From IMG/VR virus record IMGVR_UViG_3300020119_000151, positions 1 to 53,856 of that record: a stretch of DNA of 53,856 bases; one strand, given 5' to 3'. This DNA is from a virus. The notes below the pieces were generated by a model that saw nothing but the letters and a program-made list of their open reading frames with translations, did no database searches and was not told the origin of the DNA. The position numbers and the translations under genes are program-made. This document shows positions 1 to 53,856 of the stretch, piece after piece (position 1 is the first letter of the stretch; every line of letters starts with the position of its first letter).

Positions 1-127
1 CCAGGGTAATGTTGACATCAAGGTTTATTACCGACCTGATTTTTACTCCTGTTGGACGCTTTGGGGAAATCCGAAAGTCTGCCAGTCATCGGACGCCGGC
101 AATTCAAAGCCGGGATACCGGATGCGG
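1..127. repeat. 127-bp end repeat marking a circular genome
   Basis: Bases 1-127 are identical to bases 53730-53856. A coding frame passes through the repeat without interruption, so the two ends are the same place on one circular molecule. The length of exactly 127 bases is typical of a k-mer overlap left by an assembler, so it is more likely a circular or circularly permuted genome than a biological terminal repeat. The unique genome length is 53,729 bp. Confidence 0.95.
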
Positions 128-1147
128 GTCGGTTTAGGTCAACCGAGCGCCGACGCCTGCGAGATTGGAAATAACCGCCCGTTGCGAAACGGATATTTCT
201 TCCAGTTCCGAATCGTCATCTCCGGCCAGTGTGTTTTCAAGGGGATGCGCGTCAAAGCCATCACCATCACCCAGCCTGAATTCGCGCGGATTATCTGTGA
301 CACTGAAAGTTGCCAGGTCATCGACTGTGACCTGCCCGACCCCTACGACCTTTACAACCTTCAGGGGACTCCGCCGGTTGTCCAGCCGCCGGATAACACC
401 CCGCAGCCGTTCACCAATCAAACAACAGTTCTGGCGAATTACTGCGCCAATGGGAAGCCTTACTTTTTCGGCACAAACCTGCCGCCATGGGTAACAGTCG
501 ATTCGGCGAACAACCAGATCATCGGGGCCGCGGGCATGTTCCGTGGGGAAACCCAGGATGCGGCGAATGCGGCCGGCGTTGCTGGCCTACAAGCCATTGT
601 TCCATCGCTCAACATCGTGTGCGGTTTCTATAATACGGCTCAAACCGTCACCTGTGCCGACACGACTACGCAGACCGTTGACGCGGGCGTTTTCTTCTCG
701 ACGATTTCACAAGCCGACGCCAACAACAAGGCAATCGCACTGGCACAAGTTCAATGCGCGAATCCGGCTTGTGATGGAACGGATACGACCCTGTACAAAA
801 TCGAGGGCTATTACGACGGCCTTTTCTCCGGCGGCGGCGACAATCCCCAACCCGGAGACGTGCCTTGGGATGGAACATTTAAATTCAAGGATTCATCGTG
901 CGTATGGATTGCCTGCAATCCCTATGCAGCCGGAACAGTTCTCATTCAAGGAAAGCGGGCATGTATCAGGCTGGTCTTTCATACTGGACCGAATTTCTGG
1001 TACATATCGGTTTGTGCTAACATCGGCGGAGGATGCTATGAGGTCTATTCCTGTCAGAAAAACAAAGGTTCATCGCCTGCCGGTGTGTACACCCGAGCCA
1101 GTGGCAGCTTGACACCCCTCACGGTCACGGTGGTTCCAATAACGTGA
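2..1147 (+). CDS. Tail nozzle-like protein, C-terminal part (gene crosses the junction)
   Basis: This is the 3' part of the gene that starts at 51343 and runs off the right end; the frame is continuous across the 127-bp repeat. The joined protein is 1,177 residues. This part is rich in cysteine and aromatic residues, with many short beta-type stretches (for example around positions 240-350) and no membrane segment. The ATG at 122 is internal, not a start. The adaptor gene follows 44 bases downstream, which fits a nozzle/adaptor pair at the tail base. See the entry at 51343 for the N-terminal evidence. Confidence 0.75.
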   Translation, partial: QGNVDIKVYYRPDFYSCWTLWGNPKVCQSSDAGNSKPGYRMRVGLGQPSADACEIGNNRPLRNGYFFQFRIVISGQCVFKGMRVKAITITQPEFARIICDTESCQVIDCDLPDPYDLYNLQGTPPVVQPPDNTPQPFTNQTTVLANYCANGKPYFFGTNLPPWVTVDSANNQIIGAAGMFRGETQDAANAAGVAGLQAIVPSLNIVCGFYNTAQTVTCADTTTQTVDAGVFFSTISQADANNKAIALAQVQCANPACDGTDTTLYKIEGYYDGLFSGGGDNPQPGDVPWDGTFKFKDSSCVWIACNPYAAGTVLIQGKRACIRLVFHTGPNFWYISVCANIGGGCYEVYSCQKNKGSSPAGVYTRASGSLTPLTVTVVPIT

Positions 1148-1191
1148 AAACCATTGCGAAAACCTGAATTTCGAGCGATAAAGAGACAGTC

Positions 1192-2220
1192 ATGTATAAG
1201 TACACCCTCAACGATGCGATGAACGCCCCCGAGCTAAAGGCTGTCGCTGGGGTTTGCTCCGGTTCAAAGGATTTCATCAGCCTGGTGAATCAGGCACAGC
1301 GGCGCCTGTTGAAAAGGGGCGATTGGTTCGATACTGAATTCACGCTTCGTCTCTGCGTTTCGGGTTGCAATATCGCCTGGCCTTCTTTTGTGGGGGCAAT
1401 TCGCGCGCTGAAATTTGGAGGATGTTTCAACCAGCAGGCGAGCATTTTCAATCAGTGGTATTCCTTCATCAACCCGATAGCTGGCTATTGGGGTGGCGGC
1501 GGAAACGGATGGGGAGCAAACTGGCCTTCATCGAATCCGGTCATCCAAGACATAAACATGGCGCCGGTTTTCAACGATGTGACCGGAACAACCGGCAAGC
1601 TCATCCGGTATTACGTTGTCAATTACGAGGACGTCGGCAAGACCATCACGATCAACGGCACGGTGTACGGCGGTCAACCGCTTCAGGAACTTTCCGGAGG
1701 TGTGACCGTCAACGGCGTGACCCTCACAGCCGCCGCGCCGTATGCCTCAACTTCGGCGTTGGTCACCCGCATCGACGCCATCAACCGGCAGGCAACGACG
1801 GGGCTCGCCTACCTGTATGAGTATGACCCGGTGGCGAACACGCTCCGCGACCTGGCGGTTTTTCAGCCGGCGGAAACCAACCCCCGATTTCGGCGTTCAA
1901 AAATTCTCAACAAGCCAATCAGCCTGAACCCGCCCGACCCGAACGGCATTTGCTGGACGAATATCGATGCCTTGGTGAAGATTGAATTCATCCCCGTCGT
2001 CAGCGTCAGGGATTACCTGATGATAGATGACTTCGACGCTCTGAAGTTCATGTTCCAGGCGATCAATGCGGAAGAAGCGCGTGATTACACGTCTTCGGAG
2101 ACGAACATCACCCAGGCGATACGCGAGTTGAATTTTGGATTGAGGAACAAGAATTCTGACGGTCAAACATCGGTGTTCGTGAACGCTTTGAGCGGGCGCG
2201 GAATCGTCAACCCTTATTGA
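1192..2220 (+). CDS. Head-tail adaptor (tail tubular protein A-like)
   Basis: A 342-residue protein. The N-terminus has the pattern of podovirus adaptor (gp11-type) proteins: an early stretch reading VNQAQRRLLKRGDWF, where a helix of short-tail adaptors precedes an aromatic residue. Near the C-terminus (about 280-315) a helical block AINAEEARDYTSSE precedes the final helix, again as in adaptors that pack on the portal ring. The centre carries a glycine-rich insert and beta-type sequence. It lies next to the nozzle-like gene, as expected for the portal-adaptor-nozzle stack. The family assignment is from sequence pattern only; a generic neck protein is the alternative. Confidence 0.55.
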   Translation: MYKYTLNDAMNAPELKAVAGVCSGSKDFISLVNQAQRRLLKRGDWFDTEFTLRLCVSGCNIAWPSFVGAIRALKFGGCFNQQASIFNQWYSFINPIAGYWGGGGNGWGANWPSSNPVIQDINMAPVFNDVTGTTGKLIRYYVVNYEDVGKTITINGTVYGGQPLQELSGGVTVNGVTLTAAAPYASTSALVTRIDAINRQATTGLAYLYEYDPVANTLRDLAVFQPAETNPRFRRSKILNKPISLNPPDPNGICWTNIDALVKIEFIPVVSVRDYLMIDDFDALKFMFQAINAEEARDYTSSETNITQAIRELNFGLRNKNSDGQTSVFVNALSGRGIVNPY

Positions 2221-2223
2221 TTT

Positions 2224-2739
2224 ATGGCAATGACAAAAAGTTTTACGACGACGCCGACGACCAACGCGACGGCGACGAACCAGAATTTTCTGGAATCCGT
2301 CCTGCCCGGCATCGGCAATCTCACCAGCAGCGCAACGGGCGTGATTGGCAACCTGTTGAATGGCCTGCCATCGGTATCTCAGGCGCGTACCAGCAATGCG
2401 TATTTCGGAGTCGGCGCCGGCCAACCCGCAACCGGCGGAGTCGGCACATTTACCGCAAACCGTGGCGCCGACCTGTACGGACAGCAGGCGAACCAGAACC
2501 GGCAGACCGGCCTGAGCGACCTGCTATCGACCCTTGGCAGCTATTCATCCCCGATCTTGTCGAATCAGGGACAGCAGTTGCAGAACACGCAATTCAATTC
2601 CCAGCTTGGACAGCAGGCGAGCGAGTTTAACCAGAATTACGAATTGCAGAAATTTCAGGCGATGCTGCAAGCCCTTGGCTTGGGCAACCAGATCACCGGC
2701 ACGAACACCGGGAACATTCCATTGAACACAATCGCATAA
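2224..2739 (+). CDS. Small glycine/glutamine-rich virion-type protein, unknown function
   Basis: A 171-residue protein, low in charge and rich in Gly, Asn, Gln and Thr. No known domain is recognised. The C-terminal half carries glutamine-rich helical sequence (QLGQQASEFNQNYELQK) like that of the next gene, so the two may form one assembly. It starts at a TGA-TTT-ATG junction with the adaptor gene, with no Shine-Dalgarno sequence. Position between adaptor and giant protein suggests an internal virion protein; this is inference. Confidence 0.6.
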   Translation: MAMTKSFTTTPTTNATATNQNFLESVLPGIGNLTSSATGVIGNLLNGLPSVSQARTSNAYFGVGAGQPATGGVGTFTANRGADLYGQQANQNRQTGLSDLLSTLGSYSSPILSNQGQQLQNTQFNSQLGQQASEFNQNYELQKFQAMLQALGLGNQITGTNTGNIPLNTIA

Positions 2740-2751
2740 CCCACCACCATT

Positions 2752-3219
2752 ATGGACTTTTCCTCAATGCTTCAATTTCTGCAAGGTTTGCTTGGCAACA
2801 AGCAACAGCAGAACGCATCACAGTTCGGCCAAAACCTTGGCTTGCAGAATCAGGAACTCACCCAGCAGGGTCAGCAGTTCGACAAGAACCTCGCCTTCCA
2901 GCAACAGCAGCTTGGACAGCAGGGCAACGAATTCAGCCAGAACCTTGCGCTTCAAAAGCAGATTCAGGACGAGGCAAACGCGCTCGCCCAGGGCAATTTT
3001 GGTTTGACGAAGCAGGGTCAGCAATGGCAGGAAGGTTTTCAGGACCGGATGAACGTAACGCCGGGAAGCCCGCTGTGGTTCCAGATGCAGGATGCCCTGA
3101 GAGCCCCAGCCGCACCTTCAGGGCCGTATGCCGACCCCAACAAACCCGGCGGCGCAAACAATCCGTTCAACAAGGTGACCTTCACCCCCGCTTCGGCGGC
3201 GTGGAGAAGCATTTTTTAA
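2752..3219 (+). CDS. Q-rich repeat protein, probable internal virion component
   Basis: A 155-residue protein. Residues about 22-85 hold roughly 18-residue repeats with the pattern F-x-x-N-L-x-x-Q followed by Q/L/G-rich helix. This should form a coiled coil or helical bundle. The last 50 residues are proline-rich and end with a short basic/aromatic tail. The gene sits just upstream of the long protein and is probably part of the same set of internal or ejected proteins. No enzymatic motif is visible. Confidence 0.6.
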   Translation: MDFSSMLQFLQGLLGNKQQQNASQFGQNLGLQNQELTQQGQQFDKNLAFQQQQLGQQGNEFSQNLALQKQIQDEANALAQGNFGLTKQGQQWQEGFQDRMNVTPGSPLWFQMQDALRAPAAPSGPYADPNKPGGANNPFNKVTFTPASAAWRSIF

Positions 3220-3220
3220 G

Positions 3221-4144
3221 ATGGACGAAGCAACGCAATATCTGAACGAGTGGCAGCAAGCGCAGGACCGTTATCGGGCCGGCGTCAATGCCGGTTACTC
3301 GGACGCGGACGCGCAACAGTTGTACCTCGCGCCCGTGCAAGCGAAATGGGACGTTCTGAAGTCGGTTCCGCCGGCATTGAAAACAAAAGCCGCGACTGAT
3401 CTGGATACGGCACACATCAACTTTTTGAAGGGCGTTCAGGCGGGCTATCAACCCGGGCAGGCCGCAGACCTCTATTTGAAACCCGCCCTGGCCGAATGGC
3501 AGGGCGCGGCCAACCTGCCCCAGCGCCAGCTTCCCAAGACTTTGGAACAAAGAACCGAGTGGTACGCTCAAAATCCGGCGATGCAACAGGAGGAATCCGA
3601 GGCCCAGCAGCAAATCGCGGAGGGCGTTCCGATCAAGGATGCCATCGAGGGACACCCGATGCTTTTGAAAGCGCCTGGCTTTTCCCAAGTGTGGCGTCCC
3701 ATGTATGAATCCGCCGTTCGCCGCGGTGAAACCGCACAGGCGAAAACGGAACAGGAAAACAGCCCTGAAGGACTGGCGCGGCAGATGTTTCAAATCGCCG
3801 CCGGACGCAAGAATTTCGCCGCTGATTCGCCGGCACAGGCGTTTTTCACCCAGCGCCTTGGTGAGCTTGAAAATCAGGCGACCAATGGGCCGGCGGCAAC
3901 CGCGCCGAACGTCGTTCCCGTGCCGTCGCAGAGATATGCTCCGAAACCGCCAGATGAAGGCCCAACGCCCGAAGAACTGGTTCAGGAGCAACATCCCGAC
4001 TGGACACCCGCACAGGTTAAGCTAGGGGTTTCCGGTAGATTGGGAGGGGCAATCACCCTACCCGAAGTAGGGGAAGTTCGTAAGGGATACCGCTACAATG
4101 GCGGCAACCCTGCCCTTAAATCTAATTGGGAAAAAGTCGAATGA
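3221..4144 (+). CDS. Helical virion-associated protein, unknown function
   Basis: A 307-residue, mostly helical, charged protein. Two related segments (about 8-45 and 62-95) each read like a helix, then GxxAGY..G/DAxxLYL, then a helix with W, suggesting an internal duplication. The C-terminal 30 residues contain a glycine/tyrosine motif (GYRYNGGNP followed by W-E-K-V) often seen at the ends of phage virion proteins. Its stop overlaps the start of the giant gene by ATGA. No catalytic residues are recognised. Confidence 0.6.
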   Translation: MDEATQYLNEWQQAQDRYRAGVNAGYSDADAQQLYLAPVQAKWDVLKSVPPALKTKAATDLDTAHINFLKGVQAGYQPGQAADLYLKPALAEWQGAANLPQRQLPKTLEQRTEWYAQNPAMQQEESEAQQQIAEGVPIKDAIEGHPMLLKAPGFSQVWRPMYESAVRRGETAQAKTEQENSPEGLARQMFQIAAGRKNFAADSPAQAFFTQRLGELENQATNGPAATAPNVVPVPSQRYAPKPPDEGPTPEELVQEQHPDWTPAQVKLGVSGRLGGAITLPEVGEVRKGYRYNGGNPALKSNWEKVE

Positions 4145-7100
4145 GCGAACCTTGGGAAGATTTTCAACAAGGCGCGACGGTGGCAGACGCGCCATCTTCG
4201 GATACTCCACCGTGGGAAGATTTCAAGCCCGCCGTCCTCTCAGACCAAGCCAAGGCTGATTTGGTTGAAACGGCCAAGAAGAACGCCCAGCGGCAGGCCG
4301 CGCTGGGTCAGCCGTTTGCCGAGGTTCAGCCCGGCGGAGACGTGCAGCAACGCGCTCCCGACAACAACGCCGAAGCCAACCGTCAGGAATTCGCCAGCCT
4401 TCCGGGCCGGCTATCCAATGCGGCTGAAGAAGTCGGCGCGGAGATCCTGAACTATCCCGCCGAACTGTGGCGGGCTGATACCGGCAAACCCATGCAGTTT
4501 GTCGTCAAAAAGGACGAGAACGGCAAGGACCAGCTTACGACCGAGGAAAAGCCGCTTCCGTTCCAGCCTGGCATTTCCAAGTTTGAAAACTTCCAGATGG
4601 CGAATGAGGACATCGATCCGGTCAATTCGCTCATGGGCAAACTCGTCCGCGGCGCAGGGACGCCGGGGATGCTTTTGACGTTGCCCGCCGGAGAAGCAGA
4701 CCTTGTGAAAGGCTACTTTCTAACGCAAACCGTTCCTGGCGTCGTCGAGGGGGCGCAAGGCGCTTTGGACACCAGCAAAAGCACGAAGGAGCGCGTTGAA
4801 TCCGGCCTGTCGGGTACGGTGAACGGCCTTTTCTCATACCTGTTGGGGTTGAAGGCCGCAAAAACGCCGCCTGAGAAACTGGCGAGCGAGTTGAACGCTA
4901 CCACCCCTTTGCAGCGGGAAACGCCTGAAGGAGCCCAGCCGTCGCCAATCGTTCAAAAGGTGAATCAAAATCCTTGGGACGATTTTAAGCAGCCGGAGAC
5001 GCCGCCCGCGTTTGTAGGTGAGAAGCTTCCCGCCGGAATGGAAATCCAGCCCGTTGAAACGAAACCGGCTGAAAGTGAAACGAAACCGCCTGTTTCTGAA
5101 ACGGGCGAGCCATTAACTTTACAGCAAATTGCTGATAACCAAAAAGAGCAACACAACAAAACCGTCGCCATAATTCAAAAATTGCGCCCCGGCCTTGATG
5201 TCCAATCTGGGGGGCCAATGGGGGGTATTGAAATGTCTCCCAACGGAAAAGTATTGCGGGTTGGGCCGGAACTTCTTCAAAACGTGCAGGAAATGTATCC
5301 CGGAAGGGAGGAGGAAATAATTAGCCGATTGCTTGACGAGGAGGATATACACCGAAATCAATTCGACGAGCTAGGGGAAGGATTTCAGAAAAAACTTAGT
5401 GACTTGTGGAATGATGCGCCACAAGAAATAAAAAATCTGGTCAAAAGTATTTATTCAACAGACCCAGGAATGGAGGCGCATCATTGGGGCGCAGAATTGT
5501 TGCGAATGGGGCAACAGGCAAAAAACGGAGACTTAACCGAAACCGTCCATCCGACGCGCGGAGATACCGCAGCTAATGGGATTTCCAAGTTAAAAGATTG
5601 GGCGGAAAATCAAACGGGAGACATTGGAAAAGTATTGGGCAATAAGTCCCCAATCGAATCGCTGGGTGAAGGCATCGACTTTGCCACCATCCAAAAGCCG
5701 CATTTGGTCGGCGTCGAGGCAGGACTGAAGCTCACCCCTGAAGATGTTCCAGCGCTCCAAGCCTTGCAGAAGCAATCAGTCGGTGAAATGACCGCCGCCG
5801 CGCAGACCGGCGACAACGCGGCCTTTCAAACCCTGATGGGTAAAAACTCGTTTATCGGCGGCGCAATCGAGGGCGCAAGGCGTAAGGGTCCGAATTACGA
5901 TGTTTATCAATCCCTGAAATCTTCCCCGCCACCGGAATCACCAATTCCAGCGCCGGCAGTTCCGACAGCCGAACCAGCGGCGCAAACTCCCGTTCCGGCG
6001 GCGGGTGAAGTTCCGTCTGGATTCAAAGCTCCGCCCATGCCGGAAACATTCAATTCGGCAGAAGATGTTTTGAAGTATCGGCAGGCATATAAAGACGCCG
6101 AAATCGAGTTTTACAAGTCGCTTGGATTGACTGATGCCGAAGCAAACAAGTTTTTCCGCGCTGGAGACAGCCGAAGCAGCTTGGATGTGTCTAAAATTGA
6201 AGAAAAACTGACGCCTGAAAATCAGGCGCGACTGGATAGTTTTTCGCGTGGCGACGGTGGAGCGGTTTACCAATGGGACAGGCAATACAATCCCGAAGAA
6301 TTGGTTGACGAAACCAGCAAGTCAGATCTTGCCAGAAGCCTTGTCCAAAACATAGCCCGCGAATCTGCCCCGGCTGATTTTGGGGATAAGCTGCTTCATG
6401 GCGTCATCGCCTTACGAAACCTGAAAGCAAACGGGGGAACTTGGAGCGATGTTGCACGTGAGTTGGATTCATTCACTACACGTAATTCAGGTTCTCAAGG
6501 TGACAAGGCTGAATACTTTAAAAACCTTGGATTACAGTTAAGAGAATTTGCCGCCCGTCAGGGCATTGAATTGCCACAGGGGGATATGGGCGGAAAAATA
6601 CCCGATGTCCTGACGCACGGCGACGAGGTTCATGCCACCATGCCGGACGGCACGGAAGTCCAAGGCCACGTCATCGGCGCGGACAAAGAGGGCAACTCCG
6701 TCATCATCCAAAAGACCGGCGAAACGGTCACATTGCCAGAAAAACTAACGGAGGAAAAATCCCATGCCAATCCAAAGTCAAAAACAGTGGAAGTTCTTCG
6801 CAATCCACCACCCGGACCTGTTGAAGAAGTGGCAGGCGGAAAGCCCAGTGAGATTCAGCAGCCTGCCCCAGCACGTACCGCCGAAAGTGCGGGATTACCG
6901 ACCCAAAAAACTGCCGGTGTTCCTCAAGCCGGTTCCGGCGACGTAGCGCCAGAAGTTGAGTTTGTTGATTCGACAGGTTTGACTTCAATGCAGAAGGGCA
7001 AGCTAAAGAAAACCCTGTCCACCACGGTTTCAAAGCGAAACAGCCAAAAGACCTACACCGGCAGCAGGGCTAAAGTTGTCTCTGAAATGGTGAACGATGG

Positions 7101-10100
7101 GTACGAGCCAAAAACCGAACAAGTCAACGCCGTCCCAGATTTGAGCCGGAGACAATTTAATAACATGGACGGTCGGCAGCAGGAGGCGTTTGCAAAGCGT
7201 CAAGCCGAGGCTGGGAAGAAAACTGAATATCGGCTTGAGCATCCAAGCGGATCATTTTTTGATGTCACCAAGGCGGAACACGATTACGCAAAATGGCTAT
7301 CCGAAAGGAATCAAAAACCCGTCGAAACCCCGGTTCAGGCGACGGCGAAGGTTGCGGAGCATATTGCTGAAGTGAAGCAGGCCGAAGGCGCACGTCCCGC
7401 GAAGGAAATCAAAAACGAGTTGGTTGACCATCTGGAAAAGGCGGTTGAGGACGCCAAAGATGAGGATGAATACCTGAAATTGGAAACGGTCAAAGTTCAA
7501 ACCGGAACCCGAGCCAACGCTGCTTTGATGATGGAAGACAAGCCGCTTTCCGAAGTCAAAAACTTAACTAACGCCAATGGTGTTAGGTTTTTCAGCCAGC
7601 ACATTCAACGCGCTTTGGAAAAACATGCTCCGAAAATCGAAATAAACATTCCCGGCGATGGAGACTTCAAGATTTTCAACACCAAGCAGGCGTTGACCAG
7701 TGTTTTGGAACGTGCCAAGAAGATTCAGACAAGTTCAACTGAACCTGTTGCAATAAGCCGTTCTGGAACCTCCAAAGCAGACCGCGAATGGATTCAAAAA
7801 CAGCTTGAAAAACAGCCAGTCGAACCGCCCCCCGCGCAGCCCGCTGAAAAACTGGTCGGCATGGGCGCGGCCATCCCTGAAGAATTCAAGCAGGGCCAGC
7901 AATCGCCGACGAGTATCAAGAACGCCACCGTCGAAAACGAACGGGCCGCACGGGGATTGCCGCCGGCCATCCAACCCGCCAAGCGCGGATTTGGCCGCGT
8001 GTGGGATGAAGCCATGGCCGCGATTGACCAAGACCCGGCAATTCAAGACCGGCTGATTGACGAACTCCGCGCCAAACCCCGCGCATTGACTGATTTTGAA
8101 GATGCGTTGCTGCTCCATCGCCAGATCGAACTGCAAAACCAGTACGGCAAATTGACGCAGGAAATGGCCCAAGCGTTCGACGACTCCAAGGAGTTTCCTA
8201 ACCGGCTGGCTGACGTGGAGGAATTGAAGCCGCGCATTGCCAACGTCAAAGACCAGCTTTTCGACCTGTACGAAATCAACAAGCATGTCGGCACGGAAAC
8301 CGGACGCGGCCTGAACGCCCGCAAGATGCTGGCGTATGAGGATTATACCTTGGCGAAGATGGAACTGGACGCCCGCGCAGCCAATGGTGGACGACCGTTG
8401 ACTGAGGAAGAATCCGCGCAAGTAAAAGCGCTGCACGACAAGATTGAAAAACTTCGCAAGGAATATGATACCTACACCGCGCAAGCGCAGGCGCGAATCT
8501 CCGCGTTGGAAGCGGAAAAGGCCCTGAACGAAATCAAACAGGAGCCGCCGGTTGAGCCGCATGTCCGCATCATCGCCGACAAGGTGAAGAAGTATTTTGA
8601 TGGCCGCGCCATGGCCGCACAAAAGCGGTTATCGGGCAAAACCTTCTCGTTCGAGGCGGCATTGCCCGACCTGATTGATTTGGGAGTTTCAACCATCCTG
8701 TCCGGCGCGGCTGATTTCACCATCTGGTCATCCAAGATGCTGCAGAAGCTGGACAAGAGCATTGAGCCGTATCTGAAAACGCTTTGGGACAAGTCGCAAA
8801 ATGCGCTGGATGACCATCTTCAAAAAGGGATGGCTCCGCAAAATGTCCCGAAGGTGAAACGCGCCCTGAAAAACGTCCCCGCCGCCACCGCAAAAGAGCA
8901 GATTGTTGCCAAGCTCCGCAAGCGCATCGAGGCCGGAAAAAAGGATGAAATCACCGGATATGTTCTCAAGCTGGCGCGATTGCTGGTGTCCGAAGGCATC
9001 AAAGACCGCGATGTTCTGATTGATACCATCCACGAACACCTGAAGGAAATCGACCCGACTATCACCCGGCGCGAGACGATGGACGCCATTTCAGGCTATG
9101 GCGATTTCAAGCCGCTTTCCAAGGATGCCGTCTCAAAAGAGTTGCGCGACTTGAAAGGGCAAATGCAACAGGTTGCCAAGTTGGAGGACATGCAAGCCGG
9201 ACAGCCGCCGCTGAAAACCGGCATTGAACGGCGCATTCCGTCGAAGGAAGAAAGCCGGCTGATAAAGCTGGTGAACGAGGCGAAGCAGAAATTTCAGATC
9301 CCCATCACCGACCCGAACACGCAGCTTAAATCCGCCTTGGACACGCTCAAGACCCGGATGCAGACGCGCATCGAGGAGCTTCAGCAGAAAATCAAAGATA
9401 ACGACTTTTTGCCGCGTCCGAAGCGTGAACCTCTGAAGCTCGACACCGAAGCCTTACGCATCAAGGCCAATTTTGAGCGAGCCAAATTGGAATTTGAGCG
9501 GGCATTGCAGGATTACCGGCTGAAAAACCGTAAATGGTGGGAAAAGTCGGCGGATACGCTGGTAAAATGGCGGCGCGGCTTCCTGCTTTCGTCACCTGTC
9601 ACCCTGGCTAAGTTGACCAGTGCAGCGATTCAACGGCTGGCAATCACTCCCCTTGAGGAAGCGGTTGGCGCTGGCATCGGCAAGGCAATCCCACAAGTCG
9701 CGGCCAAAGCCCCCCGCGAAGGCGGGTTGAACACTAAAGCTGAAGCCAGAGCGTTGACGAGTGTTTTTAAACAAGGCATGAAGGACGCGGCCGAAACCAT
9801 CAGGACCGGCACAAGCCCGCTGGACGTGCTTTACGGGCAGGGCCGCGAGGGGTATGTCCGCGAAAGCATGAGTTTACCCCGTTCGGTCATCGACTTTTTT
9901 GGCAATCTTCACGCCATGCTGAAGGCTCCGGTGAAGCGGGCAGAGTTTGAACGCGCCTACGAGAAGCGCACGGAGCAAGCCATCCGTGAAGGCATAGACG
10001 TGACTGACCCCATGGTTCAAACCCGCATTGCGGTGGATTCTTACAAAGACGCCAATCGCTCAATTTTCCTGCAAGACAACTATCTTGCCACGAAGGTTAA

Positions 10101-10881
10101 AATGTTCTTCTCGGCGCAAAAGAAAAAAGGTGAGCAAACGATTGCCCCCGGCGCGAAGGCTTGGGAAACGACAGGGAAGGTCTTACTGCCCATCGTGCGC
10201 GTTCCGACGAACATCGTCGCCGAGACGTTCACCTATGCCTTTGGGCTTGGCTCAGGCAGTTTAAGGCTCGCCAATGCGCTCAGGAAGGGTTTTGACACGC
10301 TTCAGCCACAAGAGGCCGACTTAATCATGCGCGAGCTTAAAAAAGGCTCGCTGGGCTTCGCGGCGCTGCTTTACGGCTATTTCAACCCGACCATGTTCGG
10401 CGGATATTACCAACAGGGCCAGAAACGTGATCCCAATGATGCCAAGATCGGCAGCGTCAAGGTTGGTAGTGTCAACATCCCCAGCTTTTTGGTGCATAAC
10501 CCGCTTTTGGAGGTATTCCAGCTTGGGGCAACCGTCCGGCGCGTGGCTGATTCTAAAATCAAAGGCGAAACCCAGGGTTTGCCGGCCGGACTGATGGCTG
10601 GCGCACTCGGTTTGTCTGACGAGGTTCCTTTCGTGCGCGAAATGTTCGGGGAAATCCCGAAAATGTTCAATCCGCGCGAGCGCGGGGCATTTTTCGGAGA
10701 ACTGGCGAAGTCGATTTTCATCCCGCAGTTGCTCCAATGGCTTGCAAATTACACGGACAAAGACCAGAGTGGAAACACCAATCCGCGTTCGCCGCAGACA
10801 CCCTGGCAGCATGTCGAAACCGGAATTCCCGGCCTGCGTAAGAACGTGCCTGAAAAGAAACCAACCCAAATCAGCCAATGA
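4141..10881 (+). CDS. Giant 2,246-residue internal virion / polyvalent protein
   Basis: The start at 4141 is chosen because it makes the usual ATGA overlap; an ATG at 4126 is the alternative. Short PWEDF or PWDDF motifs occur at residues 4-8, 24-28 and 278-282, separated by disordered Pro/Glu/Ala-rich linkers. About residues 825-860 look like a small KOW/SH3-type barrel. Long charged coiled-coil segments lie at about 1300-1480 and 1690-1800. The C-terminal third (from RRETMDAISGYGDFKPLSKD, about 1643) is the most conserved-looking part and includes hydrophobic stretches near 1810-1840 and 2065-2090. It resembles the large polyvalent or ejection proteins of podoviruses, which leave the capsid with the DNA. 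No lysozyme-type active site was identified. Codon use shifts to AT-rich in patches (about 5085-5560, 6030-6600 and 6990-7260), suggesting mosaic domain gain. Confidence 0.7.
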   Translation: MSEPWEDFQQGATVADAPSSDTPPWEDFKPAVLSDQAKADLVETAKKNAQRQAALGQPFAEVQPGGDVQQRAPDNNAEANRQEFASLPGRLSNAAEEVGAEILNYPAELWRADTGKPMQFVVKKDENGKDQLTTEEKPLPFQPGISKFENFQMANEDIDPVNSLMGKLVRGAGTPGMLLTLPAGEADLVKGYFLTQTVPGVVEGAQGALDTSKSTKERVESGLSGTVNGLFSYLLGLKAAKTPPEKLASELNATTPLQRETPEGAQPSPIVQKVNQNPWDDFKQPETPPAFVGEKLPAGMEIQPVETKPAESETKPPVSETGEPLTLQQIADNQKEQHNKTVAIIQKLRPGLDVQSGGPMGGIEMSPNGKVLRVGPELLQNVQEMYPGREEEIISRLLDEEDIHRNQFDELGEGFQKKLSDLWNDAPQEIKNLVKSIYSTDPGMEAHHWGAELLRMGQQAKNGDLTETVHPTRGDTAANGISKLKDWAENQTGDIGKVLGNKSPIESLGEGIDFATIQKPHLVGVEAGLKLTPEDVPALQALQKQSVGEMTAAAQTGDNAAFQTLMGKNSFIGGAIEGARRKGPNYDVYQSLKSSPPPESPIPAPAVPTAEPAAQTPVPAAGEVPSGFKAPPMPETFNSAEDVLKYRQAYKDAEIEFYKSLGLTDAEANKFFRAGDSRSSLDVSKIEEKLTPENQARLDSFSRGDGGAVYQWDRQYNPEELVDETSKSDLARSLVQNIARESAPADFGDKLLHGVIALRNLKANGGTWSDVARELDSFTTRNSGSQGDKAEYFKNLGLQLREFAARQGIELPQGDMGGKIPDVLTHGDEVHATMPDGTEVQGHVIGADKEGNSVIIQKTGETVTLPEKLTEEKSHANPKSKTVEVLRNPPPGPVEEVAGGKPSEIQQPAPARTAESAGLPTQKTAGVPQAGSGDVAPEVEFVDSTGLTSMQKGKLKKTLSTTVSKRNSQKTYTGSRAKVVSEMVNDGYEPKTEQVNAVPDLSRRQFNNMDGRQQEAFAKRQAEAGKKTEYRLEHPSGSFFDVTKAEHDYAKWLSERNQKPVETPVQATAKVAEHIAEVKQAEGARPAKEIKNELVDHLEKAVEDAKDEDEYLKLETVKVQTGTRANAALMMEDKPLSEVKNLTNANGVRFFSQHIQRALEKHAPKIEINIPGDGDFKIFNTKQALTSVLERAKKIQTSSTEPVAISRSGTSKADREWIQKQLEKQPVEPPPAQPAEKLVGMGAAIPEEFKQGQQSPTSIKNATVENERAARGLPPAIQPAKRGFGRVWDEAMAAIDQDPAIQDRLIDELRAKPRALTDFEDALLLHRQIELQNQYGKLTQEMAQAFDDSKEFPNRLADVEELKPRIANVKDQLFDLYEINKHVGTETGRGLNARKMLAYEDYTLAKMELDARAANGGRPLTEEESAQVKALHDKIEKLRKEYDTYTAQAQARISALEAEKALNEIKQEPPVEPHVRIIADKVKKYFDGRAMAAQKRLSGKTFSFEAALPDLIDLGVSTILSGAADFTIWSSKMLQKLDKSIEPYLKTLWDKSQNALDDHLQKGMAPQNVPKVKRALKNVPAATAKEQIVAKLRKRIEAGKKDEITGYVLKLARLLVSEGIKDRDVLIDTIHEHLKEIDPTITRRETMDAISGYGDFKPLSKDAVSKELRDLKGQMQQVAKLEDMQAGQPPLKTGIERRIPSKEESRLIKLVNEAKQKFQIPITDPNTQLKSALDTLKTRMQTRIEELQQKIKDNDFLPRPKREPLKLDTEALRIKANFERAKLEFERALQDYRLKNRKWWEKSADTLVKWRRGFLLSSPVTLAKLTSAAIQRLAITPLEEAVGAGIGKAIPQVAAKAPREGGLNTKAEARALTSVFKQGMKDAAETIRTGTSPLDVLYGQGREGYVRESMSLPRSVIDFFGNLHAMLKAPVKRAEFERAYEKRTEQAIREGIDVTDPMVQTRIAVDSYKDANRSIFLQDNYLATKVKMFFSAQKKKGEQTIAPGAKAWETTGKVLLPIVRVPTNIVAETFTYAFGLGSGSLRLANALRKGFDTLQPQEADLIMRELKKGSLGFAALLYGYFNPTMFGGYYQQGQKRDPNDAKIGSVKVGSVNIPSFLVHNPLLEVFQLGATVRRVADSKIKGETQGLPAGLMAGALGLSDEVPFVREMFGEIPKMFNPRERGAFFGELAKSIFIPQLLQWLANYTDKDQSGNTNPRSPQTPWQHVETGIPGLRKNVPEKKPTQISQ

Positions 10882-11285
10882 TGACGATTCGAACAAATAT
10901 AGGATTCCCGCCCGGCGGATTCATCTACGAAGACCCGCGAGTTCAAACCGCGAAATGGCTCGACGACCATACGAGCGTCGATGACCGAACGGCGGAGGTT
11001 GTAAAGTACCGTTCGGCAAATCCATCCATCTATCCCGAGCCGGAATGGACGCAACCGGACTATGTAAAACAGCAGATCATGGAGTTCAACTGTTTGCGCT
11101 GGGGCAACAATCCGCTGTATTGCGTGGATTCGAATGCGTTCAAGTCTGCTCCTGTTGTCCCCCAGGCGGCGCGGCTGTGTCCTGATTGCAACGTCGAAAT
11201 CACCCCAAAGTTTTGCCCGACCTGTTCAGGCCGGCGCATCATCGCTTACGAATGTCCCCAATGCAAAAAAGAATACCCCAAGTGA
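10878..11285 (+). CDS. Small protein with C-terminal double zinc ribbon
   Basis: A 135-residue protein. The N-terminus begins with a pattern frequent in short phage proteins (FPPGGFIYEDP). The C-terminal 38 residues hold CPDC, CPTC and CPQC pairs, enough to bind one or two zinc ions. It overlaps the giant gene by ATGA at its start and the next gene by GTGA at its end, so the three are translationally coupled. The function is unknown; a structural zinc-bound connector is one option. Confidence 0.65.
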   Translation: MMTIRTNIGFPPGGFIYEDPRVQTAKWLDDHTSVDDRTAEVVKYRSANPSIYPEPEWTQPDYVKQQIMEFNCLRWGNNPLYCVDSNAFKSAPVVPQAARLCPDCNVEITPKFCPTCSGRRIIAYECPQCKKEYPK

Positions 11286-11665
11286 ACCATTTGACCGAAA
11301 GAGTAGGGCAATTCGCCGAAGGCGTCCGCATCCTCACGGACTGGCTGGGAAGCGGCGCGGTCACGGTTGACCCGGCGACGGCGCAACGACGGGCCGACAT
11401 CTGCCTGAAATGTCCGATGAACGTGAATGAATCGTTCACGGCGGAGACGATTGCCGCCGCCATACGGAAGCAGGTTGAGATAAAAAACCATCTTCAGTTG
11501 CGCGTGGGCGGCGAAAAGAATTTGAAAATCTGTTCAGGGTGCGGATGCGTTTTGAGATTGAAAATCCATGTGCCATTGGGCAATCTTGGCCTAGACGAAG
11601 AAGAATTGAAAAAGTTCCCTGATTTTTGCTGGATGCAATCGGAATTCAAAAATCTTAAAAAATGA
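11282..11665 (+). CDS. Small zinc-binding protein
   Basis: A 127-residue protein with a GTG start at 11282, chosen because it overlaps the previous stop (GTGA); an ATG at 11186 would overlap the upstream gene by 100 bases. Cysteine pairs at ADICLKCPMN and ICSGCGC suggest one zinc site formed by two knuckles, and a further Cys lies near the C-terminus. Many phages carry a similar small CxxC protein next to internal virion genes. The molecular role is unknown. Confidence 0.65.
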   Translation: MNHLTERVGQFAEGVRILTDWLGSGAVTVDPATAQRRADICLKCPMNVNESFTAETIAAAIRKQVEIKNHLQLRVGGEKNLKICSGCGCVLRLKIHVPLGNLGLDEEELKKFPDFCWMQSEFKNLKK

Positions 11666-12330
11666 CCGTCAAACTTCCACCAAATGCGCGGCGGTCATCC
11701 AACCGCAAAATTCGTGCATTATATTGGCGGGAATACAGACGCAACCATTCAGGGGCTACGCGGGCCGCATTACGCCGGTCATATCGCAAACATTTGGTAA
11801 ATAGGAAGGCTGGAAAACGGGAGTATTATCGTAAAAACAGGGTTAAAATTCTTAAAAATGGCGAGGTTTATCGCCGCAAAAATCTTCTCAAGATTAAGGC
11901 CAAACAAAAGGCTTATCATGCCACTCGCTACCGGAGGGACGCCGCATACAGGGCGAAACTGATTGCTCAATCAACGCGCTGGGGTTTGGCTAATCCTCAA
12001 AAAAGACGCGATGCTGTAAGGAAATATGCCCGTAGAAACCCGCATGTTTATTTGGCAAAACATCATGCGTATAGGGCTGCTAAAATGAAAGCAACCATTA
12101 ATTCTACTGGCATTTCAGAATACATAAAATCGGTCAAAAATGCGCCAGTCGTATTTTGCTTCTTTTGCGTCCGACCCGTGCCAAATAAAAAGCGCCACAT
12201 TGACCACAAAACTCCGATCAGTCGCGGAGGAAAACACACCCTTGATAACCTTTGCTGTGCCTGTGAGCATTGTAATTGCGTTAAGGGTGATAAAACCGTA
12301 TTTGAATATAGGATGCTGGCTCCAAACTAA
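11662..12330 (+). CDS. HNH endonuclease, probable homing type
   Basis: A 222-residue protein. Residues 1-140 are very basic, with repeated YR/RK-rich segments likely to bind DNA. The C-terminus carries the HNH core: a CFFC knuckle, then HIDHKTPISRGGKHTLDN (catalytic His pair and Asn), then CACEHCN. These cysteines bind the structural zinc. Base composition is more AT-rich than in flanking genes, typical of a mobile homing nuclease. The gene is inserted between virion genes with an ATGA overlap. Its likely role is DNA cleavage that spreads its own gene. Confidence 0.85.
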   Translation: MTVKLPPNARRSSNRKIRALYWREYRRNHSGATRAALRRSYRKHLVNRKAGKREYYRKNRVKILKNGEVYRRKNLLKIKAKQKAYHATRYRRDAAYRAKLIAQSTRWGLANPQKRRDAVRKYARRNPHVYLAKHHAYRAAKMKATINSTGISEYIKSVKNAPVVFCFFCVRPVPNKKRHIDHKTPISRGGKHTLDNLCCACEHCNCVKGDKTVFEYRMLAPN

Positions 12331-12334
12331 AACC

Positions 12335-12925
12335 ATGAATACCACTGAACCCAACCCACCCGCACGCAATTACTTCCTCGACACAGAATTTATCGAGGAT
12401 GGAAAAACCATCGACCTTATCAGCATCGCGCTCGTATGCGATGACGGCAGGGAGCTTTATCTCCAAAACGCGGAATGCAATTTCGCAAACGCCTCAGATT
12501 TCGTTTGGAGAAATGTCTTTCCCAGCCTGAAGGACTTCGATATGCGCGGAACGCGCTCCTGCAATCAGCAGAAAATGACATCATGCAGCGACAAGCTGAC
12601 TGGCAAATGTTACAACACACTGGAATGTCCTTGGAGATTGCGCTTTGAAATCCGCGATGAAGTCAGGGAGTTCTGCAACCCTGAAAAATATGGAAAGCCT
12701 GTGTTTTGGGGTTATTTCGCAGACTATGATTGGGTGGCATTCTGCCAGTTGTTCGGAACAATGATGCACCTGCCTAAAGATTTTCCGATGTTCTGCAATG
12801 ACATCAAGCAACTGTGCAACAGCCGGGGAAATCCGTCACTTCCAGAACAGGGCAAAGGCGAACACAACGCCTTGGCCGACGCCAAATGGAACAAACAGGC
12901 TTATTACTTTCTTCAAACCAAATGA
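12335..12925 (+). CDS. DEDD 3'-5' exonuclease, Rv2179c-like
   Basis: A 196-residue protein; the start at 12335 follows the HNH stop by four bases. The first acidic motif is FLDTEFIEDGKTIDL (Asp16, Glu18), the form seen in the Rv2179c-like 3'-5' exoribonuclease family of RNase H-fold enzymes. A second Asp lies in GYFADYDWV, and the last motif HNALADAKWN supplies the catalytic His and Asp. All four DEDDh positions are therefore present. It probably trims RNA, or single-stranded nucleic acid, from the 3' end. Its place among virion genes is unusual; it may act on host or phage RNA late in infection. Confidence 0.8.
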   Translation: MNTTEPNPPARNYFLDTEFIEDGKTIDLISIALVCDDGRELYLQNAECNFANASDFVWRNVFPSLKDFDMRGTRSCNQQKMTSCSDKLTGKCYNTLECPWRLRFEIRDEVREFCNPEKYGKPVFWGYFADYDWVAFCQLFGTMMHLPKDFPMFCNDIKQLCNSRGNPSLPEQGKGEHNALADAKWNKQAYYFLQTK

Positions 12926-13617
12926 ATACACGCCTACTTGTAGTTATCCCCTTCTCCGCAAATGATGGCGTTCTCGCCGAACACTTGTGCGATTTTATCC
13001 ACCTCGTCAATAAGCGCCAGCAGGAGGGTCATTGCCTCCTGGTCTGTGCCGGCGACGTCCACGATGAAATGAAGGCCAAGGTTGAACTGGCGGCGAAGGT
13101 GGCATTCGAGGGCGTCGAGCTTATCACCGTGCCGAAGATGACTGACCCGAACAAGAATCTTCACATCAACAATATGTTCAAGACCGCCGCCGGCCACGTC
13201 ATCGGGACGTACCGGACGCCGTTCCTGTGGCTTGAGCCCGACTGTGTGCCAGTGAAACACGGATGGCTTGAGGCTGTCGCCGAATCGCATTTCAACCAGG
13301 CGAAGCGTTATTCCGGTCCATGGCAAAAACTGATGACCGCCGAGCCGGTGATATTTCTCAATCGCATCGCCGTCTATCCGCCGGACTGTTTGCGCGAGTT
13401 GACGGCGCCGCTGGGTACGCAGATGGCTTTCAACATCAACGCCGGCCCCATCGTCGCGCCGAAGTCCACCAAGACCGCCGTGATTCAGCAGGTTGCAATT
13501 ACGGACGAAAGCGCGAAGGTATTGCCGACGACATACATCGCCCACTCCGACAAGCAAGGCATCCTGATGGCTGCTTTGCGCGAAAGGTTTGAGTCGGCGG
13601 CGAGCAAGAAAAAGTGA
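12922..13617 (+). CDS. Glycosyltransferase-like protein (GT-A type)
   Basis: A 231-residue protein; ATG at 12922 gives an ATGA overlap with the exonuclease. The N-terminus reads like a nucleotide-sugar fold strand (LLVVIPFSANDG), and FLWLEPDCVP near residue 110 matches the DXD-type metal site followed by a Trp-containing helix, as in family 2-like transferases. No membrane segment is present, so it is probably soluble. It lies just before the portal gene and may glycosylate a virion protein or small acceptor. The donor and acceptor are unknown. A non-catalytic relative is possible because the metal motif is EPD rather than DXD. Confidence 0.6.
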   Translation: MNTRLLVVIPFSANDGVLAEHLCDFIHLVNKRQQEGHCLLVCAGDVHDEMKAKVELAAKVAFEGVELITVPKMTDPNKNLHINNMFKTAAGHVIGTYRTPFLWLEPDCVPVKHGWLEAVAESHFNQAKRYSGPWQKLMTAEPVIFLNRIAVYPPDCLRELTAPLGTQMAFNINAGPIVAPKSTKTAVIQQVAITDESAKVLPTTYIAHSDKQGILMAALRERFESAASKKK

Positions 13618-13620
13618 TTT

Positions 13621-16146
13621 ATGGCCGAGAAAGCAGCAACCAAGAGTTTTATCAAATCCGAGTTCGGGACGCCCGCCAAGGTTATCAACGTGGTGAAGCG
13701 TATGCAGGACGTGGAGCGCCTGCGCGCGGAGGACCGGGCTTTGATTGACGCGCTGTTTAACGGCCAGCGCCCTTACTCCGACGAGGAGGTTAAAAAGTTC
13801 AACATCCAGGTCAACGTGAATTGGGGACAGGGCAAGCGCATCATGCGGGATGCGAACACGCAGTTGAACAACGCCCTGATTCACACCGGGACCATGTTCA
13901 CTTGCACGATCAACGAAGGCCCGGTTGAGAAGCGGGACGAATGGGGTCAAATCTTCACCAAAAATCTCCATCGCCCGTTGCAGAAGGGAGTCAGCGGAAA
14001 AAAGAATTTTTTCCTCATCAAGAACCGCAATGCGTCCGTCTGTATGCACGGAATCGGCGCCTTGCTTTGGCCTTCACCTTACGCTGCGCTTCCCCGCTTT
14101 GTCGGGCTCGAAGATTTGCTGATACCAACCGAGACGCTGGTTGATTTTTCGAACATGCGTTATTTCGCGGTGAACCTGAACCTGTCCATCGGCGAACTGA
14201 TCGATTTGGTGATGAAGGACGATTCCGAAGTCATGGGCGAATGGAACAAGACCATGATTGGCGAAGTGCTGGATTCCCAGCAGGGCATCTACAACGAATC
14301 GACCCCCTCGACATGGCGCGACCAACCCGAGGCGATGGAGCAGGTATTTTTCCAGAATCGCGGCTATTACTATTCCGATGCCACGCCCAAGGTGCGTTGT
14401 GTGATGTTCTTCTATCAGGAAATGGACGACCCTAAAAAATGGTATCGTGTCGTCTATCTGAAGGAGAATCCGGGCGACAAGGTGAAGGACATTGACACGA
14501 AATTTCTGTTCGACGGCACCAAAAGACCTTTCGCCGACGAGATCGGGCAGGTTTTGAACGTGCAATACGGCGACGGCAACCTCGTCCCTCCGATGAAATA
14601 CCACAACGTCCGCGGCATGGGCGTTGACCTGTATGCGCCCGTCGAGACAGACAACCGGCTGCGCTGTGAGTTTGTTCAATCGGTCTTTGAACACATGAAG
14701 ATGTATTTCAAGATCAAGGACCCGGCAGACCGTGACCGGCTGAAGGCCCAAATCTTGCAGCAATACGGTTTCATCGTGGACGGGTTGCAGATTGTCCCCC
14801 GGACTGACCGCCATCAAATCGACCCGAACCTGGTTGAAAGCGCCATGAACCAGATGGGCGAAATCATGCAGGACAGTTCATCCTCGTACCTGCCTGGCGA
14901 AACCGGCAGCGAGCGGACGATGACGGCGAAGGAAGCGACCATCCGGGCGAATCAGGCCACGGTCCTGGTGTCGTCCATGCTGGCGTCCATGTACATGCAG
15001 GAGGGTTTCTATTACGAGGAAGAAAAGCGGCGCTTCCTGCTCAAAGATTCCACCGACCCGCTAGTTAAGCGTTTCCGCGCGAGTTGCATCAGGGAGGGCA
15101 TACCTGAAGAATTTCTTGTTCCGGAAAAGTGGGAAATCGTTGTTGAGCGTGTCTTGGGCGGCGGCGATACCACGAAGGCCCAGCAGCAATCTCAATGGTT
15201 GTTGGGCATCAAGCCCATGCTTGGACCGGCCCAGCAAACGATTGCCTTGCGGGAGTCGGTTTCCGCCATGCTGGAAGACCCGGCGAAGGCGCTCATGTAC
15301 GTCCCCTCTGCCCCGTCGCAATCTTCGCCTGGCTCCGAAATGGCCGAAGCGTTATTTGGCACGATGATGCAGGGCGTCCAGGTGGCGCCGCGCAAAGGCA
15401 TCGACTTGCAGGGTTATGTGACCCAGCTTTTGAAGATGATGGCGGAGGTCATCCAGCGCATCACGCAAACCAACAACATGGGGACGATGGAAGAAATCAT
15501 CGGTTTGGGCATCGTGTCGCAAAACGTCGAGGAATACATCCGTGTTCTCCAAGGCGACCCGCAACAGAAGCAGAACGTCAAACAGTACGGGGATGCCTTG
15601 GGCAAGATGCAGAACCTTATCAAAGGCTTTGCCCAGCGGTTGCAGCAATCCAGCCAGATGAACCAGCATCCGAAGGTTCTCGAATCCATCTCTTACAAGG
15701 ATGTCCCCGAGGACGTGAAGCGGCAGATGGAGGCGGCGGCAGGCCTGAAGCCTTCGCAGATGCAGGTGACCGACCCGAAGATGTTGAAGGCGCAACAGCA
15801 GTTGCAGATCACGGACGCGAAGTTTCAACAGAAGTCACGCCACGCGGAAATCGCCTTCCAGATGGAGCAAATCCGGAAGAACACGGAAGCGGCGAGCAAC
15901 CTTTCGAGAACCGAGCAGGTTCACCGGCAACAACTGGCACACGCGGCGGTTGCCAAGCTTGCCGAACTCATGTCCCAAACCGACGAAGGCGGCGGGGAAC
16001 AGAACGGTTCTCCGAACGGGCGCCAGATGGTCACCATGGACGCCAGCAACCCGGCCCATGTTGTCCTGGCGAAGCATTTCATGAAGCAGGCCGGCAACGA
16101 CAAGATGAAGGCGCTTCAACTGGCAAATCAACATGGCTTTCAATAA
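13621..16146 (+). CDS. Portal protein
   Basis: An 841-residue protein, large for a portal but in the range of P22-type long portals. The N-terminal half is mixed alpha/beta with the YRVVYLKENPG-type beta region typical of podovirus portals. Residues about 420-470 hold a polar loop and long helix (TMTAKEATIRANQATVL), matching the conserved TAxE helix of portals. The C-terminal 200 residues are Gln/Met-rich helices, likely forming the internal barrel. It begins at a TGA-TTT-ATG junction. It forms the 12-subunit DNA gate at the capsid vertex. Confidence 0.75.
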   Translation: MAEKAATKSFIKSEFGTPAKVINVVKRMQDVERLRAEDRALIDALFNGQRPYSDEEVKKFNIQVNVNWGQGKRIMRDANTQLNNALIHTGTMFTCTINEGPVEKRDEWGQIFTKNLHRPLQKGVSGKKNFFLIKNRNASVCMHGIGALLWPSPYAALPRFVGLEDLLIPTETLVDFSNMRYFAVNLNLSIGELIDLVMKDDSEVMGEWNKTMIGEVLDSQQGIYNESTPSTWRDQPEAMEQVFFQNRGYYYSDATPKVRCVMFFYQEMDDPKKWYRVVYLKENPGDKVKDIDTKFLFDGTKRPFADEIGQVLNVQYGDGNLVPPMKYHNVRGMGVDLYAPVETDNRLRCEFVQSVFEHMKMYFKIKDPADRDRLKAQILQQYGFIVDGLQIVPRTDRHQIDPNLVESAMNQMGEIMQDSSSSYLPGETGSERTMTAKEATIRANQATVLVSSMLASMYMQEGFYYEEEKRRFLLKDSTDPLVKRFRASCIREGIPEEFLVPEKWEIVVERVLGGGDTTKAQQQSQWLLGIKPMLGPAQQTIALRESVSAMLEDPAKALMYVPSAPSQSSPGSEMAEALFGTMMQGVQVAPRKGIDLQGYVTQLLKMMAEVIQRITQTNNMGTMEEIIGLGIVSQNVEEYIRVLQGDPQQKQNVKQYGDALGKMQNLIKGFAQRLQQSSQMNQHPKVLESISYKDVPEDVKRQMEAAAGLKPSQMQVTDPKMLKAQQQLQITDAKFQQKSRHAEIAFQMEQIRKNTEAASNLSRTEQVHRQQLAHAAVAKLAELMSQTDEGGGEQNGSPNGRQMVTMDASNPAHVVLAKHFMKQAGNDKMKALQLANQHGFQ

Positions 16147-17083
16147 CCCGACCATCTTCGACGACCCGCGCGTAACTGCCGCCGGGGGAAACATCTTTGA
16201 ACAGATGCAACCCACCCAGGGCGGCAGCAAGTTCGTCATGTGCAAGCCGGAATATCTTTCCACCAAGATACCCAACAACGTGTTCATGGAGGGAAAGGCG
16301 AACGAGCCGGCTGACGTGCCACGGGCGAAAAATCAGTGGGACAGATCGGTTCACATCATGGAGGCGCTGGGGGTGGAAGTCTTCCAGATACCCGCCGTGA
16401 AGGGATGCCAGGACCAGGTTTATGTCGCCAACGTCGGCATAGCCATCGACCCGTTTATTGTGCTGGCGCAGTACAAGGCTGACGGGCGCGCCTGCGAGAT
16501 ACCGCCGGCCAAGGCGTTCTTCGAGGGCATGGGCTATCAGTGCATCCAGCCGCCGGATTTCTTCGAGGGCGAGGCCGACCTGAAGCATTGGAAGGACAAC
16601 ATCTATTTCGGGGGCTGGGGATTATTCTCGTCCAAAAAGGCGTTCGACTGGATTTCGCAGAAAACGGGCGCAATCATCATCCCGGTTCAGGAGATCAATC
16701 CCAAGACGTATCATTTGGACTGTTCGCTTCTCGTCGTCGATGAGGAAAACTTTCTGGTTACGAAATCCGGCCTTTCTCCGGCCAGCATCAAGGAACTTCA
16801 GCGGCGCGGCAAGGTGACGTTTACCCCGGACAAGATTGCGACGACAGGCATCACCAACGGCATCCTGATACCCGAGAAGAAGATTTACCTGTCGGGCGCC
16901 TTCAATCCCGAGCAAAAGGATTATCAGCAGGCGATGGAGTTCCTTTTGGAAACGATGGATGGCTTTGGCTACACGACCATCTTTGTGGATGTGGATTCCT
17001 ACAACCCGAGCGGCGCCGACTTGAGTTGTAGCGTTTTCCACCTTACATTTCCCCCGACTGGAAAACCAATCATCACCCCATGA
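16133..17083 (+). CDS. Pentein-superfamily amidinohydrolase (DDAH / arginine deiminase-like)
   Basis: A 316-residue protein. The motifs of guanidine-modifying penteins occur in order: QDQVYVANVG (93-102, with Asp94 and Asn100), FEGEAD (144-149), HLDCSLLVVD (His194, Asp196) and a C-terminal GADLSCSVFHL with Cys299. These correspond to the substrate-binding Asp, the Glu/Asp, the catalytic His and the nucleophilic Cys of dimethylarginine dimethylaminohydrolase and its relatives, and the length fits. It should hydrolyse, or transfer an amidino group from, an arginine-like compound. It overlaps the portal gene by 14 bp, so it is made late with virion proteins. Substrate could be free arginine, a methylated or agmatine-like compound, or protein arginine; the sequence does not say. 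Confidence 0.8.
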   Translation: MAFNNPTIFDDPRVTAAGGNIFEQMQPTQGGSKFVMCKPEYLSTKIPNNVFMEGKANEPADVPRAKNQWDRSVHIMEALGVEVFQIPAVKGCQDQVYVANVGIAIDPFIVLAQYKADGRACEIPPAKAFFEGMGYQCIQPPDFFEGEADLKHWKDNIYFGGWGLFSSKKAFDWISQKTGAIIIPVQEINPKTYHLDCSLLVVDEENFLVTKSGLSPASIKELQRRGKVTFTPDKIATTGITNGILIPEKKIYLSGAFNPEQKDYQQAMEFLLETMDGFGYTTIFVDVDSYNPSGADLSCSVFHLTFPPTGKPIITP

Positions 17084-17295
17084 AATACTCCGATGAAACT
17101 GTGAAATTCGTCCTCTCCCGCCATTGGCAAAAAGTCCCCGTTGCCGACATCGTAAAGCAGGCCCGGCCTGGTCTTAAAAAGAAGCTCGCCCCCCGTGAAG
17201 TCAGGATAATCATCGGTTCCTACACGTTGCGGCATCATGGCACGGTCACCACGCGGAAAAAGATGGGTCTTGAGCCCTGCACAGTTGGTTGTTGA
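17080..17295 (+). CDS. Small basic protein, unknown
   Basis: A 71-residue basic protein that overlaps the amidinohydrolase gene by ATGA. It starts with a helix followed by the pattern VPVADIVKQ and a second basic region (KKKLAPREVRIIIGSY), compatible with a small helix-turn-helix or helical DNA/RNA-binding fold. No family is recognised. Confidence 0.55.
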   Translation: MKYSDETVKFVLSRHWQKVPVADIVKQARPGLKKKLAPREVRIIIGSYTLRHHGTVTTRKKMGLEPCTVGC

Positions 17296-17327
17296 CAAGT
17301 TGGGGCAAAAGGTGGATAACCGAATCC

Positions 17328-17498
17328 ATGCAAGTCAAGTTGTGGTCACAGAACGAGTCTGCGTTGAAGAAAATAGCCGCCGAGCCGGAATACAAGAGCA
17401 TCGGCGTCTCTGTGGCAAAAATAGCCAACCTTGCAATTTCTCAGTACGTCATAAGCAGAAAGCTTGCAAGCCGCCCAAAGAAGGCCGGCAGAGGTTAA
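17328..17498 (+). CDS. Small protein, possible ribbon-helix-helix type
   Basis: A 56-residue protein starting at ATG 17328; a TTG at 17289 would add 13 residues but overlaps the upstream stop. It opens with a beta-type stretch (MQVKLWS), followed by two helices and a basic tail (SRKLASRPKKAGRG). This layout fits a ribbon-helix-helix DNA-binding protein, but the match is only by shape. Confidence 0.4.
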   Translation: MQVKLWSQNESALKKIAAEPEYKSIGVSVAKIANLAISQYVISRKLASRPKKAGRG

Positions 17499-17499
17499 G

Positions 17500-17784
17500 A
17501 TGAATCCTGGCGAACAATTTGCAAAGTATCAGAAACCCCACGCGGAAATGCTTCGCGTCGAGTCGCAAAAGGGTTGGTTTCTGACTTCACTCATTTACGC
17601 CCAGGCTGCGGTTGTCGATGCCGGCGCCAGCGCGGAGGAAATCAACGGCATGAACCGGCTGATCGAAACGCTCACCCAACTGGCGGCGGATAAACCGGAA
17701 TTCAAGCGCCTGCCGGTAAAAGTGCTTGCGGTCCTGGACCGAACCGGCGGAAAACCTGCCGAGTCCGAAGAAAAGAAATCCTGA
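17500..17784 (+). CDS. Small helical protein, unknown
   Basis: A 94-residue protein starting at 17500. A GAGG Shine-Dalgarno element lies six bases upstream, within the end of the preceding gene, and decides this start. The sequence is mostly amphipathic helix with an Ala/Glu/Leu-rich middle and an acidic C-terminus. It lies in a run of small genes between portal and scaffold, where capsid-assembly accessory proteins are often found. No domain is recognised. Confidence 0.6.
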   Translation: MNPGEQFAKYQKPHAEMLRVESQKGWFLTSLIYAQAAVVDAGASAEEINGMNRLIETLTQLAADKPEFKRLPVKVLAVLDRTGGKPAESEEKKS

Positions 17785-17787
17785 TTT

Positions 17788-18045
17788 ATGTCAAAACTCA
17801 CCCAAAGTTTTTCCGCCAACCTGAACAAAGTGGTTGCCGAAGCCATTGCCGCCGGCACTCCGCTGGACGGGATGATTCTCGAACTGGACTTGTGCCATTT
17901 TCAGGTTCACGAACGGTATGCGTTCCAAGTCAAAAGAGAAATGGTGAGAGCCCAAGCCGCCAAGGATGCCGCAACCGCGAAGGTCGTCATCGAAGGCGGC
18001 GGCGCCAATGTGAACGGCGGCGGTCCAAAAATCCCCCTGAACTGA
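17788..18045 (+). CDS. Small protein with Gly/Asn-rich tail, unknown
   Basis: An 85-residue protein beginning at a TGA-TTT-ATG junction. Residues 1-60 are helical. The tail reads GGGANVNGGGPKIPLN and is likely disordered. The stop overlaps the next start (TGATG). The family is not recognised; operon position suggests late expression. Confidence 0.55.
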   Translation: MSKLTQSFSANLNKVVAEAIAAGTPLDGMILELDLCHFQVHERYAFQVKREMVRAQAAKDAATAKVVIEGGGANVNGGGPKIPLN

Positions 18046-18308
18046 TGAGCCGAGCAGACACCATCAAGAAGCTGGGGAATGCCATCCGTGCGTACAAAGG
18101 AACGCGGAATTTTGTTGACGGCCCGTTTGTCATCCAGCCGCAGAAGTCGAAGATCAACCAGGTGCGCGAGTTGCTGGGAAAGCTGACTTACGCCAACGGG
18201 ATTGACCGATTCACCACCAAGGAAGAAATTGACGCGGAAGTTAAACGAATCGAGGGATTCAAGACTTACGACGATTACAACAAGTGGATAACCGAACTTA
18301 GGAACTGA
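18045..18308 (+). CDS. Small basic helical protein, unknown
   Basis: An 87-residue protein whose ATG at 18045 shares its A with the preceding TGA. It consists of charged helices with a lysine/arginine excess (TKEEIDAEVKRIEGFKTYDD). No metal-binding or catalytic motif is seen. It lies immediately upstream of the putative scaffold and is probably co-expressed with it. Confidence 0.55.
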   Translation: MSRADTIKKLGNAIRAYKGTRNFVDGPFVIQPQKSKINQVRELLGKLTYANGIDRFTTKEEIDAEVKRIEGFKTYDDYNKWITELRN

Positions 18309-18317
18309 GCTAAATTT

Positions 18318-19631
18318 ATGGCCTATTATACACGTCTCTTACTATTCCCCGACGCACCCGCCGGAACCCCACCCCCGCTTGAAGTCCCTGAAGGTGGCGA
18401 CATGGTAGCCTCAATGGTGGCGTCCATGGAGTCCCAATCCGGCGGAGCGCCAGCGGCGCCAGCCGAAGCCGCGCCTGCCGCGCCACCGGCAGCGGCGCCC
18501 GCGCCTGGCGCCAAGCCGCCCGAGCCAGCAAAAGCCCCGGCGCCAGCGGCGAAGTCCACCCCGCCCGCGCCTGCCGCGAAACCGAACGCGCAACCCCCGA
18601 AGCCCGCAGCGCCCGCGCCGAAGCCCGGCGCCCCGGCTGCTCCTGCCGAGAAGCCACTGGACTGGAAAAGCGCCCCGGAGCAATTCCGCGCGGCGCATGA
18701 AAAGCTGGTCCAGGTACACCAGCAGGAAACCACGCGCCTATCAACCGAGCTTCAGCAGACTTCCGCCAAAATGCGCGAGTTGGAGGGCAGGAAGTTTCTC
18801 ACCCCGGACCAGGAGCAGAAATACGCCAATCTGGAAAAGGAACAGCAGCGCCTTGCGGCTGAACTGTACGCGCGCGACTATGAGCTTTCGCCTGAGTTCA
18901 AGGAGAAATACGAGAACAAGGCAATCGCCGTGTTCAAGGACATGGATGTTGAACTGAAGGGCATGATGGTCAACGGGGAGGATGGCAACCAGCGCCAAGC
19001 CACCCGCGCCGACTTCAACAAGGTCGTCACCGCCGCATATACGTCAAAATCCCTCGCCATCAAGACGGCGAAGGAGTTGTTCAATGAGGATGACGCCCAG
19101 GTTGTGATCGACGGCGCCCGACAACTGGCGAACATCCAGCGCGAAGGCCAGGCGGCAATCGAAGCGAAGCGCACCGGCTATCAGTCCGAGCGTGAACAGC
19201 AGCAACAGCGGTTTCAGCAGGAGTCCGAACAGGCGCGCCAAAGCTTCACCCAATACGACGGGATGCTCGCGCAGAAGTTTCCGCAATACTTCGCACCCAT
19301 CGAGGGAAACGAGGCCTACAACAAGGCGCTCGAAGAAGGGTTGAAGTACGTCGATGAGACGACCCAAGCCCTCAACAACCTGACGCCGGCCGCGCGCGTT
19401 CAGCAGACCGCGCTTTTGCGGCGCTTTGCCGCCGTGTTCCCGGCCTCGCAGGTCATCATCAAGCAGAAGAACGAGGAAATTGCCGCCCTGCAAGCGCAGA
19501 TTGCCCAACTCCGCGGCACGGACCCGGGCGAGCTTGGGCAAGGCGGCGGGGGCGGAGGCGGCGAGCAGACCGAAGCCGGCGGCACGGACGGACTGGCGAA
19601 CGAGATCGAGAACATGATGAAGAATGGATGA
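18318..19631 (+). CDS. Putative capsid scaffolding protein
   Basis: A 437-residue protein. Residues about 35-115 are an extreme Pro/Ala-rich linker; residues 120-400 are charged coiled coil rich in Glu, Gln, Lys and Arg (for example around EREQQQQRFQQESEQARQ). A run of glycines precedes a short C-terminal helix. Elongated helical proteins encoded after the portal usually scaffold procapsid assembly, with the C-terminal helix binding the coat protein. Unusually, the capsid gene is not next: about 7 kb of accessory genes intervene. An internal virion protein is the alternative. Confidence 0.55.
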   Translation: MAYYTRLLLFPDAPAGTPPPLEVPEGGDMVASMVASMESQSGGAPAAPAEAAPAAPPAAAPAPGAKPPEPAKAPAPAAKSTPPAPAAKPNAQPPKPAAPAPKPGAPAAPAEKPLDWKSAPEQFRAAHEKLVQVHQQETTRLSTELQQTSAKMRELEGRKFLTPDQEQKYANLEKEQQRLAAELYARDYELSPEFKEKYENKAIAVFKDMDVELKGMMVNGEDGNQRQATRADFNKVVTAAYTSKSLAIKTAKELFNEDDAQVVIDGARQLANIQREGQAAIEAKRTGYQSEREQQQQRFQQESEQARQSFTQYDGMLAQKFPQYFAPIEGNEAYNKALEEGLKYVDETTQALNNLTPAARVQQTALLRRFAAVFPASQVIIKQKNEEIAALQAQIAQLRGTDPGELGQGGGGGGGEQTEAGGTDGLANEIENMMKNG

Positions 19632-19634
19632 TTT

Positions 19635-19895
19635 ATGAGACTTTTAGGAACCAGAGTCGTCATCCAGCCCCACGTTCAAGACAAGATCGGGAGCATTCAT
19701 CTTGCCCGCATGTCCCGGCAGATGCCCAACCGGGGGACTGTGCTTCATATCTCCGACAAAGGCCGCGCCATGTGGAACAACGACGTTCTGCCTGGCACTG
19801 AAGTCATCTTCGACAAGCATCACCAGAAGCTTGCCGACGACGAAAAGACGACTGAAATAGACGCCAAACATTTGCTCGCCATCATCTTAAAATGA
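19635..19895 (+). CDS. GroES-like co-chaperonin (Cpn10)
   Basis: An 86-residue protein close in length to GroES (97). It shows the Cpn10 pattern: GTRVVIQP at the N-terminus, a mobile-loop region with an isoleucine-bearing segment (GSIHLARMSRQ), the RGTVLHIS strand, PGTEVIFDKH, and a C-terminal DAKHLLAIIL like the DILAIV end of GroES. It would cap host GroEL and adapt it to a phage client, as T4 gp31 does for its capsid protein. No GroEL gene is present. The start is a TGA-TTT-ATG junction right after the scaffold gene, consistent with a capsid-folding role. Confidence 0.85.
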   Translation: MRLLGTRVVIQPHVQDKIGSIHLARMSRQMPNRGTVLHISDKGRAMWNNDVLPGTEVIFDKHHQKLADDEKTTEIDAKHLLAIILK

Positions 19896-20317
19896 GAAGC
19901 AAGACCGTCATCCGGTATTATTGCGACCATTGTTCTAGGGGTGGATTCCGAAAGCCTGACATGGCCCAGCATGAAGCAACCTGCACGTTGAACCCAAAAC
20001 GCGATTGCTGGCTCTGTGAGGACGCTGGCGCTGGACGTGACTACAAAGCCCTTGTTAATCAGATGCGGTTGAGAAATGATGTTCACGCTGATACGGAAGA
20101 AGAAACCGGAAGGCCGGACAGTTATTCAACGCAATCAAAAGAGGCGATTGGCTGGCTTTCATCGGAATGTGGTGGTTGCCCAGCCTGCATTTTATCGGTT
20201 CTTAGACAGGGCAAGATTTTCGCCTTTGAAGTGTTCAACTACAAAGAATGCGTGGCGTCATGGCACAGTGAACAAAACCGACAATTCAGAGACATGACTT
20301 TTCATCCAATCGCATGA
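19892..20317 (+). CDS. Cysteine-rich putative zinc-finger protein
   Basis: A 141-residue protein with two likely metal sites. An N-terminal classic-like finger (YYCDHC ... MAQHEATC) is followed by a CWLC pair. A second Cys pair (CGGCPAC) lies near the centre. The rest has no recognised domain. It overlaps both neighbours by ATGA. The C2H2-like finger suggests nucleic-acid or protein binding; the role is unknown. Confidence 0.6.
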   Translation: MRSKTVIRYYCDHCSRGGFRKPDMAQHEATCTLNPKRDCWLCEDAGAGRDYKALVNQMRLRNDVHADTEEETGRPDSYSTQSKEAIGWLSSECGGCPACILSVLRQGKIFAFEVFNYKECVASWHSEQNRQFRDMTFHPIA

Positions 20318-21945
20318 AGGCATACGTCCAGCTTGGCAAAATCGGCGACGTGCTTTCAATCCTGCCGATACTGCAACACGATTACCAACTTCAGACACCG
20401 CTTCAATCGCTTCCCGGCACTGTGTCAAAAGTTCCTTTGGTGATAGCCAAAGAGTTTGCTTCCATCCTCGAAGGCGTGTCCTACGTCGAGCCGGTGATCT
20501 GGAAAGGCGATGCGAACGACTTGGCCGGCGCGATCATGTTCGCCAAAAAGCGTTTCAGTCAGGTTGTCGTCCTTCAGACCTGGGGAAATGTGCCGATTCA
20601 GCATCAAACGCCGTCCTTCCAGTTCGACCAGTGGAAGCGGGCGGGCGCGGTGCAATTCTTCGATGATTGGGCGCTTACTTTCGACAGGCGAAACCATGAA
20701 CGGGAAGCGCAATTCATGTCCCAAATCGGATGCGATATTAATAAGTGGAAATCTTACATCTTATTCGCAGACCATTCCCAAAGTAGTCCGTTCCTGCACA
20801 AAGAGGAACTTTATCAAATCTTGAACGAGATTGGCATGAGCCATCAGCCATTTCCCATAAAAGTGGTTCGCTTGTCAGAAATAAAAACTTTCAGAATTTT
20901 CGACCTTCTCGCCCTTTACGATAAGGCGCTGATGCTCGTCACCGTCGAAACAGCCCATTTACATCTTTCAAGAGCTTCCCATGTTCCAACCGTCGCGCTC
21001 GCGGCCCCAGGCTGGCGCGGTTCGGCGTTCTCGAAGCGATTCGCGTTCTTCATGCGCTATCCCGAGTGGGACAGCCGGAAGCAGGACTTGATTGCCGCCG
21101 TTCGCGCCGCCGTCGAAGGCCGGTCTATTGCGCCGAAGGTTGAGAAGCTGGATACTCGCCCCCTGCATTGCTACAACCTAGCCCATATTGATTTCAACGG
21201 AACAGAGCATTATTGCTACCGCGCTCACACGAACGGGAACTGGAAAACCAAGCTGTTCCTGAACGGAAACGAATTGCGGTTGCCGCCGAAGTACAAGGAC
21301 TATTCGCACGAAGATTTACGCTTCTTTGAGTTCAACGGCAAGCTTCACGGTGTCTATGTGATGTCAACGACGGTTGATAACTTCTTTCGCTGCTACGTTG
21401 CTTACGGCGAGATTCGCGGGAACGAGATTGACCACATCCAGATTCAGATGCCGGATAACAACCTGCTTGGGATGACCAAGAATTTTGTTCCATTCGTCCA
21501 TGAAAACCGCTTACATTTCGTGTATGGCATCAAAGGCCAAAATCAGATTGTCCTGGGAGTGGACCGAGACAAAGTGGTTGCCGAATATAAAGCGCCGGCC
21601 CCTGCCTGGTCATTCGGTGAGATCAGGGGCGGTTGCATCGTGCCTCACAATGGCGCATACCTTCGATTCTTTCATTCAAGGGCGCAGTATAGCGATAAGA
21701 CCCAACGCTACTTTGTCGGCACGTCCATCATCGAGGCGAAACCGCCATTCAAGACGCTGGCGGTAAGCAAGCGCCCCATCTTACAGGGCGACGAGTGTTA
21801 TACCCCTAATTGCCATCATTGGAAGGCGAACGTGATTATCTGCTACGGGTGCATAAAACAGGGGGATAAATTCCTTTTAAGCTGTGGAAGAAATGACGCG
21901 GAATGTATCATTGTTGAGTTGAGCGAGAGCGACTTAAACCTATGA
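20314..21945 (+). CDS. GT9-like glycosyltransferase fused to GH130-like beta-propeller
   Basis: A 543-residue protein of two parts. Residues 1-270 resemble heptosyltransferase-type family 9 transferases: the N-terminal strand and loop (GKIGDVLSILPIL), a run of alternating beta/alpha, and a VETAHLHLSRASHVPTVAL donor-site segment. Residues about 285-540 read like the five-bladed propeller of GH130-type enzymes: a GEIRGGCIVP turn, FFHSR, an EAKPPFKTL segment, PILQGDE, then CYGCI and CGRNDAE near the end. The propeller may bind or phosphorolyse mannose- or glucose-type sugars, or act only as a carbohydrate-binding platform. No signal peptide is present. A bifunctional enzyme remodelling a host or virion glycan is plausible. 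Confidence 0.7.
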   Translation: MKAYVQLGKIGDVLSILPILQHDYQLQTPLQSLPGTVSKVPLVIAKEFASILEGVSYVEPVIWKGDANDLAGAIMFAKKRFSQVVVLQTWGNVPIQHQTPSFQFDQWKRAGAVQFFDDWALTFDRRNHEREAQFMSQIGCDINKWKSYILFADHSQSSPFLHKEELYQILNEIGMSHQPFPIKVVRLSEIKTFRIFDLLALYDKALMLVTVETAHLHLSRASHVPTVALAAPGWRGSAFSKRFAFFMRYPEWDSRKQDLIAAVRAAVEGRSIAPKVEKLDTRPLHCYNLAHIDFNGTEHYCYRAHTNGNWKTKLFLNGNELRLPPKYKDYSHEDLRFFEFNGKLHGVYVMSTTVDNFFRCYVAYGEIRGNEIDHIQIQMPDNNLLGMTKNFVPFVHENRLHFVYGIKGQNQIVLGVDRDKVVAEYKAPAPAWSFGEIRGGCIVPHNGAYLRFFHSRAQYSDKTQRYFVGTSIIEAKPPFKTLAVSKRPILQGDECYTPNCHHWKANVIICYGCIKQGDKFLLSCGRNDAECIIVELSESDLNL

Positions 21946-22538
21946 AAAAGCCTGAAAATTTCGACCGATGGCAAGACATGCTTCGTCGTTGCTATGATAA
22001 AATGCGACCCATGTTCAAATATTATGGAGCGCGGGGCATTCGGGTGTGTGAATTTTTAAGGGCATCCCCAGCCAATCTTACGGCCGTGCTTGGCAAGCAG
22101 CCTACAAAAAAACATTCAATGGACCGGAAGGAAAATGACGACAATTATTCATGCGGCGCTTGCGCGGAATGTCTATACAAAGGATGGAAGCTGAACCTTC
22201 GTTGGGCAACGCCTGTTGAGCAATCAAGAAACCGGCGATTTGTTCACCGAATAGAGGTTCATGGTGAAATCCTAACTCCGCCTGAAATCGCCGACAAATA
22301 CAAGATTCCATACCGCACCATAAAAACCAGGATGGCGAACGGCGAGACGGGCGATGCTCTTGCATTACCTGTGACCAAAACAGCAACCTATCGGTATCAG
22401 GGTAAGATGCGTTCCATCCCACAAATAGCAAAGCTTTCAGGCGTTCCAAAGAGAAGGATTTATTTGCTTCGAGAGCAGTATGACGATTTTTTAAAAAAAA
22501 TAGGCGACTATCCCCTCACGACAAGTAATGAAAAATAA
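21942..22538 (+). CDS. Homing-type nuclease with nuclease-associated DNA-binding repeats
   Basis: A 198-residue protein. Residues 8-90 match the small phage nuclease pattern W-x-x-M-x-x-R-C, YYGARGI, DRKENDDNY and LRWATPVEQSRNRR, the arrangement of HNH/AP2-like homing proteins. Two following segments (about 98-140 and 148-188) look like modular DNA-binding repeats that pair with homing nucleases. Base composition is AT-rich. The last 11 residues are encoded by the left end of the adjacent inserted cassette; without it the reading frame would stop at a TGA overlapping the ATG at 23176. Confidence 0.7.
   Translation: MKKPENFDRWQDMLRRCYDKMRPMFKYYGARGIRVCEFLRASPANLTAVLGKQPTKKHSMDRKENDDNYSCGACAECLYKGWKLNLRWATPVEQSRNRRFVHRIEVHGEILTPPEIADKYKIPYRTIKTRMANGETGDALALPVTKTATYRYQGKMRSIPQIAKLSGVPKRRIYLLREQYDDFLKKIGDYPLTTSNEK
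22503..22528. repeat. Left 26-bp inverted repeat of the cassette
   Basis: Perfect reverse complement of 23143-23168. It begins GGCGACTATCCCC and ends at the A of the methyltransferase ATG. It also encodes part of the 11-residue tail added to the upstream nuclease. Confidence 0.95.
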
Positions 22539-23163
22539 GCCAAAACTTTTAGACCTTTATTGCTGTGCCGGTGGCGCAGGCGAAGGCTATCGCCTTGCGG
22601 GCTTTGATGTGACCGGCGTTGACATCCAGCCACAGCCGAAGAATCCGCATCGTTTCGTGCTGGCCGATGCGTTGGAATATTTGGCGGAACATGGGCACGA
22701 ATACGACGCAATCCACGCCTCGCCGCCGTGCCAAGCCTACACGAAGGCGGGAAAGCAATGGCGAAAAGAAGGCCGCGAATATCCAGACTTGATTGCATCT
22801 ACACGCGCTGGTTTGGAAAAGACAGGAAAGCCATGGGTAATAGAGAATGTGCCGGGAAGTCCGCTGCAAAATCCAATATTGCTGAACGGTTCAGTGTTCG
22901 GAATCCGAGTCCACAAGCCGCGACTGTTTGAAACCAGCTTCCCCATTGAACAACCGGAGGTGCCGTCGATGAAACCTGTTAAAATGGGCCGTCCGATTAA
23001 AGACGGTGAAATAGTTCAGCCCGTTGGTCACTTCTCTGGTGTTCGTTACGCCGCCAAAGAAATGGGACTGTTATGGATGGGGCAAAGTGAACTGGCGCAA
23101 GCTATCCCGCCAGCCTATACAAAATGGATAGCAAAATACCTCTTACTTGTCGTGAGGGGATAG
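22528..23163 (+). CDS. Compact DNA cytosine-5 methyltransferase-like protein
   Basis: A 211-residue protein with the cytosine-C5 motifs in order: motif I (LLDLYCCAGGAGEGY, residues 7-21), SPPCQ at 65-69 with the catalytic Cys68, and VIENVPG at 104-110 with the ENV glutamate. It lacks a clear target-recognition domain and the motif IX-X region of full enzymes such as the Dcm at 36794. Such short phage forms may need a partner or use relaxed recognition. The last residues come from the right inverted repeat. It probably methylates phage DNA against host restriction. Confidence 0.75.
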   Translation: MKNKPKLLDLYCCAGGAGEGYRLAGFDVTGVDIQPQPKNPHRFVLADALEYLAEHGHEYDAIHASPPCQAYTKAGKQWRKEGREYPDLIASTRAGLEKTGKPWVIENVPGSPLQNPILLNGSVFGIRVHKPRLFETSFPIEQPEVPSMKPVKMGRPIKDGEIVQPVGHFSGVRYAAKEMGLLWMGQSELAQAIPPAYTKWIAKYLLLVVRG

Positions 23164-23168
23164 TCGCC
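23143..23168. repeat. Right 26-bp inverted repeat of the cassette
   Basis: Perfect reverse complement of 22503-22528. It encodes the last residues and stop codon of the methyltransferase. AAAAAATA follows directly and overlaps the A of the next start codon at 23176. Confidence 0.95.
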
Positions 23169-23175
23169 AAAAAAT

Positions 23176-23787
23176 ATGAACATCTTCGACAAAATTGAAA
23201 CCGTCCACGCTTCCACCGAAGGGTGGTGTTCTCAAAAAAAAGCGTTCACGCTCGCCGCCATCGTCATTTCAACCCAGCCAGAAATCAGCGTTGAGATCGG
23301 AGTCTTTTACGGCAAAAGCCTCCTACCCGTCGCGCTGGCACACCAGCATATCGGCAAAGGCGGCGTTATCGCCATCGACCCATGGATGGCGGAAGCGTCC
23401 ATCGCCGGCCAAGTGAATCCCCAGGATGTTGAATACTGGAACCGTCAGCACATTCATCAAACCGCCTACGAAGCATTTCGTAAAAAGGTGTACGAGCTTG
23501 GCTTGCAGAACATGGTACGCATCGAGCGCAAGAAATCGGACGACTTTGAGCCGCCGGCCGACATCGGGCTTTTGAGCGTGGACGGAAATCACGGCGAGCA
23601 GGCGATTCGGGACGTGGAGCGATACGCCCCGAAGGTGAAGCGCGGCGGCTTCCTCGTCGCCGATGACATTGAATGGACCGGCGGCGCGGTGGGGAAAGCA
23701 ATCTCCCTGTTGCCTGGAATGGGCTTTGTGGAAATGTATCGGGTGAAGAACGAACAAGAATCTTGGGCGGTTTTCCAGCGTCTATGA
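23176..23787 (+). CDS. Class I SAM-dependent methyltransferase (Methyltransf_24-like)
   Basis: A 203-residue protein. The SAM-binding loop is SVEIGVFYGKSLLPVAL, with a following acidic strand VIAIDPW. The downstream IGLLSVDGNHG and RGGFLVADDIEW match the metal- and substrate-binding segments of the small-molecule/sugar methyltransferase family often found in glycan clusters. It lies between glycosyltransferase genes, so it may O-methylate a sugar. The start at 23176 would be an ATGA overlap in the uninterrupted ancestor. Confidence 0.8.
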   Translation: MNIFDKIETVHASTEGWCSQKKAFTLAAIVISTQPEISVEIGVFYGKSLLPVALAHQHIGKGGVIAIDPWMAEASIAGQVNPQDVEYWNRQHIHQTAYEAFRKKVYELGLQNMVRIERKKSDDFEPPADIGLLSVDGNHGEQAIRDVERYAPKVKRGGFLVADDIEWTGGAVGKAISLLPGMGFVEMYRVKNEQESWAVFQRL

Positions 23788-23972
23788 AAATTCTACATCA
23801 AGGTTTGCCGCAAGAGCCTACTTTGCGTGGTAGGTGTGAAAAATGCCAATGCCGAATAGAGTGTAAAAAGTCGGAAACAACAACGCTTGTTGACCGTGAT
23901 ACTCAACCAGGCATGGCAACCCAGCATGTAAAATGCCCGAACTGTGGAAATGAATTTTTATGGGTCAAATGA
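23784..23972 (+). CDS. Small zinc-ribbon protein
   Basis: A 62-residue protein overlapping both neighbours by ATGA, which decides its start at 23784. It contains CEKCQCRIEC in the middle and CPNCGNEF near the end, likely a single zinc ribbon. No other domain is present. The function is unknown. Confidence 0.65.
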   Translation: MKILHQGLPQEPTLRGRCEKCQCRIECKKSETTTLVDRDTQPGMATQHVKCPNCGNEFLWVK

Positions 23973-24886
23973 AATCTTTAACCGTCGTCTATGTGACCAG
24001 CAGGCCGGAACCAGAATTTGAGTGGTTCATGGACTCCCTTCACTCTCAAATAAACGATTGGGAGCATGTTGAAATTGTCATCGTCGATTCGCTTCGCGGC
24101 AAGCGCCCGCTGGGGACTGAAATAAATCCCGACTATCATCTTCCGAAATTCAATAGCGTCAGGTTTTCAGTCCCAAAGCCTACTATTTGGCAGGGGGAGC
24201 ATCGCATCACGAAAGAGGATTGGTGGGATGTCTCCAACGCCCGCAACACCGGCATTTGCCTTTGCCGTACCGAATGGATTGCCTTCCTTGATGATCGGTG
24301 CGTTCTCATGCCGACCTGGTTGCAAGCCATCCGAACCGCCATGGAAGGCAATTACGCCGTGTGTGGGACGTACGAGAAGCGGCACAACATGACAGTCGAG
24401 AAAGGCGTCATCAAAAATGGCGGCATCGTGACCGGGCGTGACAACCGGGACAACGGACGCGAGCCCTTCACACGCGCGGCTGACGGCGGTTACTGGTACG
24501 GTTGCACGAACGCGCTGCCCTTGGAATGGGCGCTTCAGGTCGGCGGCTATCCCGAGGATAAATGCGCCGGCTTGAGCTTCGAGGACATTCCGTTTGGGCT
24601 CATGCTCAGAAACAACGCTTACACGATACGCTTCGACCCGACCATGAAGATGATCGAGGACCGGACGCCCGAGAAGCTGGGGACGGTGATGAAGCGGAGC
24701 GATTACGGGATTTCACCGAACGACAAAAGCCATGCGGTTTTGCATCACTTCCGCCAGGCGCGGCATTCGGGCAATTCGTACGACATTCGCGCCGTGCGGG
24801 ATGCGGTCTTGCGTGGGGAACCTTTTCCGCCGCCGAGCGCGAGTCATAATGAATGGTTTACGGGAAGGCCGATTGCGGAGCTTTAG
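23969..24886 (+). CDS. Family 2 glycosyltransferase
   Basis: A 305-residue protein starting at 23969 (ATGA overlap); an in-frame ATG at 23960 would add three residues. It has the GT-A pattern: VVYVTSRPEPEF at the N-terminus, a VEIVIVDS strand, ARNTGICLCRTEWIAFLDD with the DD metal-site end, and a later LSFEDIPFGLMLR that matches the ED catalytic segment. It probably transfers a sugar from a nucleotide donor. It has no transmembrane helix. It is the last gene of the glycan-related block before the minus-strand cassette. Confidence 0.8.
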   Translation: MKSLTVVYVTSRPEPEFEWFMDSLHSQINDWEHVEIVIVDSLRGKRPLGTEINPDYHLPKFNSVRFSVPKPTIWQGEHRITKEDWWDVSNARNTGICLCRTEWIAFLDDRCVLMPTWLQAIRTAMEGNYAVCGTYEKRHNMTVEKGVIKNGGIVTGRDNRDNGREPFTRAADGGYWYGCTNALPLEWALQVGGYPEDKCAGLSFEDIPFGLMLRNNAYTIRFDPTMKMIEDRTPEKLGTVMKRSDYGISPNDKSHAVLHHFRQARHSGNSYDIRAVRDAVLRGEPFPPPSASHNEWFTGRPIAEL

Positions 24887-25087
24887 TTAAGTCCACTCCA
24901 AAACTACTTTTCCGGCATCGGAAAGCCGTATAAGTTTTTCGGTTTCATGGCACCACACCAATTCTTTTGGAATCATTTTTGCGAACGGCCAAACGGTAGA
25001 GCTTACAGGTGTCCATCCATCGGCTCTTTGGTCTTTTAAAATCAGGCGCATCAAGTGCCTGTGTTCTGCGCTCAATTTCTTACTCAT
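24887..25087 (-). CDS. Small helical protein, unknown
   Basis: A 66-residue protein. The N-terminal helix (KLSAEHRHLMRLILKDQ) followed by a Trp-rich region (WTPVSSTVWPF) and a C-terminal strand has the look of a winged helix, but no family is recognised. Its ATG overlaps the stop of the upstream gene. It is the last gene of the minus-strand cassette and abuts the end of the convergent GT2 gene with no visible terminator. Confidence 0.55.
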   Translation of the reverse strand: MSKKLSAEHRHLMRLILKDQRADGWTPVSSTVWPFAKMIPKELVWCHETEKLIRLSDAGKVVLEWT

Positions 25088-25335
25088 GGCTTTTCATTGG
25101 TTAGCGATCCCATCAACGCGAAAACGGCAGCGCGACACTTTGGGTCTTTTCCGCGCTGCCACATACCTTCTACATTTTGAGCGGCCGCCCGCTCACTGCA
25201 ACCGCTTTCGGCTTGGCAGAGGCGCGACCCATCGCAGCCACAATCCGGAAAGCAGCAATTTATGATCCTGTCACCGCTGGTTGGATTGCCGTATTTATCA
25301 ACCGGATCATCTTCCGACAATGGCGCATTTTTCAT
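25084..25335 (-). CDS. Cysteine-rich small protein
   Basis: An 83-residue protein; the start at 25335 overlaps the upstream stop. Cysteines cluster in CCFPDCGCDGSRLCQ, with further Cys at SGCSE and DPKCR. The spacing suggests a zinc- or disulfide-stabilised knot of no known family. No signal peptide is present, which favours metal binding. Confidence 0.55.
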   Translation of the reverse strand: MKNAPLSEDDPVDKYGNPTSGDRIINCCFPDCGCDGSRLCQAESGCSERAAAQNVEGMWQRGKDPKCRAAVFALMGSLTNEKP

Positions 25336-25619
25336 AGTATCATCTCCCCGCAGTCCTTGCACACGTCGATTGCCTCCGGCGAGCATTGGATATGCTCAAT
25401 GGTTGGATGCTTGCATTCGGCCTGAATAGCATTCGATGCCCGGCGTAGCTCGCTAACTGCCTTGGCGTGACGAATGTCTTCTTCCGTCTCAAGCTTTTCC
25501 TGAGCAGCCATGCGCTCTTTAATGGATGGCTTGGGTTCTTGTGCGCGACGAACGTATTCACGCCCTTCTTCAAATGGGTTGCCCTGTGGCTGCGAGTATG
25601 CGTCAGATAGATTTGCCAT
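25332..25619 (-). CDS. Small protein with C-terminal Cys/His site
   Basis: A 95-residue protein. ATG 25619 is preceded by AATTT, the same context as many starts here, and is preferred over 25631. The N-terminal two thirds are charged helix. The end carries CKHPTIEHIQC and VCKDCGE, a probable zinc ribbon. The function is unknown. Confidence 0.55.
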   Translation of the reverse strand: MANLSDAYSQPQGNPFEEGREYVRRAQEPKPSIKERMAAQEKLETEEDIRHAKAVSELRRASNAIQAECKHPTIEHIQCSPEAIDVCKDCGEMIL

Positions 25620-25623
25620 AAAT

Positions 25624-26418
25624 TTATACAAGTTCTGCTTGGTGCGGTTCCGGCATGGAGTCGTGTTTCTGCCGATTCACCAATTTTATCAGCGGTCGGC
25701 AGTTGGAGTAGTGGAAGGCATTTTTCAACTGGGCCTCGTCGCGTAAATCAAAGCTCGCCAGCGGAATTGTGTGGTCGATCTCCCAATAGGTTCCCCAGTT
25801 CTCCCAAGTCATGTTCGCATCAAAGCGTTCTTCTAAGTACGCCTTGTAAAACTCCACCGTGCAGCCGATGAGTTCAAAGGTGCGGTGAGACTTGGCTATG
25901 CCACCTTCGCGCAACGCATCGCCAATGGTGCGGCGGGAGCCTTCGCGCAGGCGATAAAGTGGGTCGGTAGCCCACCGAATCTTTCTCAACTCGCGGCGGC
26001 GCGGGCCGTATGCTTTTCGATATTCCTTAACCCATTCCTGATTTTTTGAAAGCCAGGATTTCACATCGGCACTCAGCTTCTCTTTATTTTTGTGGTAGTA
26101 GGAAACATTTCTGGCCCTGATTTTATCAGGGCTTCGCTTCGCTGACTCAATGGACTGTTTGCGACGCTTCTCCTGATTGGCCGCATAGAAGGCGTTTCCC
26201 TGCGCCCTCAATTTATCAAGATTTTTAAGCCTGTAAGCGCGGTAATACTCACGGTTCTTTTCGCGGTTTGCTTCACGCCAAGCCCTGTTGTAGGCCACCA
26301 TGTCAGGAATTCTTTTGGCCTGTGATTTCTTCTCGATGGTTCTAATCTTTTTCAGATTTTCAGCGCGATATTTACGCGCACGAACATTCGCTGGCGACAT
26401 TGAAAGTTCTTTACTCAT
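25624..26418 (-). CDS. HNH-type homing endonuclease
   Basis: A 264-residue protein. Residues 10-150 are basic helical repeats of the NREKNREYYRAYRLKN type, used by phage homing nucleases to contact DNA. The C-terminus carries the catalytic core: YWEIDHTIPLASFDL, then FHYSNCRPL and LVNRQKHD, matching the His-Asn-His arrangement without a zinc knuckle. It overlaps the HTH gene by ATGA. It probably nicks or cuts intron-less target alleles to spread this cassette. Confidence 0.8.
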   Translation of the reverse strand: MSKELSMSPANVRARKYRAENLKKIRTIEKKSQAKRIPDMVAYNRAWREANREKNREYYRAYRLKNLDKLRAQGNAFYAANQEKRRKQSIESAKRSPDKIRARNVSYYHKNKEKLSADVKSWLSKNQEWVKEYRKAYGPRRRELRKIRWATDPLYRLREGSRRTIGDALREGGIAKSHRTFELIGCTVEFYKAYLEERFDANMTWENWGTYWEIDHTIPLASFDLRDEAQLKNAFHYSNCRPLIKLVNRQKHDSMPEPHQAELV

Positions 26419-26588
26419 TTTGATTCCATCCTTCTTTTCAATTCGATCATGGCGAGCTTACCGGGGGTTCTTTTTCCATACTCGTACTTCCGATAGGTTG
26501 GCAGTGGAATGTCTAAATCCGAAGCCGCCTCCTTCGCAATTCTGGAACCGCGCCACGTTTTTAATTCTTTAGCAAATGTTTTTGACAT
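26415..26588 (-). CDS. Short helix-turn-helix (XRE-like) protein
   Basis: A 57-residue protein starting at 26588. The core RIAKEAASDLDIPLPTYRKY followed by EYGKRTPGK matches the recognition-helix region of XRE/Cro proteins (a wE.GkR.P ending). It is too short for a dimerisation domain. It leads the minus-strand cassette and may repress its own promoter or the divergent capsid promoter. Confidence 0.65.
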   Translation of the reverse strand: MSKTFAKELKTWRGSRIAKEAASDLDIPLPTYRKYEYGKRTPGKLAMIELKRRMESK

Positions 26589-26595
26589 AACCCAG

Positions 26596-26623
26596 TGTAT
26601 CACATGAAAAAGTTGCAAGTCAA
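26596..26623 (-). promoter_or_regulatory. Sigma-70-like promoter of the minus-strand cassette
   Basis: Reading the minus strand, TTGACT (26623-26618) is followed after 16 bases by GATACA (26601-26596), preceded by TG. The HTH start codon at 26588 lies about ten bases beyond the -10, so the leader would be very short. The -35 is good and the -10 weak. Confidence 0.4.
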
Positions 26624-26773
26624 GGAATTTGGACTTAATGGTTGGGTGCGAATCGCATTGGTCGCTGAAACCTTTTCGCCAGCAGAGGTTATAGAAGGCT
26701 CCCTCACCCTTCCGCAAAAGTTCCCAAACAAACACAGTCCGCGCAAAGCGCAGACGCAACCATAGGTAATATT

Positions 26774-28084
26774 GTGGCGATTTCATGTTCCTTATTGTCA
26801 ACTACTTTAGCCCGGCAAACGCCCGTGTACGATAAGGAGTTCCTGAAGGACTTCATTTCGGACATGCCCGGTATGCCCTTCATGGGTCGTCACCAGACGG
26901 AAACCTGGGAAGATGGCGCGGAAACCCGCACGTTTGACAAGGTGCATGTCGGCCAGCCCGATTATACCGTTCCCTGGACCCGCCGGGTCGGTACGGATTG
27001 CGCGAACACCACGCCCGGGCGCCAGTTCATTGCCGGCGGTACTACCCGTGATACCTACTTCACGGAAAGCAAGGTGGTCACGTCCCAACTGTGGAACCTG
27101 GACCAGCTTCGCACCATCCCGAACCTCGCCGGCCAAATCCGCGAGATGTACCGGAACATTCGCCGGATTCCCCAAGGCTTCGTTGCTGACTATCTCCGCA
27201 CCCGGATGATGTCCTTCAACGACACGCTCTACATCTGTGGCGCGAACTTCGTGGAGAACCCGATCACGACCACGAACATGGACTTCAATGCGAACGTCAT
27301 CGAGCTTGGCTCGAACGCCGCGCTGCCGACGTCCGACCTGACGCTGACGTACCTGAACTATTACCAGCAGTTGCTTGGTATGAAGGGTTACGACATCGAT
27401 TCGGGCATGGCGAAGGGTATGCGGAACATGGTCACCCATCAGCGCACTTATCAGCGCCTGGTTGGTCTGAATCCGGAAGTGAAGGCCCAGCTTCACCTCG
27501 AAGGCGTCAAGGACGTTTCTCCGCTGTACGAAATCGGCAAGGGCATCAACGCCACCCCGTTTGGCTCGTTCGCCCCGACGTTCGACGATCACCAGTTGCG
27601 CTATCAGGATGCCGGCAACGGCTTGCTGACCCGCGTTCTGCCGTACACGAACGTCAGCGCGACCACGGGCTTGAAGCCCCAGGTGAACCCGGCCTACCTG
27701 AACGCGCGGTATGGCATCACCTACATCATCCACCCGAAGGCGACGACGTTGTTCACGCCGAAGCCCAAGAAGGTGCATGAAATGATTCCTTCCATCAATT
27801 CCTCCATGTGGGGAACGTGGGAGTACAAGAACGGTGACGTGCTGTTCTACCAGAACCAGGACGGGACGACCTGCCAGATGAACAACGACCTGAACTTCCT
27901 GTTCTACTGGATTTGCTACCTCGAACTTGGCTTCAAGTACGAACAGCGCCCGCTCGTCCTGCCGATTCTTCACCTGATCGACGGCGCCGGCAAAGCCTGC
28001 ATGGTGGATAACCCGATTTGCGGCAATGAGCCGCAGTATTACCAGTACCAGACTGGTGATAATCCGCCGATCTGCAACGTCTAA
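26774..28084 (+). CDS. Major capsid protein
   Basis: A 436-residue protein with a GTG start at 26774, preceded by a weak TAGGT. Length, lack of enzyme motifs, uniform high-GC codon choice and the strong stem-loop just downstream are typical of a highly expressed coat protein. The N-terminal arm (LKDFISDMPGMPFMG), a long central helix/beta mix and a C-terminal aromatic region (FLFYWICYLELGFKYEQRP) fit an HK97-type fold, but no motif proves it. No other gene is a better candidate. The 185 bases upstream hold divergent control sequences. Confidence 0.7.
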   Translation: MAISCSLLSTTLARQTPVYDKEFLKDFISDMPGMPFMGRHQTETWEDGAETRTFDKVHVGQPDYTVPWTRRVGTDCANTTPGRQFIAGGTTRDTYFTESKVVTSQLWNLDQLRTIPNLAGQIREMYRNIRRIPQGFVADYLRTRMMSFNDTLYICGANFVENPITTTNMDFNANVIELGSNAALPTSDLTLTYLNYYQQLLGMKGYDIDSGMAKGMRNMVTHQRTYQRLVGLNPEVKAQLHLEGVKDVSPLYEIGKGINATPFGSFAPTFDDHQLRYQDAGNGLLTRVLPYTNVSATTGLKPQVNPAYLNARYGITYIIHPKATTLFTPKPKKVHEMIPSINSSMWGTWEYKNGDVLFYQNQDGTTCQMNNDLNFLFYWICYLELGFKYEQRPLVLPILHLIDGAGKACMVDNPICGNEPQYYQYQTGDNPPICNV

Positions 28085-28102
28085 GCGACGTGTGACTGTC
28101 AC

Positions 28103-28135
28103 GGGTTGCGCGGTGTTTGAGCCGCCGCGCAACCC
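28103..28135 (+). terminator. Strong stem-loop after the capsid gene
   Basis: An 11-bp perfect GC-rich stem (28103-28113 with 28125-28135) and an 11-base loop. It is followed by TTCTAA rather than a long T run, so it may act as a partial terminator or as an mRNA 3'-end stabiliser that raises capsid output over downstream genes. Confidence 0.6.
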
Positions 28136-28161
28136 TTCTAAGGAAGCTCAAAGATTTTCGT

Positions 28162-28458
28162 ATGATGACCAATCCAAAAGGCCCGGTTCCGGAAGGCGCT
28201 TCACAGGCTCCAGGCTCGCCATCGCCCGCGGCCAGCCCCTCCGGGGACGAATCCGAGACGTTCGATGTGCCGATGTCGGCGCTGGGGGACGTTCAGGAGG
28301 GCGCCATGGTGACGTGCCGGGTTGTCTCCCTGGACCAGCAAAATGGAACCGCCACGCTCGCGCTGGCTCAAGACGAGCCCGAGCCGGCCGGCGGCACGGA
28401 TGGCATGGCTGACGAATTCAAGTCGGCCAGCAGCGCGGCCAACTCTCAACCCTCCTAA
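28162..28458 (+). CDS. Small acidic protein, unknown
   Basis: A 98-residue protein starting at tandem ATGs (28162/28165). Disordered Pro/Ser/Ala-rich ends flank a small beta-type core of about 40 residues (SALGDVQEGAMVTCRVVSLD), which looks like a fragment of an OB or S1-type barrel. It follows the capsid gene and may be a minor capsid or decoration protein. Confidence 0.55.
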   Translation: MMTNPKGPVPEGASQAPGSPSPAASPSGDESETFDVPMSALGDVQEGAMVTCRVVSLDQQNGTATLALAQDEPEPAGGTDGMADEFKSASSAANSQPS

Positions 28459-28463
28459 TTTTT

Positions 28464-28883
28464 ATGGCAAATCCGACATGCACCAAAGCCAGCCTGAACA
28501 TCGCCTGCTTCGATGGGACGGTTCTCAATCCAATCGCCCGCAAGTGGTTCATGATTTGGTTCAAGGTGAACGAACTTCAGCTTATCGGCGGCACGAACTA
28601 TTTGACCGGCTTGGTATCCGGCGCATCCGGCGGGCTCATCGGTGACACGACGGCTCTCATGGATGAAAAGGTAAGCCTCGACGAGATCGGCCGGCGTCAC
28701 ATCGGACAGTGGGAGCTTGCGGTGTCGTACAATACCGCCCTGCAAGCTGGCATGGCCGCGCAGACGAACAGTCAGATCATGCAATCGGTGAAATGCCTGA
28801 TGAACGTCCGAGAATCAATGCTGGACCGGATGATTCTGTTCCTCGACTGTCAGCTTGGCGTTCACAAGGCGTATCCGCAATAA
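28464..28883 (+). CDS. Putative small virion protein, unknown
   Basis: A 139-residue protein. The start has the TTTTTATG context common here. The N-terminus is Cys-containing (MANPTCTKASLNIACFDG), the middle is Gly-rich and the C-terminal half is amphipathic helix. No domain is recognised. Position after the capsid suggests a virion component. Confidence 0.55.
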   Translation: MANPTCTKASLNIACFDGTVLNPIARKWFMIWFKVNELQLIGGTNYLTGLVSGASGGLIGDTTALMDEKVSLDEIGRRHIGQWELAVSYNTALQAGMAAQTNSQIMQSVKCLMNVRESMLDRMILFLDCQLGVHKAYPQ

Positions 28884-28885
28884 CC

Positions 28886-29110
28886 ATGGCTGAAACCTGC
28901 AAACCGGCTGATTTGGTGCGGGAGTCAGATTGTTTCGAGTGCATCAGCGTGAAGCAACTGATTGCCGTCCAGACCTATTTGCTGGCGGTGAAGGCCGGAA
29001 TCGCCGCTGACCCGGAAAGCTTGGTGAATGCAAGCGTCTGTTTTAGCTGTCTGCCGGTGAAAAAGTTGCTGGCGATTCAAACGTACCTTTACTGCCAAAT
29101 TGCACCATGA
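28886..29110 (+). CDS. Tandem CxxC-module protein
   Basis: A 74-residue protein made of two copies of a 31-35 residue module. Each reads roughly LV..s.C..C, then V.K.L.A.Q.YL (copies at about 7-38 and 45-74). A third copy opens the next gene. Each CxxC pair plus helix may bind half a zinc site or form a small helical hairpin. It overlaps the next gene by ATGA. Confidence 0.65.
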   Translation: MAETCKPADLVRESDCFECISVKQLIAVQTYLLAVKAGIAADPESLVNASVCFSCLPVKKLLAIQTYLYCQIAP

Positions 29111-29571
29111 GCCAAAGTTGCACACCGAAAGACCTGGTTGCCGCCGCCACTTGCCTGGAATGCTTGAGCATTGCCCAGCTTGAGGCGATTCAGGCGTACT
29201 TGCTTTGCCAGATCGCCAACAATGGCGGAGGTGGCGGTTCGACGGCCAAAGTTTATCGGGCTTTGCTTACTCAATCTGGTGCTAATGCCCCTGTTGCCAC
29301 AGTTTTGGAAAACACACTTGGTGGGACACCAGTTTGGTCTTATTCTGCTCCTGGTACTTATGTGGTTACGTTGGCGGGTGCTTTTACGGTTGGAAAGACA
29401 TTTGTTATATCAGGCTCAACCGCCCAAGTTGGAGATGTTACAATAGGCCTTGGAATTTTAATGGCTGGCGCAACTGTTAATGCCATCGAGGTTCATACAT
29501 TCGACAACGGTGGTTCAGGGCTTGATGGGATTTTAAATAATACCGCAATCGAAATTCTAGTTTATCCATGA
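29107..29571 (+). CDS. CxxC module fused to a beta-rich domain
   Basis: A 154-residue protein. Residues 1-36 are a third copy of the module in the preceding gene (KDLVAAATCLECLSIAQLEA). A glycine linker (NNGGGGG) joins it to about 110 residues of beta-sandwich-like sequence. The second part has distinctly AT-rich codon use, unlike the first, which suggests a recently acquired head or fibre domain on a conserved anchor. It may be a decoration or receptor-contact protein. Confidence 0.6.
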   Translation: MSQSCTPKDLVAAATCLECLSIAQLEAIQAYLLCQIANNGGGGGSTAKVYRALLTQSGANAPVATVLENTLGGTPVWSYSAPGTYVVTLAGAFTVGKTFVISGSTAQVGDVTIGLGILMAGATVNAIEVHTFDNGGSGLDGILNNTAIEILVYP

Positions 29572-29939
29572 AAACATTTACATCATCCCTACAATCCATG
29601 CCGGTTGGGCAAGGTCTTTCGCTGGCCATACCCCACGGCCTTGATTCCGTTCCGGCCGTCGTTCGTGGTGTTCTGGTATGTGAAGCGGCAGATATAAACA
29701 CCGGCCTTTTGCCGGGGCAGGAAATCGACGTTCTTTGCCTGTTTGAGCCAGTCGACCCGGACAGTGGAAAGCCCGCGCCTGCCGCGAGCGTGTTTGCGGA
29801 TGCCAGCAACGTGTATCTGAACAGCAGTAGCATCTATCCCGGCAACGAAACGAACGTCATTATAGCCAACAGTGGCGCTCCCGGTGTCATTCAGGACTTC
29901 AATAATTTCAAGCTCAAGCTCTACGCTCTGGCTTTTTGA
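29568..29939 (+). CDS. Beta-rich virion-type protein, unknown
   Basis: A 123-residue protein that overlaps both neighbours by ATGA. It is largely beta in pattern, with IPHGLDSVPAVVRGVLVC near the N-terminus, similar to small structural proteins found after fibre or capsid genes in other phages. It has no signal peptide or catalytic motif. Confidence 0.55.
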   Translation: MKTFTSSLQSMPVGQGLSLAIPHGLDSVPAVVRGVLVCEAADINTGLLPGQEIDVLCLFEPVDPDSGKPAPAASVFADASNVYLNSSSIYPGNETNVIIANSGAPGVIQDFNNFKLKLYALAF

Positions 29940-30415
29940 TGAAAACTTTCGCCTTAACCTTGGGTTTGGCGCTTCTGTCGGTCCTCACAAGGGCCGACAT
30001 CGTTTTTACTTGGACCAACTGCCCGAACCGGCTCGCCGGCTCCGCCACGCTCGTTTGGCGCGGGACAACCGCCCCCCTGAACTATTCCGTCTCCTACTCG
30101 ACCTTTGGGACGAACCTCGTATTTCCTGATGCGGCCCTGACGCCTGGCTTCAATTTCTTCGCCGTTCAGCAGATTGCCACGAACGCCGCCGGCCAAGTCT
30201 CCGCTACGATCATGTCGGGCGAAATTCAGGTCCAGGTGAACCCCGCCGTCAATGTGGACGTGCGGACGATGGCAAGCACGAACCTTGGCATGGGCTGGAC
30301 GGTTGTAGGCCAGCAAACATTCACCTTCCCGACCGCGGACGCCCAGCAACAGTTTTTTCTGACCCAACAGCGTATCAGCCGGACGAACATCGTAATTTTA
30401 CCCCCACACCCATGA
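29936..30415 (+). CDS. Secreted beta-sandwich protein
   Basis: A 159-residue protein with a clear signal peptide: MKTF, a hydrophobic core (ALTLGLALLSVL) and a likely cleavage after TRA. The mature part has alternating beta strands like a fibronectin-type domain (ATLVWRGTTAPLNYSVSY). The ending, STNLGMGWTVVGQQTF followed by an aromatic FF, resembles repeats common in exported Verrucomicrobiota proteins, so it may be of host origin. It could act in the envelope during lysis or exclusion. Confidence 0.6.
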   Translation: MMKTFALTLGLALLSVLTRADIVFTWTNCPNRLAGSATLVWRGTTAPLNYSVSYSTFGTNLVFPDAALTPGFNFFAVQQIATNAAGQVSATIMSGEIQVQVNPAVNVDVRTMASTNLGMGWTVVGQQTFTFPTADAQQQFFLTQQRISRTNIVILPPHP

Positions 30416-30825
30416 GCGAAAACCTTTTGATTGCCTTGTTCACGATGTTTGGGGGATGGTGCCTCCTTCACTCGGGAATGATTTGGTCTGCCAAGCAGGA
30501 CTCTAAAAAGATGTTCTTGGCACTCGAACTGTACTTCAAAAAGATGGAGGCAGCGGCTTTGGAGGTATTGCACAGCCCAAATAATCACTTGGGGCTGGAT
30601 TATTACATAGACAAGTATCGGGAGGGTCACAACGACATGACAAATGAGGAATGGATTGAATTCCATGAAAAATGCGAGCGGCTATCAACTGACCCTTCCG
30701 TTACCGTCGAAGAAAAACTCGCGGCGGCTCAATTTCTGGCTATATTTGGGGCGTTGGTATCCCTGCACAAACTGTCTCGGGTTCCGCCTGAATTGCGGGA
30801 TAGGCTGATAAAAAACCGAAAATAA
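30412..30825 (+). CDS. Membrane-anchored helical protein, possible lysis accessory
   Basis: A 137-residue protein. One N-terminal membrane segment (LLIALFTMFGGWCLLHSG) is followed by charged helices to the end. This topology fits an inner-membrane spanin or a small holin-like protein, and it lies directly before a lipoprotein gene. No sequence family is recognised, so the lysis role is inference from topology and context. Confidence 0.5.
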   Translation: MSENLLIALFTMFGGWCLLHSGMIWSAKQDSKKMFLALELYFKKMEAAALEVLHSPNNHLGLDYYIDKYREGHNDMTNEEWIEFHEKCERLSTDPSVTVEEKLAAAQFLAIFGALVSLHKLSRVPPELRDRLIKNRK

Positions 30826-30835
30826 ACCTAAAACT

Positions 30836-31306
30836 ATGAAAAAAATCCTCGTCCTACTGTCGGCTGTCACCCTGTTCGTGGTGGCAGGTTGTTCCACGTT
30901 CGATAAAGCCGCGCTGACGGCAACGCCGAACATCACCCCGGCGGTTACGAATGCCGTCACGGGCGCTGTCACCCCGCCGGCTACGAATACCACCTATGCG
31001 CCCAATCCCGCGCTTGTGGCGGGCATCCAGCAGGCGCAGACCTATACCGGCCTGATTCCACCTCCATACGGCACGGCTGTTGATGGTGTGCTTGCCCTGG
31101 CGCTGGCGGGGCTCGGGCTTTACGCTCGATCAAAGAACGGCAAGCTTTCGACGGCGAACAGCGTCATTAATGCCGTGGTTTCCGGCGTCGAGGCGGCAGG
31201 GCATCCCGAGACGAAGGTTGCCATCCAAAAGGCGGCAGTTGCGGCCGGCGTACAGGGAAGTCTCGAGCCCGTTGTTCAGTCCGTAGGGCAGCAAATGAAG
31301 GTTTAG
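30836..31306 (+). CDS. Lipoprotein with second membrane segment
   Basis: A 156-residue protein with a type II signal peptide (KKILVLLSAVTLFVVAGC, lipobox VAGC, Cys19). A Thr/Pro/Ala-rich linker leads to a second hydrophobic segment (VLALALAGLGLYARS) and an amphipathic tail. It may be the outer-membrane partner in lysis with the preceding gene, though spanins rarely have a second hydrophobic segment. A terminator follows 20 bases downstream. Confidence 0.6.
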   Translation: MKKILVLLSAVTLFVVAGCSTFDKAALTATPNITPAVTNAVTGAVTPPATNTTYAPNPALVAGIQQAQTYTGLIPPPYGTAVDGVLALALAGLGLYARSKNGKLSTANSVINAVVSGVEAAGHPETKVAIQKAAVAAGVQGSLEPVVQSVGQQMKV

Positions 31307-31325
31307 CCGGTCCAGGACCATTTAC

Positions 31326-31357
31326 CGCCGCCTGGCTTACGTCAGGCGGCGTTTTTA
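31326..31357 (+). terminator. Rho-independent terminator of the late operon
   Basis: A 9-bp perfect stem (31326-31334 with 31343-31351), an 8-base loop and a TTTTTA tail. It ends the late plus-strand transcript and separates it from the convergent minus-strand gene whose stop is at 31355. Confidence 0.85.
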
Positions 31358-31615
31358 TTGCTTCGACCAGTGGGTAAGACCGCATTTCATGCACTTCACA
31401 TAGTCACCTTCGCCGGTGTGGGTGACAATCCGGCTCCCGCCATGGAACAGGAGGCAGGACACCGCGGGGTGAAGCTTCCCGCGCCGATCTAGTTCCGTCA
31501 GGATGATGGACGCAAAGATGATGATGGTGATGATGATTGCCGGCAGTATGACTAGCCAGATCAGAAGCGAAGTCGGCTCGATGGCGCCGCCGTAAGTGTG
31601 GTTTATGAGTTTCAT
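31355..31615 (-). CDS. Small membrane protein with CxxC
   Basis: An 86-residue protein. One hydrophobic segment (LLIWLVILPAIIITIIIFAS) spans about residues 16-40. The tail has a CMKC pair near the end and a His-rich stretch. Its ATG overlaps the stop of a 26-residue gene upstream (ATGA). The role is unknown; position at the end of an early-type operon suggests a host-membrane function. Confidence 0.6.
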   Translation of the reverse strand: MKLINHTYGGAIEPTSLLIWLVILPAIIITIIIFASIILTELDRRGKLHPAVSCLLFHGGSRIVTHTGEGDYVKCMKCGLTHWSKQ

Positions 31616-31692
31616 TTTTTGAGCGCGATACAGACGAGAAGCATAGCCAAGTCGAAGGCGATGCAGATACAGGCGGCGACGTGAGAAATCAT
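31612..31692 (-). CDS. 26-residue membrane micropeptide
   Basis: A tiny gene: ATG at 31692 overlaps the upstream stop by ATGA, and its TGA overlaps the downstream ATG by ATGA. The 26-residue product is a single hydrophobic helix with Cys residues and two terminal lysines (begins MISHVAACICIAF, ends CIALKK). The double coupling makes chance unlikely. It may pair in the membrane with the product of 31355-31615. Confidence 0.6.
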   Translation of the reverse strand: MISHVAACICIAFDLAMLLVCIALKK

Positions 31693-32447
31693 TTGGTTGT
31701 GGGTTGGGTGGGTTGGAGGGCAGCAGCTAATTTGTGGGCAGCAAGCACACAATCATGATTAGGGTTTCCGGCCAGTTGCTGATAGACTTCTTCGATTACT
31801 GTCTTCATCTTCCTCTCCCGCTCCAACAGGGCCAGCGCGGCTTGGGGAGTGACTCTAATGGTCGCAGCATTAAAACTTTTCTCGCAAGTTTCTGTCCAAG
31901 ACTCTCCGCAATTGATAACTGACCGGAAGAATGCAAGACACTGACAAGCCTTTTCATGCGCCTCACTCATCACCGCCATTTGAGCGGTGGCGAGGGTGAG
32001 TTCTTCACGCAGTAGTGCTTGGGCTTCGTCAATTTCATTAAGTGCGTGACTGTGGCCAAACTGATTTGACCACTCAGGAGATTTGCCAGTGATTAGATAA
32101 TAGGATTGGCTTAACGCCTGCGCTGCGTCATCGCGTTCGCCAACCGTTCTGTTCAAGTCCTGCTCCAACTCCTTCACGCGGGAATGGGGGGTGTCGCGTT
32201 CAACTGAATGTGCAAATCTTGCATCATCACGATGTCTTAAAGCCTCCGCCAGTTCGCGTTCGAGTTGGCTGATTCGTTCGTCTTTGTCCGCATGGCAAAG
32301 CTGAACAAGGTTAGAATAACCACAGTTGCATGGCGTTCCTGCGTATGGTTTGCCTGACAGGTCAAACAATCCGCCGCAATTAGGACAGGTTTTAAGACTA
32401 TCAGCCTCCGTCCTCGGCGTTGGTGGGGTGGTGGGTGTGGTGCTCAT
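31689..32447 (-). CDS. Zinc-ribbon and coiled-coil protein
   Basis: A 252-residue protein; start 32447 makes an ATGA overlap. Residues 20-55 hold CPNCGGLFD and CNCGY, a zinc ribbon. Residues 60-130 are coiled coil (ISQLERELAEALRHRDDA). The C-terminal half is helical with scattered cysteines. No catalytic motif is seen. It may be a scaffold or nucleic-acid-binding factor. Confidence 0.55.
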   Translation of the reverse strand: MSTTPTTPPTPRTEADSLKTCPNCGGLFDLSGKPYAGTPCNCGYSNLVQLCHADKDERISQLERELAEALRHRDDARFAHSVERDTPHSRVKELEQDLNRTVGERDDAAQALSQSYYLITGKSPEWSNQFGHSHALNEIDEAQALLREELTLATAQMAVMSEAHEKACQCLAFFRSVINCGESWTETCEKSFNAATIRVTPQAALALLERERKMKTVIEEVYQQLAGNPNHDCVLAAHKLAAALQPTQPTTK

Positions 32448-32863
32448 AAATCCTCTTTTCCAAGCAGCCATTTGAACCACTTAGGTTGCGCCAGGCTGAT
32501 ACAGTCCTGGGAACAGTTCGGGCTGCCGTGACACCTTTTACCATGCCTCATTTGATAAGCGTGGTGGGTTTCAGTCTCGGGGACATCGACGAGCTTGGTC
32601 CAGCCAACCGTATCACTGAACCAGATCAGGAACCCGAACCAGTTATCGTGAACTGACTGGTGAAGCGCCTGCTTGAACATTTCCCGAACGGCGCCCCACT
32701 TGCCCCCGTAGTAGCTTTCCACAACAAGCTGGCATTCCATGTTTGCCATCGGCTCAATCTTCATGATGAAGCGCGCGTTTGGGTCGGCGCAATGTGCGAC
32801 AAGGCGCTCGCATCGTAGCTTGAACTGTTCCGGCCTTCTCGGGAATTTACGCTTCTTGCTCAT
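32444..32863 (-). CDS. Hypothetical protein, Cys/His-rich end
   Basis: A 139-residue protein; start 32863 makes an ATGA overlap with the RusA-like gene. A basic N-terminus (MSKKRKFPRRPEQFKLR) is followed by mixed alpha/beta sequence. The C-terminal part includes HGSPNCSQDC, a possible metal site. No family is recognised. Confidence 0.5.
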   Translation of the reverse strand: MSKKRKFPRRPEQFKLRCERLVAHCADPNARFIMKIEPMANMECQLVVESYYGGKWGAVREMFKQALHQSVHDNWFGFLIWFSDTVGWTKLVDVPETETHHAYQMRHGKRCHGSPNCSQDCISLAQPKWFKWLLGKEDL

Positions 32864-33336
32864 AGCGCAGCGTCCCGAATGTTGATCGAGCAACCCGGTT
32901 GACCGCCCTGGACGTACTGCTTGACGACCTTCAGGATGACAACCTGTGCATCGTCGCGCCACGCTCCAACTTCGGTCAGCACGTCCATTACAGCCTTCGC
33001 GTAATTGTCCGCGTCAGGTTTTTTGTCGGCGAATTGCGGAGCGTTCGGTTTGAGGATTCCCTTGGAATTGAAGTGAGACTTTGGACGCGGAATATTGAAA
33101 CACAACGTCAGCATGATCGGTACTTCGACCTGGACCCAGCCAGGCGCCGCCGCCGGCCACGCGCCTGTAATTTGCTCCTTCCACACCGCGCACGGGTGGC
33201 GTTTGGTTACGCCAGTCGTTTTGTTCTTCACCGTTGTTGGCGTGTAAATCTGCGTGAACTTGCCCGTGTAGCGGGCTTTGATGCGAGGCTGGCCGGCGGG
33301 TTCGCCGAAAACGTAGAAGGTTAAAGGTTCAAACAT
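32860..33336 (-). CDS. rusA: RusA-like Holliday junction resolvase
   Basis: A 158-residue protein; ATG 33336 is chosen because the RusA fold begins directly with FEPLTFYVFGEPAGQPRIKA. The family pattern continues with a central strand, PRPKSH, and the active-site block KKPDADNYAKAVMDVL then AWRDDAQVV, which supplies the catalytic aspartates. It resolves four-way junctions made by the ERF/RecE-like system before packaging. It is the first gene of the minus-strand operon, divergent from the regulator at 33419. Confidence 0.85.
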   Translation of the reverse strand: MFEPLTFYVFGEPAGQPRIKARYTGKFTQIYTPTTVKNKTTGVTKRHPCAVWKEQITGAWPAAAPGWVQVEVPIMLTLCFNIPRPKSHFNSKGILKPNAPQFADKKPDADNYAKAVMDVLTEVGAWRDDAQVVILKVVKQYVQGGQPGCSINIRDAAL

Positions 33337-33380
33337 GAGCCGACTTTGCGCCAGTCGTTTCAAATTTGCAAGAAAAAAGT

Positions 33381-33419
33381 TTGACATAGTGAACCACTTT
33401 TGTTTAATGTAGTGAACCA
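33381..33419 (+). promoter_or_regulatory. Strong promoter with paired operator repeats
   Basis: TTGACA (33381-33386), a 16-base spacer and TTTAAT (33403-33408) form a near-consensus sigma-70 promoter. TAGTGAACCA occurs twice, at 33387-33396 and 33410-33419, spaced 23 bases (about two helical turns), one in the spacer and one over the start site. The first copy sits in a small palindrome (AGTG-AAC-CACT). Transcription would begin only a few bases before the ATG at 33419, so the message is nearly leaderless. The repeats probably bind the regulator encoded just downstream. Confidence 0.7.
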
Positions 33420-33631
33420 TGAGCCGCAGAAATTTAGAACTTGTCAGCGCCAAAATCACAATGACCCGCATTCAAGCGGGTTTTACGCTGCCCCAACTCG
33501 CCGCCCGCGCGGAGATCAGCAAGGGCAATCTTTCCAAAATCGAATCTCACGCAAGCAACCTTTCCGTCGATACGCTGCTCAAGCTGGCGAAGGCATTGGG
33601 CGTTCACCCCGCAACTCTCCTGCCAAAATGA
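33419..33631 (+). CDS. XRE-family (Cro/CI-type) transcription regulator
   Basis: A 70-residue single-domain HTH protein: RIQAGFTLPQLAARAEISKG is the turn and recognition region, followed by NLSKIESHASNLSVDTL and the closing helices to LLPK. It is small like Cro and lacks a cleavage domain. It probably binds the two TAGTGAACCA repeats upstream and controls itself and the divergent RusA operon. Without an integrase, its presence does not prove lysogeny. Confidence 0.8.
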   Translation: MSRRNLELVSAKITMTRIQAGFTLPQLAARAEISKGNLSKIESHASNLSVDTLLKLAKALGVHPATLLPK

Positions 33632-33933
33632 GCAAAATAAATAACAATCCCCTCGGCTGGCATTACCCGGCGGGTTGCTCTGACAGGGACATCGAGCGTC
33701 ATTTCGGAGGACCGGATGAATTGCCGATGAAGGAATGTCCCGAGTGCGAAGGCTCCGGCAAGGTGATGGACGACGGCGCACCTGACGCCGTGCCGGTGAC
33801 GTGCGGCAAGTGCAAGGGCGAAGGCGAGGTCGAAATGACCTACGAGGAAGCGGCTGAACAGGCTGCTGATGCCCGCGCCGAAAAAGCCGACCGCCAGCGC
33901 GACGACGACATTGACCGTCAGATGGGGCTTTGA
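33628..33933 (+). CDS. DnaJ-type zinc-finger small protein
   Basis: A 101-residue protein; ATG 33628 overlaps the regulator's stop. CPECEGSGKV and CGKCKGEGEV are the paired CxxCxGxG motifs of DnaJ-like zinc fingers. The C-terminus is acidic/basic charged helix. It may act as a small co-chaperone-like or recruitment factor. Confidence 0.65.
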   Translation: MSKINNNPLGWHYPAGCSDRDIERHFGGPDELPMKECPECEGSGKVMDDGAPDAVPVTCGKCKGEGEVEMTYEEAAEQAADARAEKADRQRDDDIDRQMGL

Positions 33934-33937
33934 ATTT

Positions 33938-34171
33938 ATGAAAACACTTATCCGCAAAAGTGAGGCTCAAATCACTCCAACGCCGGAGGAACTGGCTGAC
34001 TGCTGGTGTTCCATGGATGCCGATGAGCAGGCTGAATTTTTCAATCGCGTCGGGTTAGCCGTCGAGGGGTGGGACAAACCCTTCTGCTTCCAGCTTCAGG
34101 CAATTCAGGATTGCCCCAAGCTCAACCACAAGGCGCGATTCGTCATGCACCAAATCGGTCAATACTCTTAA
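33938..34171 (+). CDS. Hypothetical early protein
   Basis: A 77-residue protein; the start context is TGAATTTATG. It contains the phage-common pattern LADCWCSMDADEQAEFFNRV near its centre. It is mostly helical, with no catalytic motif. It precedes recombination genes. Confidence 0.55.
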   Translation: MKTLIRKSEAQITPTPEELADCWCSMDADEQAEFFNRVGLAVEGWDKPFCFQLQAIQDCPKLNHKARFVMHQIGQYS

Positions 34172-34190
34172 CTCAACAAAACCACAACTT

Positions 34191-34457
34191 ATGAAACTGA
34201 AAGAAATCTGCATCACCGAAAATGCCAACTGGCAACCCAACCCCGGCCAGTACACGGCAAAAATCAAATACGAAGGCCAAAACGGAGCCATCGAAATGAG
34301 ATTGGACGAAAAGGTGTCCGAAGCTTTGTTGATCTGCATCGGCGAAACCATCACCGCCTTTGCCGCCAAAGCCGCACAGCAGGTGCAGAGTAACATCATC
34401 GCCAGCATCAACGAGGCGAAGAAACCGCAACTCGAAGCCAAGACGGTTGAAGGCTGA
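34191..34457 (+). CDS. Hypothetical early protein
   Basis: An 88-residue protein. A beta-rich first half (YTAKIKYEGQNGAIEMRL) is followed by a long amphipathic helix and a charged tail. It lies just before the ERF gene, where single-strand-binding accessory proteins are often found. No family is recognised. Confidence 0.55.
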   Translation: MKLKEICITENANWQPNPGQYTAKIKYEGQNGAIEMRLDEKVSEALLICIGETITAFAAKAAQQVQSNIIASINEAKKPQLEAKTVEG

Positions 34458-34488
34458 CAATCGGTGAAGAAATGACCGGAGAACCACT

Positions 34489-35376
34489 ATGAAGAACGCC
34501 ACCCCAACCCCACCCGAACAACAAAGCCTTCAGGTCGTAGGACCGGAACCAGGCGCCGCGCTGACCCAACGCCAGCAATCCCCGCCGCCGGCCGCGTTCG
34601 ACATCGAAAGCATGTTCAAATTCGCCATCGAAAAAGCCGCCGGCCCCGAGGCGATGACGACGCTGATGAACATCCGGCGCGAGCTTAACGCGGAGGCGAG
34701 CAAGAAGGCCTTCGATGAGGCGCTGTCAGCGTTCCAGGCTGAATGCCCGGTGATCGTGAAGGGCAAGATTGTTCCCAACAAATCCGGCGATGTCGCCTAC
34801 AAGTTCGCGCCGATTGAGAAAATCGAGGAAATCATCCGTCCCATCGAGCGCAAGCATGGATTCACGCACACCTTCGACACGGACGTAAATAGCATTCCAG
34901 GTTTCGTCATCGCCAAGGTCATCGTCACCCATACCGGGGGTCATACGCGCGAGTCTGTCATCAAGCTTCCTTTGGGTAGCCAAACAGCAATCATGTCGAA
35001 CACCCAAGTCTATGCCGGCGCGATGACCTTTGCCAACCGGCGGGCGCTGGCGAACGTGTACGGGCTCGTCCTGGCCGGCGAGGACATCGACGGCGCCGAC
35101 AAGAAGCCCCGCCCAACCGGGCCTTCACAGCCGAAGGCGGAGGCATCCGGCACACCCGGGGGTGAATTGAGCGCGGCCAGAGATCGGCTTTGGAAATTGC
35201 TGAAGCCCGTCGTCAGCCAGAACAAGGACTGGAATCCAAAGACGTGGGACGGTCACAATGCCTGGCTCCGCAACGCCAAGATCATCACCAAGCCCGAGAC
35301 GAAGGTTGAAGCCCTGCCCGTCGAGGACGTGAAGGAAATTATCGAGAAGGCTCAAATCGTGCTGGGGGATATGTGA
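34489..35376 (+). CDS. erf: ERF-family single-strand annealing protein
   Basis: A 295-residue protein. Residues about 45-200 carry the ERF core: a helix (KAFDEALSAFQAECPVI), YKFAPIEKIEEIIRPIERKH, and the conserved NTQVYAGAMTFANRRALANV followed by AGEDIDGADK. A flexible linker precedes a C-terminal helical region. ERF proteins form rings that anneal complementary single strands. It is paired with the RecE-like exonuclease two genes downstream and a RusA resolvase, giving a complete phage recombination route. Confidence 0.88.
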   Translation: MKNATPTPPEQQSLQVVGPEPGAALTQRQQSPPPAAFDIESMFKFAIEKAAGPEAMTTLMNIRRELNAEASKKAFDEALSAFQAECPVIVKGKIVPNKSGDVAYKFAPIEKIEEIIRPIERKHGFTHTFDTDVNSIPGFVIAKVIVTHTGGHTRESVIKLPLGSQTAIMSNTQVYAGAMTFANRRALANVYGLVLAGEDIDGADKKPRPTGPSQPKAEASGTPGGELSAARDRLWKLLKPVVSQNKDWNPKTWDGHNAWLRNAKIITKPETKVEALPVEDVKEIIEKAQIVLGDM

Positions 35377-35379
35377 CCT

Positions 35380-35622
35380 ATGGGATTACCACAGCCACCA
35401 AAGCGGAAAAAATGCTCGAATTGCGGGGGCAAGAAATGGTTTCAATCTGCCATCGGCTTGCTGAGTTGCCAGATGTGCCATGCCACCGGAGAAGGCGGCA
35501 TCGATGTTGAATGGTTGGTTCAGGACTGGCAACGGCTGAAGCGGCTTGAGGAAAAGGAGCGCGGGACACCTGAATGGCTGTCCCAAGCATTGAACGAAGG
35601 TGATGGAACTTATAAACCCTGA
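35380..35622 (+). CDS. Small zinc-finger protein
   Basis: An 80-residue protein beginning at a TGA-CCT-ATG junction. CSNCGGKKW and CQMCHATGEGG make a single zinc ribbon. The rest is charged helix. It sits between annealing protein and exonuclease and may assist them. Confidence 0.55.
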   Translation: MGLPQPPKRKKCSNCGGKKWFQSAIGLLSCQMCHATGEGGIDVEWLVQDWQRLKRLEEKERGTPEWLSQALNEGDGTYKP

Positions 35623-35625
35623 TTT

Positions 35626-36723
35626 ATGTTTAAAAACGCCAAAGTCGTAACTGTCGGCGCTGATGCCGCCGAATATCACAAGCAGGACAAACCGCGCGGC
35701 TCACAGTCGTTCGTCATGTCGTCATCGTCGCTCCGCCTGTTCGCCGCCTTCCCGTCGAAATGGCGGGCCGGGTACGAGTTGCCGGCCTCCGCTTCCCTCG
35801 AATACGGTTCATTGTTCGACATGCTCGTTCTGACGCCCGACCAGTTCTCGAAGCGGTATGTCATGCAACCCGAGAAATACCAGTCGAAGGCGCTGCGCTG
35901 TCCAAACTGCGGTTCGGTCAGCGATGCGGCCAAGTGTACAAAGTGCAAAAAGGAGCGCGAGGAAACGCTGATCGAAAAGGATTGGAACAACAATTCGGAC
36001 ACCTGCCGGGCTTGGGTCCAGGACCAGACCAGCAAGGGGGTGGAGATAGTCTATGCCCAGGATTACAACGATGCCAGTGATGCGAAGAAGCGGTTGCTGG
36101 CAGATGCCCCCATCAAACGGTTTCTGGATGCCTGCGAGAAACAGGTTTGGGTCGTCGCCGAGTGGCAGGATGAAGCCACCGGCCTGGTTATCCCCGTGAA
36201 GTGCCTGATTGACCTCGTAGCCCGCACGGATTCGGATTTCCCCAAATCCATCGGCGATTTGAAGTCCACTAAGAACGCCCATCCGATAGCATGGGCGAAA
36301 TGGGCGAGCTTCGCGGGGTACGACATCCAAGCAGCTTGGAACACTGACCTGTTCGTTGCCGCCACCGGACGCGAGATCGTGAACTTCTGTTTTGTGCTGT
36401 CCGAGAACTTCGCGCCTTGGGAGATTGGCCGGCGGTTCATGTCCCAGGACATCGATGAGCCAGGCATGGACGCCGGCTCGATCGCTTCCGGGCGCCGGCA
36501 ATACCGCGCCATCCTCGCCGACTATTGCCAGTGCCTCAAGACCGGCAAATGGCCGGGGTATGATGACACGGACGAGGCGAGCGCGGACGGCTGGACGCTC
36601 GTAACTCCCAACCCGTACGACGAGCAGCGCCGTTTGTTCGCGCCGAAATACCAGTTCAAGGAACCAGGTGAGGACGATGCGGACACCCTTCCTGAAGACC
36701 CCAACGGGGATGTCATCCCCTGA
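35626..36723 (+). CDS. RecE-like exonuclease (PD-(D/E)xK) with internal zinc ribbon
   Basis: A 365-residue protein. It follows the Exo VIII/RecE-type pattern: SSSSLRLFAAFPSKW, then EYGSLFDMLVLTPDQF (the usual GxxxH has Phe in place of His), then CLIDLVA and SIGDLKSTKNA giving the D...D-x-K catalytic group. A CPNC...CTKC ribbon is inserted at about residues 88-106, unusual in this family. It should degrade duplex ends to expose single strands for the ERF protein. Confidence 0.75.
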   Translation: MFKNAKVVTVGADAAEYHKQDKPRGSQSFVMSSSSLRLFAAFPSKWRAGYELPASASLEYGSLFDMLVLTPDQFSKRYVMQPEKYQSKALRCPNCGSVSDAAKCTKCKKEREETLIEKDWNNNSDTCRAWVQDQTSKGVEIVYAQDYNDASDAKKRLLADAPIKRFLDACEKQVWVVAEWQDEATGLVIPVKCLIDLVARTDSDFPKSIGDLKSTKNAHPIAWAKWASFAGYDIQAAWNTDLFVAATGREIVNFCFVLSENFAPWEIGRRFMSQDIDEPGMDAGSIASGRRQYRAILADYCQCLKTGKWPGYDDTDEASADGWTLVTPNPYDEQRRLFAPKYQFKEPGEDDADTLPEDPNGDVIP

Positions 36724-36732
36724 AAACAAATT

Positions 36733-36775
36733 CCCCGCGACCAGCTTTAAAGAAGATACGGCGCTGGCCGCGGGG
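36733..36775. terminator. Bidirectional terminator between convergent operons
   Basis: A long interrupted stem: 36733-36739 plus 36741-36745 pair with 36763-36767 plus 36769-36775 (12 bp with one mismatch). The minus-strand side is followed by AATTTGTTTTC. A second small hairpin (36778-36795) overlaps the end of the Dcm gene. It separates the exonuclease and Dcm operons. Confidence 0.7.
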
Positions 36776-36793
36776 TTGAAGGCGTAAGTGCCT

Positions 36794-37750
36794 TCAAATC
36801 TTCATGGCTTCAAACGCTGCTTGGATGAACTCCGCCGCGAGGACCGGATTGATAGCGTTGCCAAAACCAGTGATGACAGCCATTCGCGCGGGAAACCCAT
36901 TAACCAGCGGGAATGCTCCGGGTTCAAAACGCCGGGCTTTACCGTCCCGGCATTGGGCGATGCAATACCTGGACCAGAAGCCGGGAGAACTTCCGTGATA
37001 TATCCGCCAGTCCTTCCCGTCGCTATCCGTGAAGGCCGCAGGTTCTTCCGGTCTATCACATCCATGGCTGTGCACGTCGGCCAGGGCGTCAATGGCTGCG
37101 CGGCTTGGTCTAACAACGATTGGCCGGTATGCGCCCCCCCGCGCCTTCTTGTCCGCGTCCGTCTCCGGGCTCCCCCTCGTCGCATCGCAACAGTTCGGAG
37201 TCGCCCAAGGCGCCAGCGGCGCCCCGCCGTGAACGACCTGGTTCGCCAGTTGGTCAACAGCAATCCAGTGGAGTCTTGGGCGGTTATGCGGCGCTTTGAC
37301 GCCCGCAGAGCAGAGATCGGCGCCCCCGAAGGCATAGCCACCGTTTTCCATGTCAGAACGAACTCGGGCGAGCCATCCAAATCCATCCTTCTTTGCAACC
37401 TGCTCACCAAGGACGATTGCAGGACGGCAGATGCCGATGAGGTTGCGAAAATACGGCCACAGATGGCGCTCGTCAGCTTCTCCCAATCCCTGTCCAGCAA
37501 CGCTAAACGGCTGGCATGGGCAGGAGCCGGTCCACAGGGTATGCTCGTCGCTGATGCCGGCGAGCCGGAGGGCGAGACTCCACCCGCCGATGCCGGCGAA
37601 GAAATGGCATTGCCGGTATCCGGCGAGGTCTTTTGGTGTGACATCTTGAATGTTCCTTTCGTCTATGTCGCCGGCCGGGATGCTTCCCTGCTCAATCAGG
37701 GCGCGGAGCCACTGGACGGCTTTTGGGTTGTGTTCGTTGTAGTAGTTCAT
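36794..37750 (-). CDS. DNA cytosine-5 methyltransferase (Dcm type)
   Basis: A 318-residue protein; ATG 37750 overlaps the stop of the upstream gene. Motif I is HFFAGIGGWSLALRLAG, motif IV is TGSCPCQPFSVAG with the catalytic Cys, motif VI is VLGEQVAKKDG (EQV variant of ENV), motif VIII is HNRPRLHWIAVD, and motif X is GFGNAINPVLAAEFI. A short target-recognition region lies between. It probably protects phage DNA from restriction or affects packaging and regulation. A second, 280-codon frame is open through the same DNA. Confidence 0.9.
   Translation of the reverse strand: MNYYNEHNPKAVQWLRALIEQGSIPAGDIDERNIQDVTPKDLAGYRQCHFFAGIGGWSLALRLAGISDEHTLWTGSCPCQPFSVAGQGLGEADERHLWPYFRNLIGICRPAIVLGEQVAKKDGFGWLARVRSDMENGGYAFGGADLCSAGVKAPHNRPRLHWIAVDQLANQVVHGGAPLAPWATPNCCDATRGSPETDADKKARGGAYRPIVVRPSRAAIDALADVHSHGCDRPEEPAAFTDSDGKDWRIYHGSSPGFWSRYCIAQCRDGKARRFEPGAFPLVNGFPARMAVITGFGNAINPVLAAEFIQAAFEAMKI
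36802..37644 (-). CDS. Possible overprinted ORF inside the Dcm gene
   Basis: An alternative frame of 280 codons on the same strand, entirely within the Dcm gene. It is Ser/Arg/Ala-rich. It contains FVLTWKTVAMPSGAPISALR and, near the end, LNPEHSRWLMGFPREW, patterns I recall from a widespread phage protein family that accompanies Dcm genes. Conservation of that family would support dual coding. However, GC-rich genes often leave long open alternative frames, so coding is unproven. Confidence 0.35.
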   Translation of the reverse strand: MSHQKTSPDTGNAISSPASAGGVSPSGSPASATSIPCGPAPAHASRLALLDRDWEKLTSAICGRIFATSSASAVLQSSLVSRLQRRMDLDGSPEFVLTWKTVAMPSGAPISALRASKRRITAQDSTGLLLTNWRTRSFTAGRRWRLGRLRTVAMRRGGARRRTRTRRRGGAHTGQSLLDQAAQPLTPWPTCTAMDVIDRKNLRPSRIATGRTGGYITEVLPASGPGIASPNAGTVKPGVLNPEHSRWLMGFPREWLSSLVLATLSIRSSRRSSSKQRLKP

Positions 37751-38673
37751 TCGCACAGTCCTGACTGACAGGGCGCGTGTGAATCGTCCTGGTTAAAATC
37801 TTCTTCCTCCAACATTTCGGCGGTGATCGCCAGCTTTGCCCCGCGCTGTGTCATCGACCACTTCGCCACGTCGTCAATCGTCGCCACGTTCATGGCGCCC
37901 TTCTTGGTCATCACCGGACGGGAACGGAACCTTTCCGGAACCGTCTTGCGATGGAACCACGATGAATAATCGGTGATGCTGCCCCGGGAAACCCGGTAGG
38001 CGCTGACAACCAATTCCCACACCCGGTAAATGGTAAGCACCTCGGGACGTTTCCGCAGCGTCCTCCGGACGTCGGGTTTGTTCGACATGATGCAGATGCG
38101 ACAGCCAACCCGCTTCCATCCGAGCGTGTACAGCGGATTGATGGGCAGCTTCCAGCGGCGATGCGCGTCCCACACTTGCGCGATGGTCCAGGTGAGCAGC
38201 GGACGGCGTACGCGACAGCCGAAGATGTCGTTGCCCCATTCCTCCATCATGCTGCGCTCAATCGATTCGTTCGCCCGCACTCCTGAATGGCTTACGATTT
38301 CGTGTCCCTTCGCCCGCAGTTCGGCGATGTATTTCTCAAGCGGTTTGATCTTCAGGAACTCGGTACAGAAGCGCGTCTTGGCCGATGGAAATCGCCCCTT
38401 CCAGATGGCGAGCGCGAGGAACAGCGGGAACATCCAATACTTCTCGACCCAATCGCCCGAAGCCCGCAGGTACACGACTGGCGCCACCCCATGCTTCAGG
38501 CAATAGGCGTTCAGGTCTTTGATTTGCTGATAAACCTCGTCGTATTCGTTTTCCGTGTCCGTAAAGACACAGATGATGCTGTCCCTGGGGTAACCGCTCT
38601 CATGGATTGCCCACCCCAAAAGCGCGGTGGAGTCCTTGCCGCTCGACAGTCCGATGAGGTTCAGGCGTGACAT
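37747..38673 (-). CDS. PAPS reductase-like PP-loop protein
   Basis: A 308-residue protein. The PP-loop is LSSGKDST (residues 9-16), followed by a VFTDTENEYDE strand, the RFCTEFLKIKP segment and GVRANES..R characteristic of phosphoadenosine-phosphosulfate reductase and related ATP pyrophosphatases. A late GCRICIMSN pair of cysteines may hold a metal cluster. It could activate a substrate by adenylation for sulfur or nucleotide modification. It lies between Dcm and small genes. It overlaps the upstream gene by 13 bp. Confidence 0.8.
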   Translation of the reverse strand: MSRLNLIGLSSGKDSTALLGWAIHESGYPRDSIICVFTDTENEYDEVYQQIKDLNAYCLKHGVAPVVYLRASGDWVEKYWMFPLFLALAIWKGRFPSAKTRFCTEFLKIKPLEKYIAELRAKGHEIVSHSGVRANESIERSMMEEWGNDIFGCRVRRPLLTWTIAQVWDAHRRWKLPINPLYTLGWKRVGCRICIMSNKPDVRRTLRKRPEVLTIYRVWELVVSAYRVSRGSITDYSSWFHRKTVPERFRSRPVMTKKGAMNVATIDDVAKWSMTQRGAKLAITAEMLEEEDFNQDDSHAPCQSGLCE

Positions 38674-38897
38674 AGCTTCTCGTAGATTAGGCAGGTTGCA
38701 ACGAACGCTTCAAGCCCGCCGTCGTAGTGGCGCCGCACTCCTTCGATGATTTGGTCATCCGTCAGTTCGGCGATTTCCTCGGGGTCCAGGTCGGCCCAAC
38801 AACAGTCTGCCACCCACTCGCGCATCGCCTTGATTGTGGCAATGTCGAATTGTGTCATCGGAATTTGCCGTTCGGATATAGGTAGATTGCGTTTCAT
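38661..38897 (-). CDS. Small acidic protein, unknown
   Basis: A 78-residue acidic protein; ATG 38897 overlaps the upstream stop. It holds two helices with a Trp/Asp-rich middle (DCCWADLDPEEIAELTDD). Its end overlaps the PAPS reductase-like gene by 13 bp, suggesting coupling. The function is unknown. Confidence 0.55.
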   Translation of the reverse strand: MKRNLPISERQIPMTQFDIATIKAMREWVADCCWADLDPEEIAELTDDQIIEGVRRHYDGGLEAFVATCLIYEKLCHA

Positions 38898-39280
38898 GAT
38901 TTTTTCGCCTTGGTTTTTGCCTGTGCCTGGTTCTGAGGCAGGCCGGGATGGAAGCCTTCATCCTGTGCGATTTGCCATGCCTTCACCCACAATTCCAGCG
39001 TCGTCTCGTCGTTCAGGTCGGCGCTGGCCGGTTGGCCGGTCACGATGGCGAAGGCCTCATCCATCGCCACGTTCGCATCGCAGAACTCATGCGTGGCACA
39101 GATGTTTTTGTTCGGGTTCTTGCGGTTCATGATGACCACCTGCGAAAGCTGCAACGGGGTCAGCCAGCGCCGGATGATTTTGGAGAATTCAACCGCCAGC
39201 TTGCGCGGCGTTTCTTCCGCCCGGGCGCGGTCCAGGTCAGCGCGTACGGCGTCCACGTCGTCCATGATGATGGGCTTCAT
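38894..39280 (-). CDS. Hypothetical protein
   Basis: A 128-residue protein; ATG 39280 overlaps the upstream stop. It is helical and acidic with a lysine-rich tail. The middle holds NICATHEFCDANVAMDEAF, a pattern seen in small phage proteins of unknown function. No catalytic site is recognised. Confidence 0.55.
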   Translation of the reverse strand: MKPIIMDDVDAVRADLDRARAEETPRKLAVEFSKIIRRWLTPLQLSQVVIMNRKNPNKNICATHEFCDANVAMDEAFAIVTGQPASADLNDETTLELWVKAWQIAQDEGFHPGLPQNQAQAKTKAKKS

Positions 39281-39705
39281 GCTGTCGCCTCCAAGTAGGC
39301 CTTGCGCGTGGCTTCGCTCCGTTCGCGGGGCGTGGCCTTCAGGCAATAGGCGGAAAGTTCAAGATCGGATTCCCAATCCCACCCCGCCGCTTGCGCGGCG
39401 TCGAGGGAACGCTGAACCATTTCGTTGTACTCGTCCGACTCCACCCCGCTGCGCTCGTCAATCTGCGCCAGCGTTATGGCTGTCGTCATCATGTCCAAGG
39501 CGGCTTGGCTCCGCTTCGGCTTCACCGGCACGAATGCCGCGAGGCTGTCAGCCAGTCCATAAAGCCGGTGTTGGGTTGCCAGCACGACGATGCGGTTCAA
39601 ATCCGCCTCCTTGTCGTGCTTGTACTGTGTCGCAAAGTCGAACGCCCAAATCAGGGAATTCAGCTTCGCCGTTTGCGGTGTCACTTCGATGGTGGTTCGT
39701 TTCAT
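39277..39705 (-). CDS. Helical hypothetical protein
   Basis: A 142-residue all-helical protein with a TPQ..LNSLIWAFDF start and Ala/Glu-rich repeats of helix. It is separated from the RadC-like gene by TGA-CCT-ATG. Possibly a small assembly or regulatory factor; nothing specific is visible. Confidence 0.55.
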   Translation of the reverse strand: MKRTTIEVTPQTAKLNSLIWAFDFATQYKHDKEADLNRIVVLATQHRLYGLADSLAAFVPVKPKRSQAALDMMTTAITLAQIDERSGVESDEYNEMVQRSLDAAQAAGWDWESDLELSAYCLKATPRERSEATRKAYLEATA

Positions 39706-39708
39706 AGG

Positions 39709-40218
39709 TCAATAGTTGAAATATCCGAGTTCGCGCATACTGGTGTATTCTTTTTTGCCGCCGCCCGCCTGCCCGAGAATGATGTGGTCAACCACTTCAA
39801 TCTTCATCATCTGCCCGGCTCGCATAAGTTCGCGGGTCACCTTGATGTCAGCCTCGCTCGGGCTGGGGTCACCGCTCGGGTGGTTGTGGCACAGGATAAT
39901 CCCCGCCGCGTTCATCACGATAGCCGCCTTGAACACTTCCCGGGGATGGACAAGCAGCGTGTCCAACGTGCCATTGCTGACAATCTCGAAACCGATTGGC
40001 TTCTTCCGCGTGTTCAAGCAGATGACGATCATGTTCTCCACGTCGGGACGGTAAATCAGCGATTCCCCAAGCTTCGGGCGGAGGTAGCGGTTCACGATGT
40101 CGGGACAGTCGAGCGCGGCGTCGTCGCCCAAGCTCGGGGCGTCGTTCAGGCGCATTACCTTAAATTCTCCCCCCTGAAGCTTGGCAAGCCACGTCGCGGT
40201 GTTCTTGATGGTTCTCAT
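39709..40218 (-). CDS. radC: RadC-like JAB/MPN-domain protein
   Basis: A 169-residue protein. The JAMM metal site is LCHNHPSGDPSPSEAD (His111, His113, Asp124), with DTLLVHPREVFKAAIVMNAA before it. The helix-hairpin-helix part of chromosomal RadC is missing, as in most phage and plasmid copies. The fold is metallo-isopeptidase-like; the substrate of bacterial RadC is not settled. It lies in the same operon as Dcm and may help recombination or counter host defence. Confidence 0.85.
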   Translation of the reverse strand: MRTIKNTATWLAKLQGGEFKVMRLNDAPSLGDDAALDCPDIVNRYLRPKLGESLIYRPDVENMIVICLNTRKKPIGFEIVSNGTLDTLLVHPREVFKAAIVMNAAGIILCHNHPSGDPSPSEADIKVTRELMRAGQMMKIEVVDHIILGQAGGGKKEYTSMRELGYFNY

Positions 40219-40412
40219 GGCAGGTCAATCGTTTCGGTGTCCATGTCGGTTTCCAGAAGCTTCGCTTCCGCCGCGTCCGTGCTTTCCGGGTCACGGTCAT
40301 CAACGCGCAATTCAATCACCGCCAGCTTCAGCTTGCGCGGCGTCAAAATCTTCACACTGCCGTTGCTGCTGTCGATGCAGACATAAACCGTATTTTCAGT
40401 GTCGAGATTCAT
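40215..40412 (-). CDS. Small acidic protein
   Basis: A 65-residue acidic protein; the start at 40412 lies behind an A/T-rich leader (AAAAAAATT). It has a beta-rich start (ENTVYVCIDSSNG), basic middle and acidic tail. The end overlaps the RadC-like gene by ATGA. Confidence 0.55.
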   Translation of the reverse strand: MNLDTENTVYVCIDSSNGSVKILTPRKLKLAVIELRVDDRDPESTDAAEAKLLETDMDTETIDLP

Positions 40413-40436
40413 AATTTTTTTGGTTTTGCCCGGGTT

Positions 40437-40472
40437 TGACTGGCGCCCCAAACGGGCGGCGCCAGCCAGTCA
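40437..40472. promoter_or_regulatory. Intercistronic hairpin
   Basis: An interrupted stem pairs 40437-40447 with 40458-40472 (two-base bulge). No T-run follows in either direction, so it is more likely a processing or mRNA-stability element between the genes at 40483 and 40412 than a terminator. Confidence 0.4.
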
Positions 40473-40482
40473 CCGGAGCGAA

Positions 40483-40986
40483 TCAGGCAACCGGCAAAGC
40501 CTCCTTGGTTTCAAGCAGGGACAGCGCGAGCGCGCCCGCTTCCAAAGCCTGCACGATGCGCTTCTCGTCCCGAATCTGCCGCGCCATCGCTTGGGCATAG
40601 TGCGCGACCAGATCAATCTCCAAATCTTCACTCGCGCTGATTGCCTTCTCACGGGTCTTGTGCGCGTCCTCCAACTTCTCGCGGCTGATGCAGGTGCCGA
40701 ACACGTCGAACACGCAAGCCCGGAAACCCCGGCGGGTGTTGTTCATGTCGAGCGCATCGGAGCAGGTAACCCGCAGGAGCAGCCCGCCGTGCATCACCGT
40801 GCAACCCACGATGCGGCTGTGATGCCACCGCAAAGTGTCGTCGTCAACATAGTGCGTCAACCCCTTCAGGTTCCGCTGTGCGTTCGCCTTGTTGTCGTTG
40901 CTCTTGGTGTCAAACGGGAGCTTGTGCAGCTTCCCGAGGGCGGAAATAATGCCCTTAATCTGTTCGTCTGTGGTGTTGGTTTTCAT
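40483..40986 (-). CDS. Hypothetical early protein
   Basis: A 167-residue protein starting at 40986; upstream in-frame codons belong to intergenic DNA. A charged helical N-terminus is followed by a beta core (VGCTVMHGGLLLRVTCSD) and a long C-terminal helix. No domain is recognised. It belongs to the operon that starts near 41234. Confidence 0.55.
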   Translation of the reverse strand: MKTNTTDEQIKGIISALGKLHKLPFDTKSNDNKANAQRNLKGLTHYVDDDTLRWHHSRIVGCTVMHGGLLLRVTCSDALDMNNTRRGFRACVFDVFGTCISREKLEDAHKTREKAISASEDLEIDLVAHYAQAMARQIRDEKRIVQALEAGALALSLLETKEALPVA

Positions 40987-41000
40987 GTGATTCGCTTTTG

Positions 41001-41234
41001 TTATTTGGTTTTGATTTTCTCCATCAGGGACGTGACACGCACACTCAACAGGTGAGCCACCCCGCCGCAGACAACCCACACAAACAGGTTGCGCCCGTCG
41101 CCCACTTCGGCGCTGACGAATTGCTTCAGGTCGTCCCATGTTTGAAACGGGCCTTCCTTCGGCGAGCGCAACCCGCGACTTGCGAGCCAGTAACCGCTTG
41201 CCAGCTTGGTGAATCTCATCGTTTTGTGTTGCAT
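41001..41234 (-). CDS. Hypothetical early protein
   Basis: A 77-residue basic protein starting at 41234, five bases after CAGGTG, which resembles a Shine-Dalgarno site; ATG 41219 is the alternative. A central Trp/Phe pattern (GPFQTWDDLKQFV) is followed by a hydrophobic strand (NLFVWVVCGGVAHLLSV). It is the first gene of the minus operon. Confidence 0.5.
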   Translation of the reverse strand: MQHKTMRFTKLASGYWLASRGLRSPKEGPFQTWDDLKQFVSAEVGDGRNLFVWVVCGGVAHLLSVRVTSLMEKIKTK

Positions 41235-41441
41235 GACACCTGAACAATAGCAGCGCCCGTGCCAACCAAAACACCCGCGCATTTATTGGGGTTTCCACGT
41301 TTGAGACACCGCCGATTGTCCCGAAACCAGGCATGTCCAAAATGCACAGTGTAGAAACAGGACAGTCAGTGTCCCAGGCGTGGACATTGCCCAGGACCAG
41401 GACAGTTTGACAAATCCAGCCTTCCCGCGCATGTTCCACGC
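41235..41441. promoter_or_regulatory. Divergent control region rich in TGTCC/GGACA
   Basis: No gene is seen. Within 41310-41412 TGTCC or GGACA occurs repeatedly on both strands, and CAGGACAGT occurs twice (41358-41366 and 41398-41406, 40 bases apart). TTGACA at 41407-41412 may be the -35 of a plus-strand promoter for 41442, though the -10 is weak. The pattern suggests operator sites for a regulator. Confidence 0.45.
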
Positions 41442-41786
41442 ATGAAAGCGCCAAACTTCACGTCAGCCAATGCCGCAGAAATGGCCCGACGCGCTACCAA
41501 ATCCCGCCTTGCCAGAATCCAGCGCGAAAAGGAAGAAGCCGAACGCGCCGCGCGTGAAGCAGCGCCGACGACGGACGACGCGAGACGCGAGCGAACTTTG
41601 AAGCAGCTTGACCTGCTAGACAAGATGATTGACGACTCACTTGCCGCCGGTTCTGCCAAGCTTTTCCTTCAGCTATCAGCCGCAAAGGAAAGGCTCTGGA
41701 AGCTCGTTTCACCCACGGCTGGCGTCCTGAAGCCCGGCAAACGCGCCGCCGGTATGACGTCGAGGCCAACGGTTCAGCCGACGTGA
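41442..41786 (+). CDS. Basic coiled-coil protein, possible small terminase or regulator
   Basis: A 114-residue protein. It begins FTSANAAEMARRATKSR, a small DNA-contact-like helix, continues as a charged coiled coil, and ends with a Pro/Lys tail. The layout recalls short phage proteins proposed as small terminase subunits, and no other candidate exists here, but the gene is 8.6 kb from the large terminase. A DNA-binding regulator of this operon is equally possible. Confidence 0.45.
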   Translation: MKAPNFTSANAAEMARRATKSRLARIQREKEEAERAAREAAPTTDDARRERTLKQLDLLDKMIDDSLAAGSAKLFLQLSAAKERLWKLVSPTAGVLKPGKRAAGMTSRPTVQPT

Positions 41787-41968
41787 CACCACAAGCGGGC
41801 TGCGTTGCCGATCTCGTTCCGGCCTTTCGACACCCCAACAGGTTGTGTCTTGTGGTCGGGGGTCTTGCTCCTGCTGAAGATTCTGCGAGCCGAAAACCAC
41901 AAACACGCATAAACCCCAATGATTGCGCGGGTTTTGTATTGAACATACCTATGATTGTGTGTCCTTAA
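41783..41968 (+). CDS. Doubtful small ORF
   Basis: A 61-residue frame with a GTG start that overlaps the upstream stop (GTGA), as real genes do here. The product (HPNRLCLVVGGLAPAEDSAS in the middle) has no recognised features. It may be coding or only leader sequence before the origin-like region. Confidence 0.35.
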   Translation: MTPQAGCVADLVPAFRHPNRLCLVVGGLAPAEDSASRKPQTRINPNDCAGFVLNIPMIVCP

Positions 41969-42253
41969 TTCGTCGCGGCCTTGTGGTGTCGAGGATGGTC
42001 GATGGTCGGGCGAGGTAAGGAATCTCTTTTGCCAGGCGCGACCGTCCCCACACCCTGCCGCCGGCACCCCAAAACGCGATTGCCCCGCGGTTTTGCGTGA
42101 CTCCCCTCTTTGAAAGGAAATGAGTTTTTGGGTTGTGCTGAATTCCTCCCGTACCCTCCTTTATCTGTATCTGTATCTGTATTAGATGACGGTGCGATGA
42201 CGTGCGATGACATTGGGCTTGCAATTTTAGTCCGATTTTGGGAAGATTTTGGC
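41969..42253. other. Noncoding region with hairpin and short repeats, candidate origin
   Basis: No convincing gene. It holds an 18-base imperfect hairpin (42070-42078 with 42086-42095), GATGGTC twice near 41994-42006, three TATCTG units and spaced GATGAC repeats (next entry). Replication-initiator-like genes follow at 42430 and 44494. The combination suggests a replication origin or its control site. Confidence 0.45.
42162..42211. repeat. TATCTG tandem and helically phased GATGAC iterons
   Basis: TATCTG is repeated three times (42162-42179). GATGAC then occurs at 42185, 42196 and 42206, 10-11 bases apart, the last two within a repeated GTGCGATGAC. One-turn spacing places the copies on one face of the helix, as in initiator-binding iterons. 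Confidence 0.7.
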
Positions 42254-42433
42254 ATGTTTAAAGAGCTTCTTGTTAACAAATTCATGGACAAATCAACCGT
42301 CAAAGTCCTCACCGCATCGCAGATTTACTACGAGGGCCGAATAACCTTCGTTGGTTCGGAATACATCACAGTTACGACCATCGATGGGCAGGCATACATT
42401 CCGATCTCAGCCATCAACTGCGTTTTTGAATGA
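42254..42433 (+). CDS. Small Sm/SH3-like barrel protein
   Basis: A 59-residue protein; ATG 42254 is preceded by GGAAG. The pattern VKVLTASQIYYEGRITFVGS, then YITVTTIDGQ, then YIPISAINCVF is that of a small Sm/Hfq-like five-strand barrel. It overlaps the replication-type gene by ATGA. It might bind RNA, or act as a regulator; the fold is inferred from the strand pattern only. Confidence 0.55.
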   Translation: MFKELLVNKFMDKSTVKVLTASQIYYEGRITFVGSEYITVTTIDGQAYIPISAINCVFE

Positions 42434-42903
42434 ACACATGGACACCCCTTTGGTCTGGTATCGTGGAAAGCTCGCTTTGGGCTGAATCCGATGCGGTTCG
42501 CATCGTTTTCGTCACCATGCTGGCGTTGAAGGATAGCGACCATATCGTACGTTGGTCGGCCTTTGCACTGGCGCGGAAGGCGAACAAGACCGAGAAGGAG
42601 GTTTTGGCGGCATTGAAGGCGCTTTCGTCGCCGGACAAGCGGCGCCTGGAGAAGCAGCCGTTTGACGGCCGGCGGATACAGAAGGTTGAGGACGGCTGGC
42701 TGATACTCAATGGAGAGCTTTACCGGAAGAAGATGCAGGAGGAAATGAAGAAAGCCCGCTGGCGGCGGGCGCAGGAAGCCAAGCGGCGGCGCGATGGTGC
42801 GAAGGGGCGTTCTACGCCGTTGCCTGGGGAAATGCGGGCGGTTGAGGCGATGGAGAACGGGAATCACGAACTGGCTGACCGGATAGCGGCGGGGGAGGCA
42901 TGA
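42430..42903 (+). CDS. Replication initiator-type winged-helix protein
   Basis: A 157-residue protein. It matches the N-terminal domain of phage replisome organisers: WTPLWSGIVESSLWAE, then FVTMLALKDSDHIVRWSAFA, then LSSPDKRR and VEDGWLILNGELYR. A basic helical tail (KKARWRRAQEAKRRRDGAK) may contact DNA or helicase. It lies beside the iteron region and upstream of dnaB, so it may recruit the helicase to the origin. Confidence 0.7.
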   Translation: MNTWTPLWSGIVESSLWAESDAVRIVFVTMLALKDSDHIVRWSAFALARKANKTEKEVLAALKALSSPDKRRLEKQPFDGRRIQKVEDGWLILNGELYRKKMQEEMKKARWRRAQEAKRRRDGAKGRSTPLPGEMRAVEAMENGNHELADRIAAGEA

Positions 42904-43121
42904 GCCTGTATCTGCCATATCTCGGTAAGCCGTCCCGTAAGCGTCGGCGCAAGTGGAAACGGCAGCTTTTGAGGCTTAATCCTGGGTTAAATCCCAACTG
43001 GTTGGATGCGCGATATGCGATTGCTTTTATCCACACATACCACCGGCACAAGAATTTTTGTTCAGCAACCCAGTTTTGTGGGCGCTCTGCAAAAGACCAG
43101 TTGGAAGGGTTTAAGCTATGA
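42900..43121 (+). CDS. Small very basic protein
   Basis: A 73-residue protein overlapping both neighbours by ATGA. The first 30 residues are strongly basic (PSRKRRRKWKRQLLRLN), and Cys/His residues follow. It is probably a nucleic-acid-binding accessory of replication; no family is recognised. Confidence 0.55.
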   Translation: MSLYLPYLGKPSRKRRRKWKRQLLRLNPGLNPNWLDARYAIAFIHTYHRHKNFCSATQFCGRSAKDQLEGFKL

Positions 43122-43273
43122 GCAAGAAGTCGATCAACTGGAAGGCCGTTAAGCAGCGCGAGGCGCATTTCCTGAAACATGGTGCGTTTCCTTCGGAATT
43201 TCCCACCACGGCGGCGAAGGTGAAGCAGTCCAAGAAATCGGTGGTTTTGATTTACGGCCAAGGCAGGCGGTAG
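43118..43273 (+). CDS. 51-residue basic protein
   Basis: ATG 43118 overlaps the upstream stop by ATGA, and the frame ends at TAG 43271-43273. The product is lysine-rich (starts MSKKSINWKAVKQREAHF) with helix then strand. The coupling supports it as a gene. It is the last reading frame before the tRNA-like gene. Confidence 0.55.
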   Translation: MSKKSINWKAVKQREAHFLKHGAFPSEFPTTAAKVKQSKKSVVLIYGQGRR

Positions 43274-43312
43274 GGGCTTGTCAAATCGGCCTGGCTGTGG
43301 CAGGGTGGGCTT

Positions 43313-43389
43313 GCAGAGGTCGTCTAATGTCACAAGACGCTGGACCTGAAATCCAGTGGATGCGGGTGGAATGCCCGCCCTTTGCGCCA
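43313..43389 (+). tRNA. Atypical tRNA-like gene, anticodon TGA, CCA encoded
   Basis: A complete 77-base cloverleaf. Acceptor GCAGAGG pairs with CCTTTGC (one G-T). The D-stem is GTCT/AGAC, the anticodon stem CTGGA/TCCAG with loop CCTGAAA (anticodon TGA, Ser), the variable loop has 5 bases, the T-stem is GCGGG/CCCGC, and then comes G plus CCA. T8-A14 and A15-T48 core pairs are intact. Odd points: base 33 is C not T; the serine-type long variable arm is absent; the D-loop lacks GG and the T-loop is TGGAATG instead of TTCxAxx, yet 19-56 would still be a C-G pair. It may be a specialised or altered-identity tRNA, or a decaying one. Confidence 0.65.
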
Positions 43390-43406
43390 ATTTCGACAAT
43401 GAATCA

Positions 43407-43459
43407 CCCGTTCAGGAATCGCCGGCTGTCGCGGCATCCTGGACGGGCTTTTTAATTTT
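43407..43459 (+). terminator. Rho-independent terminator after the tRNA-like gene
   Basis: An 11-bp outer stem (43407-43417 with 43437-43447, one G-T) with an inner GCCG/CGGC stem, followed by CTTTTTAATTTT. It ends the early operon and lets the RNA candidate downstream be transcribed separately. Confidence 0.8.
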
Positions 43460-43471
43460 CCCATTTTTCTC

Positions 43472-43499
43472 TTGCATGGGGTGGGACAGCGGTGATACA
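43472..43499 (+). promoter_or_regulatory. Putative promoter of the structured RNA
   Basis: TTGCAT (43472-43477), 16 bases, then GATACA (43494-43499). The same -10-like GATACA with 16-base spacing occurs at the minus-strand cassette promoter. Transcription would begin about 43506, exactly at the first helix of the RNA candidate. The -10 is not consensus. Confidence 0.4.
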
Positions 43500-43505
43500 A
43501 CCTTC

Positions 43506-43670
43506 ATGTCAGCGCAAGCTGGCCGGTCTGTGAGAGGACCGTTGCGAGAAAAATGAAACCACGAAATTTCAATGCTGCCGTTGTGCCGACCTTTCCCAAA
43601 GGGCGGCAATTCGGTTCCTCCTGCCCGTCCTTCTCGCGGACTCTCACCGGCGCGACGGTAGCATTGAACT
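43506..43670 (+). ncRNA. Structured, pseudoknot-rich RNA candidate
   Basis: No open frame explains this 165-base segment. Helix 1: 43508-43513/43518-43523 with a GCAA tetraloop. Helix 2: 43524-43528/43537-43541, stacked directly on helix 1. Its loop 43530-43536 can pair perfectly with 43641-43647. Helix 3: 43544-43550/43631-43637. Helix 4: 14 bp, 43568-43581/43655-43668, with one G-T. Hairpin 5: 43584-43608. Helices 3 and 4 cross, so they are either a pseudoknot or alternative states. Helix 4 ends six bases before the ribosome site of the gene at 43683. It may be a leader switch, a ribozyme or a stand-alone RNA; no known class was matched. Confidence 0.55.
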
Positions 43671-43682
43671 TTTGAAGGTCTA

Positions 43683-44132
43683 ATGAAAATTAAAGTCGTC
43701 AATAACAGCGTGGATGAACAGGCAAACCACCGCTCTAATTTCACAACCTGCCCCCACTGTTACCACGAAATGAAAAGCGAAGTGTGGGAAAAGGCGGTTA
43801 CCATCATCGCGCTTGAACCCCGTTGCTACAAGTCCGGTTGCGTGGCGATGATCTCGGAATGCCCCGAATGCTTCAAGCCGTCCTGGGTGCATTGGCAGAT
43901 GGACCATTTCGACAAATGGAGCAGTTGGCCGAAGCACGTTCAGGAAGCTGTCTCCAAAAAGGGCGAGGCCGTCAAGCTCTCCGCCTTGCGGACATGGGGC
44001 CGCTGTATCTGCCATTCCTGCAAGCATCTTACCTCTGGAAAGGTCCAGTTCACCGCATGGCGTGAATGCAAGCGGGGATTCGGGCCGGCGGTGGAAGTCA
44101 AAGAAGGGTGTGAAACCTACGAAAAAGTATGA
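43683..44132 (+). CDS. Zinc-binding protein downstream of the structured RNA
   Basis: A 149-residue protein with GAAGG four bases before its ATG. Cysteine pairs occur at CPHCYHE, CYKSGC, CPECF and CICHSC, enough for two zinc ribbons. The end carries further Cys. It may bind nucleic acid. If the RNA upstream is a leader, this gene would be its direct target. Confidence 0.6.
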   Translation: MKIKVVNNSVDEQANHRSNFTTCPHCYHEMKSEVWEKAVTIIALEPRCYKSGCVAMISECPECFKPSWVHWQMDHFDKWSSWPKHVQEAVSKKGEAVKLSALRTWGRCICHSCKHLTSGKVQFTAWRECKRGFGPAVEVKEGCETYEKV

Positions 44133-44497
44133 ACGACCATATCGCCGTAAAAATTCCGGGCGAAACCGCCTACCGTTGGTACGACCTGCGCGAAATGCGG
44201 AAGGCGCCGCCGGCTGATGCGCTTCCGCCCGGCGTCGGGACGGTGATGGGCATTAAGTTTCACGCAACAAACAAGTTTATCGAACGCGAAGATGGCGAGT
44301 TGGCGCAAATTTACGAAATCGACGCAACCCCGGGCTCGCTCGTACACCAGGACCAGTTACGCGCGGCGCGGGATGAGTTTAAAATCCGTTGGGAGGATTA
44401 CAGGCTGGAACACACTGTTAAATTTCCGGGTCGGACAATCGCAGGCGAGCCTTTGGCTTGGCGGTTCTTCCTGATCGGCAAAGGACTGAAACCGTGA
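44129..44497 (+). CDS. Hypothetical replication-operon protein
   Basis: A 122-residue protein overlapping both neighbours (ATGA and GTGA). It is mixed alpha/beta with AYRWYDLREMRKAPP near the N-terminus and a basic C-terminus. No family is recognised. Tight coupling with the following initiator-like gene suggests a role in replication. Confidence 0.55.
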   Translation: MNDHIAVKIPGETAYRWYDLREMRKAPPADALPPGVGTVMGIKFHATNKFIEREDGELAQIYEIDATPGSLVHQDQLRAARDEFKIRWEDYRLEHTVKFPGRTIAGEPLAWRFFLIGKGLKP

Positions 44498-45141
44498 ATA
44501 CGCAAACCGTCATCGTCTATCAAATCAGGGATTGGGACGTGCATTTCGAGAATGACCGCAGCCGCAACCGGGCGCGTTGCTCCTTCGTGTGCGTCCCGAA
44601 CAAACAGCACGGGCTTGGCTTCTCCCGCATCATGGCGGAGCCGGACGGCGCCGCGATTTACGGCATCTGGCATTGCATCGTCGGGGCATGTTCCCAGCAG
44701 GCGAAGCGTAACGGCTGGCTCACCGTCGATGGTGACCACAAGGGGAGTCCATGGTTAGTGGATGACCTGGCCTTAAAGTTCCGACGGCCGGCCAAAGAAA
44801 TCGAGCGGGCGCTCGAAATCCTCTGTAATGACAAGGTGAATTGGATGATACGGCATGAAAGTAACCGTCCAGTCACCGTCAAGTCACCGCCTGGTCACCT
44901 AGAAGGGAAGGGAAGGGAAGGGAATAGAAGAGAAGGGGAAGGGAATGGACTGCCAATCCCCCCGGTCTTAAAGACAGCAGACCGGATTAGCTACGAGCGC
45001 GAGCTTGGCGAAATAAACCGGGAGCTTCCAAAGCTGGGAAAGCTGTCTGACCATGAGAAGGATGGTAAAAATTACAAGCGCATCCTGACGCTGCGGACGC
45101 GGCGCGACACGTTGCGCGAACTGCTGGGGGTTGTCGCATGA
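44494..45141 (+). CDS. Replication initiator-like (phage O-type) protein
   Basis: A 215-residue protein with a GTG start (GTGA overlap). Residues 5-120 match the winged-helix region of phage replication initiators: VYQIRDWDVHFENDRSRN, VPNKQHGLGFSRIM, YGIWHCIVGACSQQAKRNGW, then DDLALKFRRPAKEIERALEI. A linker encoded by a GGGAA-type tandem repeat (about 44899-44947) leads to a C-terminal helical domain likely to bind helicase. It lies two genes before dnaB. Confidence 0.65.
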   Translation: MNTQTVIVYQIRDWDVHFENDRSRNRARCSFVCVPNKQHGLGFSRIMAEPDGAAIYGIWHCIVGACSQQAKRNGWLTVDGDHKGSPWLVDDLALKFRRPAKEIERALEILCNDKVNWMIRHESNRPVTVKSPPGHLEGKGREGNRREGEGNGLPIPPVLKTADRISYERELGEINRELPKLGKLSDHEKDGKNYKRILTLRTRRDTLRELLGVVA

Positions 45142-45344
45142 CCGCCAATGGTAAAACCACCCGGCGGGACCGGTGCTACCTGTTCGGCCGGCGAGCGTTC
45201 AGGCTGAATCCGCGGCAGGCGGCTACGGCGTGGGCGAGCTTGGCGCAAGCGGTTGAAAATTTAGGGTCGAAGGATGTGCCGAAGTTTAACGACCTGTTGA
45301 ATGGTTTTCGCAAGGCCACACTGGAAGGTTTGAAAAGAATATGA
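45138..45344 (+). CDS. Small basic protein before dnaB
   Basis: A 68-residue basic protein overlapping both neighbours by ATGA. It has a helical core (PRQAATAWASLAQAVENLGS). It may be a helicase-loading accessory by position; no domain is recognised. Confidence 0.5.
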   Translation: MTANGKTTRRDRCYLFGRRAFRLNPRQAATAWASLAQAVENLGSKDVPKFNDLLNGFRKATLEGLKRI

Positions 45345-46816
45345 TCGACTCCGTTTCAGAAAAGGCCAGCGGCGCCCCCGACTTTAGAAAGTCGCGCCGT
45401 CCGAAATCGCTTTCCGAGCGCGGGGCGGCGAGCCTGGACCGTCTGCCACCGAACAACCTTCAGATGGAAATGGGGGTGTTGGGCTGCATCATGCTTTCGC
45501 CGAACGAGTGCATGATGGAGTGCCATGAGAAGTGGAAAGGGCAGGGCAAGGAGGTGTTTTACGACCTCCGGCATCAGACGATCTACGAACACATTTGCGC
45601 GATGTACGAGAAGCGCCAGCCGATTGACCTGATAACCCTGCAAGCCCGGCTGAAGACCGCGAACCTTTTGGAACAGATTGGCGGCATCGCCTACCTGTCA
45701 CAGATTCAGGACAGCGTTCCCAGCGCGGCGAACCTCGGGTATTACCTGGTTGAAGTTGAGGAAAAGTATTTGCTCCGCGAAATGATTCAGACCTGCACTG
45801 GGGTTGTCGGGCGAATCTACCAGTACGAGGGCGAGGTTGACCAGTTGCTTGATGAGGTTGAGAAGGAAATTTTGCGCGTGAACCAGCGCCGGACGGTAAT
45901 GCCCCTTCCGGATGTGAAAAGCTTGGTGAACAAATCCATCGTTCAGATTGAACAGATGTTCAACCGGAAGGGCGAACTGGTCGGCATCCCCAGCGGATTT
46001 CCCGACCTGGACCGGCTGACCGGCGGATTCATGCCCGGTGACATGATCGTGATAGCCGCCAGGCCAAGCATGGGAAAAACGAGCCTCTGTATGAATATCG
46101 CCGAGCACGTCGTCATCGAGGCGAAGGCTCCGGTGGGCGTGTTCTCGCTCGAAATGAGCGCCGAAAGTCTGATGACGCGGACGCTTTGCTCGCTGGCGCG
46201 GGTGAACATCCGGATGATTCGGGACGGGTTCATGAACGAGGCGGATTTTCCGAAGCTGATGACGGCGGCGGGGAAGCTTTCCAACTCTAAGCTGTTCATC
46301 GACGCGACGACGGGATTGACCATCCTGCAACTGCGGGCGCGCGCGCGACGAATGGTGGTGGAGCATGGCATCAAGCTGTTCGTGATCGATTACCTGCAAC
46401 TGCTCCATTCGAGCATCAAGCGCCGGGAGGAAAACCGCCAGCAGGAGATTGCGGAGATTTCCAGCGGCATAAAGGAAATGGCGAAGGAGTTGGGCGTCCC
46501 GGTGATTGTGGCCGCGCAGTTGAACCGCGAGGTTGAAAAAACCCAACGCAAGCCGCGCATGAGCGATTTGCGGGAATCCGGTTCCATCGAGCAGGATGCC
46601 GATCTGGTCGGTTTGCTGTACAAGCCGGAATCGGAGGACGATGACGACGAGGCCGGGACGCCGGCAGAGGAACTGGAAGGCATCCCGGTGAACCTCCTGA
46701 TTGCGAAGCAGCGCAACGGACCGACTGGCGAAGTGAATTTGACGTTCCTGAAACCATACACAAGATTCGAGAGTGCGGCGAAGTTCTCGAATGAAGATGT
46801 CCCTGACGGTAAATGA
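45341..46816 (+). CDS. dnaB: Replicative DNA helicase DnaB
   Basis: A 491-residue protein of full DnaB length. The N-terminal domain begins NNLQMEMGVLGCIMLSPNEC. The RecA-like core has Walker A ARPSMGKTS (residues 240-248), LEMSAESLMTR, Walker B FVIDYLQLLHS, and the QLNREVE and DLRESGSIEQDADLV motifs of the family. KQRNGPTGEVNL closes the domain. It forms the hexamer that unwinds the fork and must work with host primase and polymerase, because none is encoded here. Confidence 0.95.
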   Translation: MIDSVSEKASGAPDFRKSRRPKSLSERGAASLDRLPPNNLQMEMGVLGCIMLSPNECMMECHEKWKGQGKEVFYDLRHQTIYEHICAMYEKRQPIDLITLQARLKTANLLEQIGGIAYLSQIQDSVPSAANLGYYLVEVEEKYLLREMIQTCTGVVGRIYQYEGEVDQLLDEVEKEILRVNQRRTVMPLPDVKSLVNKSIVQIEQMFNRKGELVGIPSGFPDLDRLTGGFMPGDMIVIAARPSMGKTSLCMNIAEHVVIEAKAPVGVFSLEMSAESLMTRTLCSLARVNIRMIRDGFMNEADFPKLMTAAGKLSNSKLFIDATTGLTILQLRARARRMVVEHGIKLFVIDYLQLLHSSIKRREENRQQEIAEISSGIKEMAKELGVPVIVAAQLNREVEKTQRKPRMSDLRESGSIEQDADLVGLLYKPESEDDDDEAGTPAEELEGIPVNLLIAKQRNGPTGEVNLTFLKPYTRFESAAKFSNEDVPDGK

Positions 46817-46835
46817 ACAAACAAAAAATAAAACT

Positions 46836-47231
46836 ATGGCTACAACATTCACAGAATCAGTAACGCTTGAGCGCCTTAGCTGCGGAAGCTGCGGCGGAGT
46901 GTTCGCGTTGAACTATGAAGTCTTGCAACATGCCCGCAACAATGCCGGGGGCTACAACTGCCCATATTGCCGGTCTCGCTGGTCTTGGACAAAGACGGAA
47001 GCCCAGCGATTGCGCGAGCAACTTGAGCAGGCGCAGCGCGAACTGCAGCAGGAGAAATGCAATGTGATGACCGAACGCCAAATGCGGGAATCGGTTGAAC
47101 TGGAAAACAACCGGCTAGGTAAAAAACTGAAGCGCGTTCACAAAGGAACTTGCCCTTGTTGCAAGCGCCATTTCGAGAATCTTCAGCGGCACATGGAAAC
47201 GAAACATCCTGAAGCCACAAAAAAGGCATGA
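46836..47231 (+). CDS. Zinc-finger coiled-coil protein
   Basis: A 131-residue protein starting at 46836. CGSCGGVF and CPYCRSRW form an N-terminal ribbon, a coiled coil (LREQLEQAQRELQQEK) follows, and the C-terminus is a classic-like finger (CPCCKRHFENLQRHMETKH). It probably binds nucleic acid as a dimer. The function is unknown. Confidence 0.6.
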   Translation: MATTFTESVTLERLSCGSCGGVFALNYEVLQHARNNAGGYNCPYCRSRWSWTKTEAQRLREQLEQAQRELQQEKCNVMTERQMRESVELENNRLGKKLKRVHKGTCPCCKRHFENLQRHMETKHPEATKKA

Positions 47232-47599
47232 GAAACATTTCATTCATGCTGACGACGGAACAGGTTCGGTCCAGGACCAAGACGGTCACGCGGCGCCTGG
47301 GTTGGAAGAACGTGAAAGTCGGCGAGCGCCTTCAGGGTTGCGTGAAGTGCATGGGTCGGAAGCACGGCGAGCCGCTTGAGAAGCTGGCGGTGATCGAGGT
47401 TGTCAGCGTCCGGCGCGAGCAGCTTGTTGCGCTCACCGATAACATCGAATACGGATTCGAGGAAGTGAAACTTGAAGGACTGGCAGAACATCCCTTGGTG
47501 ATGGGATTCCCGACGCAGTTCATAGATTTTTTCTGCAACTCACACAATGGTTGCCTGCCGTCAACCGAAGTCACCCGCATTGAATTCAAATACGTCTGA
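47228..47599 (+). CDS. ASCH-domain protein
   Basis: A 123-residue protein overlapping the previous gene by ATGA. The ASCH pattern is FMLTTEQVRSRTKTVTRRLG, then VKVGERLQGCVKCMG, then VSVRREQL and the closing VTRIEFKYV. ASCH proteins have a PUA-like barrel that binds RNA or modified nucleosides. It may act on RNA or a modified base, which is of interest next to two cytosine methyltransferases elsewhere. Confidence 0.8.
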   Translation: MRNISFMLTTEQVRSRTKTVTRRLGWKNVKVGERLQGCVKCMGRKHGEPLEKLAVIEVVSVRREQLVALTDNIEYGFEEVKLEGLAEHPLVMGFPTQFIDFFCNSHNGCLPSTEVTRIEFKYV

Positions 47600-47602
47600 C
47601 CC

Positions 47603-47905
47603 ATGGCGCACCGGAACACCATACGCGCGAAAGCGATCAAGGCCGAGCTTATCGAAAGGCTTGGCGGAAAATGCGAGCTATGCCCCAGCAGCGACGACCT
47701 TCAATTCGACCATCGGGACGGGAGCGATTGGGTGTTGAACAAGCTTTCGTATCTGGCACGGATGAACCTTTACAAGCGCGAGGTCGAAGAAAATAAAATC
47801 CGCCTGTTGTGCGGGACGTGCAACCGAGCCGTCCGTGTGCCGGGTGAAAAAGGCTGGCAGCGCACCGCCTACGCGGGAATACCATCCGAACGGATACCAT
47901 TTTAA
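47603..47905 (+). CDS. Small HNH endonuclease
   Basis: A 100-residue protein after a TGA-CCC-ATG junction. KCELCPSSDDLQFDHRDGSD supplies the first knuckle and catalytic His, and NKIRLLCGTCNRAV the second half of the zinc site and the Asn. It is a stand-alone HNH of McrA-like type. It may be a homing nuclease or serve packaging or host-DNA degradation. Confidence 0.75.
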   Translation: MAHRNTIRAKAIKAELIERLGGKCELCPSSDDLQFDHRDGSDWVLNKLSYLARMNLYKREVEENKIRLLCGTCNRAVRVPGEKGWQRTAYAGIPSERIPF

Positions 47906-47942
47906 AATTTCCGGCATGTCGCCGGAGAATCAACCAAAAACG

Positions 47943-48638
47943 ATGAAAACCATAACACGCAGCGTAAAACACACGTTCAAGACCGAAGAAATCGCCAACC
48001 TGAACACCGAATTCAGGCAGGCATTTGCCAACCTAAAAGCCGTCGAAGCTGAATTCGATAAGGTGAAGGCGTCCTACAAGGCCAAGACGACCGAAGCCGA
48101 ATCCATCATGGAAACCCTGAACGCGACCCTTCAGGCCGGCTTCGAATACCGCGACGAAAAATGCGTCGTCGTTCTCAACGCGAAGGACTCGAAGAAGCTG
48201 TTCTTCCTCGAACTAATTGCCGCGTTCCTCAGTGAACAATCGCCCGATCCTTTGGACTGGCCGGCGGATAAGGCGGCAATCGTCGAGGCGATGACGGCGG
48301 AGGACTTCCAGAAGGAACTCGTCGAGGCCGAAAGCAAATTCGAGTTGTTCAAGGAAATCACCATCTTCCCCGCCGCCGGCAATGACTTCGGCGTTCTGGC
48401 GGTTGGCCGGCTGGGTGGCAAGTGGTTCTCCGCGCTCCGCGTGACCATCGGCGGGCGCAAGATCGAGGAACGCCTGGACAGCGAGCAATCCTGTTCCAAG
48501 AAGCGGAGCGTCCAGATTGACCGGAGCCTTGGCCGGTTTCTGGTTTGGGTGGAAGAACAGCTTGGCCGCGAGGCGGCGAAGGGCTTCAAGAATCACGTCG
48601 AGCTTGTCAAAGCTGACCAGGCCGAACTGGAAGAATAA
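47943..48638 (+). CDS. Two-part hypothetical protein
   Basis: A 231-residue protein starting at 47943; ATG 47916 would add nine residues. The first 85 residues (TRSVKHTFKTEEIANLN, then helical KVKASYKAKTTEAES and FEYRDEKCVVVL) match a common small phage protein. The remainder (about 145 residues) is unrelated beta/alpha sequence, so it may be a fusion. It ends next to the convergent terminase gene without a visible terminator. Confidence 0.6.
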   Translation: MKTITRSVKHTFKTEEIANLNTEFRQAFANLKAVEAEFDKVKASYKAKTTEAESIMETLNATLQAGFEYRDEKCVVVLNAKDSKKLFFLELIAAFLSEQSPDPLDWPADKAAIVEAMTAEDFQKELVEAESKFELFKEITIFPAAGNDFGVLAVGRLGGKWFSALRVTIGGRKIEERLDSEQSCSKKRSVQIDRSLGRFLVWVEEQLGREAAKGFKNHVELVKADQAELEE

Positions 48639-50429
48639 TCACGACCTCTGCAACTGGCGGCGCTGGCTGCTTTCTTGGTAATCCTTCAGGAGAGCATCCA
48701 GCCCGTCAGGTTTCTTTTTCTTCTCGATCTCCTGCCCGATGCGTTGGATTTTGAAACCGCGCTGGCGAGCCCCTTCAACGGCGATGGCAAACCAGTCGTA
48801 CAAGTCGGGCGAAATCTTGATGCGCTCCTTCATTTCGTCCTTCGGCTCGACTTCGACCTTGTTGCCGGCGACGACTTTGAACAGGCGAAGCTGACCTTCG
48901 TTCGCAACGATGCGGGGAAGGTTTCGGACTTGCTGGGACTCGATGGCTTCGCGTGTGGAGAACCACATTTCGGTGACAAATTTCGAATAGTGTTCATCGC
49001 AACGCTTCAGGCGCTTGCCACCGGATGCCGCCTTGTCCTCAACGTAAAGGTCAAACCGGACGGGCCGCGCGGTGGGCTTGGCGCCGGAATCCACCGGGAT
49101 GGGGCAGGTATGGCCGAACACCTTGGCAAATGCGTTCCCCAGCGTACCGCGCCCGAATGAATCATAAAATCCGTTCTGTGCCGGTATGTTGGCCTGGTCC
49201 ATTCGCATCTTCATGAACTCCGCAATCTGGTCTTCAGGCTCGACGGAACTGTTCACCCTGATCGGCAGGATTTCAGGTGTGCCGACTGAAAGAATTTGGA
49301 TGCCGCCAAGCTCGTACCCGATGCGGATTGAGCCGACAACGCATCTGTCCCCGCCGCCATAGGCCGGGTCACAGGCATAGATGTCCGTAAAGCTTGGACC
49401 GTTCCAGATCGGCGCGTCAAAAGCCTTGTTGCGGGTGCAAAGCCCGATGGTGATGACACGGTTGCTCACCATGCCCTTGGATGGCTTGCCGATGGCTTGC
49501 TGGTAGAACTGCCAGGAATCTTCGCCGTGAGTGGCCTTCATCAACTCGACGAAATCGCTGCCGATGAGAAACGGGAAGCTGTCCTTCGGCTCGTCGTTGT
49601 TCGGCGTGTCGCGCCCGTCGAACGCAACCACCCATGCCTTGTACCAGCGCGAGCGCCATTCCTGGGTAACCTTCGTGTCAATCCAAGCTTCCCAGCCTTC
49701 TTCCGGTTCAGCCGCGGTGCACAGCGGGTCTGAAATGTCGGTGGGGTTTCCACCCATGACACCTTTGAAGCCCGGACTGACCATCCAATTTGCGTAAGCG
49801 TCCAGAAACGAGGGTTGCATCACCGCCGCCTCGTCGCCGTAGTGCTTCAGGATGCCGTCATTCTTCCCGGGCGAGTGCGGGGGCTTGGCACCCTGAAATT
49901 TTCCCATGCCGACAAACCTGCCGCCGGAGACGCAAGGCACACAGACGATGCCACGGTTCAATTCCCGGGCCATTTCGTTTTCGTCGTCGATGTCGTCGGG
50001 CGTGATTGCCATGTGCGATTCGAGGATGAAGCCGCCGAGCCAGGACCGTTTTTTCTTGGCGCGATTGAACAGCGTCTTTACGCGACCCCAAACTTTGATC
50101 TCAAGCGAACGCTTTTCGGTGGAAGAAATCAGGCTGAAAGATGTCTGCGGAAAGCAGAAGAAATCAATTAGGGCATGGACGGCGAACAGGTAGGTTTTGT
50201 TTGAGGATGCCGGGCCAAGAAAGACCGTGATTTTTTCCTGAACGATGCGGGTGATGCCTTTCACAAACCAGCGATGCTGCTTGTCCTCGGGCCAAAGGAT
50301 GCGGTGTGCGGCGAGGTAATGGGCTGGCTTTTCTTCCACTGGACCCTGCTCGATCATCCAAAATTCGATGTACAAATCATCGGTGCCAACCGGCCAGTTC
50401 TTGCCGTATTTCTCGAAGGTGTCAGCCAT
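48639..50429 (-). CDS. terL: Terminase large subunit
   Basis: A 596-residue protein; ATG 50429 is preferred to a GTG three codons upstream. Walker A is GPASSNKT (72-79), Walker B ends in DE (199-200), and the C-terminal nuclease has CDPAYGGGDRC (Asp354, Asp361), FYDSFGRG (Asp423) and a late PDLYDWFAIAVEGAR acidic site. It cuts and pumps DNA through the portal. It is alone on the minus strand, diverging from the fibre gene, far from portal and capsid. No small subunit lies next to it. Confidence 0.88.
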   Translation of the reverse strand: MADTFEKYGKNWPVGTDDLYIEFWMIEQGPVEEKPAHYLAAHRILWPEDKQHRWFVKGITRIVQEKITVFLGPASSNKTYLFAVHALIDFFCFPQTSFSLISSTEKRSLEIKVWGRVKTLFNRAKKKRSWLGGFILESHMAITPDDIDDENEMARELNRGIVCVPCVSGGRFVGMGKFQGAKPPHSPGKNDGILKHYGDEAAVMQPSFLDAYANWMVSPGFKGVMGGNPTDISDPLCTAAEPEEGWEAWIDTKVTQEWRSRWYKAWVVAFDGRDTPNNDEPKDSFPFLIGSDFVELMKATHGEDSWQFYQQAIGKPSKGMVSNRVITIGLCTRNKAFDAPIWNGPSFTDIYACDPAYGGGDRCVVGSIRIGYELGGIQILSVGTPEILPIRVNSSVEPEDQIAEFMKMRMDQANIPAQNGFYDSFGRGTLGNAFAKVFGHTCPIPVDSGAKPTARPVRFDLYVEDKAASGGKRLKRCDEHYSKFVTEMWFSTREAIESQQVRNLPRIVANEGQLRLFKVVAGNKVEVEPKDEMKERIKISPDLYDWFAIAVEGARQRGFKIQRIGQEIEKKKKPDGLDALLKDYQESSQRRQLQRS

Positions 50430-50483
50430 TGGAATCACAATACGCTTGCCATAAAGGAAATTCCATGCGAAAAGTGAATCGTC

Positions 50484-51281
50484 ATGTCAACGACAAACCC
50501 AAACCCATGCGCGTGTCCTTCGCCGGACGTCGTTGCTGTGCCTGGCGTTCAGGGCGCCCCGGGAGCCCCGGGTTCAAACGGAACGAATGGCGTAAATGCC
50601 TACACGGTCACGACCCAAAATTTCACCATTCCAACGACGGGCAGCACGGGTACGGTATCGGTGGCGAATGTTTCGTGGATGGTTGTCGGCCAGTTCCTTT
50701 TCATCAGTGACGGCACGAACCTGGCTCACTTTCAGATTACGGCGATTCAGGCCTCGCCTCCGGTCATCACGATCAAGGCGCTGGGGAACAACGGCGACAC
50801 GGCGGCGACGAACGTGATAAACAACGGGGCGAGCGTATCGCCGGGCGGCGTACAAGGATCGAACGGTTTCACGGTCCTGGGAACGAACAGCGCGGCAACC
50901 GCCGGCTCCCAAAACGTGACCGCGACCCCGGCACAGGCGCTTTCCGCCACATTGACGCTTGCCGGTTCCGCGAACAAGACCTACCTGCTCATGGCGCGCG
51001 TTCGCCTGGACATGGTTGGGGCGACGTTTGCCGCGATGCGAAACGTGACACTCACCTTGCGCCGGACGAATAACACGGGCGCGAACATTTTAAGCACGTC
51101 CATCGGGACTCCGATTGTTACGACGGTCACCTATGGCATGGGTGAACTCACGATTTTTGCGACCTACACGACGAACGGGGCATCGGACGTTGTTCAGCCT
51201 TTCATCTCGATTGACACGATTCCATCGGCAGGCAATTTGAATGTCGTCGAGGCATCCATCACCGCGCTGGAACTTACTTAA
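50484..51281 (+). CDS. Collagen-like short tail-fibre or fibre-linked protein
   Basis: A 265-residue protein. Residues about 21-36 hold five Gly-x-y triplets (GVQGAPGAPGSNGTNG), a short collagen-like trimer stalk. The rest is Thr/Asn/Ala-rich beta sequence, as in trimeric fibre heads. It directly precedes the nozzle-like gene. It probably forms a fibre or appendage at the tail. No signal peptide is present. Confidence 0.6.
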   Translation: MSTTNPNPCACPSPDVVAVPGVQGAPGAPGSNGTNGVNAYTVTTQNFTIPTTGSTGTVSVANVSWMVVGQFLFISDGTNLAHFQITAIQASPPVITIKALGNNGDTAATNVINNGASVSPGGVQGSNGFTVLGTNSAATAGSQNVTATPAQALSATLTLAGSANKTYLLMARVRLDMVGATFAAMRNVTLTLRRTNNTGANILSTSIGTPIVTTVTYGMGELTIFATYTTNGASDVVQPFISIDTIPSAGNLNVVEASITALELT

Positions 51282-51342
51282 TGTGGCGACTGAATTTAAA
51301 CCGCAAACGCTGATAGATTTCATTTCGACCTTGGAGGGGGGA

Positions 51343-53856
51343 ATGAGCGGAGGTAAGTCGCCGCTGTTGATTCCAAAAAATCAGATTTCATTCGGTCAGA
51401 ACCTTTCCCTTCGCGGCGGATTCGCCCAGCCAAGAAATCCGCTTCAGGTTAAAAAGCTCAACTTCAACGGAAGTACCGACCTGCAAAACCTGGTTCTGAA
51501 CGGGCGCTTTCAGGGCGCCGGTTATTACCGTCCCGATTCAGGAACGGAGTCGTTGGTTGCACAGATTCAGGGACATCTTCTCCTTTTCACTGAAGTTGGC
51601 AACGGTTGGAACGTGACCGACATCAGCATACCGAACGACCTGAACGACGCGAATGTTTCTCAGGTGTGGATGTGGCAGGCTGAAAACTTTCTCATCGTTC
51701 AAGACGGCACTGGAACATTGCCGATCTTCTACAACGGAACGACCTCGCGCCGTTCGTTTGGTCCTTCAGTTTTGCTGGGAACGGCGGTTGCGTTCAATCC
51801 ATCTACCCCGCCGGCAATCGGCGTTGCGGTCCAGGTGACTTTGAGCGCCCCATATACCGGCCCGTTCAACGTGCCGGTGATTTTCAACAAGGAATTTTAT
51901 CAGCCTTCCAGTTCGCTCGCCGGGTATCCGGTGATTTTAAAGAACAACAACGACACGCCCGGAAACACCGTGCCGGTGAATACGCCGGTCATCGCAATCC
52001 CGACTTCCGGAAACTCGAATTACAACATCGTCTCTTTTTCAGATGTGACGGCAAGCGCGGTTTTTCTGACCGCATCCGGCGGCGTGTTCACCTATAATGG
52101 AAACAAAATCGATACCGGAGGACCGATGTTTCACACCGGGTCAGTGGCATTCTTGGGAAGCCAGTTTGACACCATTTGGTTTTTGCCGAACGGAACCAGT
52201 GCCACGATCTCGATTAACACGCCGTTTTTGCAACCCGTTGGAACCGTCCTGACGATAGGCATGACGCAAACCCTGACGGCAGACGGACACACTTTTACGG
52301 AAACCCAAATCGGCGGCGGTACTGGGGCATACCAGAACGGTGCGAATTGGACTGTGACATCAGTTTCGCAGGATGGAAAAACGCTAGGGATAACCCTGTT
52401 GAACAATGCCGGCGGCGCGTTTTATTTCGGCAATGGTCCGTATCAGGACAACGGCGGAGGGGGACACGTTGCGGCCAACACAACCCCGCTGTCTTTTTAC
52501 AACCAGACATTTTCGGCAAGCTTCACTTCGCCGTCGTACATCATCGGGACGACGGTTCAGCCGTACGTTGTGCCTGCCCTGGGTCAAAATATAACCGTGC
52601 TGTTGAGCAACGCCTATACCGGACCAAATAACGCGGGCGCGACGGTTTTGGGAAAAAGCTATCAGATTTCAAATCCGGCAAATCCAGCGCCATCAACGAC
52701 GCTTTACCTGATAAATCTCACCGACAACACAACCGGGGCTTACGTCAACCCTTCCCCCATCATGTCCGTGCCTGAACTTCCCGCCGGCCGCAATGGGGCG
52801 TATGGCATGGGGTGTAATTGTTGCGTCCTGACGGACGGCATCAGCTATATCATCAGCGACGTGGTTGGTTCTGGCGCCGGCACCCAGGCGAACAACTTCA
52901 GGGATGCGGTTTTGAAGGTCACGCAGAACGATTTTCTTTTCGGAGGAGGCTCTTTCCGTTTGCCCGGCACTGGCGAAATCGCAACGGCGGTAATTTTCCC
53001 CCCGAACCTGGACACGTCACTTGGGCAAGGCCCGCTTCAGATCGGGACGCCATTCTCTTTCTTCACGAACGTCGTGCCTGGAACCGACCCGGCAAACTGG
53101 CCGACGCTGACGACCCCGATTCAGACCGAAAGCCTGAAGGACAACGGACCACTCGGGCAAAACTCGACGATTTCGGTCAACAGCGACACTTTTTTCAGGT
53201 CGAACATCGGCATAGGTTCATTGGTTCTGGCGCGGCGAGCGTTCCAAGGCTGGGGCAACAAACCAATCAGCTATGAAGTCATGCCGCTGTTCGACCCGGA
53301 CGACCAGAGCCTTTTGCAGTACAGCAGCGCGATTTCATTCACAAACCGCTTCCAATGCACGGCGAATCCGATCACTTCAAGCAACGGCGTCGTGCATCGT
53401 GGCGTCGTATCCCTGAATTTTGAGCTAATCAGCACTTTGCGCGAAGTCATTCCGCCGGCATGGGAAGGATTGCTTACCGGACTGAACATTTTTCAGATGG
53501 TTTCCGGGCGCGTCAATGGAAGCCTCCGGTCCTTTGCATTTACGTTCAATTACAACACGAATAATTTGGAGCTTTACGAGTTTTTGAGCGAGAGCGATTC
53601 CAATTATTTGGACAACGGAACGACGCCGATAGTTTGGGCGTTTGAAACCGCCTGCCTTTTCAACTCGGACGTGAAGCCGCTGAATGAACTCGTCATGCTG
53701 CACGATGGCGAGATTTATATCAGCGACATCCAGGGTAATGTTGACATCAAGGTTTATTACCGACCTGATTTTTACTCCTGTTGGACGCTTTGGGGAAATC
53801 CGAAAGTCTGCCAGTCATCGGACGCCGGCAATTCAAAGCCGGGATACCGGATGCGG
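51343..53856 (+). CDS. Tail nozzle-like protein (tail tubular protein B-like), N-terminal part
   Basis: It starts at ATG 51343, five bases after GGAGG; a GTG at 51283 in the same frame is the alternative. It runs off the window end and continues at position 2, total 1,177 residues. The N-terminal pattern fits podovirus nozzles: LVLNGRFQGAGYYRPDSGTE, then LVAQIQGHLLLFTEV, then QVWMWQAENFLIVQDGTG and LPIFYNGTTSRRSF. About residues 150-480 are beta-sandwich-like insertions, making it larger than T7 gp12. It should form the hexameric tube tip below the adaptor encoded next. Confidence 0.65.
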   Translation, partial: MSGGKSPLLIPKNQISFGQNLSLRGGFAQPRNPLQVKKLNFNGSTDLQNLVLNGRFQGAGYYRPDSGTESLVAQIQGHLLLFTEVGNGWNVTDISIPNDLNDANVSQVWMWQAENFLIVQDGTGTLPIFYNGTTSRRSFGPSVLLGTAVAFNPSTPPAIGVAVQVTLSAPYTGPFNVPVIFNKEFYQPSSSLAGYPVILKNNNDTPGNTVPVNTPVIAIPTSGNSNYNIVSFSDVTASAVFLTASGGVFTYNGNKIDTGGPMFHTGSVAFLGSQFDTIWFLPNGTSATISINTPFLQPVGTVLTIGMTQTLTADGHTFTETQIGGGTGAYQNGANWTVTSVSQDGKTLGITLLNNAGGAFYFGNGPYQDNGGGGHVAANTTPLSFYNQTFSASFTSPSYIIGTTVQPYVVPALGQNITVLLSNAYTGPNNAGATVLGKSYQISNPANPAPSTTLYLINLTDNTTGAYVNPSPIMSVPELPAGRNGAYGMGCNCCVLTDGISYIISDVVGSGAGTQANNFRDAVLKVTQNDFLFGGGSFRLPGTGEIATAVIFPPNLDTSLGQGPLQIGTPFSFFTNVVPGTDPANWPTLTTPIQTESLKDNGPLGQNSTISVNSDTFFRSNIGIGSLVLARRAFQGWGNKPISYEVMPLFDPDDQSLLQYSSAISFTNRFQCTANPITSSNGVVHRGVVSLNFELISTLREVIPPAWEGLLTGLNIFQMVSGRVNGSLRSFAFTFNYNTNNLELYEFLSESDSNYLDNGTTPIVWAFETACLFNSDVKPLNELVMLHDGEIYISDIQGNVDIKVYYRPDFYSCWTLWGNPKVCQSSDAGNSKPGYRMR

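Follow-up and report, generated by a model that had tools for sequence, protein, structure and literature searches.

A viral ArgZ-like pentein gene, its relatives linked to a decarboxylase, and a branch-specific arginine-to-phenylalanine exchange

The viral record IMGVR_UViG_3300020119_000151 (IMG/VR; 53,856 nucleotides, all of which were analysed and are referred to below as the window) carries a gene of the pentein (guanidino-group-modifying enzyme) superfamily that overlaps the end of a putative structural gene. Its presence raises the question of which guanidine compound a phage would need to modify, and to what end.

The pentein gene and its neighbours

The features of the locus are as follows.

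13621..16146, + strand: 841-aa gene overlapping the pentein start by 14 nt, an overlap also found in the relative L001
16133..17083, + strand: predicted ArgZ-type pentein hydrolase gene of the phrog_12759 type, 316 aa, ATG start
17080..17295, + strand: 71-aa ORF overlapping the pentein stop (ATGA), conserved in L001
17464..17784, + strand: gene with a homologue immediately after the portal-like gene of the sister phage L056, which is without the pentein

The pentein ORF is real and far from a chance reading frame. The ORF and its overlap with the upstream gene (16133-16146) are present as the first-pass annotation described them, and comparison with a relative (protein identity 91%, DNA identity 82%) reveals purifying selection (dN/dS 0.046).

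The same annotation placed the enzyme inside a virion gene cluster, directly after a portal gene. Membership of such a cluster is plausible; the identification as a portal is unconfirmed and presumably reflects no more than a resemblance of motifs. The 841-aa protein belongs to no family in Pfam, PHROGs or NCBIfam, tblastn with it finds no phage record, a PDB profile search gives nothing credible, and profile comparisons drew no match from portal-type proteins at two other loci; its structure model, built from three sequences, is too poor to use (pLDDT 39, pTM 0.25). A 33-residue C-terminal motif common to this protein and to the product of an 835-aa gene upstream of the pentein in locus L009 (hhalign probability 83%, E 8e-6; plain BLASTP E 0.019) suggests at most a relationship between the two upstream genes. 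The scaffold-like gene at 18318-19631 showed no relation to its positional counterpart in L009. In the sister phage L056 the upstream gene is 57% identical and the pentein is absent, so the pentein is accessory cargo, which may be expressed late in infection. Its position, described at first as unexpected, is so only in part: relatives repeatedly adjoin capsid, terminase, portal, tail or giant virion-type genes, while in L008 the pentein gene sits among replication-type genes.

Fold, active site and nearest families

The residues on which the assignment of the enzyme depends are encoded at the following positions (A3 is an alignment of 31 rows).

16412..16432, + strand: guanidine-side site DQVYVAN, codons D94 to N100; D94, A99 and N100 are invariant in A3 and in 74/74 further proteins
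16487..16489, + strand: codon R119, the retained substrate-side Arg, invariant in A3 and placed by PDB profile alignment
16625..16627, + strand: codon F165, replacing the carboxylate-contacting Arg; Phe in 21/21 window-clade rows
16712..16720, + strand: codons H194-L195-D196, catalytic His-Asp; H194 and D196 are invariant in A3
17027..17029, + strand: codon C299, catalytic Cys nucleophile, invariant in A3

An intact pentein enzyme is well supported. The structure model (pLDDT 88.9) contains the five-fold barrel that defines the superfamily, and the motifs recognised earlier (D94 and N100 in QDQVYVAN, FEGEAD at 144-149, H194-L-D196 and C299) are in place and come together as a site; a missing barrel or scattered motifs, either of which would have spoken against the assignment, were not what the model showed. 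The catalytic set of the superfamily (C299, H194, D94, E145 and D196) is present, and N49, E122, G146, G163, N242 and G294 are invariant in A3 together with D94, A99, N100, R119, E145, H194, D196 and C299. By alignment, N100 supplies the asparagine found at the position of ArgZ Asn71, and R119 is the counterpart of ArgZ Arg90 and human DDAH1 Arg98. The ArgZ residues concerned are numbered Asn71, Arg90, Arg139 and Cys264.

Of the enzymes on which the model can be superposed (ArgZ, DDAH, AstB and arginine deiminase, ADI), the nearest is the arginine dihydrolase ArgZ/AgrE, the best match both in Foldseek (3.7e-22) and in VIA-align (Z 37, 1.6 A across 264 residues). Other VIA-align scores are Z 29 for AstB, Z 28-29 for DDAH, Z 26 for ADI, Z 25.3 and Z 24.4 for SxtG and HsvA (amidinotransferases sharing the fold), and Z 20 for human PAD4. 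The original description of a DDAH/deiminase-type enzyme thus holds for the class and fails for the type. Among sequence families, the PHROGs match is phrog_12759 (6.1e-22; residues 35-305 against profile positions 15-321 of 327), which is annotated as of unknown function, and phmmer relates the protein to ArgZ chains at ~2e-12. The NCBIfam arginine dihydrolase NF052232 matches at 2e-18 and 66.4 bits, under its curated cut-off of 450.

Hydrolysis of methylarginine, as by DDAH, is a very improbable function. The best NCBIfam match by E-value is indeed a dimethylargininase (NF045659, Mycobacterium-type; E 1e-28), but its 100.2 bits lie under the curated cut-off of 300, and the dimethylargininase family PF19420 gives 16.1 bits, under a cut-off of 23. 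Branches with 100/100 support separate the phage family from actinobacterial DDAH, and the fold of DDAH is clearly more distant than that of ArgZ.

A decarboxylase partner in the main branch

In the main branch, the phage pentein family is tied by position and co-occurrence to a decarboxylase of the phosphatidylserine-decarboxylase (PSD) type. The corresponding family, PF02666, is present in 21/21 main-branch records and was found in 0/6 window-branch, 0/4 DDAH-like and 0/15 further window-branch records, the window record, which may be incomplete, included. Most of the 21 window-branch records are fragmentary (range 4-55 kb; seven reach 30 kb or more), so that the absence of a decarboxylase from this branch is provisional. 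The pentein also occurs in 45/45 named phage records that carry the decarboxylase; the two genes lie ~42 kb apart in Campylobacter phage NCTC12673. A reverse search starting from the decarboxylase was made with a five-row alignment (A8), substituted for an earlier alignment of nine decarboxylases that was too diverse for scanning. This alignment is biased towards a single lineage of aquatic phages. Of the 80 loci it yielded, 78 have the pentein immediately upstream of the decarboxylase, and both misses are at contig ends; in 63/63 testable loci the pentein is downstream of a capsid-protein homologue. Among 17 aligned decarboxylases, the His and Gly-Ser of the presumed PSD site are kept in 17/17, and the Asp of the Ala-Asp-Gly motif, also taken to belong to it, in 16/17 (Asn in L012).

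Arginine dihydrolases convert arginine to ornithine, CO2 and ammonia. Since arginine to ornithine to putrescine is the most economical pathway for a pentein combined with a decarboxylase, the main-branch pentein would form ornithine from arginine and the PSD-type pyruvoyl decarboxylase would form putrescine from ornithine; the resulting polyamines would serve late infection and neutralise the packaged DNA. Activity throughout this phage family is predicted. Circumstantial for polyamine synthesis is the 2.7-3.3-fold rise of host argBCD when Campylobacter is infected with phage NCTC12673, a carrier of the main-branch pair (PMC6024767). A transcriptome paper on this phage mentions neither gene. 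No description of the pair was found in the PMC papers searched, and the nearest of them, PMC11360552, assigns viral psd to lipid metabolism.

Searches for other polyamine genes detected AdoMet decarboxylase and CN-hydrolase in 0/31 records each, and PLP ornithine/arginine decarboxylase and PvlArgDC in 0/26 records each.

A decarboxylase that makes amines would also suit an amidinotransferase, to which it could supply the acceptor; the pentein would then move the amidino group of arginine to an amine such as a polyamine, a lipid head group or a modified DNA base. Relatives in Campylobacter phages are annotated in this way, the fold is common to the class, and, because hydrolases and amidinotransferases share their catalytic residues, sequence alone cannot separate the two. 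The fold and sequence of the window protein are, however, clearly nearer to ArgZ, and it matches no amidinotransferase family in Pfam or NCBIfam, which makes such a transfer improbable.

Residue 165, the likely substrate and known systems

The window branch differs from all others at a residue that would face the substrate. Position 165 is Arg in 28/28 other viral rows and in 74/74 further proteins, and the rows with F165 form one clade (support 100/100, stem 1.39 changes per column); the exchange has a single origin. Its match with the absence of the decarboxylase therefore counts as one observation, not 21. Five positions separate the clade (112, 165, 201, 259 and 288), of which only 165 is taken to align with a known substrate-contacting residue. 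In the PDB profile alignment F165 falls on the Arg139 position of ArgZ, equivalent to Arg145 of DDAH1, so that the second carboxylate-side arginine is lacking while the other, R119, is kept. According to a DDAH1 review (PMC10958460), Arg145 of DDAH1 contacts the alpha-carboxy group of the substrate, and decarboxylated guanidines bind DDAH1 with this contact dispensable. D288 (Ser in the main branch) was considered as a charge swap accompanying F165 and dropped; it starts a helix in the model (DSSP helix 288-293), is therefore read as an exchange between two helix-capping residues, and is given no weight.

Candidate cellular donors of the F165 clade were sought, but only other relatives turned up, on plasmids (actinobacterial DDAH-type genes) and on four genome contigs (two Mesorhizobium, one Thermoleophilaceae and one Omnitrophica, L051). 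As read by eye, Arg is retained at 165 in three of these contigs, the two from Mesorhizobium and the one from Thermoleophilaceae. A PSD-type gene lies directly upstream of the pentein relative in the Thermoleophilaceae contig; none was recognised by eye among the ORFs listed for the Mesorhizobium contigs.

The exchange to F165 makes free arginine a less evident candidate substrate. The main rival explanation is nevertheless that the enzyme still hydrolyses free arginine in the ordinary way, as a dihydrolase or a deiminase; R119 alone would hold the carboxylate, and during infection the enzyme would remove host arginine or release ammonia and ornithine. ArgZ is the closest relative in fold and sequence, R119, N100 and the full catalytic set are kept, and the rise of host arginine biosynthesis genes seen under a phage with a main-branch member (PMC6024767) would fit. 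Against this, Phe is fixed in all 21 window-branch loci and Arg in all the other proteins, and fixation of a different residue where the substrate is contacted suggests that the substrate itself has changed; free-arginine hydrolysis is thus possible, though rather unlikely.

A lost carboxylate contact would also suit peptidyl-arginine, and the overlap with a putative structural gene could point to a protein-arginine deiminase that converts arginines of virion or host proteins to citrulline and is perhaps packaged, as first proposed. No support for modification or packaging was found. The model covers nearly the whole of the small-molecule enzyme ArgZ (264 residues) with no added folded domain, human PAD4 reaches Z 20, a profile search for PF04371 (agmatine deiminase / PAD_porph) had no match in the window record, and the L008 pentein gene has replication-type genes around it; a role of this kind is quite improbable.

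The best explanation as a whole, held tentatively, combines an ArgZ-fold hydrolase, a main branch that would lead from arginine through ornithine to putrescine, and a window enzyme that would act on a decarboxylated guanidine. The window protein would be a soluble hydrolase cleaving a small-molecule guanidine through a covalent intermediate on Cys299; the carboxylate-free substrate would most likely be host-made agmatine, which it would turn into putrescine (or N-carbamoylputrescine), a single phage enzyme thereby standing in for the main-branch pair. Among the points against this explanation, R119 is kept, no other polyamine gene was found in the records searched, and in L009, a member of the window branch, an agmatine-deiminase-type gene lies directly downstream of the pentein and would be redundant if the enzyme already used agmatine. 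The most specific form, a two-enzyme putrescine module spread over many phages of widely differing kinds, often beside a capsid gene, in which the PSD-fold protein is an amino acid decarboxylase and from which the window branch arose by the R-to-F exchange and loss of the decarboxylase to become a one-step agmatine dihydrolase, is correspondingly less probable and somewhat speculative. To our knowledge, no enzyme with agmatine dihydrolase activity has been described.

A family labelled 'amidinotransferase' or 'unknown function' is thus linked to a decarboxylase whose lipid name probably misleads and, in many phages, to a capsid gene. The link provides a testable pathway for phage-made polyamines, which condense DNA and support translation, and R165F is a natural candidate for a specificity switch. 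Where a viral psd gene that has been interpreted as serving phosphatidylethanolamine synthesis (as in PMC11360552) stands beside a pentein, it may belong to amino acid metabolism; if the putrescine module is real, phage psd genes now read as lipid genes would be polyamine genes.

Among known systems, the closest is the cyanobacterial arginine dihydrolase ArgZ/AgrE (PDB 6jv1, 6lrh), which has in common with the window protein the fold, the catalytic Cys, His and Asp, the Asn71-aligned Asn and R119. At 21% identity, the phage-borne window protein differs in lacking the ornithine cyclodeaminase domain, in having F165 for Arg and in scoring under the NF052232 cut-off. The phrog_12759 proteins of Campylobacter Fletchervirus and Bacteroides DAC phages (labelled 'amidinotransferase' or hypothetical) are of the same family, with the same catalytic set and 25-30% identity; they keep R165 and their genomes carry the PSD-type decarboxylase, whereas the window has neither. 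DDAH shares the pentein fold and catalytic residues, with 14-16% identity in the structural alignment, and forms a separate clade. In the virus-encoded polyamine pathways of Li et al. 2023 (PMC9992855), phage enzymes, including pyruvoyl decarboxylases, make putrescine or spermidine; the terms dihydrolase, pentein and phosphatidylserine are absent from that text, and, unlike the pentein-PSD pair, those pathways use AdoMetDC-type or PLP decarboxylases, arginase and agmatine deiminase.

The pentein gene and its surroundings

The pentein gene is considered here together with these features of the window:

4126-10881: 2251-aa protein with no Pfam match
13621-16146: putative portal, 841 aa
16133-17083 (+): pentein, 316 aa
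17080-17295: basic 71-aa ORF, kept in L001
17464-17784: ORF with a homolog in L056
19635-19895: 86-aa gene downstream of the pentein

The pentein start overlaps the 3' end of the 841-aa gene by 14 nt; at the other end, the ATG of the 71-aa ORF overlaps the pentein stop codon. Since the 14-nt overlap is also present in L001, the nearest relative, and the two pentein genes differ with a dN/dS of 0.046 (dN 0.062, dS 1.35; the ratio is approximate, dS being high), the gene is real and constrained. In the sister phage L056, a homolog of the 841-aa upstream gene (57% identity) is followed directly by the homolog of 17464-17784, and the pentein is absent from the 52.7-kb record; this marks the pentein as an accessory gene inserted in an otherwise collinear stretch. 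The L056 homolog of the 86-aa gene starts like a GroES co-chaperonin, and the Pfam Cpn10 match (8e-4) found in one of the 65 window proteins probably belongs to this gene.

Among relatives, the pentein is found after a terminase (L011 and a group of lake phages), downstream of a portal (L012, phrog_12, 1.3e-5; L019, phrog_146, 8e-114), directly after a giant relative of the window's 2251-aa protein (L017, L018), or between a giant LPD38 gene and a tail-type gene that we take to be of tail-collar type (L010). It also occurs among replication-type genes (L008, Campylobacter phages), with helicase relatives nearby in L004 and L023; placement in the head/tail module is therefore frequent, not universal. 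Between the large gene that precedes the pentein in the window and the one in L009 (2260-4767), shared sequence is limited to a C-terminal motif of 33 residues (hhalign probability 83%). In the lake phages (L074 9017-10217 and relatives), the pentein is followed by two genes, of ~134 aa (13 loci) and ~267 aa (14 loci), for which a family search found no match.

Enzyme type

In Pfam, the pentein reaches only a DDAH match below threshold, the NCBIfam matches (dimethylargininase, 1e-28; arginine dihydrolase, 2e-18) fall far under cut-off, and the PHROGs match is phrog_12759 (unknown function). A structure model built with 31 rows (pLDDT 88.9, pTM 0.85) has a predicted fold closest to the arginine dihydrolase ArgZ/AgrE, both by Foldseek (E 3.7e-22) and by VIA-align (Z 37.1, 1.6 Å over 264 residues, 21% identity), ahead of AstB and DDAH (both ~Z 29), arginine deiminase (26), amidinotransferases (24-25), and agmatine deiminase and PAD4 (20). 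In the 31-row alignment (identity down to 20%), 14 columns are invariant, including the known catalytic ones. The pentein motifs recognized in the first-pass annotation hold up, but the DDAH or arginine deiminase type proposed there is displaced by ArgZ/AgrE as the nearest relative.

A probable decarboxylase partner in phages

Scanning with an alignment of six rows recovered 41 viral loci, and gene clustering around these and two phage records revealed one recurrent neighbor in 24 loci (repeats counted), a phosphatidylserine-decarboxylase (PSD)-type protein (PF02666, with E-values of 2e-18 to 4e-17 for the four proteins scanned; phrog_12670, unknown function). PF02666 is present in 21 of 31 whole records: all 21 of the main branch, none of the six of the window branch, and none of the four with remote DDAH-like penteins. 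Campylobacter phages have the decarboxylase, but the two genes lie ~42 kb apart (33.7-34.7 and 76.6-77.4 kb in NCTC12673). Among 50,697 phage records, all 45 with the decarboxylase also carry the pentein, although these represent two phage groups (Campylobacter, Bacteroides) and are not independent; two more records contain a pentein without the decarboxylase, one of them as a partial match of short length and the other being Xanthomonas phage phiXF1, whose pentein is DDAH-like.

Searching in the reverse direction with a query of five decarboxylases returned 215 relatives; the 80 retained form one broad lineage, a consequence of how the query was built. The pentein lies directly upstream of the decarboxylase in 78 of these; in the other two, the decarboxylase match begins at most 61 nt from the contig end. 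A homolog of the major head protein from L029 (phrog_138, 3e-71) occurs upstream on the same strand in all 63 testable loci (those of the 78 with at least 1.5 kb upstream), within 200 nt in 46, and this capsid-adjacent placement suggests a requirement late in infection, at DNA packing. The 78 pairs (within L080-L159) belong to aquatic-type phages, and their decarboxylase is easily mistaken for a lipid gene. Bacterial members of the pentein family occur on Mesorhizobium (L048, L050) and Thermoleophilaceae (L049) contigs, the latter with a partial PSD-type gene directly upstream.

By analogy with ArgZ, the main-branch pentein would convert arginine to ornithine (plus CO2 and ammonia), which the decarboxylase would then turn into putrescine; the PSD-type family includes at least one free-amino-acid decarboxylase, the fungal tryptophan decarboxylase. 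The alternative order, decarboxylation to agmatine followed by the pentein, fits worse because the paired pentein retains the arginine predicted to contact the substrate carboxylate. Host argBCD is reported to be induced in Campylobacter infected by a phage carrying the pair (PMC6024767), which is compatible with an arginine drain, among other explanations.

Residue 165 and the window branch

Using the window clade as query, a further scan added 15 loci, bringing this branch to 21. Residue 165 is Phe in all 21, and Arg in all 28 other viral rows, in all 74 full-length penteins of decarboxylase loci, and at the aligned position of ArgZ; a clean separation of the branches is seen at just five positions (112, 165, 201, 259, 288). 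The window branch is a single clade (100/100) inside the main family, with a stem length of 1.39 changes per column and an apparent sister, L012, that is itself a long branch. PF02666 is also missing from the 15 added records, and hence from all 21 (seven of at least 30 kb, the others shorter); neither PLP-type nor PvlArgDC-type decarboxylases were found in these 21 or in five main-branch records. The coincidence of R165F with decarboxylase absence derives from a single evolutionary event.

From the alignment, we take residue 165 to correspond to Arg145 of human DDAH1. In combination, the lost carboxylate contact and the missing decarboxylase point to an already decarboxylated substrate for the window branch, with host agmatine as the obvious candidate; the main rival is free arginine, the substrate in ArgZ chemistry. 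Counting against agmatine is an agmatine-deiminase-type gene (PF04371) directly after the pentein in L009 (5964-6833), a gene that could otherwise indicate N-carbamoylputrescine as the L009 substrate. This second pentein gene is present in six of 31 records, L009 and five of the main branch (L014, L015, L017, L018, L023), and in none of 16 further records. In human DDAH1, Arg145 is described as touching the alpha-carboxy group, and decarboxylated guanidine inhibitors bind there, the Arg145 carboxy contact being dispensable (PMC10958460).

Follow-up and report, generated by a model that had tools for sequence, protein, structure and literature searches.

A 666-bp segment of a phage genome that is represented by a single IMG/VR virus record (53,856 bp, analyzed over its whole length and referred to below as the window) is most probably a non-autonomous cargo transposon, i.e., a mobile insertion cassette, that inserted where two phage genes overlap. 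Its sole cargo is a DNA methyltransferase gene. A transposon-like insertion of this kind was proposed in a preliminary description of the DNA, and the proposal is well supported by the terminal repeats, the target duplication and a gene junction that can be restored by removing the cassette. Several points count against it: the cassette was seen once only, an empty site was not found in a closely related phage, the end agrees with the ISL3 and IS1595 ends compared at only 7 of 20 bases and, unlike typical IS derivatives, the cassette retains no subterminal sequence beyond its 26-bp arms.

Phages swap methyltransferases freely; the route by which single genes enter tight, overlapping operons is rarely visible. 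In the cassette, both ends can be read to the base, as can the target and the junction that preceded the insertion, so that this route of acquisition becomes testable. Cargo-only elements are already known in bacteria; what is new here is that the cargo is a lone methyltransferase and that the element is phage-borne and unusually minimal, consisting only of the arms and the gene. If such cassettes recur, protection from restriction would be a transposable phage trait that does not carry the cost of a transposase gene. The cassette is known from one example and, as no source of its ends was found, it is from its anatomy that we infer mobility.

Structure of the cassette

The cassette starts with GGCGAC and is bounded by two 26-bp terminal inverted repeats that are 100% complementary, the left arm at 22503–22528 on the + strand (GGCGACTATCCCCTCACGACAAGTAA) and the right arm, its reverse complement, at 23143–23168 on the − strand. 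Directly outside the arms is an 8-bp direct repeat, AAAAAATA, which adjoins the left end at 22495–22502 and the right end at 23169–23176 (no strand assigned to either copy). The observation is real. The 26-bp arm is found nowhere else in the window, even when three mismatches are allowed (chance expectation 0), and 200 local block shuffles of the region produced perfect inverted repeats of up to 14 bp, as compared to 26 bp observed. The octamer AAAAAATA occurs at three sites on the + strand of the 53,856 bp (one besides the cassette pair) and at none on the − strand, and among the 53,147 segments of 666 bp in the window, an 8-bp direct repeat borders the cassette and no other. The perfect 26-bp inverted repeats, the flanking 8-bp duplication and the enclosure of exactly one gene, for a compact cytosine methyltransferase, were all part of the preliminary description and are confirmed here; the open reading frame both begins and ends within the arms.

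Cargo methyltransferase

The enclosed gene (22528–23163, + strand) encodes a compact C5 cytosine DNA methyltransferase of 211 residues (phrog_363, E 6e-39), which also gives a weak match to the Pfam family DNA_methylase. Its first base, the A of the ATG, is the final base of the left arm, from which the 5′ leader also derives, while the right arm encodes the final residues, LLVVRG, and the stop codon. Motifs I, IV (PPC) and VI (ENV) are intact and conserved across alignments of 12 and 5 relatives. Comparison with the nearest relative, L003 (87% identical in amino acids and 79% in nucleotides over 203 codons), gave a dN of 0.087 and a dS of 1.35. The resulting dN/dS of about 0.06 points to strong purifying selection and thus to a working protein.

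The four nearest relatives (80–86%) are found on other IMG/VR phage contigs, with different neighbors and without inverted repeats. The homology to relatives opens at LLDLYCC, six residues past the cargo start, and closes where the right arm begins. Because relatives reside in other contexts without repeats, and because the portal-related phage L168 (52.7 kb) harbors no homologue, the methyltransferase gene is an accessory gene, most likely of horizontal origin. Judging from its family, the enzyme probably protects phage DNA from host restriction by modifying it.

Insertion site and ancestral junction

The insertion target is an HNH endonuclease gene (phrog_3377; 21942–22538, + strand), the final 11 codons of which come from the cassette. 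Downstream of the cassette is a gene with a Methyltransf_24 domain (23176–23787, + strand), where the A of the ATG is the final A of the right copy of AAAAAATA. When the flanks were joined by a script, with the cassette and one repeat removed, the junction read ...TTTAAAAAAAATA^TGAACATC..., which yields a reconstructed HNH protein of 187 residues, ending ...DFLKKI*, with a TGA stop codon that overlaps the ATG of the downstream gene (4-bp ATGA). The same 4-bp ATGA overlap is found at the three preceding gene junctions (19892, 20314 and 21942). Hence, the earlier claim that deletion of the cassette and one flank converts the junction to an ATGA overlap holds. The empty site is expected to read ...AAAAAATATGA... 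or, as a longer string, ...TTTTTTAAAAAAAATATGAACATC..., with a single AAAAAATA. The downstream gene, designated the next methyltransferase in the preliminary description, matches Methyltransf_24 in Pfam; since this family differs from that of the C5 DNA methylases, the protein is unlikely to be a typical DNA methylase.

At present, the HNH reading frame runs 11 codons into the cassette (GDYPLTTSNEK*). The insertion hardly disturbs the operon, because the HNH frame ends 11 nt into the methyltransferase gene and the methyltransferase stops within the right arm, 12 nt ahead of the next ATG. An upstream gene can enter the left arm in any of three frames. Here it briefly overlaps the cargo and ends 11 nt into it; in the other two frames it would either terminate on TAATG at the cargo start or be fused to the cargo in frame. 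We would interpret these outcomes as adaptation. A promoter was not detected within the cassette; the one match in the region lies far upstream, and shuffled sequences give 2.5 matches on average.

We suggest that a DDE transposase encoded elsewhere, i.e., on the host chromosome, a plasmid or another phage, recognized the 26-bp ends in trans, made its cuts at their terminal GG and linked them to an 8-bp staggered, A/T-rich target, where gap filling would have produced the 8-bp duplication. The promoterless cassette would then be read from the phage operon, and translation of the methyltransferase would probably occur by coupling. A broader reading, in which the cassette represents a class of minimal phage transposons that each carry one anti-restriction gene as their whole cargo, use their ends also for translational coupling and are transferred from one phage operon to another by host transposases, appears unlikely.

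Three HNH or endonuclease VII-type genes are dispersed in the phage (11662–12330, 21942–22538 and 25624–26418). Such scattering matches what is expected of free-standing homing nucleases.

Search for other copies and for the empty site

The preliminary description recommended that the 26-bp end be sought in phage and host genomes, which revealed no second copy in IMG/VR, the GTDB species genomes or 388 Verrucomicrobiota genomes. As an exact 20-mer the end is absent from IMG/VR, and as a 21-mer it is absent from the GTDB species genomes. The search in the 388 Verrucomicrobiota genomes, with 3 mismatches allowed, gave scattered matches, with no inverted partner among the 30 loci read. A 17-mer search of IMG/VR yielded a single match, inside a portal-like gene (L228), which was judged to be due to chance. 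As the cassette end was found in no other record searched, the spread among phages that was envisaged earlier is not established. Among 147 related methyltransferase loci that were scanned for close-fitting arms and a duplication, the window alone qualified; a later scan added L040, a larger transposon.

The element L040 (2233–5273) is an IS1-type transposon on a contig from an actinobacterial metagenome-assembled genome, with 18-bp ends (GGTAGTGGGTCAGTTTGA) and an 8-bp duplication (CGGCGAAG). It carries a C5 methyltransferase and an HNH nuclease and is likely a transposable restriction-modification module. Related IS1-type transposons with passenger genes are found in Verrucomicrobiota (L313, 1471–3867, and L314, 263–3476), where the 18-bp ends of L313 are identical to those of L040 in spite of the different phylum, and one of the passengers of L314 resembles a Panacea-type antitoxin, as judged from its sequence.

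The empty site, which the same description proposed to look for in related phages, was not found among relatives of the HNH gene, by a search for the exact ancestral junction or in two portal-related phages. The record of one of these (L167, 83%) stops before the insertion region. The other (L168, 57%) has non-homologous genes at the site; these keep the order of nuclease followed by SAM methyltransferase, overlap by ATGA and are not separated by a cassette. Capsid searches found no whole-phage relatives in GenBank.

Relation to known mobile elements

Elements that consist of cargo only and depend on a transposase acting in trans are called mobile insertion cassettes (MICs; PMC3129680), for example MIC231 of Bacillus cereus (cited in PMC2266710). 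The cassette shares with these elements the terminal inverted repeats, which abut the target duplication, and a single passenger open reading frame, here that of the C5 methyltransferase, with no transposase in the cassette. MICs are moved by a cognate transposase in trans and share their ends with an identified IS, whereas no partner IS was found for the cassette in IMG/VR, the GTDB species genomes or the 388 Verrucomicrobiota genomes, although a partner may exist in DNA yet to be sequenced; in addition, the cassette is phage-borne and consists of the arms and one gene only. Also described are restriction-modification units that are flanked by imperfect inverted repeats and have short target duplications (Furuta et al. 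2010, as reviewed in PMC3874152). They resemble the cassette as methyltransferase-containing units that look like DNA transposons without a transposase; in contrast, the cassette has perfect repeats, is phage-borne and carries a lone methyltransferase. It contains no restriction enzyme gene, and the adjacent HNH gene is found outside its ends. The transposon L040 has in common with the cassette an 8-bp duplication, ends that start with GG and a related C5 methyltransferase as cargo, but is autonomous, 3 kb in size, bounded by different ends and located on a bacterial contig.

The scanned proteins of the window include RusA, ERF, a DnaB helicase and HNH-type nucleases, but no transposase, integrase or invertase. 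The earlier statement that the cassette must be moved by another enzyme follows from this result. Candidate families were compared by means of Verrucomicrobiota IS copies, the ends and duplications of which were measured; the link of that phylum to the phage host is a guess. A small secreted protein (29936–30415 in the window), the style of which we take to be Verrucomicrobiota-like, is the sole hint of a host. A Verrucomicrobiota host is thus an unproven guess from the style of this one protein, and the phage capsid had no match in 378 Verrucomicrobiota genomes.

The ISL3 copies compared (L264, L269, L293–L295, L297 and L302–L304) have ends that start with GG, and most of their 8-bp duplications consist of A/T runs (TTTTTTAT, CAAAAAAA, ATAAAAAA, TTTAATTT, TCTTTTTT, AAAAATAA, AATTTATT and TTTCTTAT), with one exception (CGCTTTCG). 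The cassette displays the same combination, i.e., an A/T-rich 8-bp duplication (AAAAAATA) and GG-starting ends. A published ISL3-like transposon with fosB as passenger similarly has perfect repeats of 25 bp, about the length of the cassette arms, and AT-rich 8-bp duplications (PMC5559704). Unlike the cassette, ISL3 transposons encode their own transposase, and the end sequences that were compared differ. The geometry fits ISL3 best, and ISL3-type transposition is, tentatively, the most likely single family; the cassette only “moves like” ISL3, and no family is proven. Because a base-by-base comparison of the cassette end with one ISL3 end gave agreement at only 7 of 20 positions, and because an ISL3 transposase is absent from both the cassette and the scanned window proteins, we do not file the cassette as an ISL3 element. 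Cassettes driven by ISL3 and devoid of a transposase were not seen in genome G084.

Elements of the IS256/Mutator type generate duplications of 8–9 bp and have ends of 20–30 bp, and a resemblance to these elements was noted in the preliminary description. Among 30 IS256-type loci, many of them fragments, there was no clean pair and no end comparable to that of the cassette; the only plausible copy (L245) has imperfect ends and a mixed-base duplication. The resemblance is not supported, as the A/T-run duplication of 8 bp and the GG start suit an ISL3-type element better (PMC5559704). One clear IS1595 copy has the duplication GCTGCATC, and the IS1595 end compared agrees with the cassette end at 7 of 20 bases. 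The IS1-type copies have GGTAGTG... ends and mixed-base duplications. None of the IS1595, IS256 and IS1-type ends that were compared matches those of the cassette.

Alternative explanations

The cassette could be the shrunken remnant of an autonomous transposon that carried a transposase and a restriction-modification module, from which an internal deletion, before or after entry into the phage, left an element that may now be immobile. Precedents for the presumed ancestor are L040, with its related C5 methyltransferase and HNH nuclease, and the mobile restriction-modification units reviewed in PMC3874152, which are bounded by inverted repeats and short duplications. However, some subterminal transposon sequence would be expected to survive an internal deletion, whereas the cargo starts and ends within the arms, and the cassette ends differ from those of L040. 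We consider this origin rather unlikely.

The remaining alternatives do not involve transposition. A single promoterless operon gene between inverted repeats is what would be expected of an invertible segment that acts as an on/off switch of the methyltransferase, where flipping would cut transcription. This option, also raised in the preliminary description, is weak. Sites of invertases and tyrosine recombinases have an internal dyad, which the 26-mer lacks; neither an invertase nor an integrase was found among the scanned proteins; and the abutting direct repeat and the restored ATGA junction would be left unexplained. A switch of this type is thus very improbable. The location of the arms at the start and stop codons, together with perfect pairing that is possible within one transcript, could alternatively reflect a function at the RNA level, where a 26-bp duplex joins the ends of the message and is processed or protective. 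Such a function would not account for the 8-bp direct repeat that directly adjoins each arm, and relatives of the methyltransferase lack such arms, making it highly improbable. Finally, the structure is found in one metagenomic record, and the repeat length is near the short word sizes used by assemblers. Chance is excluded by the 0 arm copies expected and the shuffle maximum of 14 bp, and a misassembly would not create matching direct repeats around an intact gene with selected codons, such that an artefact or coincidence is extremely improbable.

Other genes and repeats

A gene for phosphoadenosine phosphosulfate reductase (37747–38673 in the window) is an auxiliary metabolic gene of the phage. 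In a 71-kb phage record (L110), two consecutive methyltransferase genes (2971–3673 and 3854–4513) each have their own perfect, AT-rich inverted repeat of 19–20 bp near the ends, with no target duplication, and the first of the two is also bordered by TAAATATGGAAC direct repeats.

Follow-up and report, generated by a model that had tools for sequence, protein, structure and literature searches.

The contacts that hold the tRNA elbow together, U55-G18 and C56-G19, have been described as conserved across the three domains of life (PMC7912444). Departures on the D-loop side are found in bacteria, in the staphylococcal non-proteinogenic tRNA-Gly that are read as Gly and used by Fem enzymes, otherwise complete molecules in which GG18-19 is replaced (by UU or CU) and which avoid EF-Tu, carrying the weak T-stem pairs A49-U65 and A51-U63 (PMC4052509). 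On the T-loop side, one consensus among the interlocked T-loops of T-box riboswitches is UGxRA, with a G in second place (PMC7583486). In phages, changes in the anticodon loop let tRNAs evade host anticodon nucleases (van den Berg 2023, PMC10264068), T5 tRNAs counter PARIS AriB, for which the D-loop base U16 matters too (PMC12409363), and such evasion is known for retrons too (PMC11555353).

The DNA analysed here (the window) is a viral record of 53,856 bases with an exact 127-base end repeat, and is therefore probably a complete phage genome. The phage encodes a DnaB-like helicase, RusA, Erf and an exonuclease VIII-like protein, and the gene at 48639-50438 (-) is a putative terminase large subunit, judged by size and sequence since no family model matched it, whose sole relative in genomes lies on a 5.5-kb contig of an Anaerolineae MAG. 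The window holds one tRNA gene, with the following features (arms as parsed from the sequence).

43118..43273 (+): small co-directional ORF of 51 aa, with no Pfam match, ending 39 nt upstream of the tRNA
43313..43389 (+): tRNA gene with re-paired elbow, anticodon UGA and encoded CCA (Rfam RF00005, 46.9 bits; unique in the window in our own cloverleaf scan); acceptor strands GCAGAGG, followed by UC, and CCUUUGC, and a single G between D-arm and anticodon arm
43322..43338 (+): D-arm GUCU-AAUGUCACA-AGAC, loop 43326-43334 without GG, proposed U18 at 43330 and C19 at 43331
43340..43356 (+): anticodon arm CUGGA-CCUGAAA-UCCAG, C33 at 43346, anticodon UGA at 43347-43349
43357..43361 (+): variable loop UGGAU, 5 nt, not a serine-type long arm; U48 able to pair with A15
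43362..43378 (+): T-arm GCGGG-UGGAAUG-CCCGC, G55 at 43368 and G56 at 43369; U54, A57, A58 and G53-C61 kept
43386..43389 (+): discriminator G73 and encoded CCA
43407..43453 (+): strong intrinsic terminator, 11-bp stem CCCGUUCAGGA/UCCUGGACGGG followed by CUUUUU, starting 17 nt after CCA (from the sequence and the fold of 43390-43690)

The original prediction of a complete cloverleaf with encoded CCA was borne out, as 21/21 stem pairs form (one of them the G-U pair 4-69) and a covariance-model scan with lax filters gives 46.9 bits against a cut-off of 29 (E 3.4e-9), a score obtained again, above the gathering cut-off, when the whole record was searched. Our own structure-only scan scores the tRNA at 23.6, versus at most 16.6 in the rest of the window and a maximum of 18.6 in 20 shuffled windows (+ strand). 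Its fold has a z-score of -2.9, but the lowest-energy structure of the naked sequence differs from the cloverleaf. Neither ARAGORN nor a fast gathering-mode Rfam scan detected the gene, presumably because its loops are without the usual seeds. What it has in common with RF00005 tRNAs, besides cloverleaf and CCA, is the set of core tertiary bases (U8, A14, A15-U48, A21, G53-C61 and U54-A58), and its departures are limited to 18-19 (no GG), 33 (C), 55-56 (GG) and 60 (G), so that it is without G18, G19, U33, U55 and C56 and neither canonical elbow contact (G18-Psi55, G19-C56) can be drawn.

One explanation of these changes is decay, the gene being a relic of a captured tRNA in which the bases at 18, 19, 33, 55 and 56 mark loss of function, and C33, the missing Ser-type long arm, the absence of the tRNA from related phages and the lack of homologues would all fit. 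We consider it quite improbable, because no stem pair and none of the other tertiary bases is damaged, the changed positions (elbow and U33) being loop invariants, because the encoded CCA and the adjacent terminator are retained, and because whole tRNA arrays elsewhere show matched changes of this kind (see below).

The anticodon loop can be read directly, and it has the TGA anticodon, the C33 in place of the U of the anticodon U-turn and the absence of a long arm that had been noted at the outset. A shifted register of this loop, which would give Phe GAA, was rejected since the stem no longer pairs. Of the marks of class II serine tRNAs, the UGA anticodon and G73 are present and the long variable arm is not, which together with C33 makes normal decoding of UCA as Ser doubtful. 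An unusual identity, in the sense of an altered codon meaning, had also been suggested and is unsupported, UCA aligning with Ser at 42% in the genes of the phage versus 44% for the other UCN codons, so that UCA reassignment was rejected. Codon compensation was rejected as well, since UCA makes up 15% of Ser codons and is not enriched. Neither recoding nor codon supply therefore explains the gene.

Two proposed escapes fared differently. Escape from modification holds by inference, for Psi55 (TruB) and Gm18 (TrmH) cannot be made on a tRNA without U55 and G18. Escape from EF-Tu is not indicated, because G49-C65 and G51-C63 are present instead of the weak pairs of the staphylococcal tRNA-Gly, although these share with the window tRNA (UC) the replacement of GG18-19. 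That shared loss (PMC4052509), the lack of any codon need and the weakened decoding expected from C33 are what would favour a tRNA working outside translation, either as a decoy or bait presented to an anticodon nuclease or to a host protein that binds tRNA, or as an off-ribosome aminoacyl donor like the staphylococcal cell-wall tRNA-Gly. The retained G51-C63 pair argues against such a role, as does the composition of the phage proteins scanned (part of the ORFs), among which no tRNA synthetase, aminoacyl-transferase or Fem-type enzyme family was found, and we assign it a low probability. An integrase family was likewise not seen among the proteins scanned.

The elbow itself had been described as an exchange of bases, G18-G19 for U-C and U55-C56 for G-G. 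G55 and G56 are seen directly and the D-loop indeed has no GG; the assignment of U18 and C19 holds in one of three registers that are possible for this 9-nt loop, and the register is thus not unique. In that register, C19-G56 can stand in for G19-C56 as a Watson-Crick pair, whereas a U18.G55 (or A18.G55) contact would require a different geometry, U18.G55 not being isosteric with G18.Psi55. The T-loop UGGAA, like UGCRA, fits the UGxRA class of the T-box Stem I interdigitated motif (PMC7583486), which differs in that it interlocks two T-loops in other RNAs, while here the partner is the D-loop. Taken alone, however, the exchange is weak evidence, because 45% of simulated random 9-nt D-loops hold a partner compatible with G55-G56; U-C itself would be expected by chance in one of three registers in about 18% of cases.

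Homologues could have strengthened the case, and none was found for the window tRNA, be it at the DNA level in phages or, under the patterns used, in viral contigs or in 84,980 genomes of bacteria and archaea (0 matches for the swapped-elbow pattern including the anticodon). Swapped-elbow patterns gave chance matches only in viral contigs, and the loop-pattern matches there failed stem pairing, those in the L185 and L290 phages excepted. One candidate (L235) pairs in its acceptor and T stems but was rejected, because it lacks an anticodon arm and because we estimate that chance alone would give about 0.4 cases of this sort. The related phage G001 and the other phages with which the window phage shares terminase or helicase yielded no tRNA, and the window pattern occurs in 0/301 Chloroflexota genomes, Chloroflexota as host phylum being itself uncertain. 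A recoded elbow as a host trait was rejected too, since A18/G55 matches in Chloroflexota occur at about the control rate, with one real tRNA-Met among those inspected. The window tRNA is thus a singleton, for which purifying selection is not measurable.

The search for homologues with the same T-loop, although it returned no true homologue, did yield two mutually unrelated phages with recoded tRNA arrays, to which a T-loop-only pattern search of viral contigs led among the matches listed. There are hence at least two elbow-recoded array phages, IMGVR_UViG_3300032397_000008 and IMGVR_UViG_3300050010_000571 (as a pair, our G010 and G011), of 83 kb with 22 tRNA matches (G010) and 39 kb with about 19 (G011), and among these two and the window phage there is essentially no relatedness.

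G010:21001-41000 (L300): A18/G55 tRNA array
G011:19318-39317 (L303): A18/G55 tRNA array

Nearly all tRNAs of both phages combine a D-loop A18-G19 with a T-loop G55-C56. The exceptions are instructive: (i) the T-loops of Ser(CGA) in both phages and of Arg(UCU) in G011 read UGG and their D-loops offer C19, which makes three tRNAs of two unrelated phages with the C19-G56 pair proposed for the window, (ii) Arg(UCG) in G011 has G55-A56 with A18-U19 (U19-A56), (iii) Ala(UGC) in G010 has C55-G56 with G18-C19 and (iv) one G010 tRNA has a U-C-C T-loop with a normal GG D-loop. These cases favour the compensatory reading of the window elbow. The arrays resemble the window tRNA in their G55 T-loops with matched D-loop changes, and one of their Pro(UGG) tRNAs also has C33; they differ in that they contain many tRNAs, A18 and, in serine, long arms, whereas the window has a single recoded tRNA, with U18 and no long arm.

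Covariation at 18-19/55-56, set beforehand as the test of the prediction, was thus found, in analogous tRNAs rather than in true homologues. Among 115 distinct cloverleaves, T-loop UUC goes with D-loop GG in 58/60, and xGC goes with AG in 40/44 and with GG in 2. In G010 and G011 the pairing rule is obeyed by 34/35 elbows, whereas within-phage shuffling of the T-loops (5,000 trials) gives 25.0 on average and 32 at most (p about 0.0002), and a base other than C at 56 goes with absence of a purine-G in the D-loop (hypergeometric p 4.7e-4), p-values that treat the tRNAs of one phage as independent, which is not fully true, and that include four tRNAs parsed by hand and an 18-55 pairing rule that was set once the data had been seen. 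Units that count as independent are the phages G010 and G011, the single Gln tRNA of L083, a Met tRNA of L055 and an initiator-like tRNA-Met of Chloroflexota. The last, on a genome contig (L405, 7563-7634, -), has A18/G55, scores 62.1 bits, and shows C1.A72 and a GGG/CCC anticodon stem; the contig also carries an ordinary tRNA and a T-box leader, so a cell is apparently able to live with an elbow of this type. In four cultured phages that have tRNA arrays, the canonical elbow is kept almost throughout.

With nearly all tRNAs of two unrelated viruses showing matched replacement, a genuine variant of the tRNA fold seems a better description than decay. The same recurrence weighs against drift, by which a chance compensatory change, of no use for escape, would have arisen in a phage tRNA that is redundant, leaving a marginal adaptor or an idle gene; changing almost every tRNA alike in two unrelated phages is hard by drift alone. 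Redundant phage tRNAs are weakly constrained, the window tRNA is a singleton for which codon usage gives no reason, and the Gln tRNA of L083 is the lone elbow-changed member of an otherwise canonical array, all of which speaks for drift, and we regard it as somewhat unlikely, the strongest competitor of the reading that we prefer.

Our preferred reading, to which we give slightly less than an even chance, is that this phage tRNA works, or once worked, with a re-paired elbow, which may have been selected because it escapes host factors that recognise the canonical form. Its L-shape would be kept by C19-G56 in place of G19-C56, by U18.G55 in place of G18.Psi55 and by the UGxRA-type T-loop, and it would belong to a recurring group of elbow-recoded phage tRNAs (A18/G55 arrays, and C19-G56 in some Ser/Arg tRNAs). 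The tRNA would most likely be transcribed by read-through from upstream genes, ending at the adjacent terminator, then be processed (RNase P, CCA maturation) to the encoded CCA and charged, and it would serve, or have recently served, as an adaptor, the likely pressure being escape from host modification enzymes at 18, 54 and 55, or from defence nucleases. The data themselves establish the gene, its fold, the base changes and the return of matched changes in other phages, whereas expression, charging, adaptor use and selective cause are what we infer here. A sigma-70-like promoter for the tRNA was looked for and none was found, and the 51-aa ORF is a possible source of the read-through.

A broader proposal, which we hold to be unlikely, is that some phages recode the elbows of their tRNAs (A18/G55, C19-G56, U19-A56) and thereby hide the pool from host enzymes or defence nucleases that read the canonical elbow, so that translation continues even as modification or destruction befalls the tRNAs of the host. 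The window tRNA would then be a fully inverted single-gene example. To our knowledge, the phage tRNAs known to evade nucleases keep a canonical elbow. The window tRNA is like the published examples (PMC10264068, PMC12409363) in its anticodon-loop change (here C33) and in a plausible counter-defence role, and unlike them in that both elbow partners are replaced. A changed elbow combined with C33 would plausibly extend the nuclease-dodging theme, and this is the cause that we prefer, with modest confidence.

No paper describing A18/G55 or otherwise elbow-altered phage tRNAs was found in the open-access literature, and whole phage arrays with re-paired elbows are more surprising than the single window gene. 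Natural tRNAs with matched replacements mean that the elbow can be re-encoded, which (i) offers ready-made orthogonal tRNA scaffolds and (ii) makes testable a phage counter-selection on elbow reading by modification enzymes or defence nucleases. tRNA finders lean on G18, G19, U55 and C56. ARAGORN detects many of the array tRNAs of G010 and G011 but not the recoded Ser(CGA) genes, and since it also missed the window tRNA, this suggests that phage tRNA content is under-counted.

Several minor observations were made along the way. Downstream of the tRNA, the region 43390-43690 folds with a z of -5.5 and matches no Rfam family; it contains, at 43564-43672 and just upstream of an ATG at 43683, a long hairpin that is nearly perfect (arms of 25 nt with 84% complementarity, loop of 59 nt), whose loop holds at 43597-43612 the sequence CAAAGGGCGGCAATTC, with 14/16 bases complementary to the 3' half of the tRNA at 43369-43384 (GAATGCCCGCCCTTTG), a complementarity that could be chance or a tRNA-sensing leader. 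The terminase of a related phage (L011, 9995-12748) has an apparent insertion with intein-like features between its conserved parts, and a gene for a TnpB/Cas12f-like protein lies close to the tRNA array of G011 (L303, 18693-19838, -). Lastly, A54 and U58 are exchanged relative to the normal U54-A58 in T-loops of G010 (L300: AGCGTTA, AGCATTA), of G011 (L303: AGCATTA, AGCGTTA) and of the cultured Pseudomonas phage UNO-G1W1 (L391: ATCGTTA), which is a second natural swap in the T-loop.

Follow-up and report, generated by a model that had tools for sequence, protein, structure and literature searches.

A double-pseudoknot RNA family overlapped by a short reading frame at the start of phage replication operons: a candidate translational leader

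The window analysed here, that is the whole stretch of DNA studied, is a 53,856-base virus record in IMG/VR (53.9 kb). Read rightward, the locus of interest holds a tRNA-like gene, a terminator, a promoter-like block, a structured RNA and a replication operon. Behind the RNA the operon continues with genes for a Cys-rich protein of 149 aa (43683..44132, + strand, function unassigned), a 122-aa protein, a 216-aa protein that is conserved (44491..45141, +), a 68-aa protein and the replicative helicase (45341..46816, +), which we take from its motifs to be of the DnaB type. The 149-aa protein falls into no clear family, a protein search of viral contigs and phages returned no relative of it, and its structure model has a pLDDT of 34 and is too poor for use. 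The 216-aa protein has no Pfam or PHROG match. Its N-terminal 110 residues are strongly conserved (CSFVCVPNKQHG, IYGIWHCIVGACSQQ), and it was through its homologues that relatives of the RNA were found. Far from this locus, an ORF of 2251 aa (window 4126-10881) is likewise without a Pfam match.

The tRNA-like gene lies at 43313-43389 and scores 46.9 bits with the Rfam tRNA model; it was missed by ARAGORN and by the fast whole-window Rfam scan. By eye its anticodon is UGA, and its T loop reads UGGAAUG where the usual tRNA T loop is UUCRANY. The related phage G001, whose capsid is 93% identical to that of the window, has a related element (L017 ~11127-11217) that keeps the D-loop and T-arm blocks but whose anticodon arm is far larger, a GCAA hairpin being inserted in it. 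A true tRNA-Gly(UCC) follows right after this element (L017 11222-11296), at the place where the window has the terminator. The block TTGTCAAAT ... GGCTGTGGCAGG is conserved before the tRNA-like genes (window 43270-43312, L017 11022-11067) and is probably their promoter in both phages; its -10 region apparently closes with AGGGT or AGGAT, as in two of the loci described below (L026, L028).

The tRNA-like unit ends in an intrinsic terminator (43407..43453, +), made of the stem 43407-43417/43437-43447 and five T. The stretch 43400-43460 folds at -27.6 kcal/mol (z -3.90), and a simple terminator scan missed it because the loop is too long for that scan. An earlier note on this DNA, written from the sequence alone, had placed a terminator ahead of the RNA, and a strong one is indeed there. 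A probable promoter follows at 43462..43501 (+), with the upstream block CATTTTTCTCTTG, a -35-like TTGCAT (43472-43477) and a -10-like region CGGTGATACAAC (43490-43501). Its blocks recur at identical spacing in G001 (L017:11472-11511), which bears out the proposal that the RNA has a promoter-like sequence of its own, although a scan of the window promoter gave no match to the sigma-70 consensus. We also observed that CATTTTTCTC, located before the promoter (43459-43471), recurs inverted in the junction of the RNA (43546-43558, GAGAAAAATG), and that a 16-base stretch of this junction matches the promoter region of G001 (L017 11466-11481) on the other strand.

Positions 43508-43680 of the window carry a double-pseudoknot RNA on the + strand, composed of two hairpins, the helices S1a and S1b and a long helix, P2, that crosses them. 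Hairpin 1 (43508..43523) has 6 bp and a GCAA loop, with a fold probability of 0.98-1.0. It abuts hairpin 2 (43524..43541, CGGUC/GACCG), whose loop carries the 5' strand of S1a (GUGAGAG, 43530..43536). This strand pairs with CUCUCAC (43641..43647), which in turn abuts the 3' strand of P2. S1b joins GCGAGAA (43544..43550), directly before the start of a leader ORF, to UUCUCGC (43631..43637). P2 pairs a 5' strand of 21 nt (43568..43588) with 43648..43668 and by helix enumeration has 21 bp, 18 of them Watson-Crick and 3 G-U. Next to it, in P2b, GAAA (43563..43566) pairs with UUUU (43670-43673), which are conserved columns 47-50/163-166 of the alignment A8 described below. A further hairpin, P3, lies inside P2 (43601..43626; stem 43601-06/43621-26). 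The hairpins, the 7-bp loop-to-distal pairing and the second 7-bp helix of the earlier note are all present in the sequence, and its two adjoining helices correspond to the abutting hairpins 43508-43523 and 43524-43541. The crossing helix is there as well, but it has 21 bp (43568-88/43648-68) and not 14. The GNRA tetraloop exists in the window as GCAA, but it is not conserved among the members of the family, where the loops differ, and we rejected it as a defining feature for this reason.

Among local helices (span up to 250) on the two strands of the 53.9-kb window none is as long as P2, and the next has 18 bp; a helix longer than 14 bp arose in 0/500 shuffles. The nested fold of 43480-43700 has a z of -3.50; adding S1a, or S1a and S1b, to it gains ~11 or ~20 kcal/mol, before any pseudoknot penalty. 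The two smaller helices together are reached in 29/5000 shuffles. On one sequence the pseudoknot is therefore only suggestive, and a reading of the locus as a chance fold, or as an inverted repeat at the DNA level without RNA function, could draw on this number; with relatives the evidence becomes decisive. Against a DNA-level repeat speaks that all three non-Watson-Crick pairs of the window P2 are G-U on this strand. A retron, a MITE and a terminal repeat were rejected by inspection, as the annotated parts contain no reverse transcriptase or second copy.

Relatives of the RNA were not found by a protein search with the 149-aa protein, by an exact 21-mer of S1 or by blastn. Searches with the helicase, capsid and portal proteins did find relatives, in which blastn showed no RNA; in one portal relative, phage G007, the RNA was later detected by the covariance model. 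A terminase alignment added no relatives of the RNA. The search with the 216-aa gene brought eight viral loci and two Verrucomicrobiota genomes, and the RNA is present in 8/8 of the viral loci. In L031, pieces 90% and 84% identical to it (blastn) stand just before the 216-aa homologue, and the other loci have the same anatomy in different letters. The covariance model R1 was built from six sequences (MAFFT alignment, with P2 and hairpin 2 as pairs) and run over 22 sources, with E-values that are rough owing to a short calibration. It placed the RNA on the expected strand in 10/22. Two of these, L029 and L033, were dropped because in the 230 nt compared they do not differ from L028 and L032, and the distinct sequences are eight: the window, L020, L026, L027, L028, L030, L031 and L032. 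This family size is a lower bound (at least 8 distinct sequences). L027 is truncated at its 5' end and is excluded from the counts of S1 and of leader-ORF starts. L020, which belongs to the unrelated-looking phage G007, had been chosen for its portal gene and not for the 216-aa gene; although its sequence is absent from the model, the match there scores 98.9 bits, while the best unrelated matches reach 14.4 and 13.5 bits and the matches of 18.6-36 bits are reverse strands of the members themselves. There the RNA lies just after a TTGACA and before a 77-aa ORF and DnaB.

The RNA was not found in the examined stretches of G001, L002, L004, L005, L007 and L009. G001 keeps the tRNA-like region and the promoter block of the window and is without the structured RNA and the 149-, 122- and 216-aa genes; its first gene differs. 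Nor was it found upstream of the 216-aa relatives in the two Verrucomicrobiota genomes (L034/L047, L048), one bacterial relative being located in a Verrucomicrobia MAG, and R1 with strict filters matched 0/387 Verrucomicrobiota genomes. The members found here come only from uncultivated phages. Rfam gave no match at gathering score over the whole window; with E up to 10 in 43200-43800 only the upstream tRNA was convincing, the rest being families at chance level, and six relatives with E up to 0.5 gave 0 matches. Among the open-access papers listed by our searches, none has a title or abstract that describes this RNA.

Covariation among the members carries the case for the fold. In alignment A8 (7 complete sequences; S1a and P2, 28 scored pairs) 95.9% of the cells are paired and 17/28 pairs are changed on both sides. 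The covariation score is 0.631 against a shuffled mean of 0.231, 0/500 shuffles equalled any of these values, and the pairing drops to 32-46% when the partners are shifted by 1-3 columns. All six scored pairs of S1a are 100% paired in 7/7 members, five of them with changes on both sides, and the 22 scored pairs of P2 and P2b are 94.8% paired, 12 being changed on both sides. In a second alignment, A7, which has 8 rows and was fitted to hairpin 2 and P2, the latter is 94.2% paired with 14/24 pairs changed on both sides; that hairpin 2 is only 57% paired on A7 is due to register slips there. By hand alignment S1b is complementary in 7/7 members, with 7 bp in the window and L028, 8 in L032 and L020, 5 in L030 and L026, and 4 (one of them G-U) in L031. 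Hairpins 1 and 2 and P3 also fold in all seven, with loops that differ and with different P3 sequences. The mutually exclusive long helices that had been suggested did not survive this comparison. The alternatives 43525-37/43630-42, 43538-46/43651-59 and 43588-94/43674-80 are 59%, 24% and 45% paired in the other members, near background, compared with 100% for S1a and 93% for P2, whereas S1a, S1b and P2 are topologically compatible and conserved together.

Covariation in related phages had been set beforehand as the observation on which the proposal of a pseudoknot-rich structured RNA of no recognised class should stand or fall. It is strong, and no Rfam family matches. Judged from the aligned sequences, the RNA (~155-175 nt) represents a new family in which two pseudoknot helices are intertwined, S1a/S1b crossing P2. 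We consider family and pseudoknot almost certainly real. The covariation and the independent match in L020 leave next to no room for a chance fold, which we count as refuted.

The gene that follows the RNA is not constant. It is the 149-aa gene in the window, the 216-aa gene in L026, L027, L031 and L032, an HNH-like gene in L028, a short ORF in L030 and the 77-aa ORF in G007 (names by eye). As the first gene varies among members, the RNA belongs to the operon and not to one first gene, and the idea of a specific tie to the 149-aa gene was dropped. The operons of the members carry the conserved 216-aa gene and/or DnaB, and the first gene is itself a replication gene only in some. By gene order, the RNA heads a phage replication operon at its 5' end. 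In L026, L028, L030, L031, L032 and G007, hairpin 1 is preceded at 28-30 nt by a TTGAC-like hexamer (4-6 of 6 matches). In the window, TTGCAT (43472-43477) lies 30 nt before 43508 by counting, where the script had chosen another hexamer, so that a -35-like hexamer stands 28-30 nt ahead of hairpin 1 in 7/7 members, with that of the window counted by hand. Single matches are weak (0.4% to 70% of shuffles are equally good), and it is their constant spacing that suggests that transcription begins at hairpin 1 or beside it. In the window a start near 43508 is probable, with the RNA at the 5' end of the transcript. A pairing of ACCUUCA (43500-06) with UGAAGGU (43673-79) was rejected as an RNA helix, since with such a start its 5' strand would fall partly in the promoter.

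A place at the 5' end of the transcript, two adjacent 5' hairpins and a U-rich stretch after P2 in every member would also suit a control of transcription, either with P2 and the U tract as an attenuator or with the 5' hairpins as an antiterminator that targets RNA polymerase. The put RNA of phage HK022 is such an antiterminator, acting on RNA polymerase, and an early phage transcript likewise begins with its pair of neighbouring hairpins; we know of no leader ORF or crossing long helix in it. However, the short U tract in our RNA is taken up by pairing with the conserved GAAA (P2b), P2 encloses ~60 nt, unlike ordinary terminators, and a scan allowing loops of 8 at most found no terminator at P2. 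Neither attenuator nor antiterminator explains the ORF or the crossing helices inside it, and we regard control of transcription as improbable.

The leader ORF of the window has 40 codons (43553..43675, +), with its ATG in an A-rich junction and its TGA 7 nt before the next ATG. In 7/7 complete members an ORF of 32-40 codons has its ATG in the A-rich junction right after S1b. Counted from the first base of the start codon that follows, its stop falls between 10 nt before and 4 nt past it. Of the other two frames, +1 is closed in all seven members and +2 is open in 3/7. All three stop codons (TGA, TAA, TAG) occur, and G007 and L032 use one other than that of the conserved UUUUGA. The truncated L027 is open in the same frame, with a stop that overlaps the next ATG, and in comparison with L028 it shows 3-nt insertions in both P2 strands, by which the helix is longer and the frame is kept. 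One reading frame is held inside both P2 strands and the 3' strands of S1. Composition shuffles put the chance of such a placement at 0.035-0.053 per member (0.214 for L032); the product over members, 1e-9, assumes independence and, given the relatedness of the members, is too small, understating chance. Should the RNA dictate the start and stop signals, what counts is only the agreement and openness of the frame. The codon usage of the window ORF is not gene-like, lying below 97% of in-frame stretches and being exceeded by 8% of off-frame stretches. Outside close pairs the leader peptides are weakly alike by eye, and the Shine-Dalgarno energies of the leader ORFs are mostly weak (+0.4 to -5.6). 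We think it quite likely that the leader ORF is translated.

This ORF also bears on the choice between a switch and a ribozyme, which the earlier note had left open. The switch is likely, in the form of a translational leader, while the ribozyme has no positive evidence behind it. Nested crossing helices do have a topology like that of some ribozymes. HDV-like theta ribozymes occur beside phage tRNAs (PMC10879173), and the RNA has a tRNA-like gene upstream. However, the terminator separates the RNA from the tRNA-like gene, and for this reason, and as no model matched, an HDV-like ribozyme downstream of the tRNA was rejected. The Rfam searches described above, in the window stretch and in the six relatives, returned no ribozyme. 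In all seven complete members the ORF crosses the RNA and reaches as far as the next gene, which suits a leader better than an element that cleaves. A self-cleaving ribozyme is very improbable.

The next start codon lies 3-9 nt after the U tract behind P2 (position by eye), and in most members no Shine-Dalgarno sequence precedes it. Exceptions are L032 and the window; in the latter the sequence is GAAGG (43674..43678, +), which overlaps the stop of the leader ORF and has a duplex energy of -3.9. The baseline for such energies is noisy, with 22% of 143 first-ATG genes at -4 or better. Where the 216-aa gene is not behind the RNA, its values are -5.5, -9.5, -4.7 and -3.0 (window, L030, L028, L034), and where it is, they are -1.9, -3.3, -9.3 and +0.4 (L031, L026, L032, L027); with four cases against four and this baseline, the weaker Shine-Dalgarno behind the RNA is suggestive only. 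In the nested fold, which ignores the pseudoknot, the start of the leader ORF is 0.51-0.92 unpaired (0.25 in L030) and the region of the next start (-18..+6) 0.21-0.44. The latter opens to 0.76-0.90 when the body of the leader ORF is held open, again with the pseudoknot ignored.

The fold, its place at the operon start and the ORF reaching to the next start codon are established at the level of sequence. The mechanism that we propose for them is a translational switch for the first gene of the operon. Ribosomes would load at the A-rich start of the leader ORF, which is the main unpaired stretch and is transcribed ahead of the 3' strands of S1 and P2. Moving along the ORF, a ribosome would strip these strands, stop within a few bases of the next start codon and restart there, which would explain why most such starts lack a good Shine-Dalgarno. 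If no ribosome arrives in time, S1b would close over the leader-ORF start and P2/P2b would hold the next start beside a helix of 13-21 bp, with the replication gene off. By coupling leader-ORF translation to RNA folding, the leader would in this way determine when, or how strongly, the first replication genes are expressed, and host translation, a phage or host protein or an antisense RNA are candidate triggers that may tip the balance. Our confidence differs between the parts. A coupling of leader-ORF translation to the next gene seems rather likely, a race between ribosome loading and RNA folding is a tentative proposal that we lean against more than towards, and for the switch as a whole, which is the most likely of the readings, we find belief and doubt evenly balanced.

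A pseudoknot could also serve the next gene without any leader peptide, by binding 30S or S1 as a standby or IRES-like element and delivering it to the next start. A start close behind the U tract and mostly without Shine-Dalgarno is what such an element would provide for. There is precedent in E. coli toxin mRNAs, where likewise a 5' pseudoknot near the transcript start governs a structurally hidden downstream start. In tisB, 30S and S1 bind far upstream of the sequestered site and need the 5' pseudoknot for this (PMC7708055), and in timP the pseudoknot is essential while a putative uORF is dispensable (PMC11228461). In contrast to what is reported for timP, the ORF is conserved here; the genes differ, and no family matches. 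A recruiting pseudoknot needs no ORF, yet the ORF is open and in place in all seven complete members, and it needs no frame, yet the paired 3-nt insertions that distinguish L027 and L028 keep it. We consider recruitment alone unlikely. Kinetic folding or coupling to a uORF, on which the proposed switch would depend, has likenesses elsewhere. In the leader of the MS2 maturation gene translation is allowed before the leader reaches its final fold. These likenesses come from an RNA phage and, for hok/mok, a plasmid toxin, and to our knowledge neither shares helices or sequence with the RNA described here. The hok start is opened by coupling to the uORF mok (PMC11228461).

In its logic the RNA appears nearest to the replication leaders of I-complex and related plasmids (IncI/IncB/IncFII type; repB/repA; ColIb-P9 repY/repZ; R1 tap/repA), which likewise have a leader peptide before the replication gene. 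Two of their traits are found here, namely a leader ORF ending at the start of the gene behind it (ORF and stop placement in 7/7 complete members) and a hairpin loop that pairs with a distal segment of the leader (S1a, 100% paired). In ColIb-P9 a pseudoknot reportedly acts as the switch (Asano and Mizobuchi 1998, cited in PMC10724649). The ColIb-P9 pairing is located just before the rep gene. In the phage RNA, by contrast, the partner of the hairpin loop lies within the leader ORF, and this pairing is crossed by a helix of 13-21 bp. Sites targeted by regulators usually have such a shape too, a compact double pseudoknot in which a hairpin loop is paired, and a protein, a metabolite or an antisense RNA might bind the phage RNA as operator, riboswitch or countertranscript target and control the operon, with the leader ORF as a reporter. 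In plasmids of the I-complex, the leader peptide upstream of repA must be translated, and an antisense RNA controls it (PMC10286972). Against a regulator target speak the first-gene products, which differ between members, so that autoregulation by one first-gene family does not apply, and the lack of an Rfam riboswitch match; we judge it to be improbable as well. The RNA is not classed as a plasmid leader, because it has no sequence relation to them (blastn of the window and L026 RNAs, two of the eight distinct members, against 72,556 plasmid records gave chance-level pieces or none) and its arrangement is another one, in a phage and not a plasmid.

Returning to the translational switch, its most far-reaching version joins the double pseudoknot and the overlapping leader gene into one device. 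Folding of the RNA during transcription would compete with the first ribosome, so that the phage would sense the translation speed of its host and start replication accordingly, with the next gene entered by restart next to the folded RNA without Shine-Dalgarno. This version is speculative and we think it doubtful. The family itself adds an RNA supported by covariation, without an Rfam entry and with a fold as intricate as those of riboswitches and ribozymes. It offers a testable case in which phage replication genes may be governed by a race between ribosome loading and RNA folding, and it suggests that a solution resembling that of plasmids, a leader peptide and a pseudoknot before the replication genes, may recur in phages.
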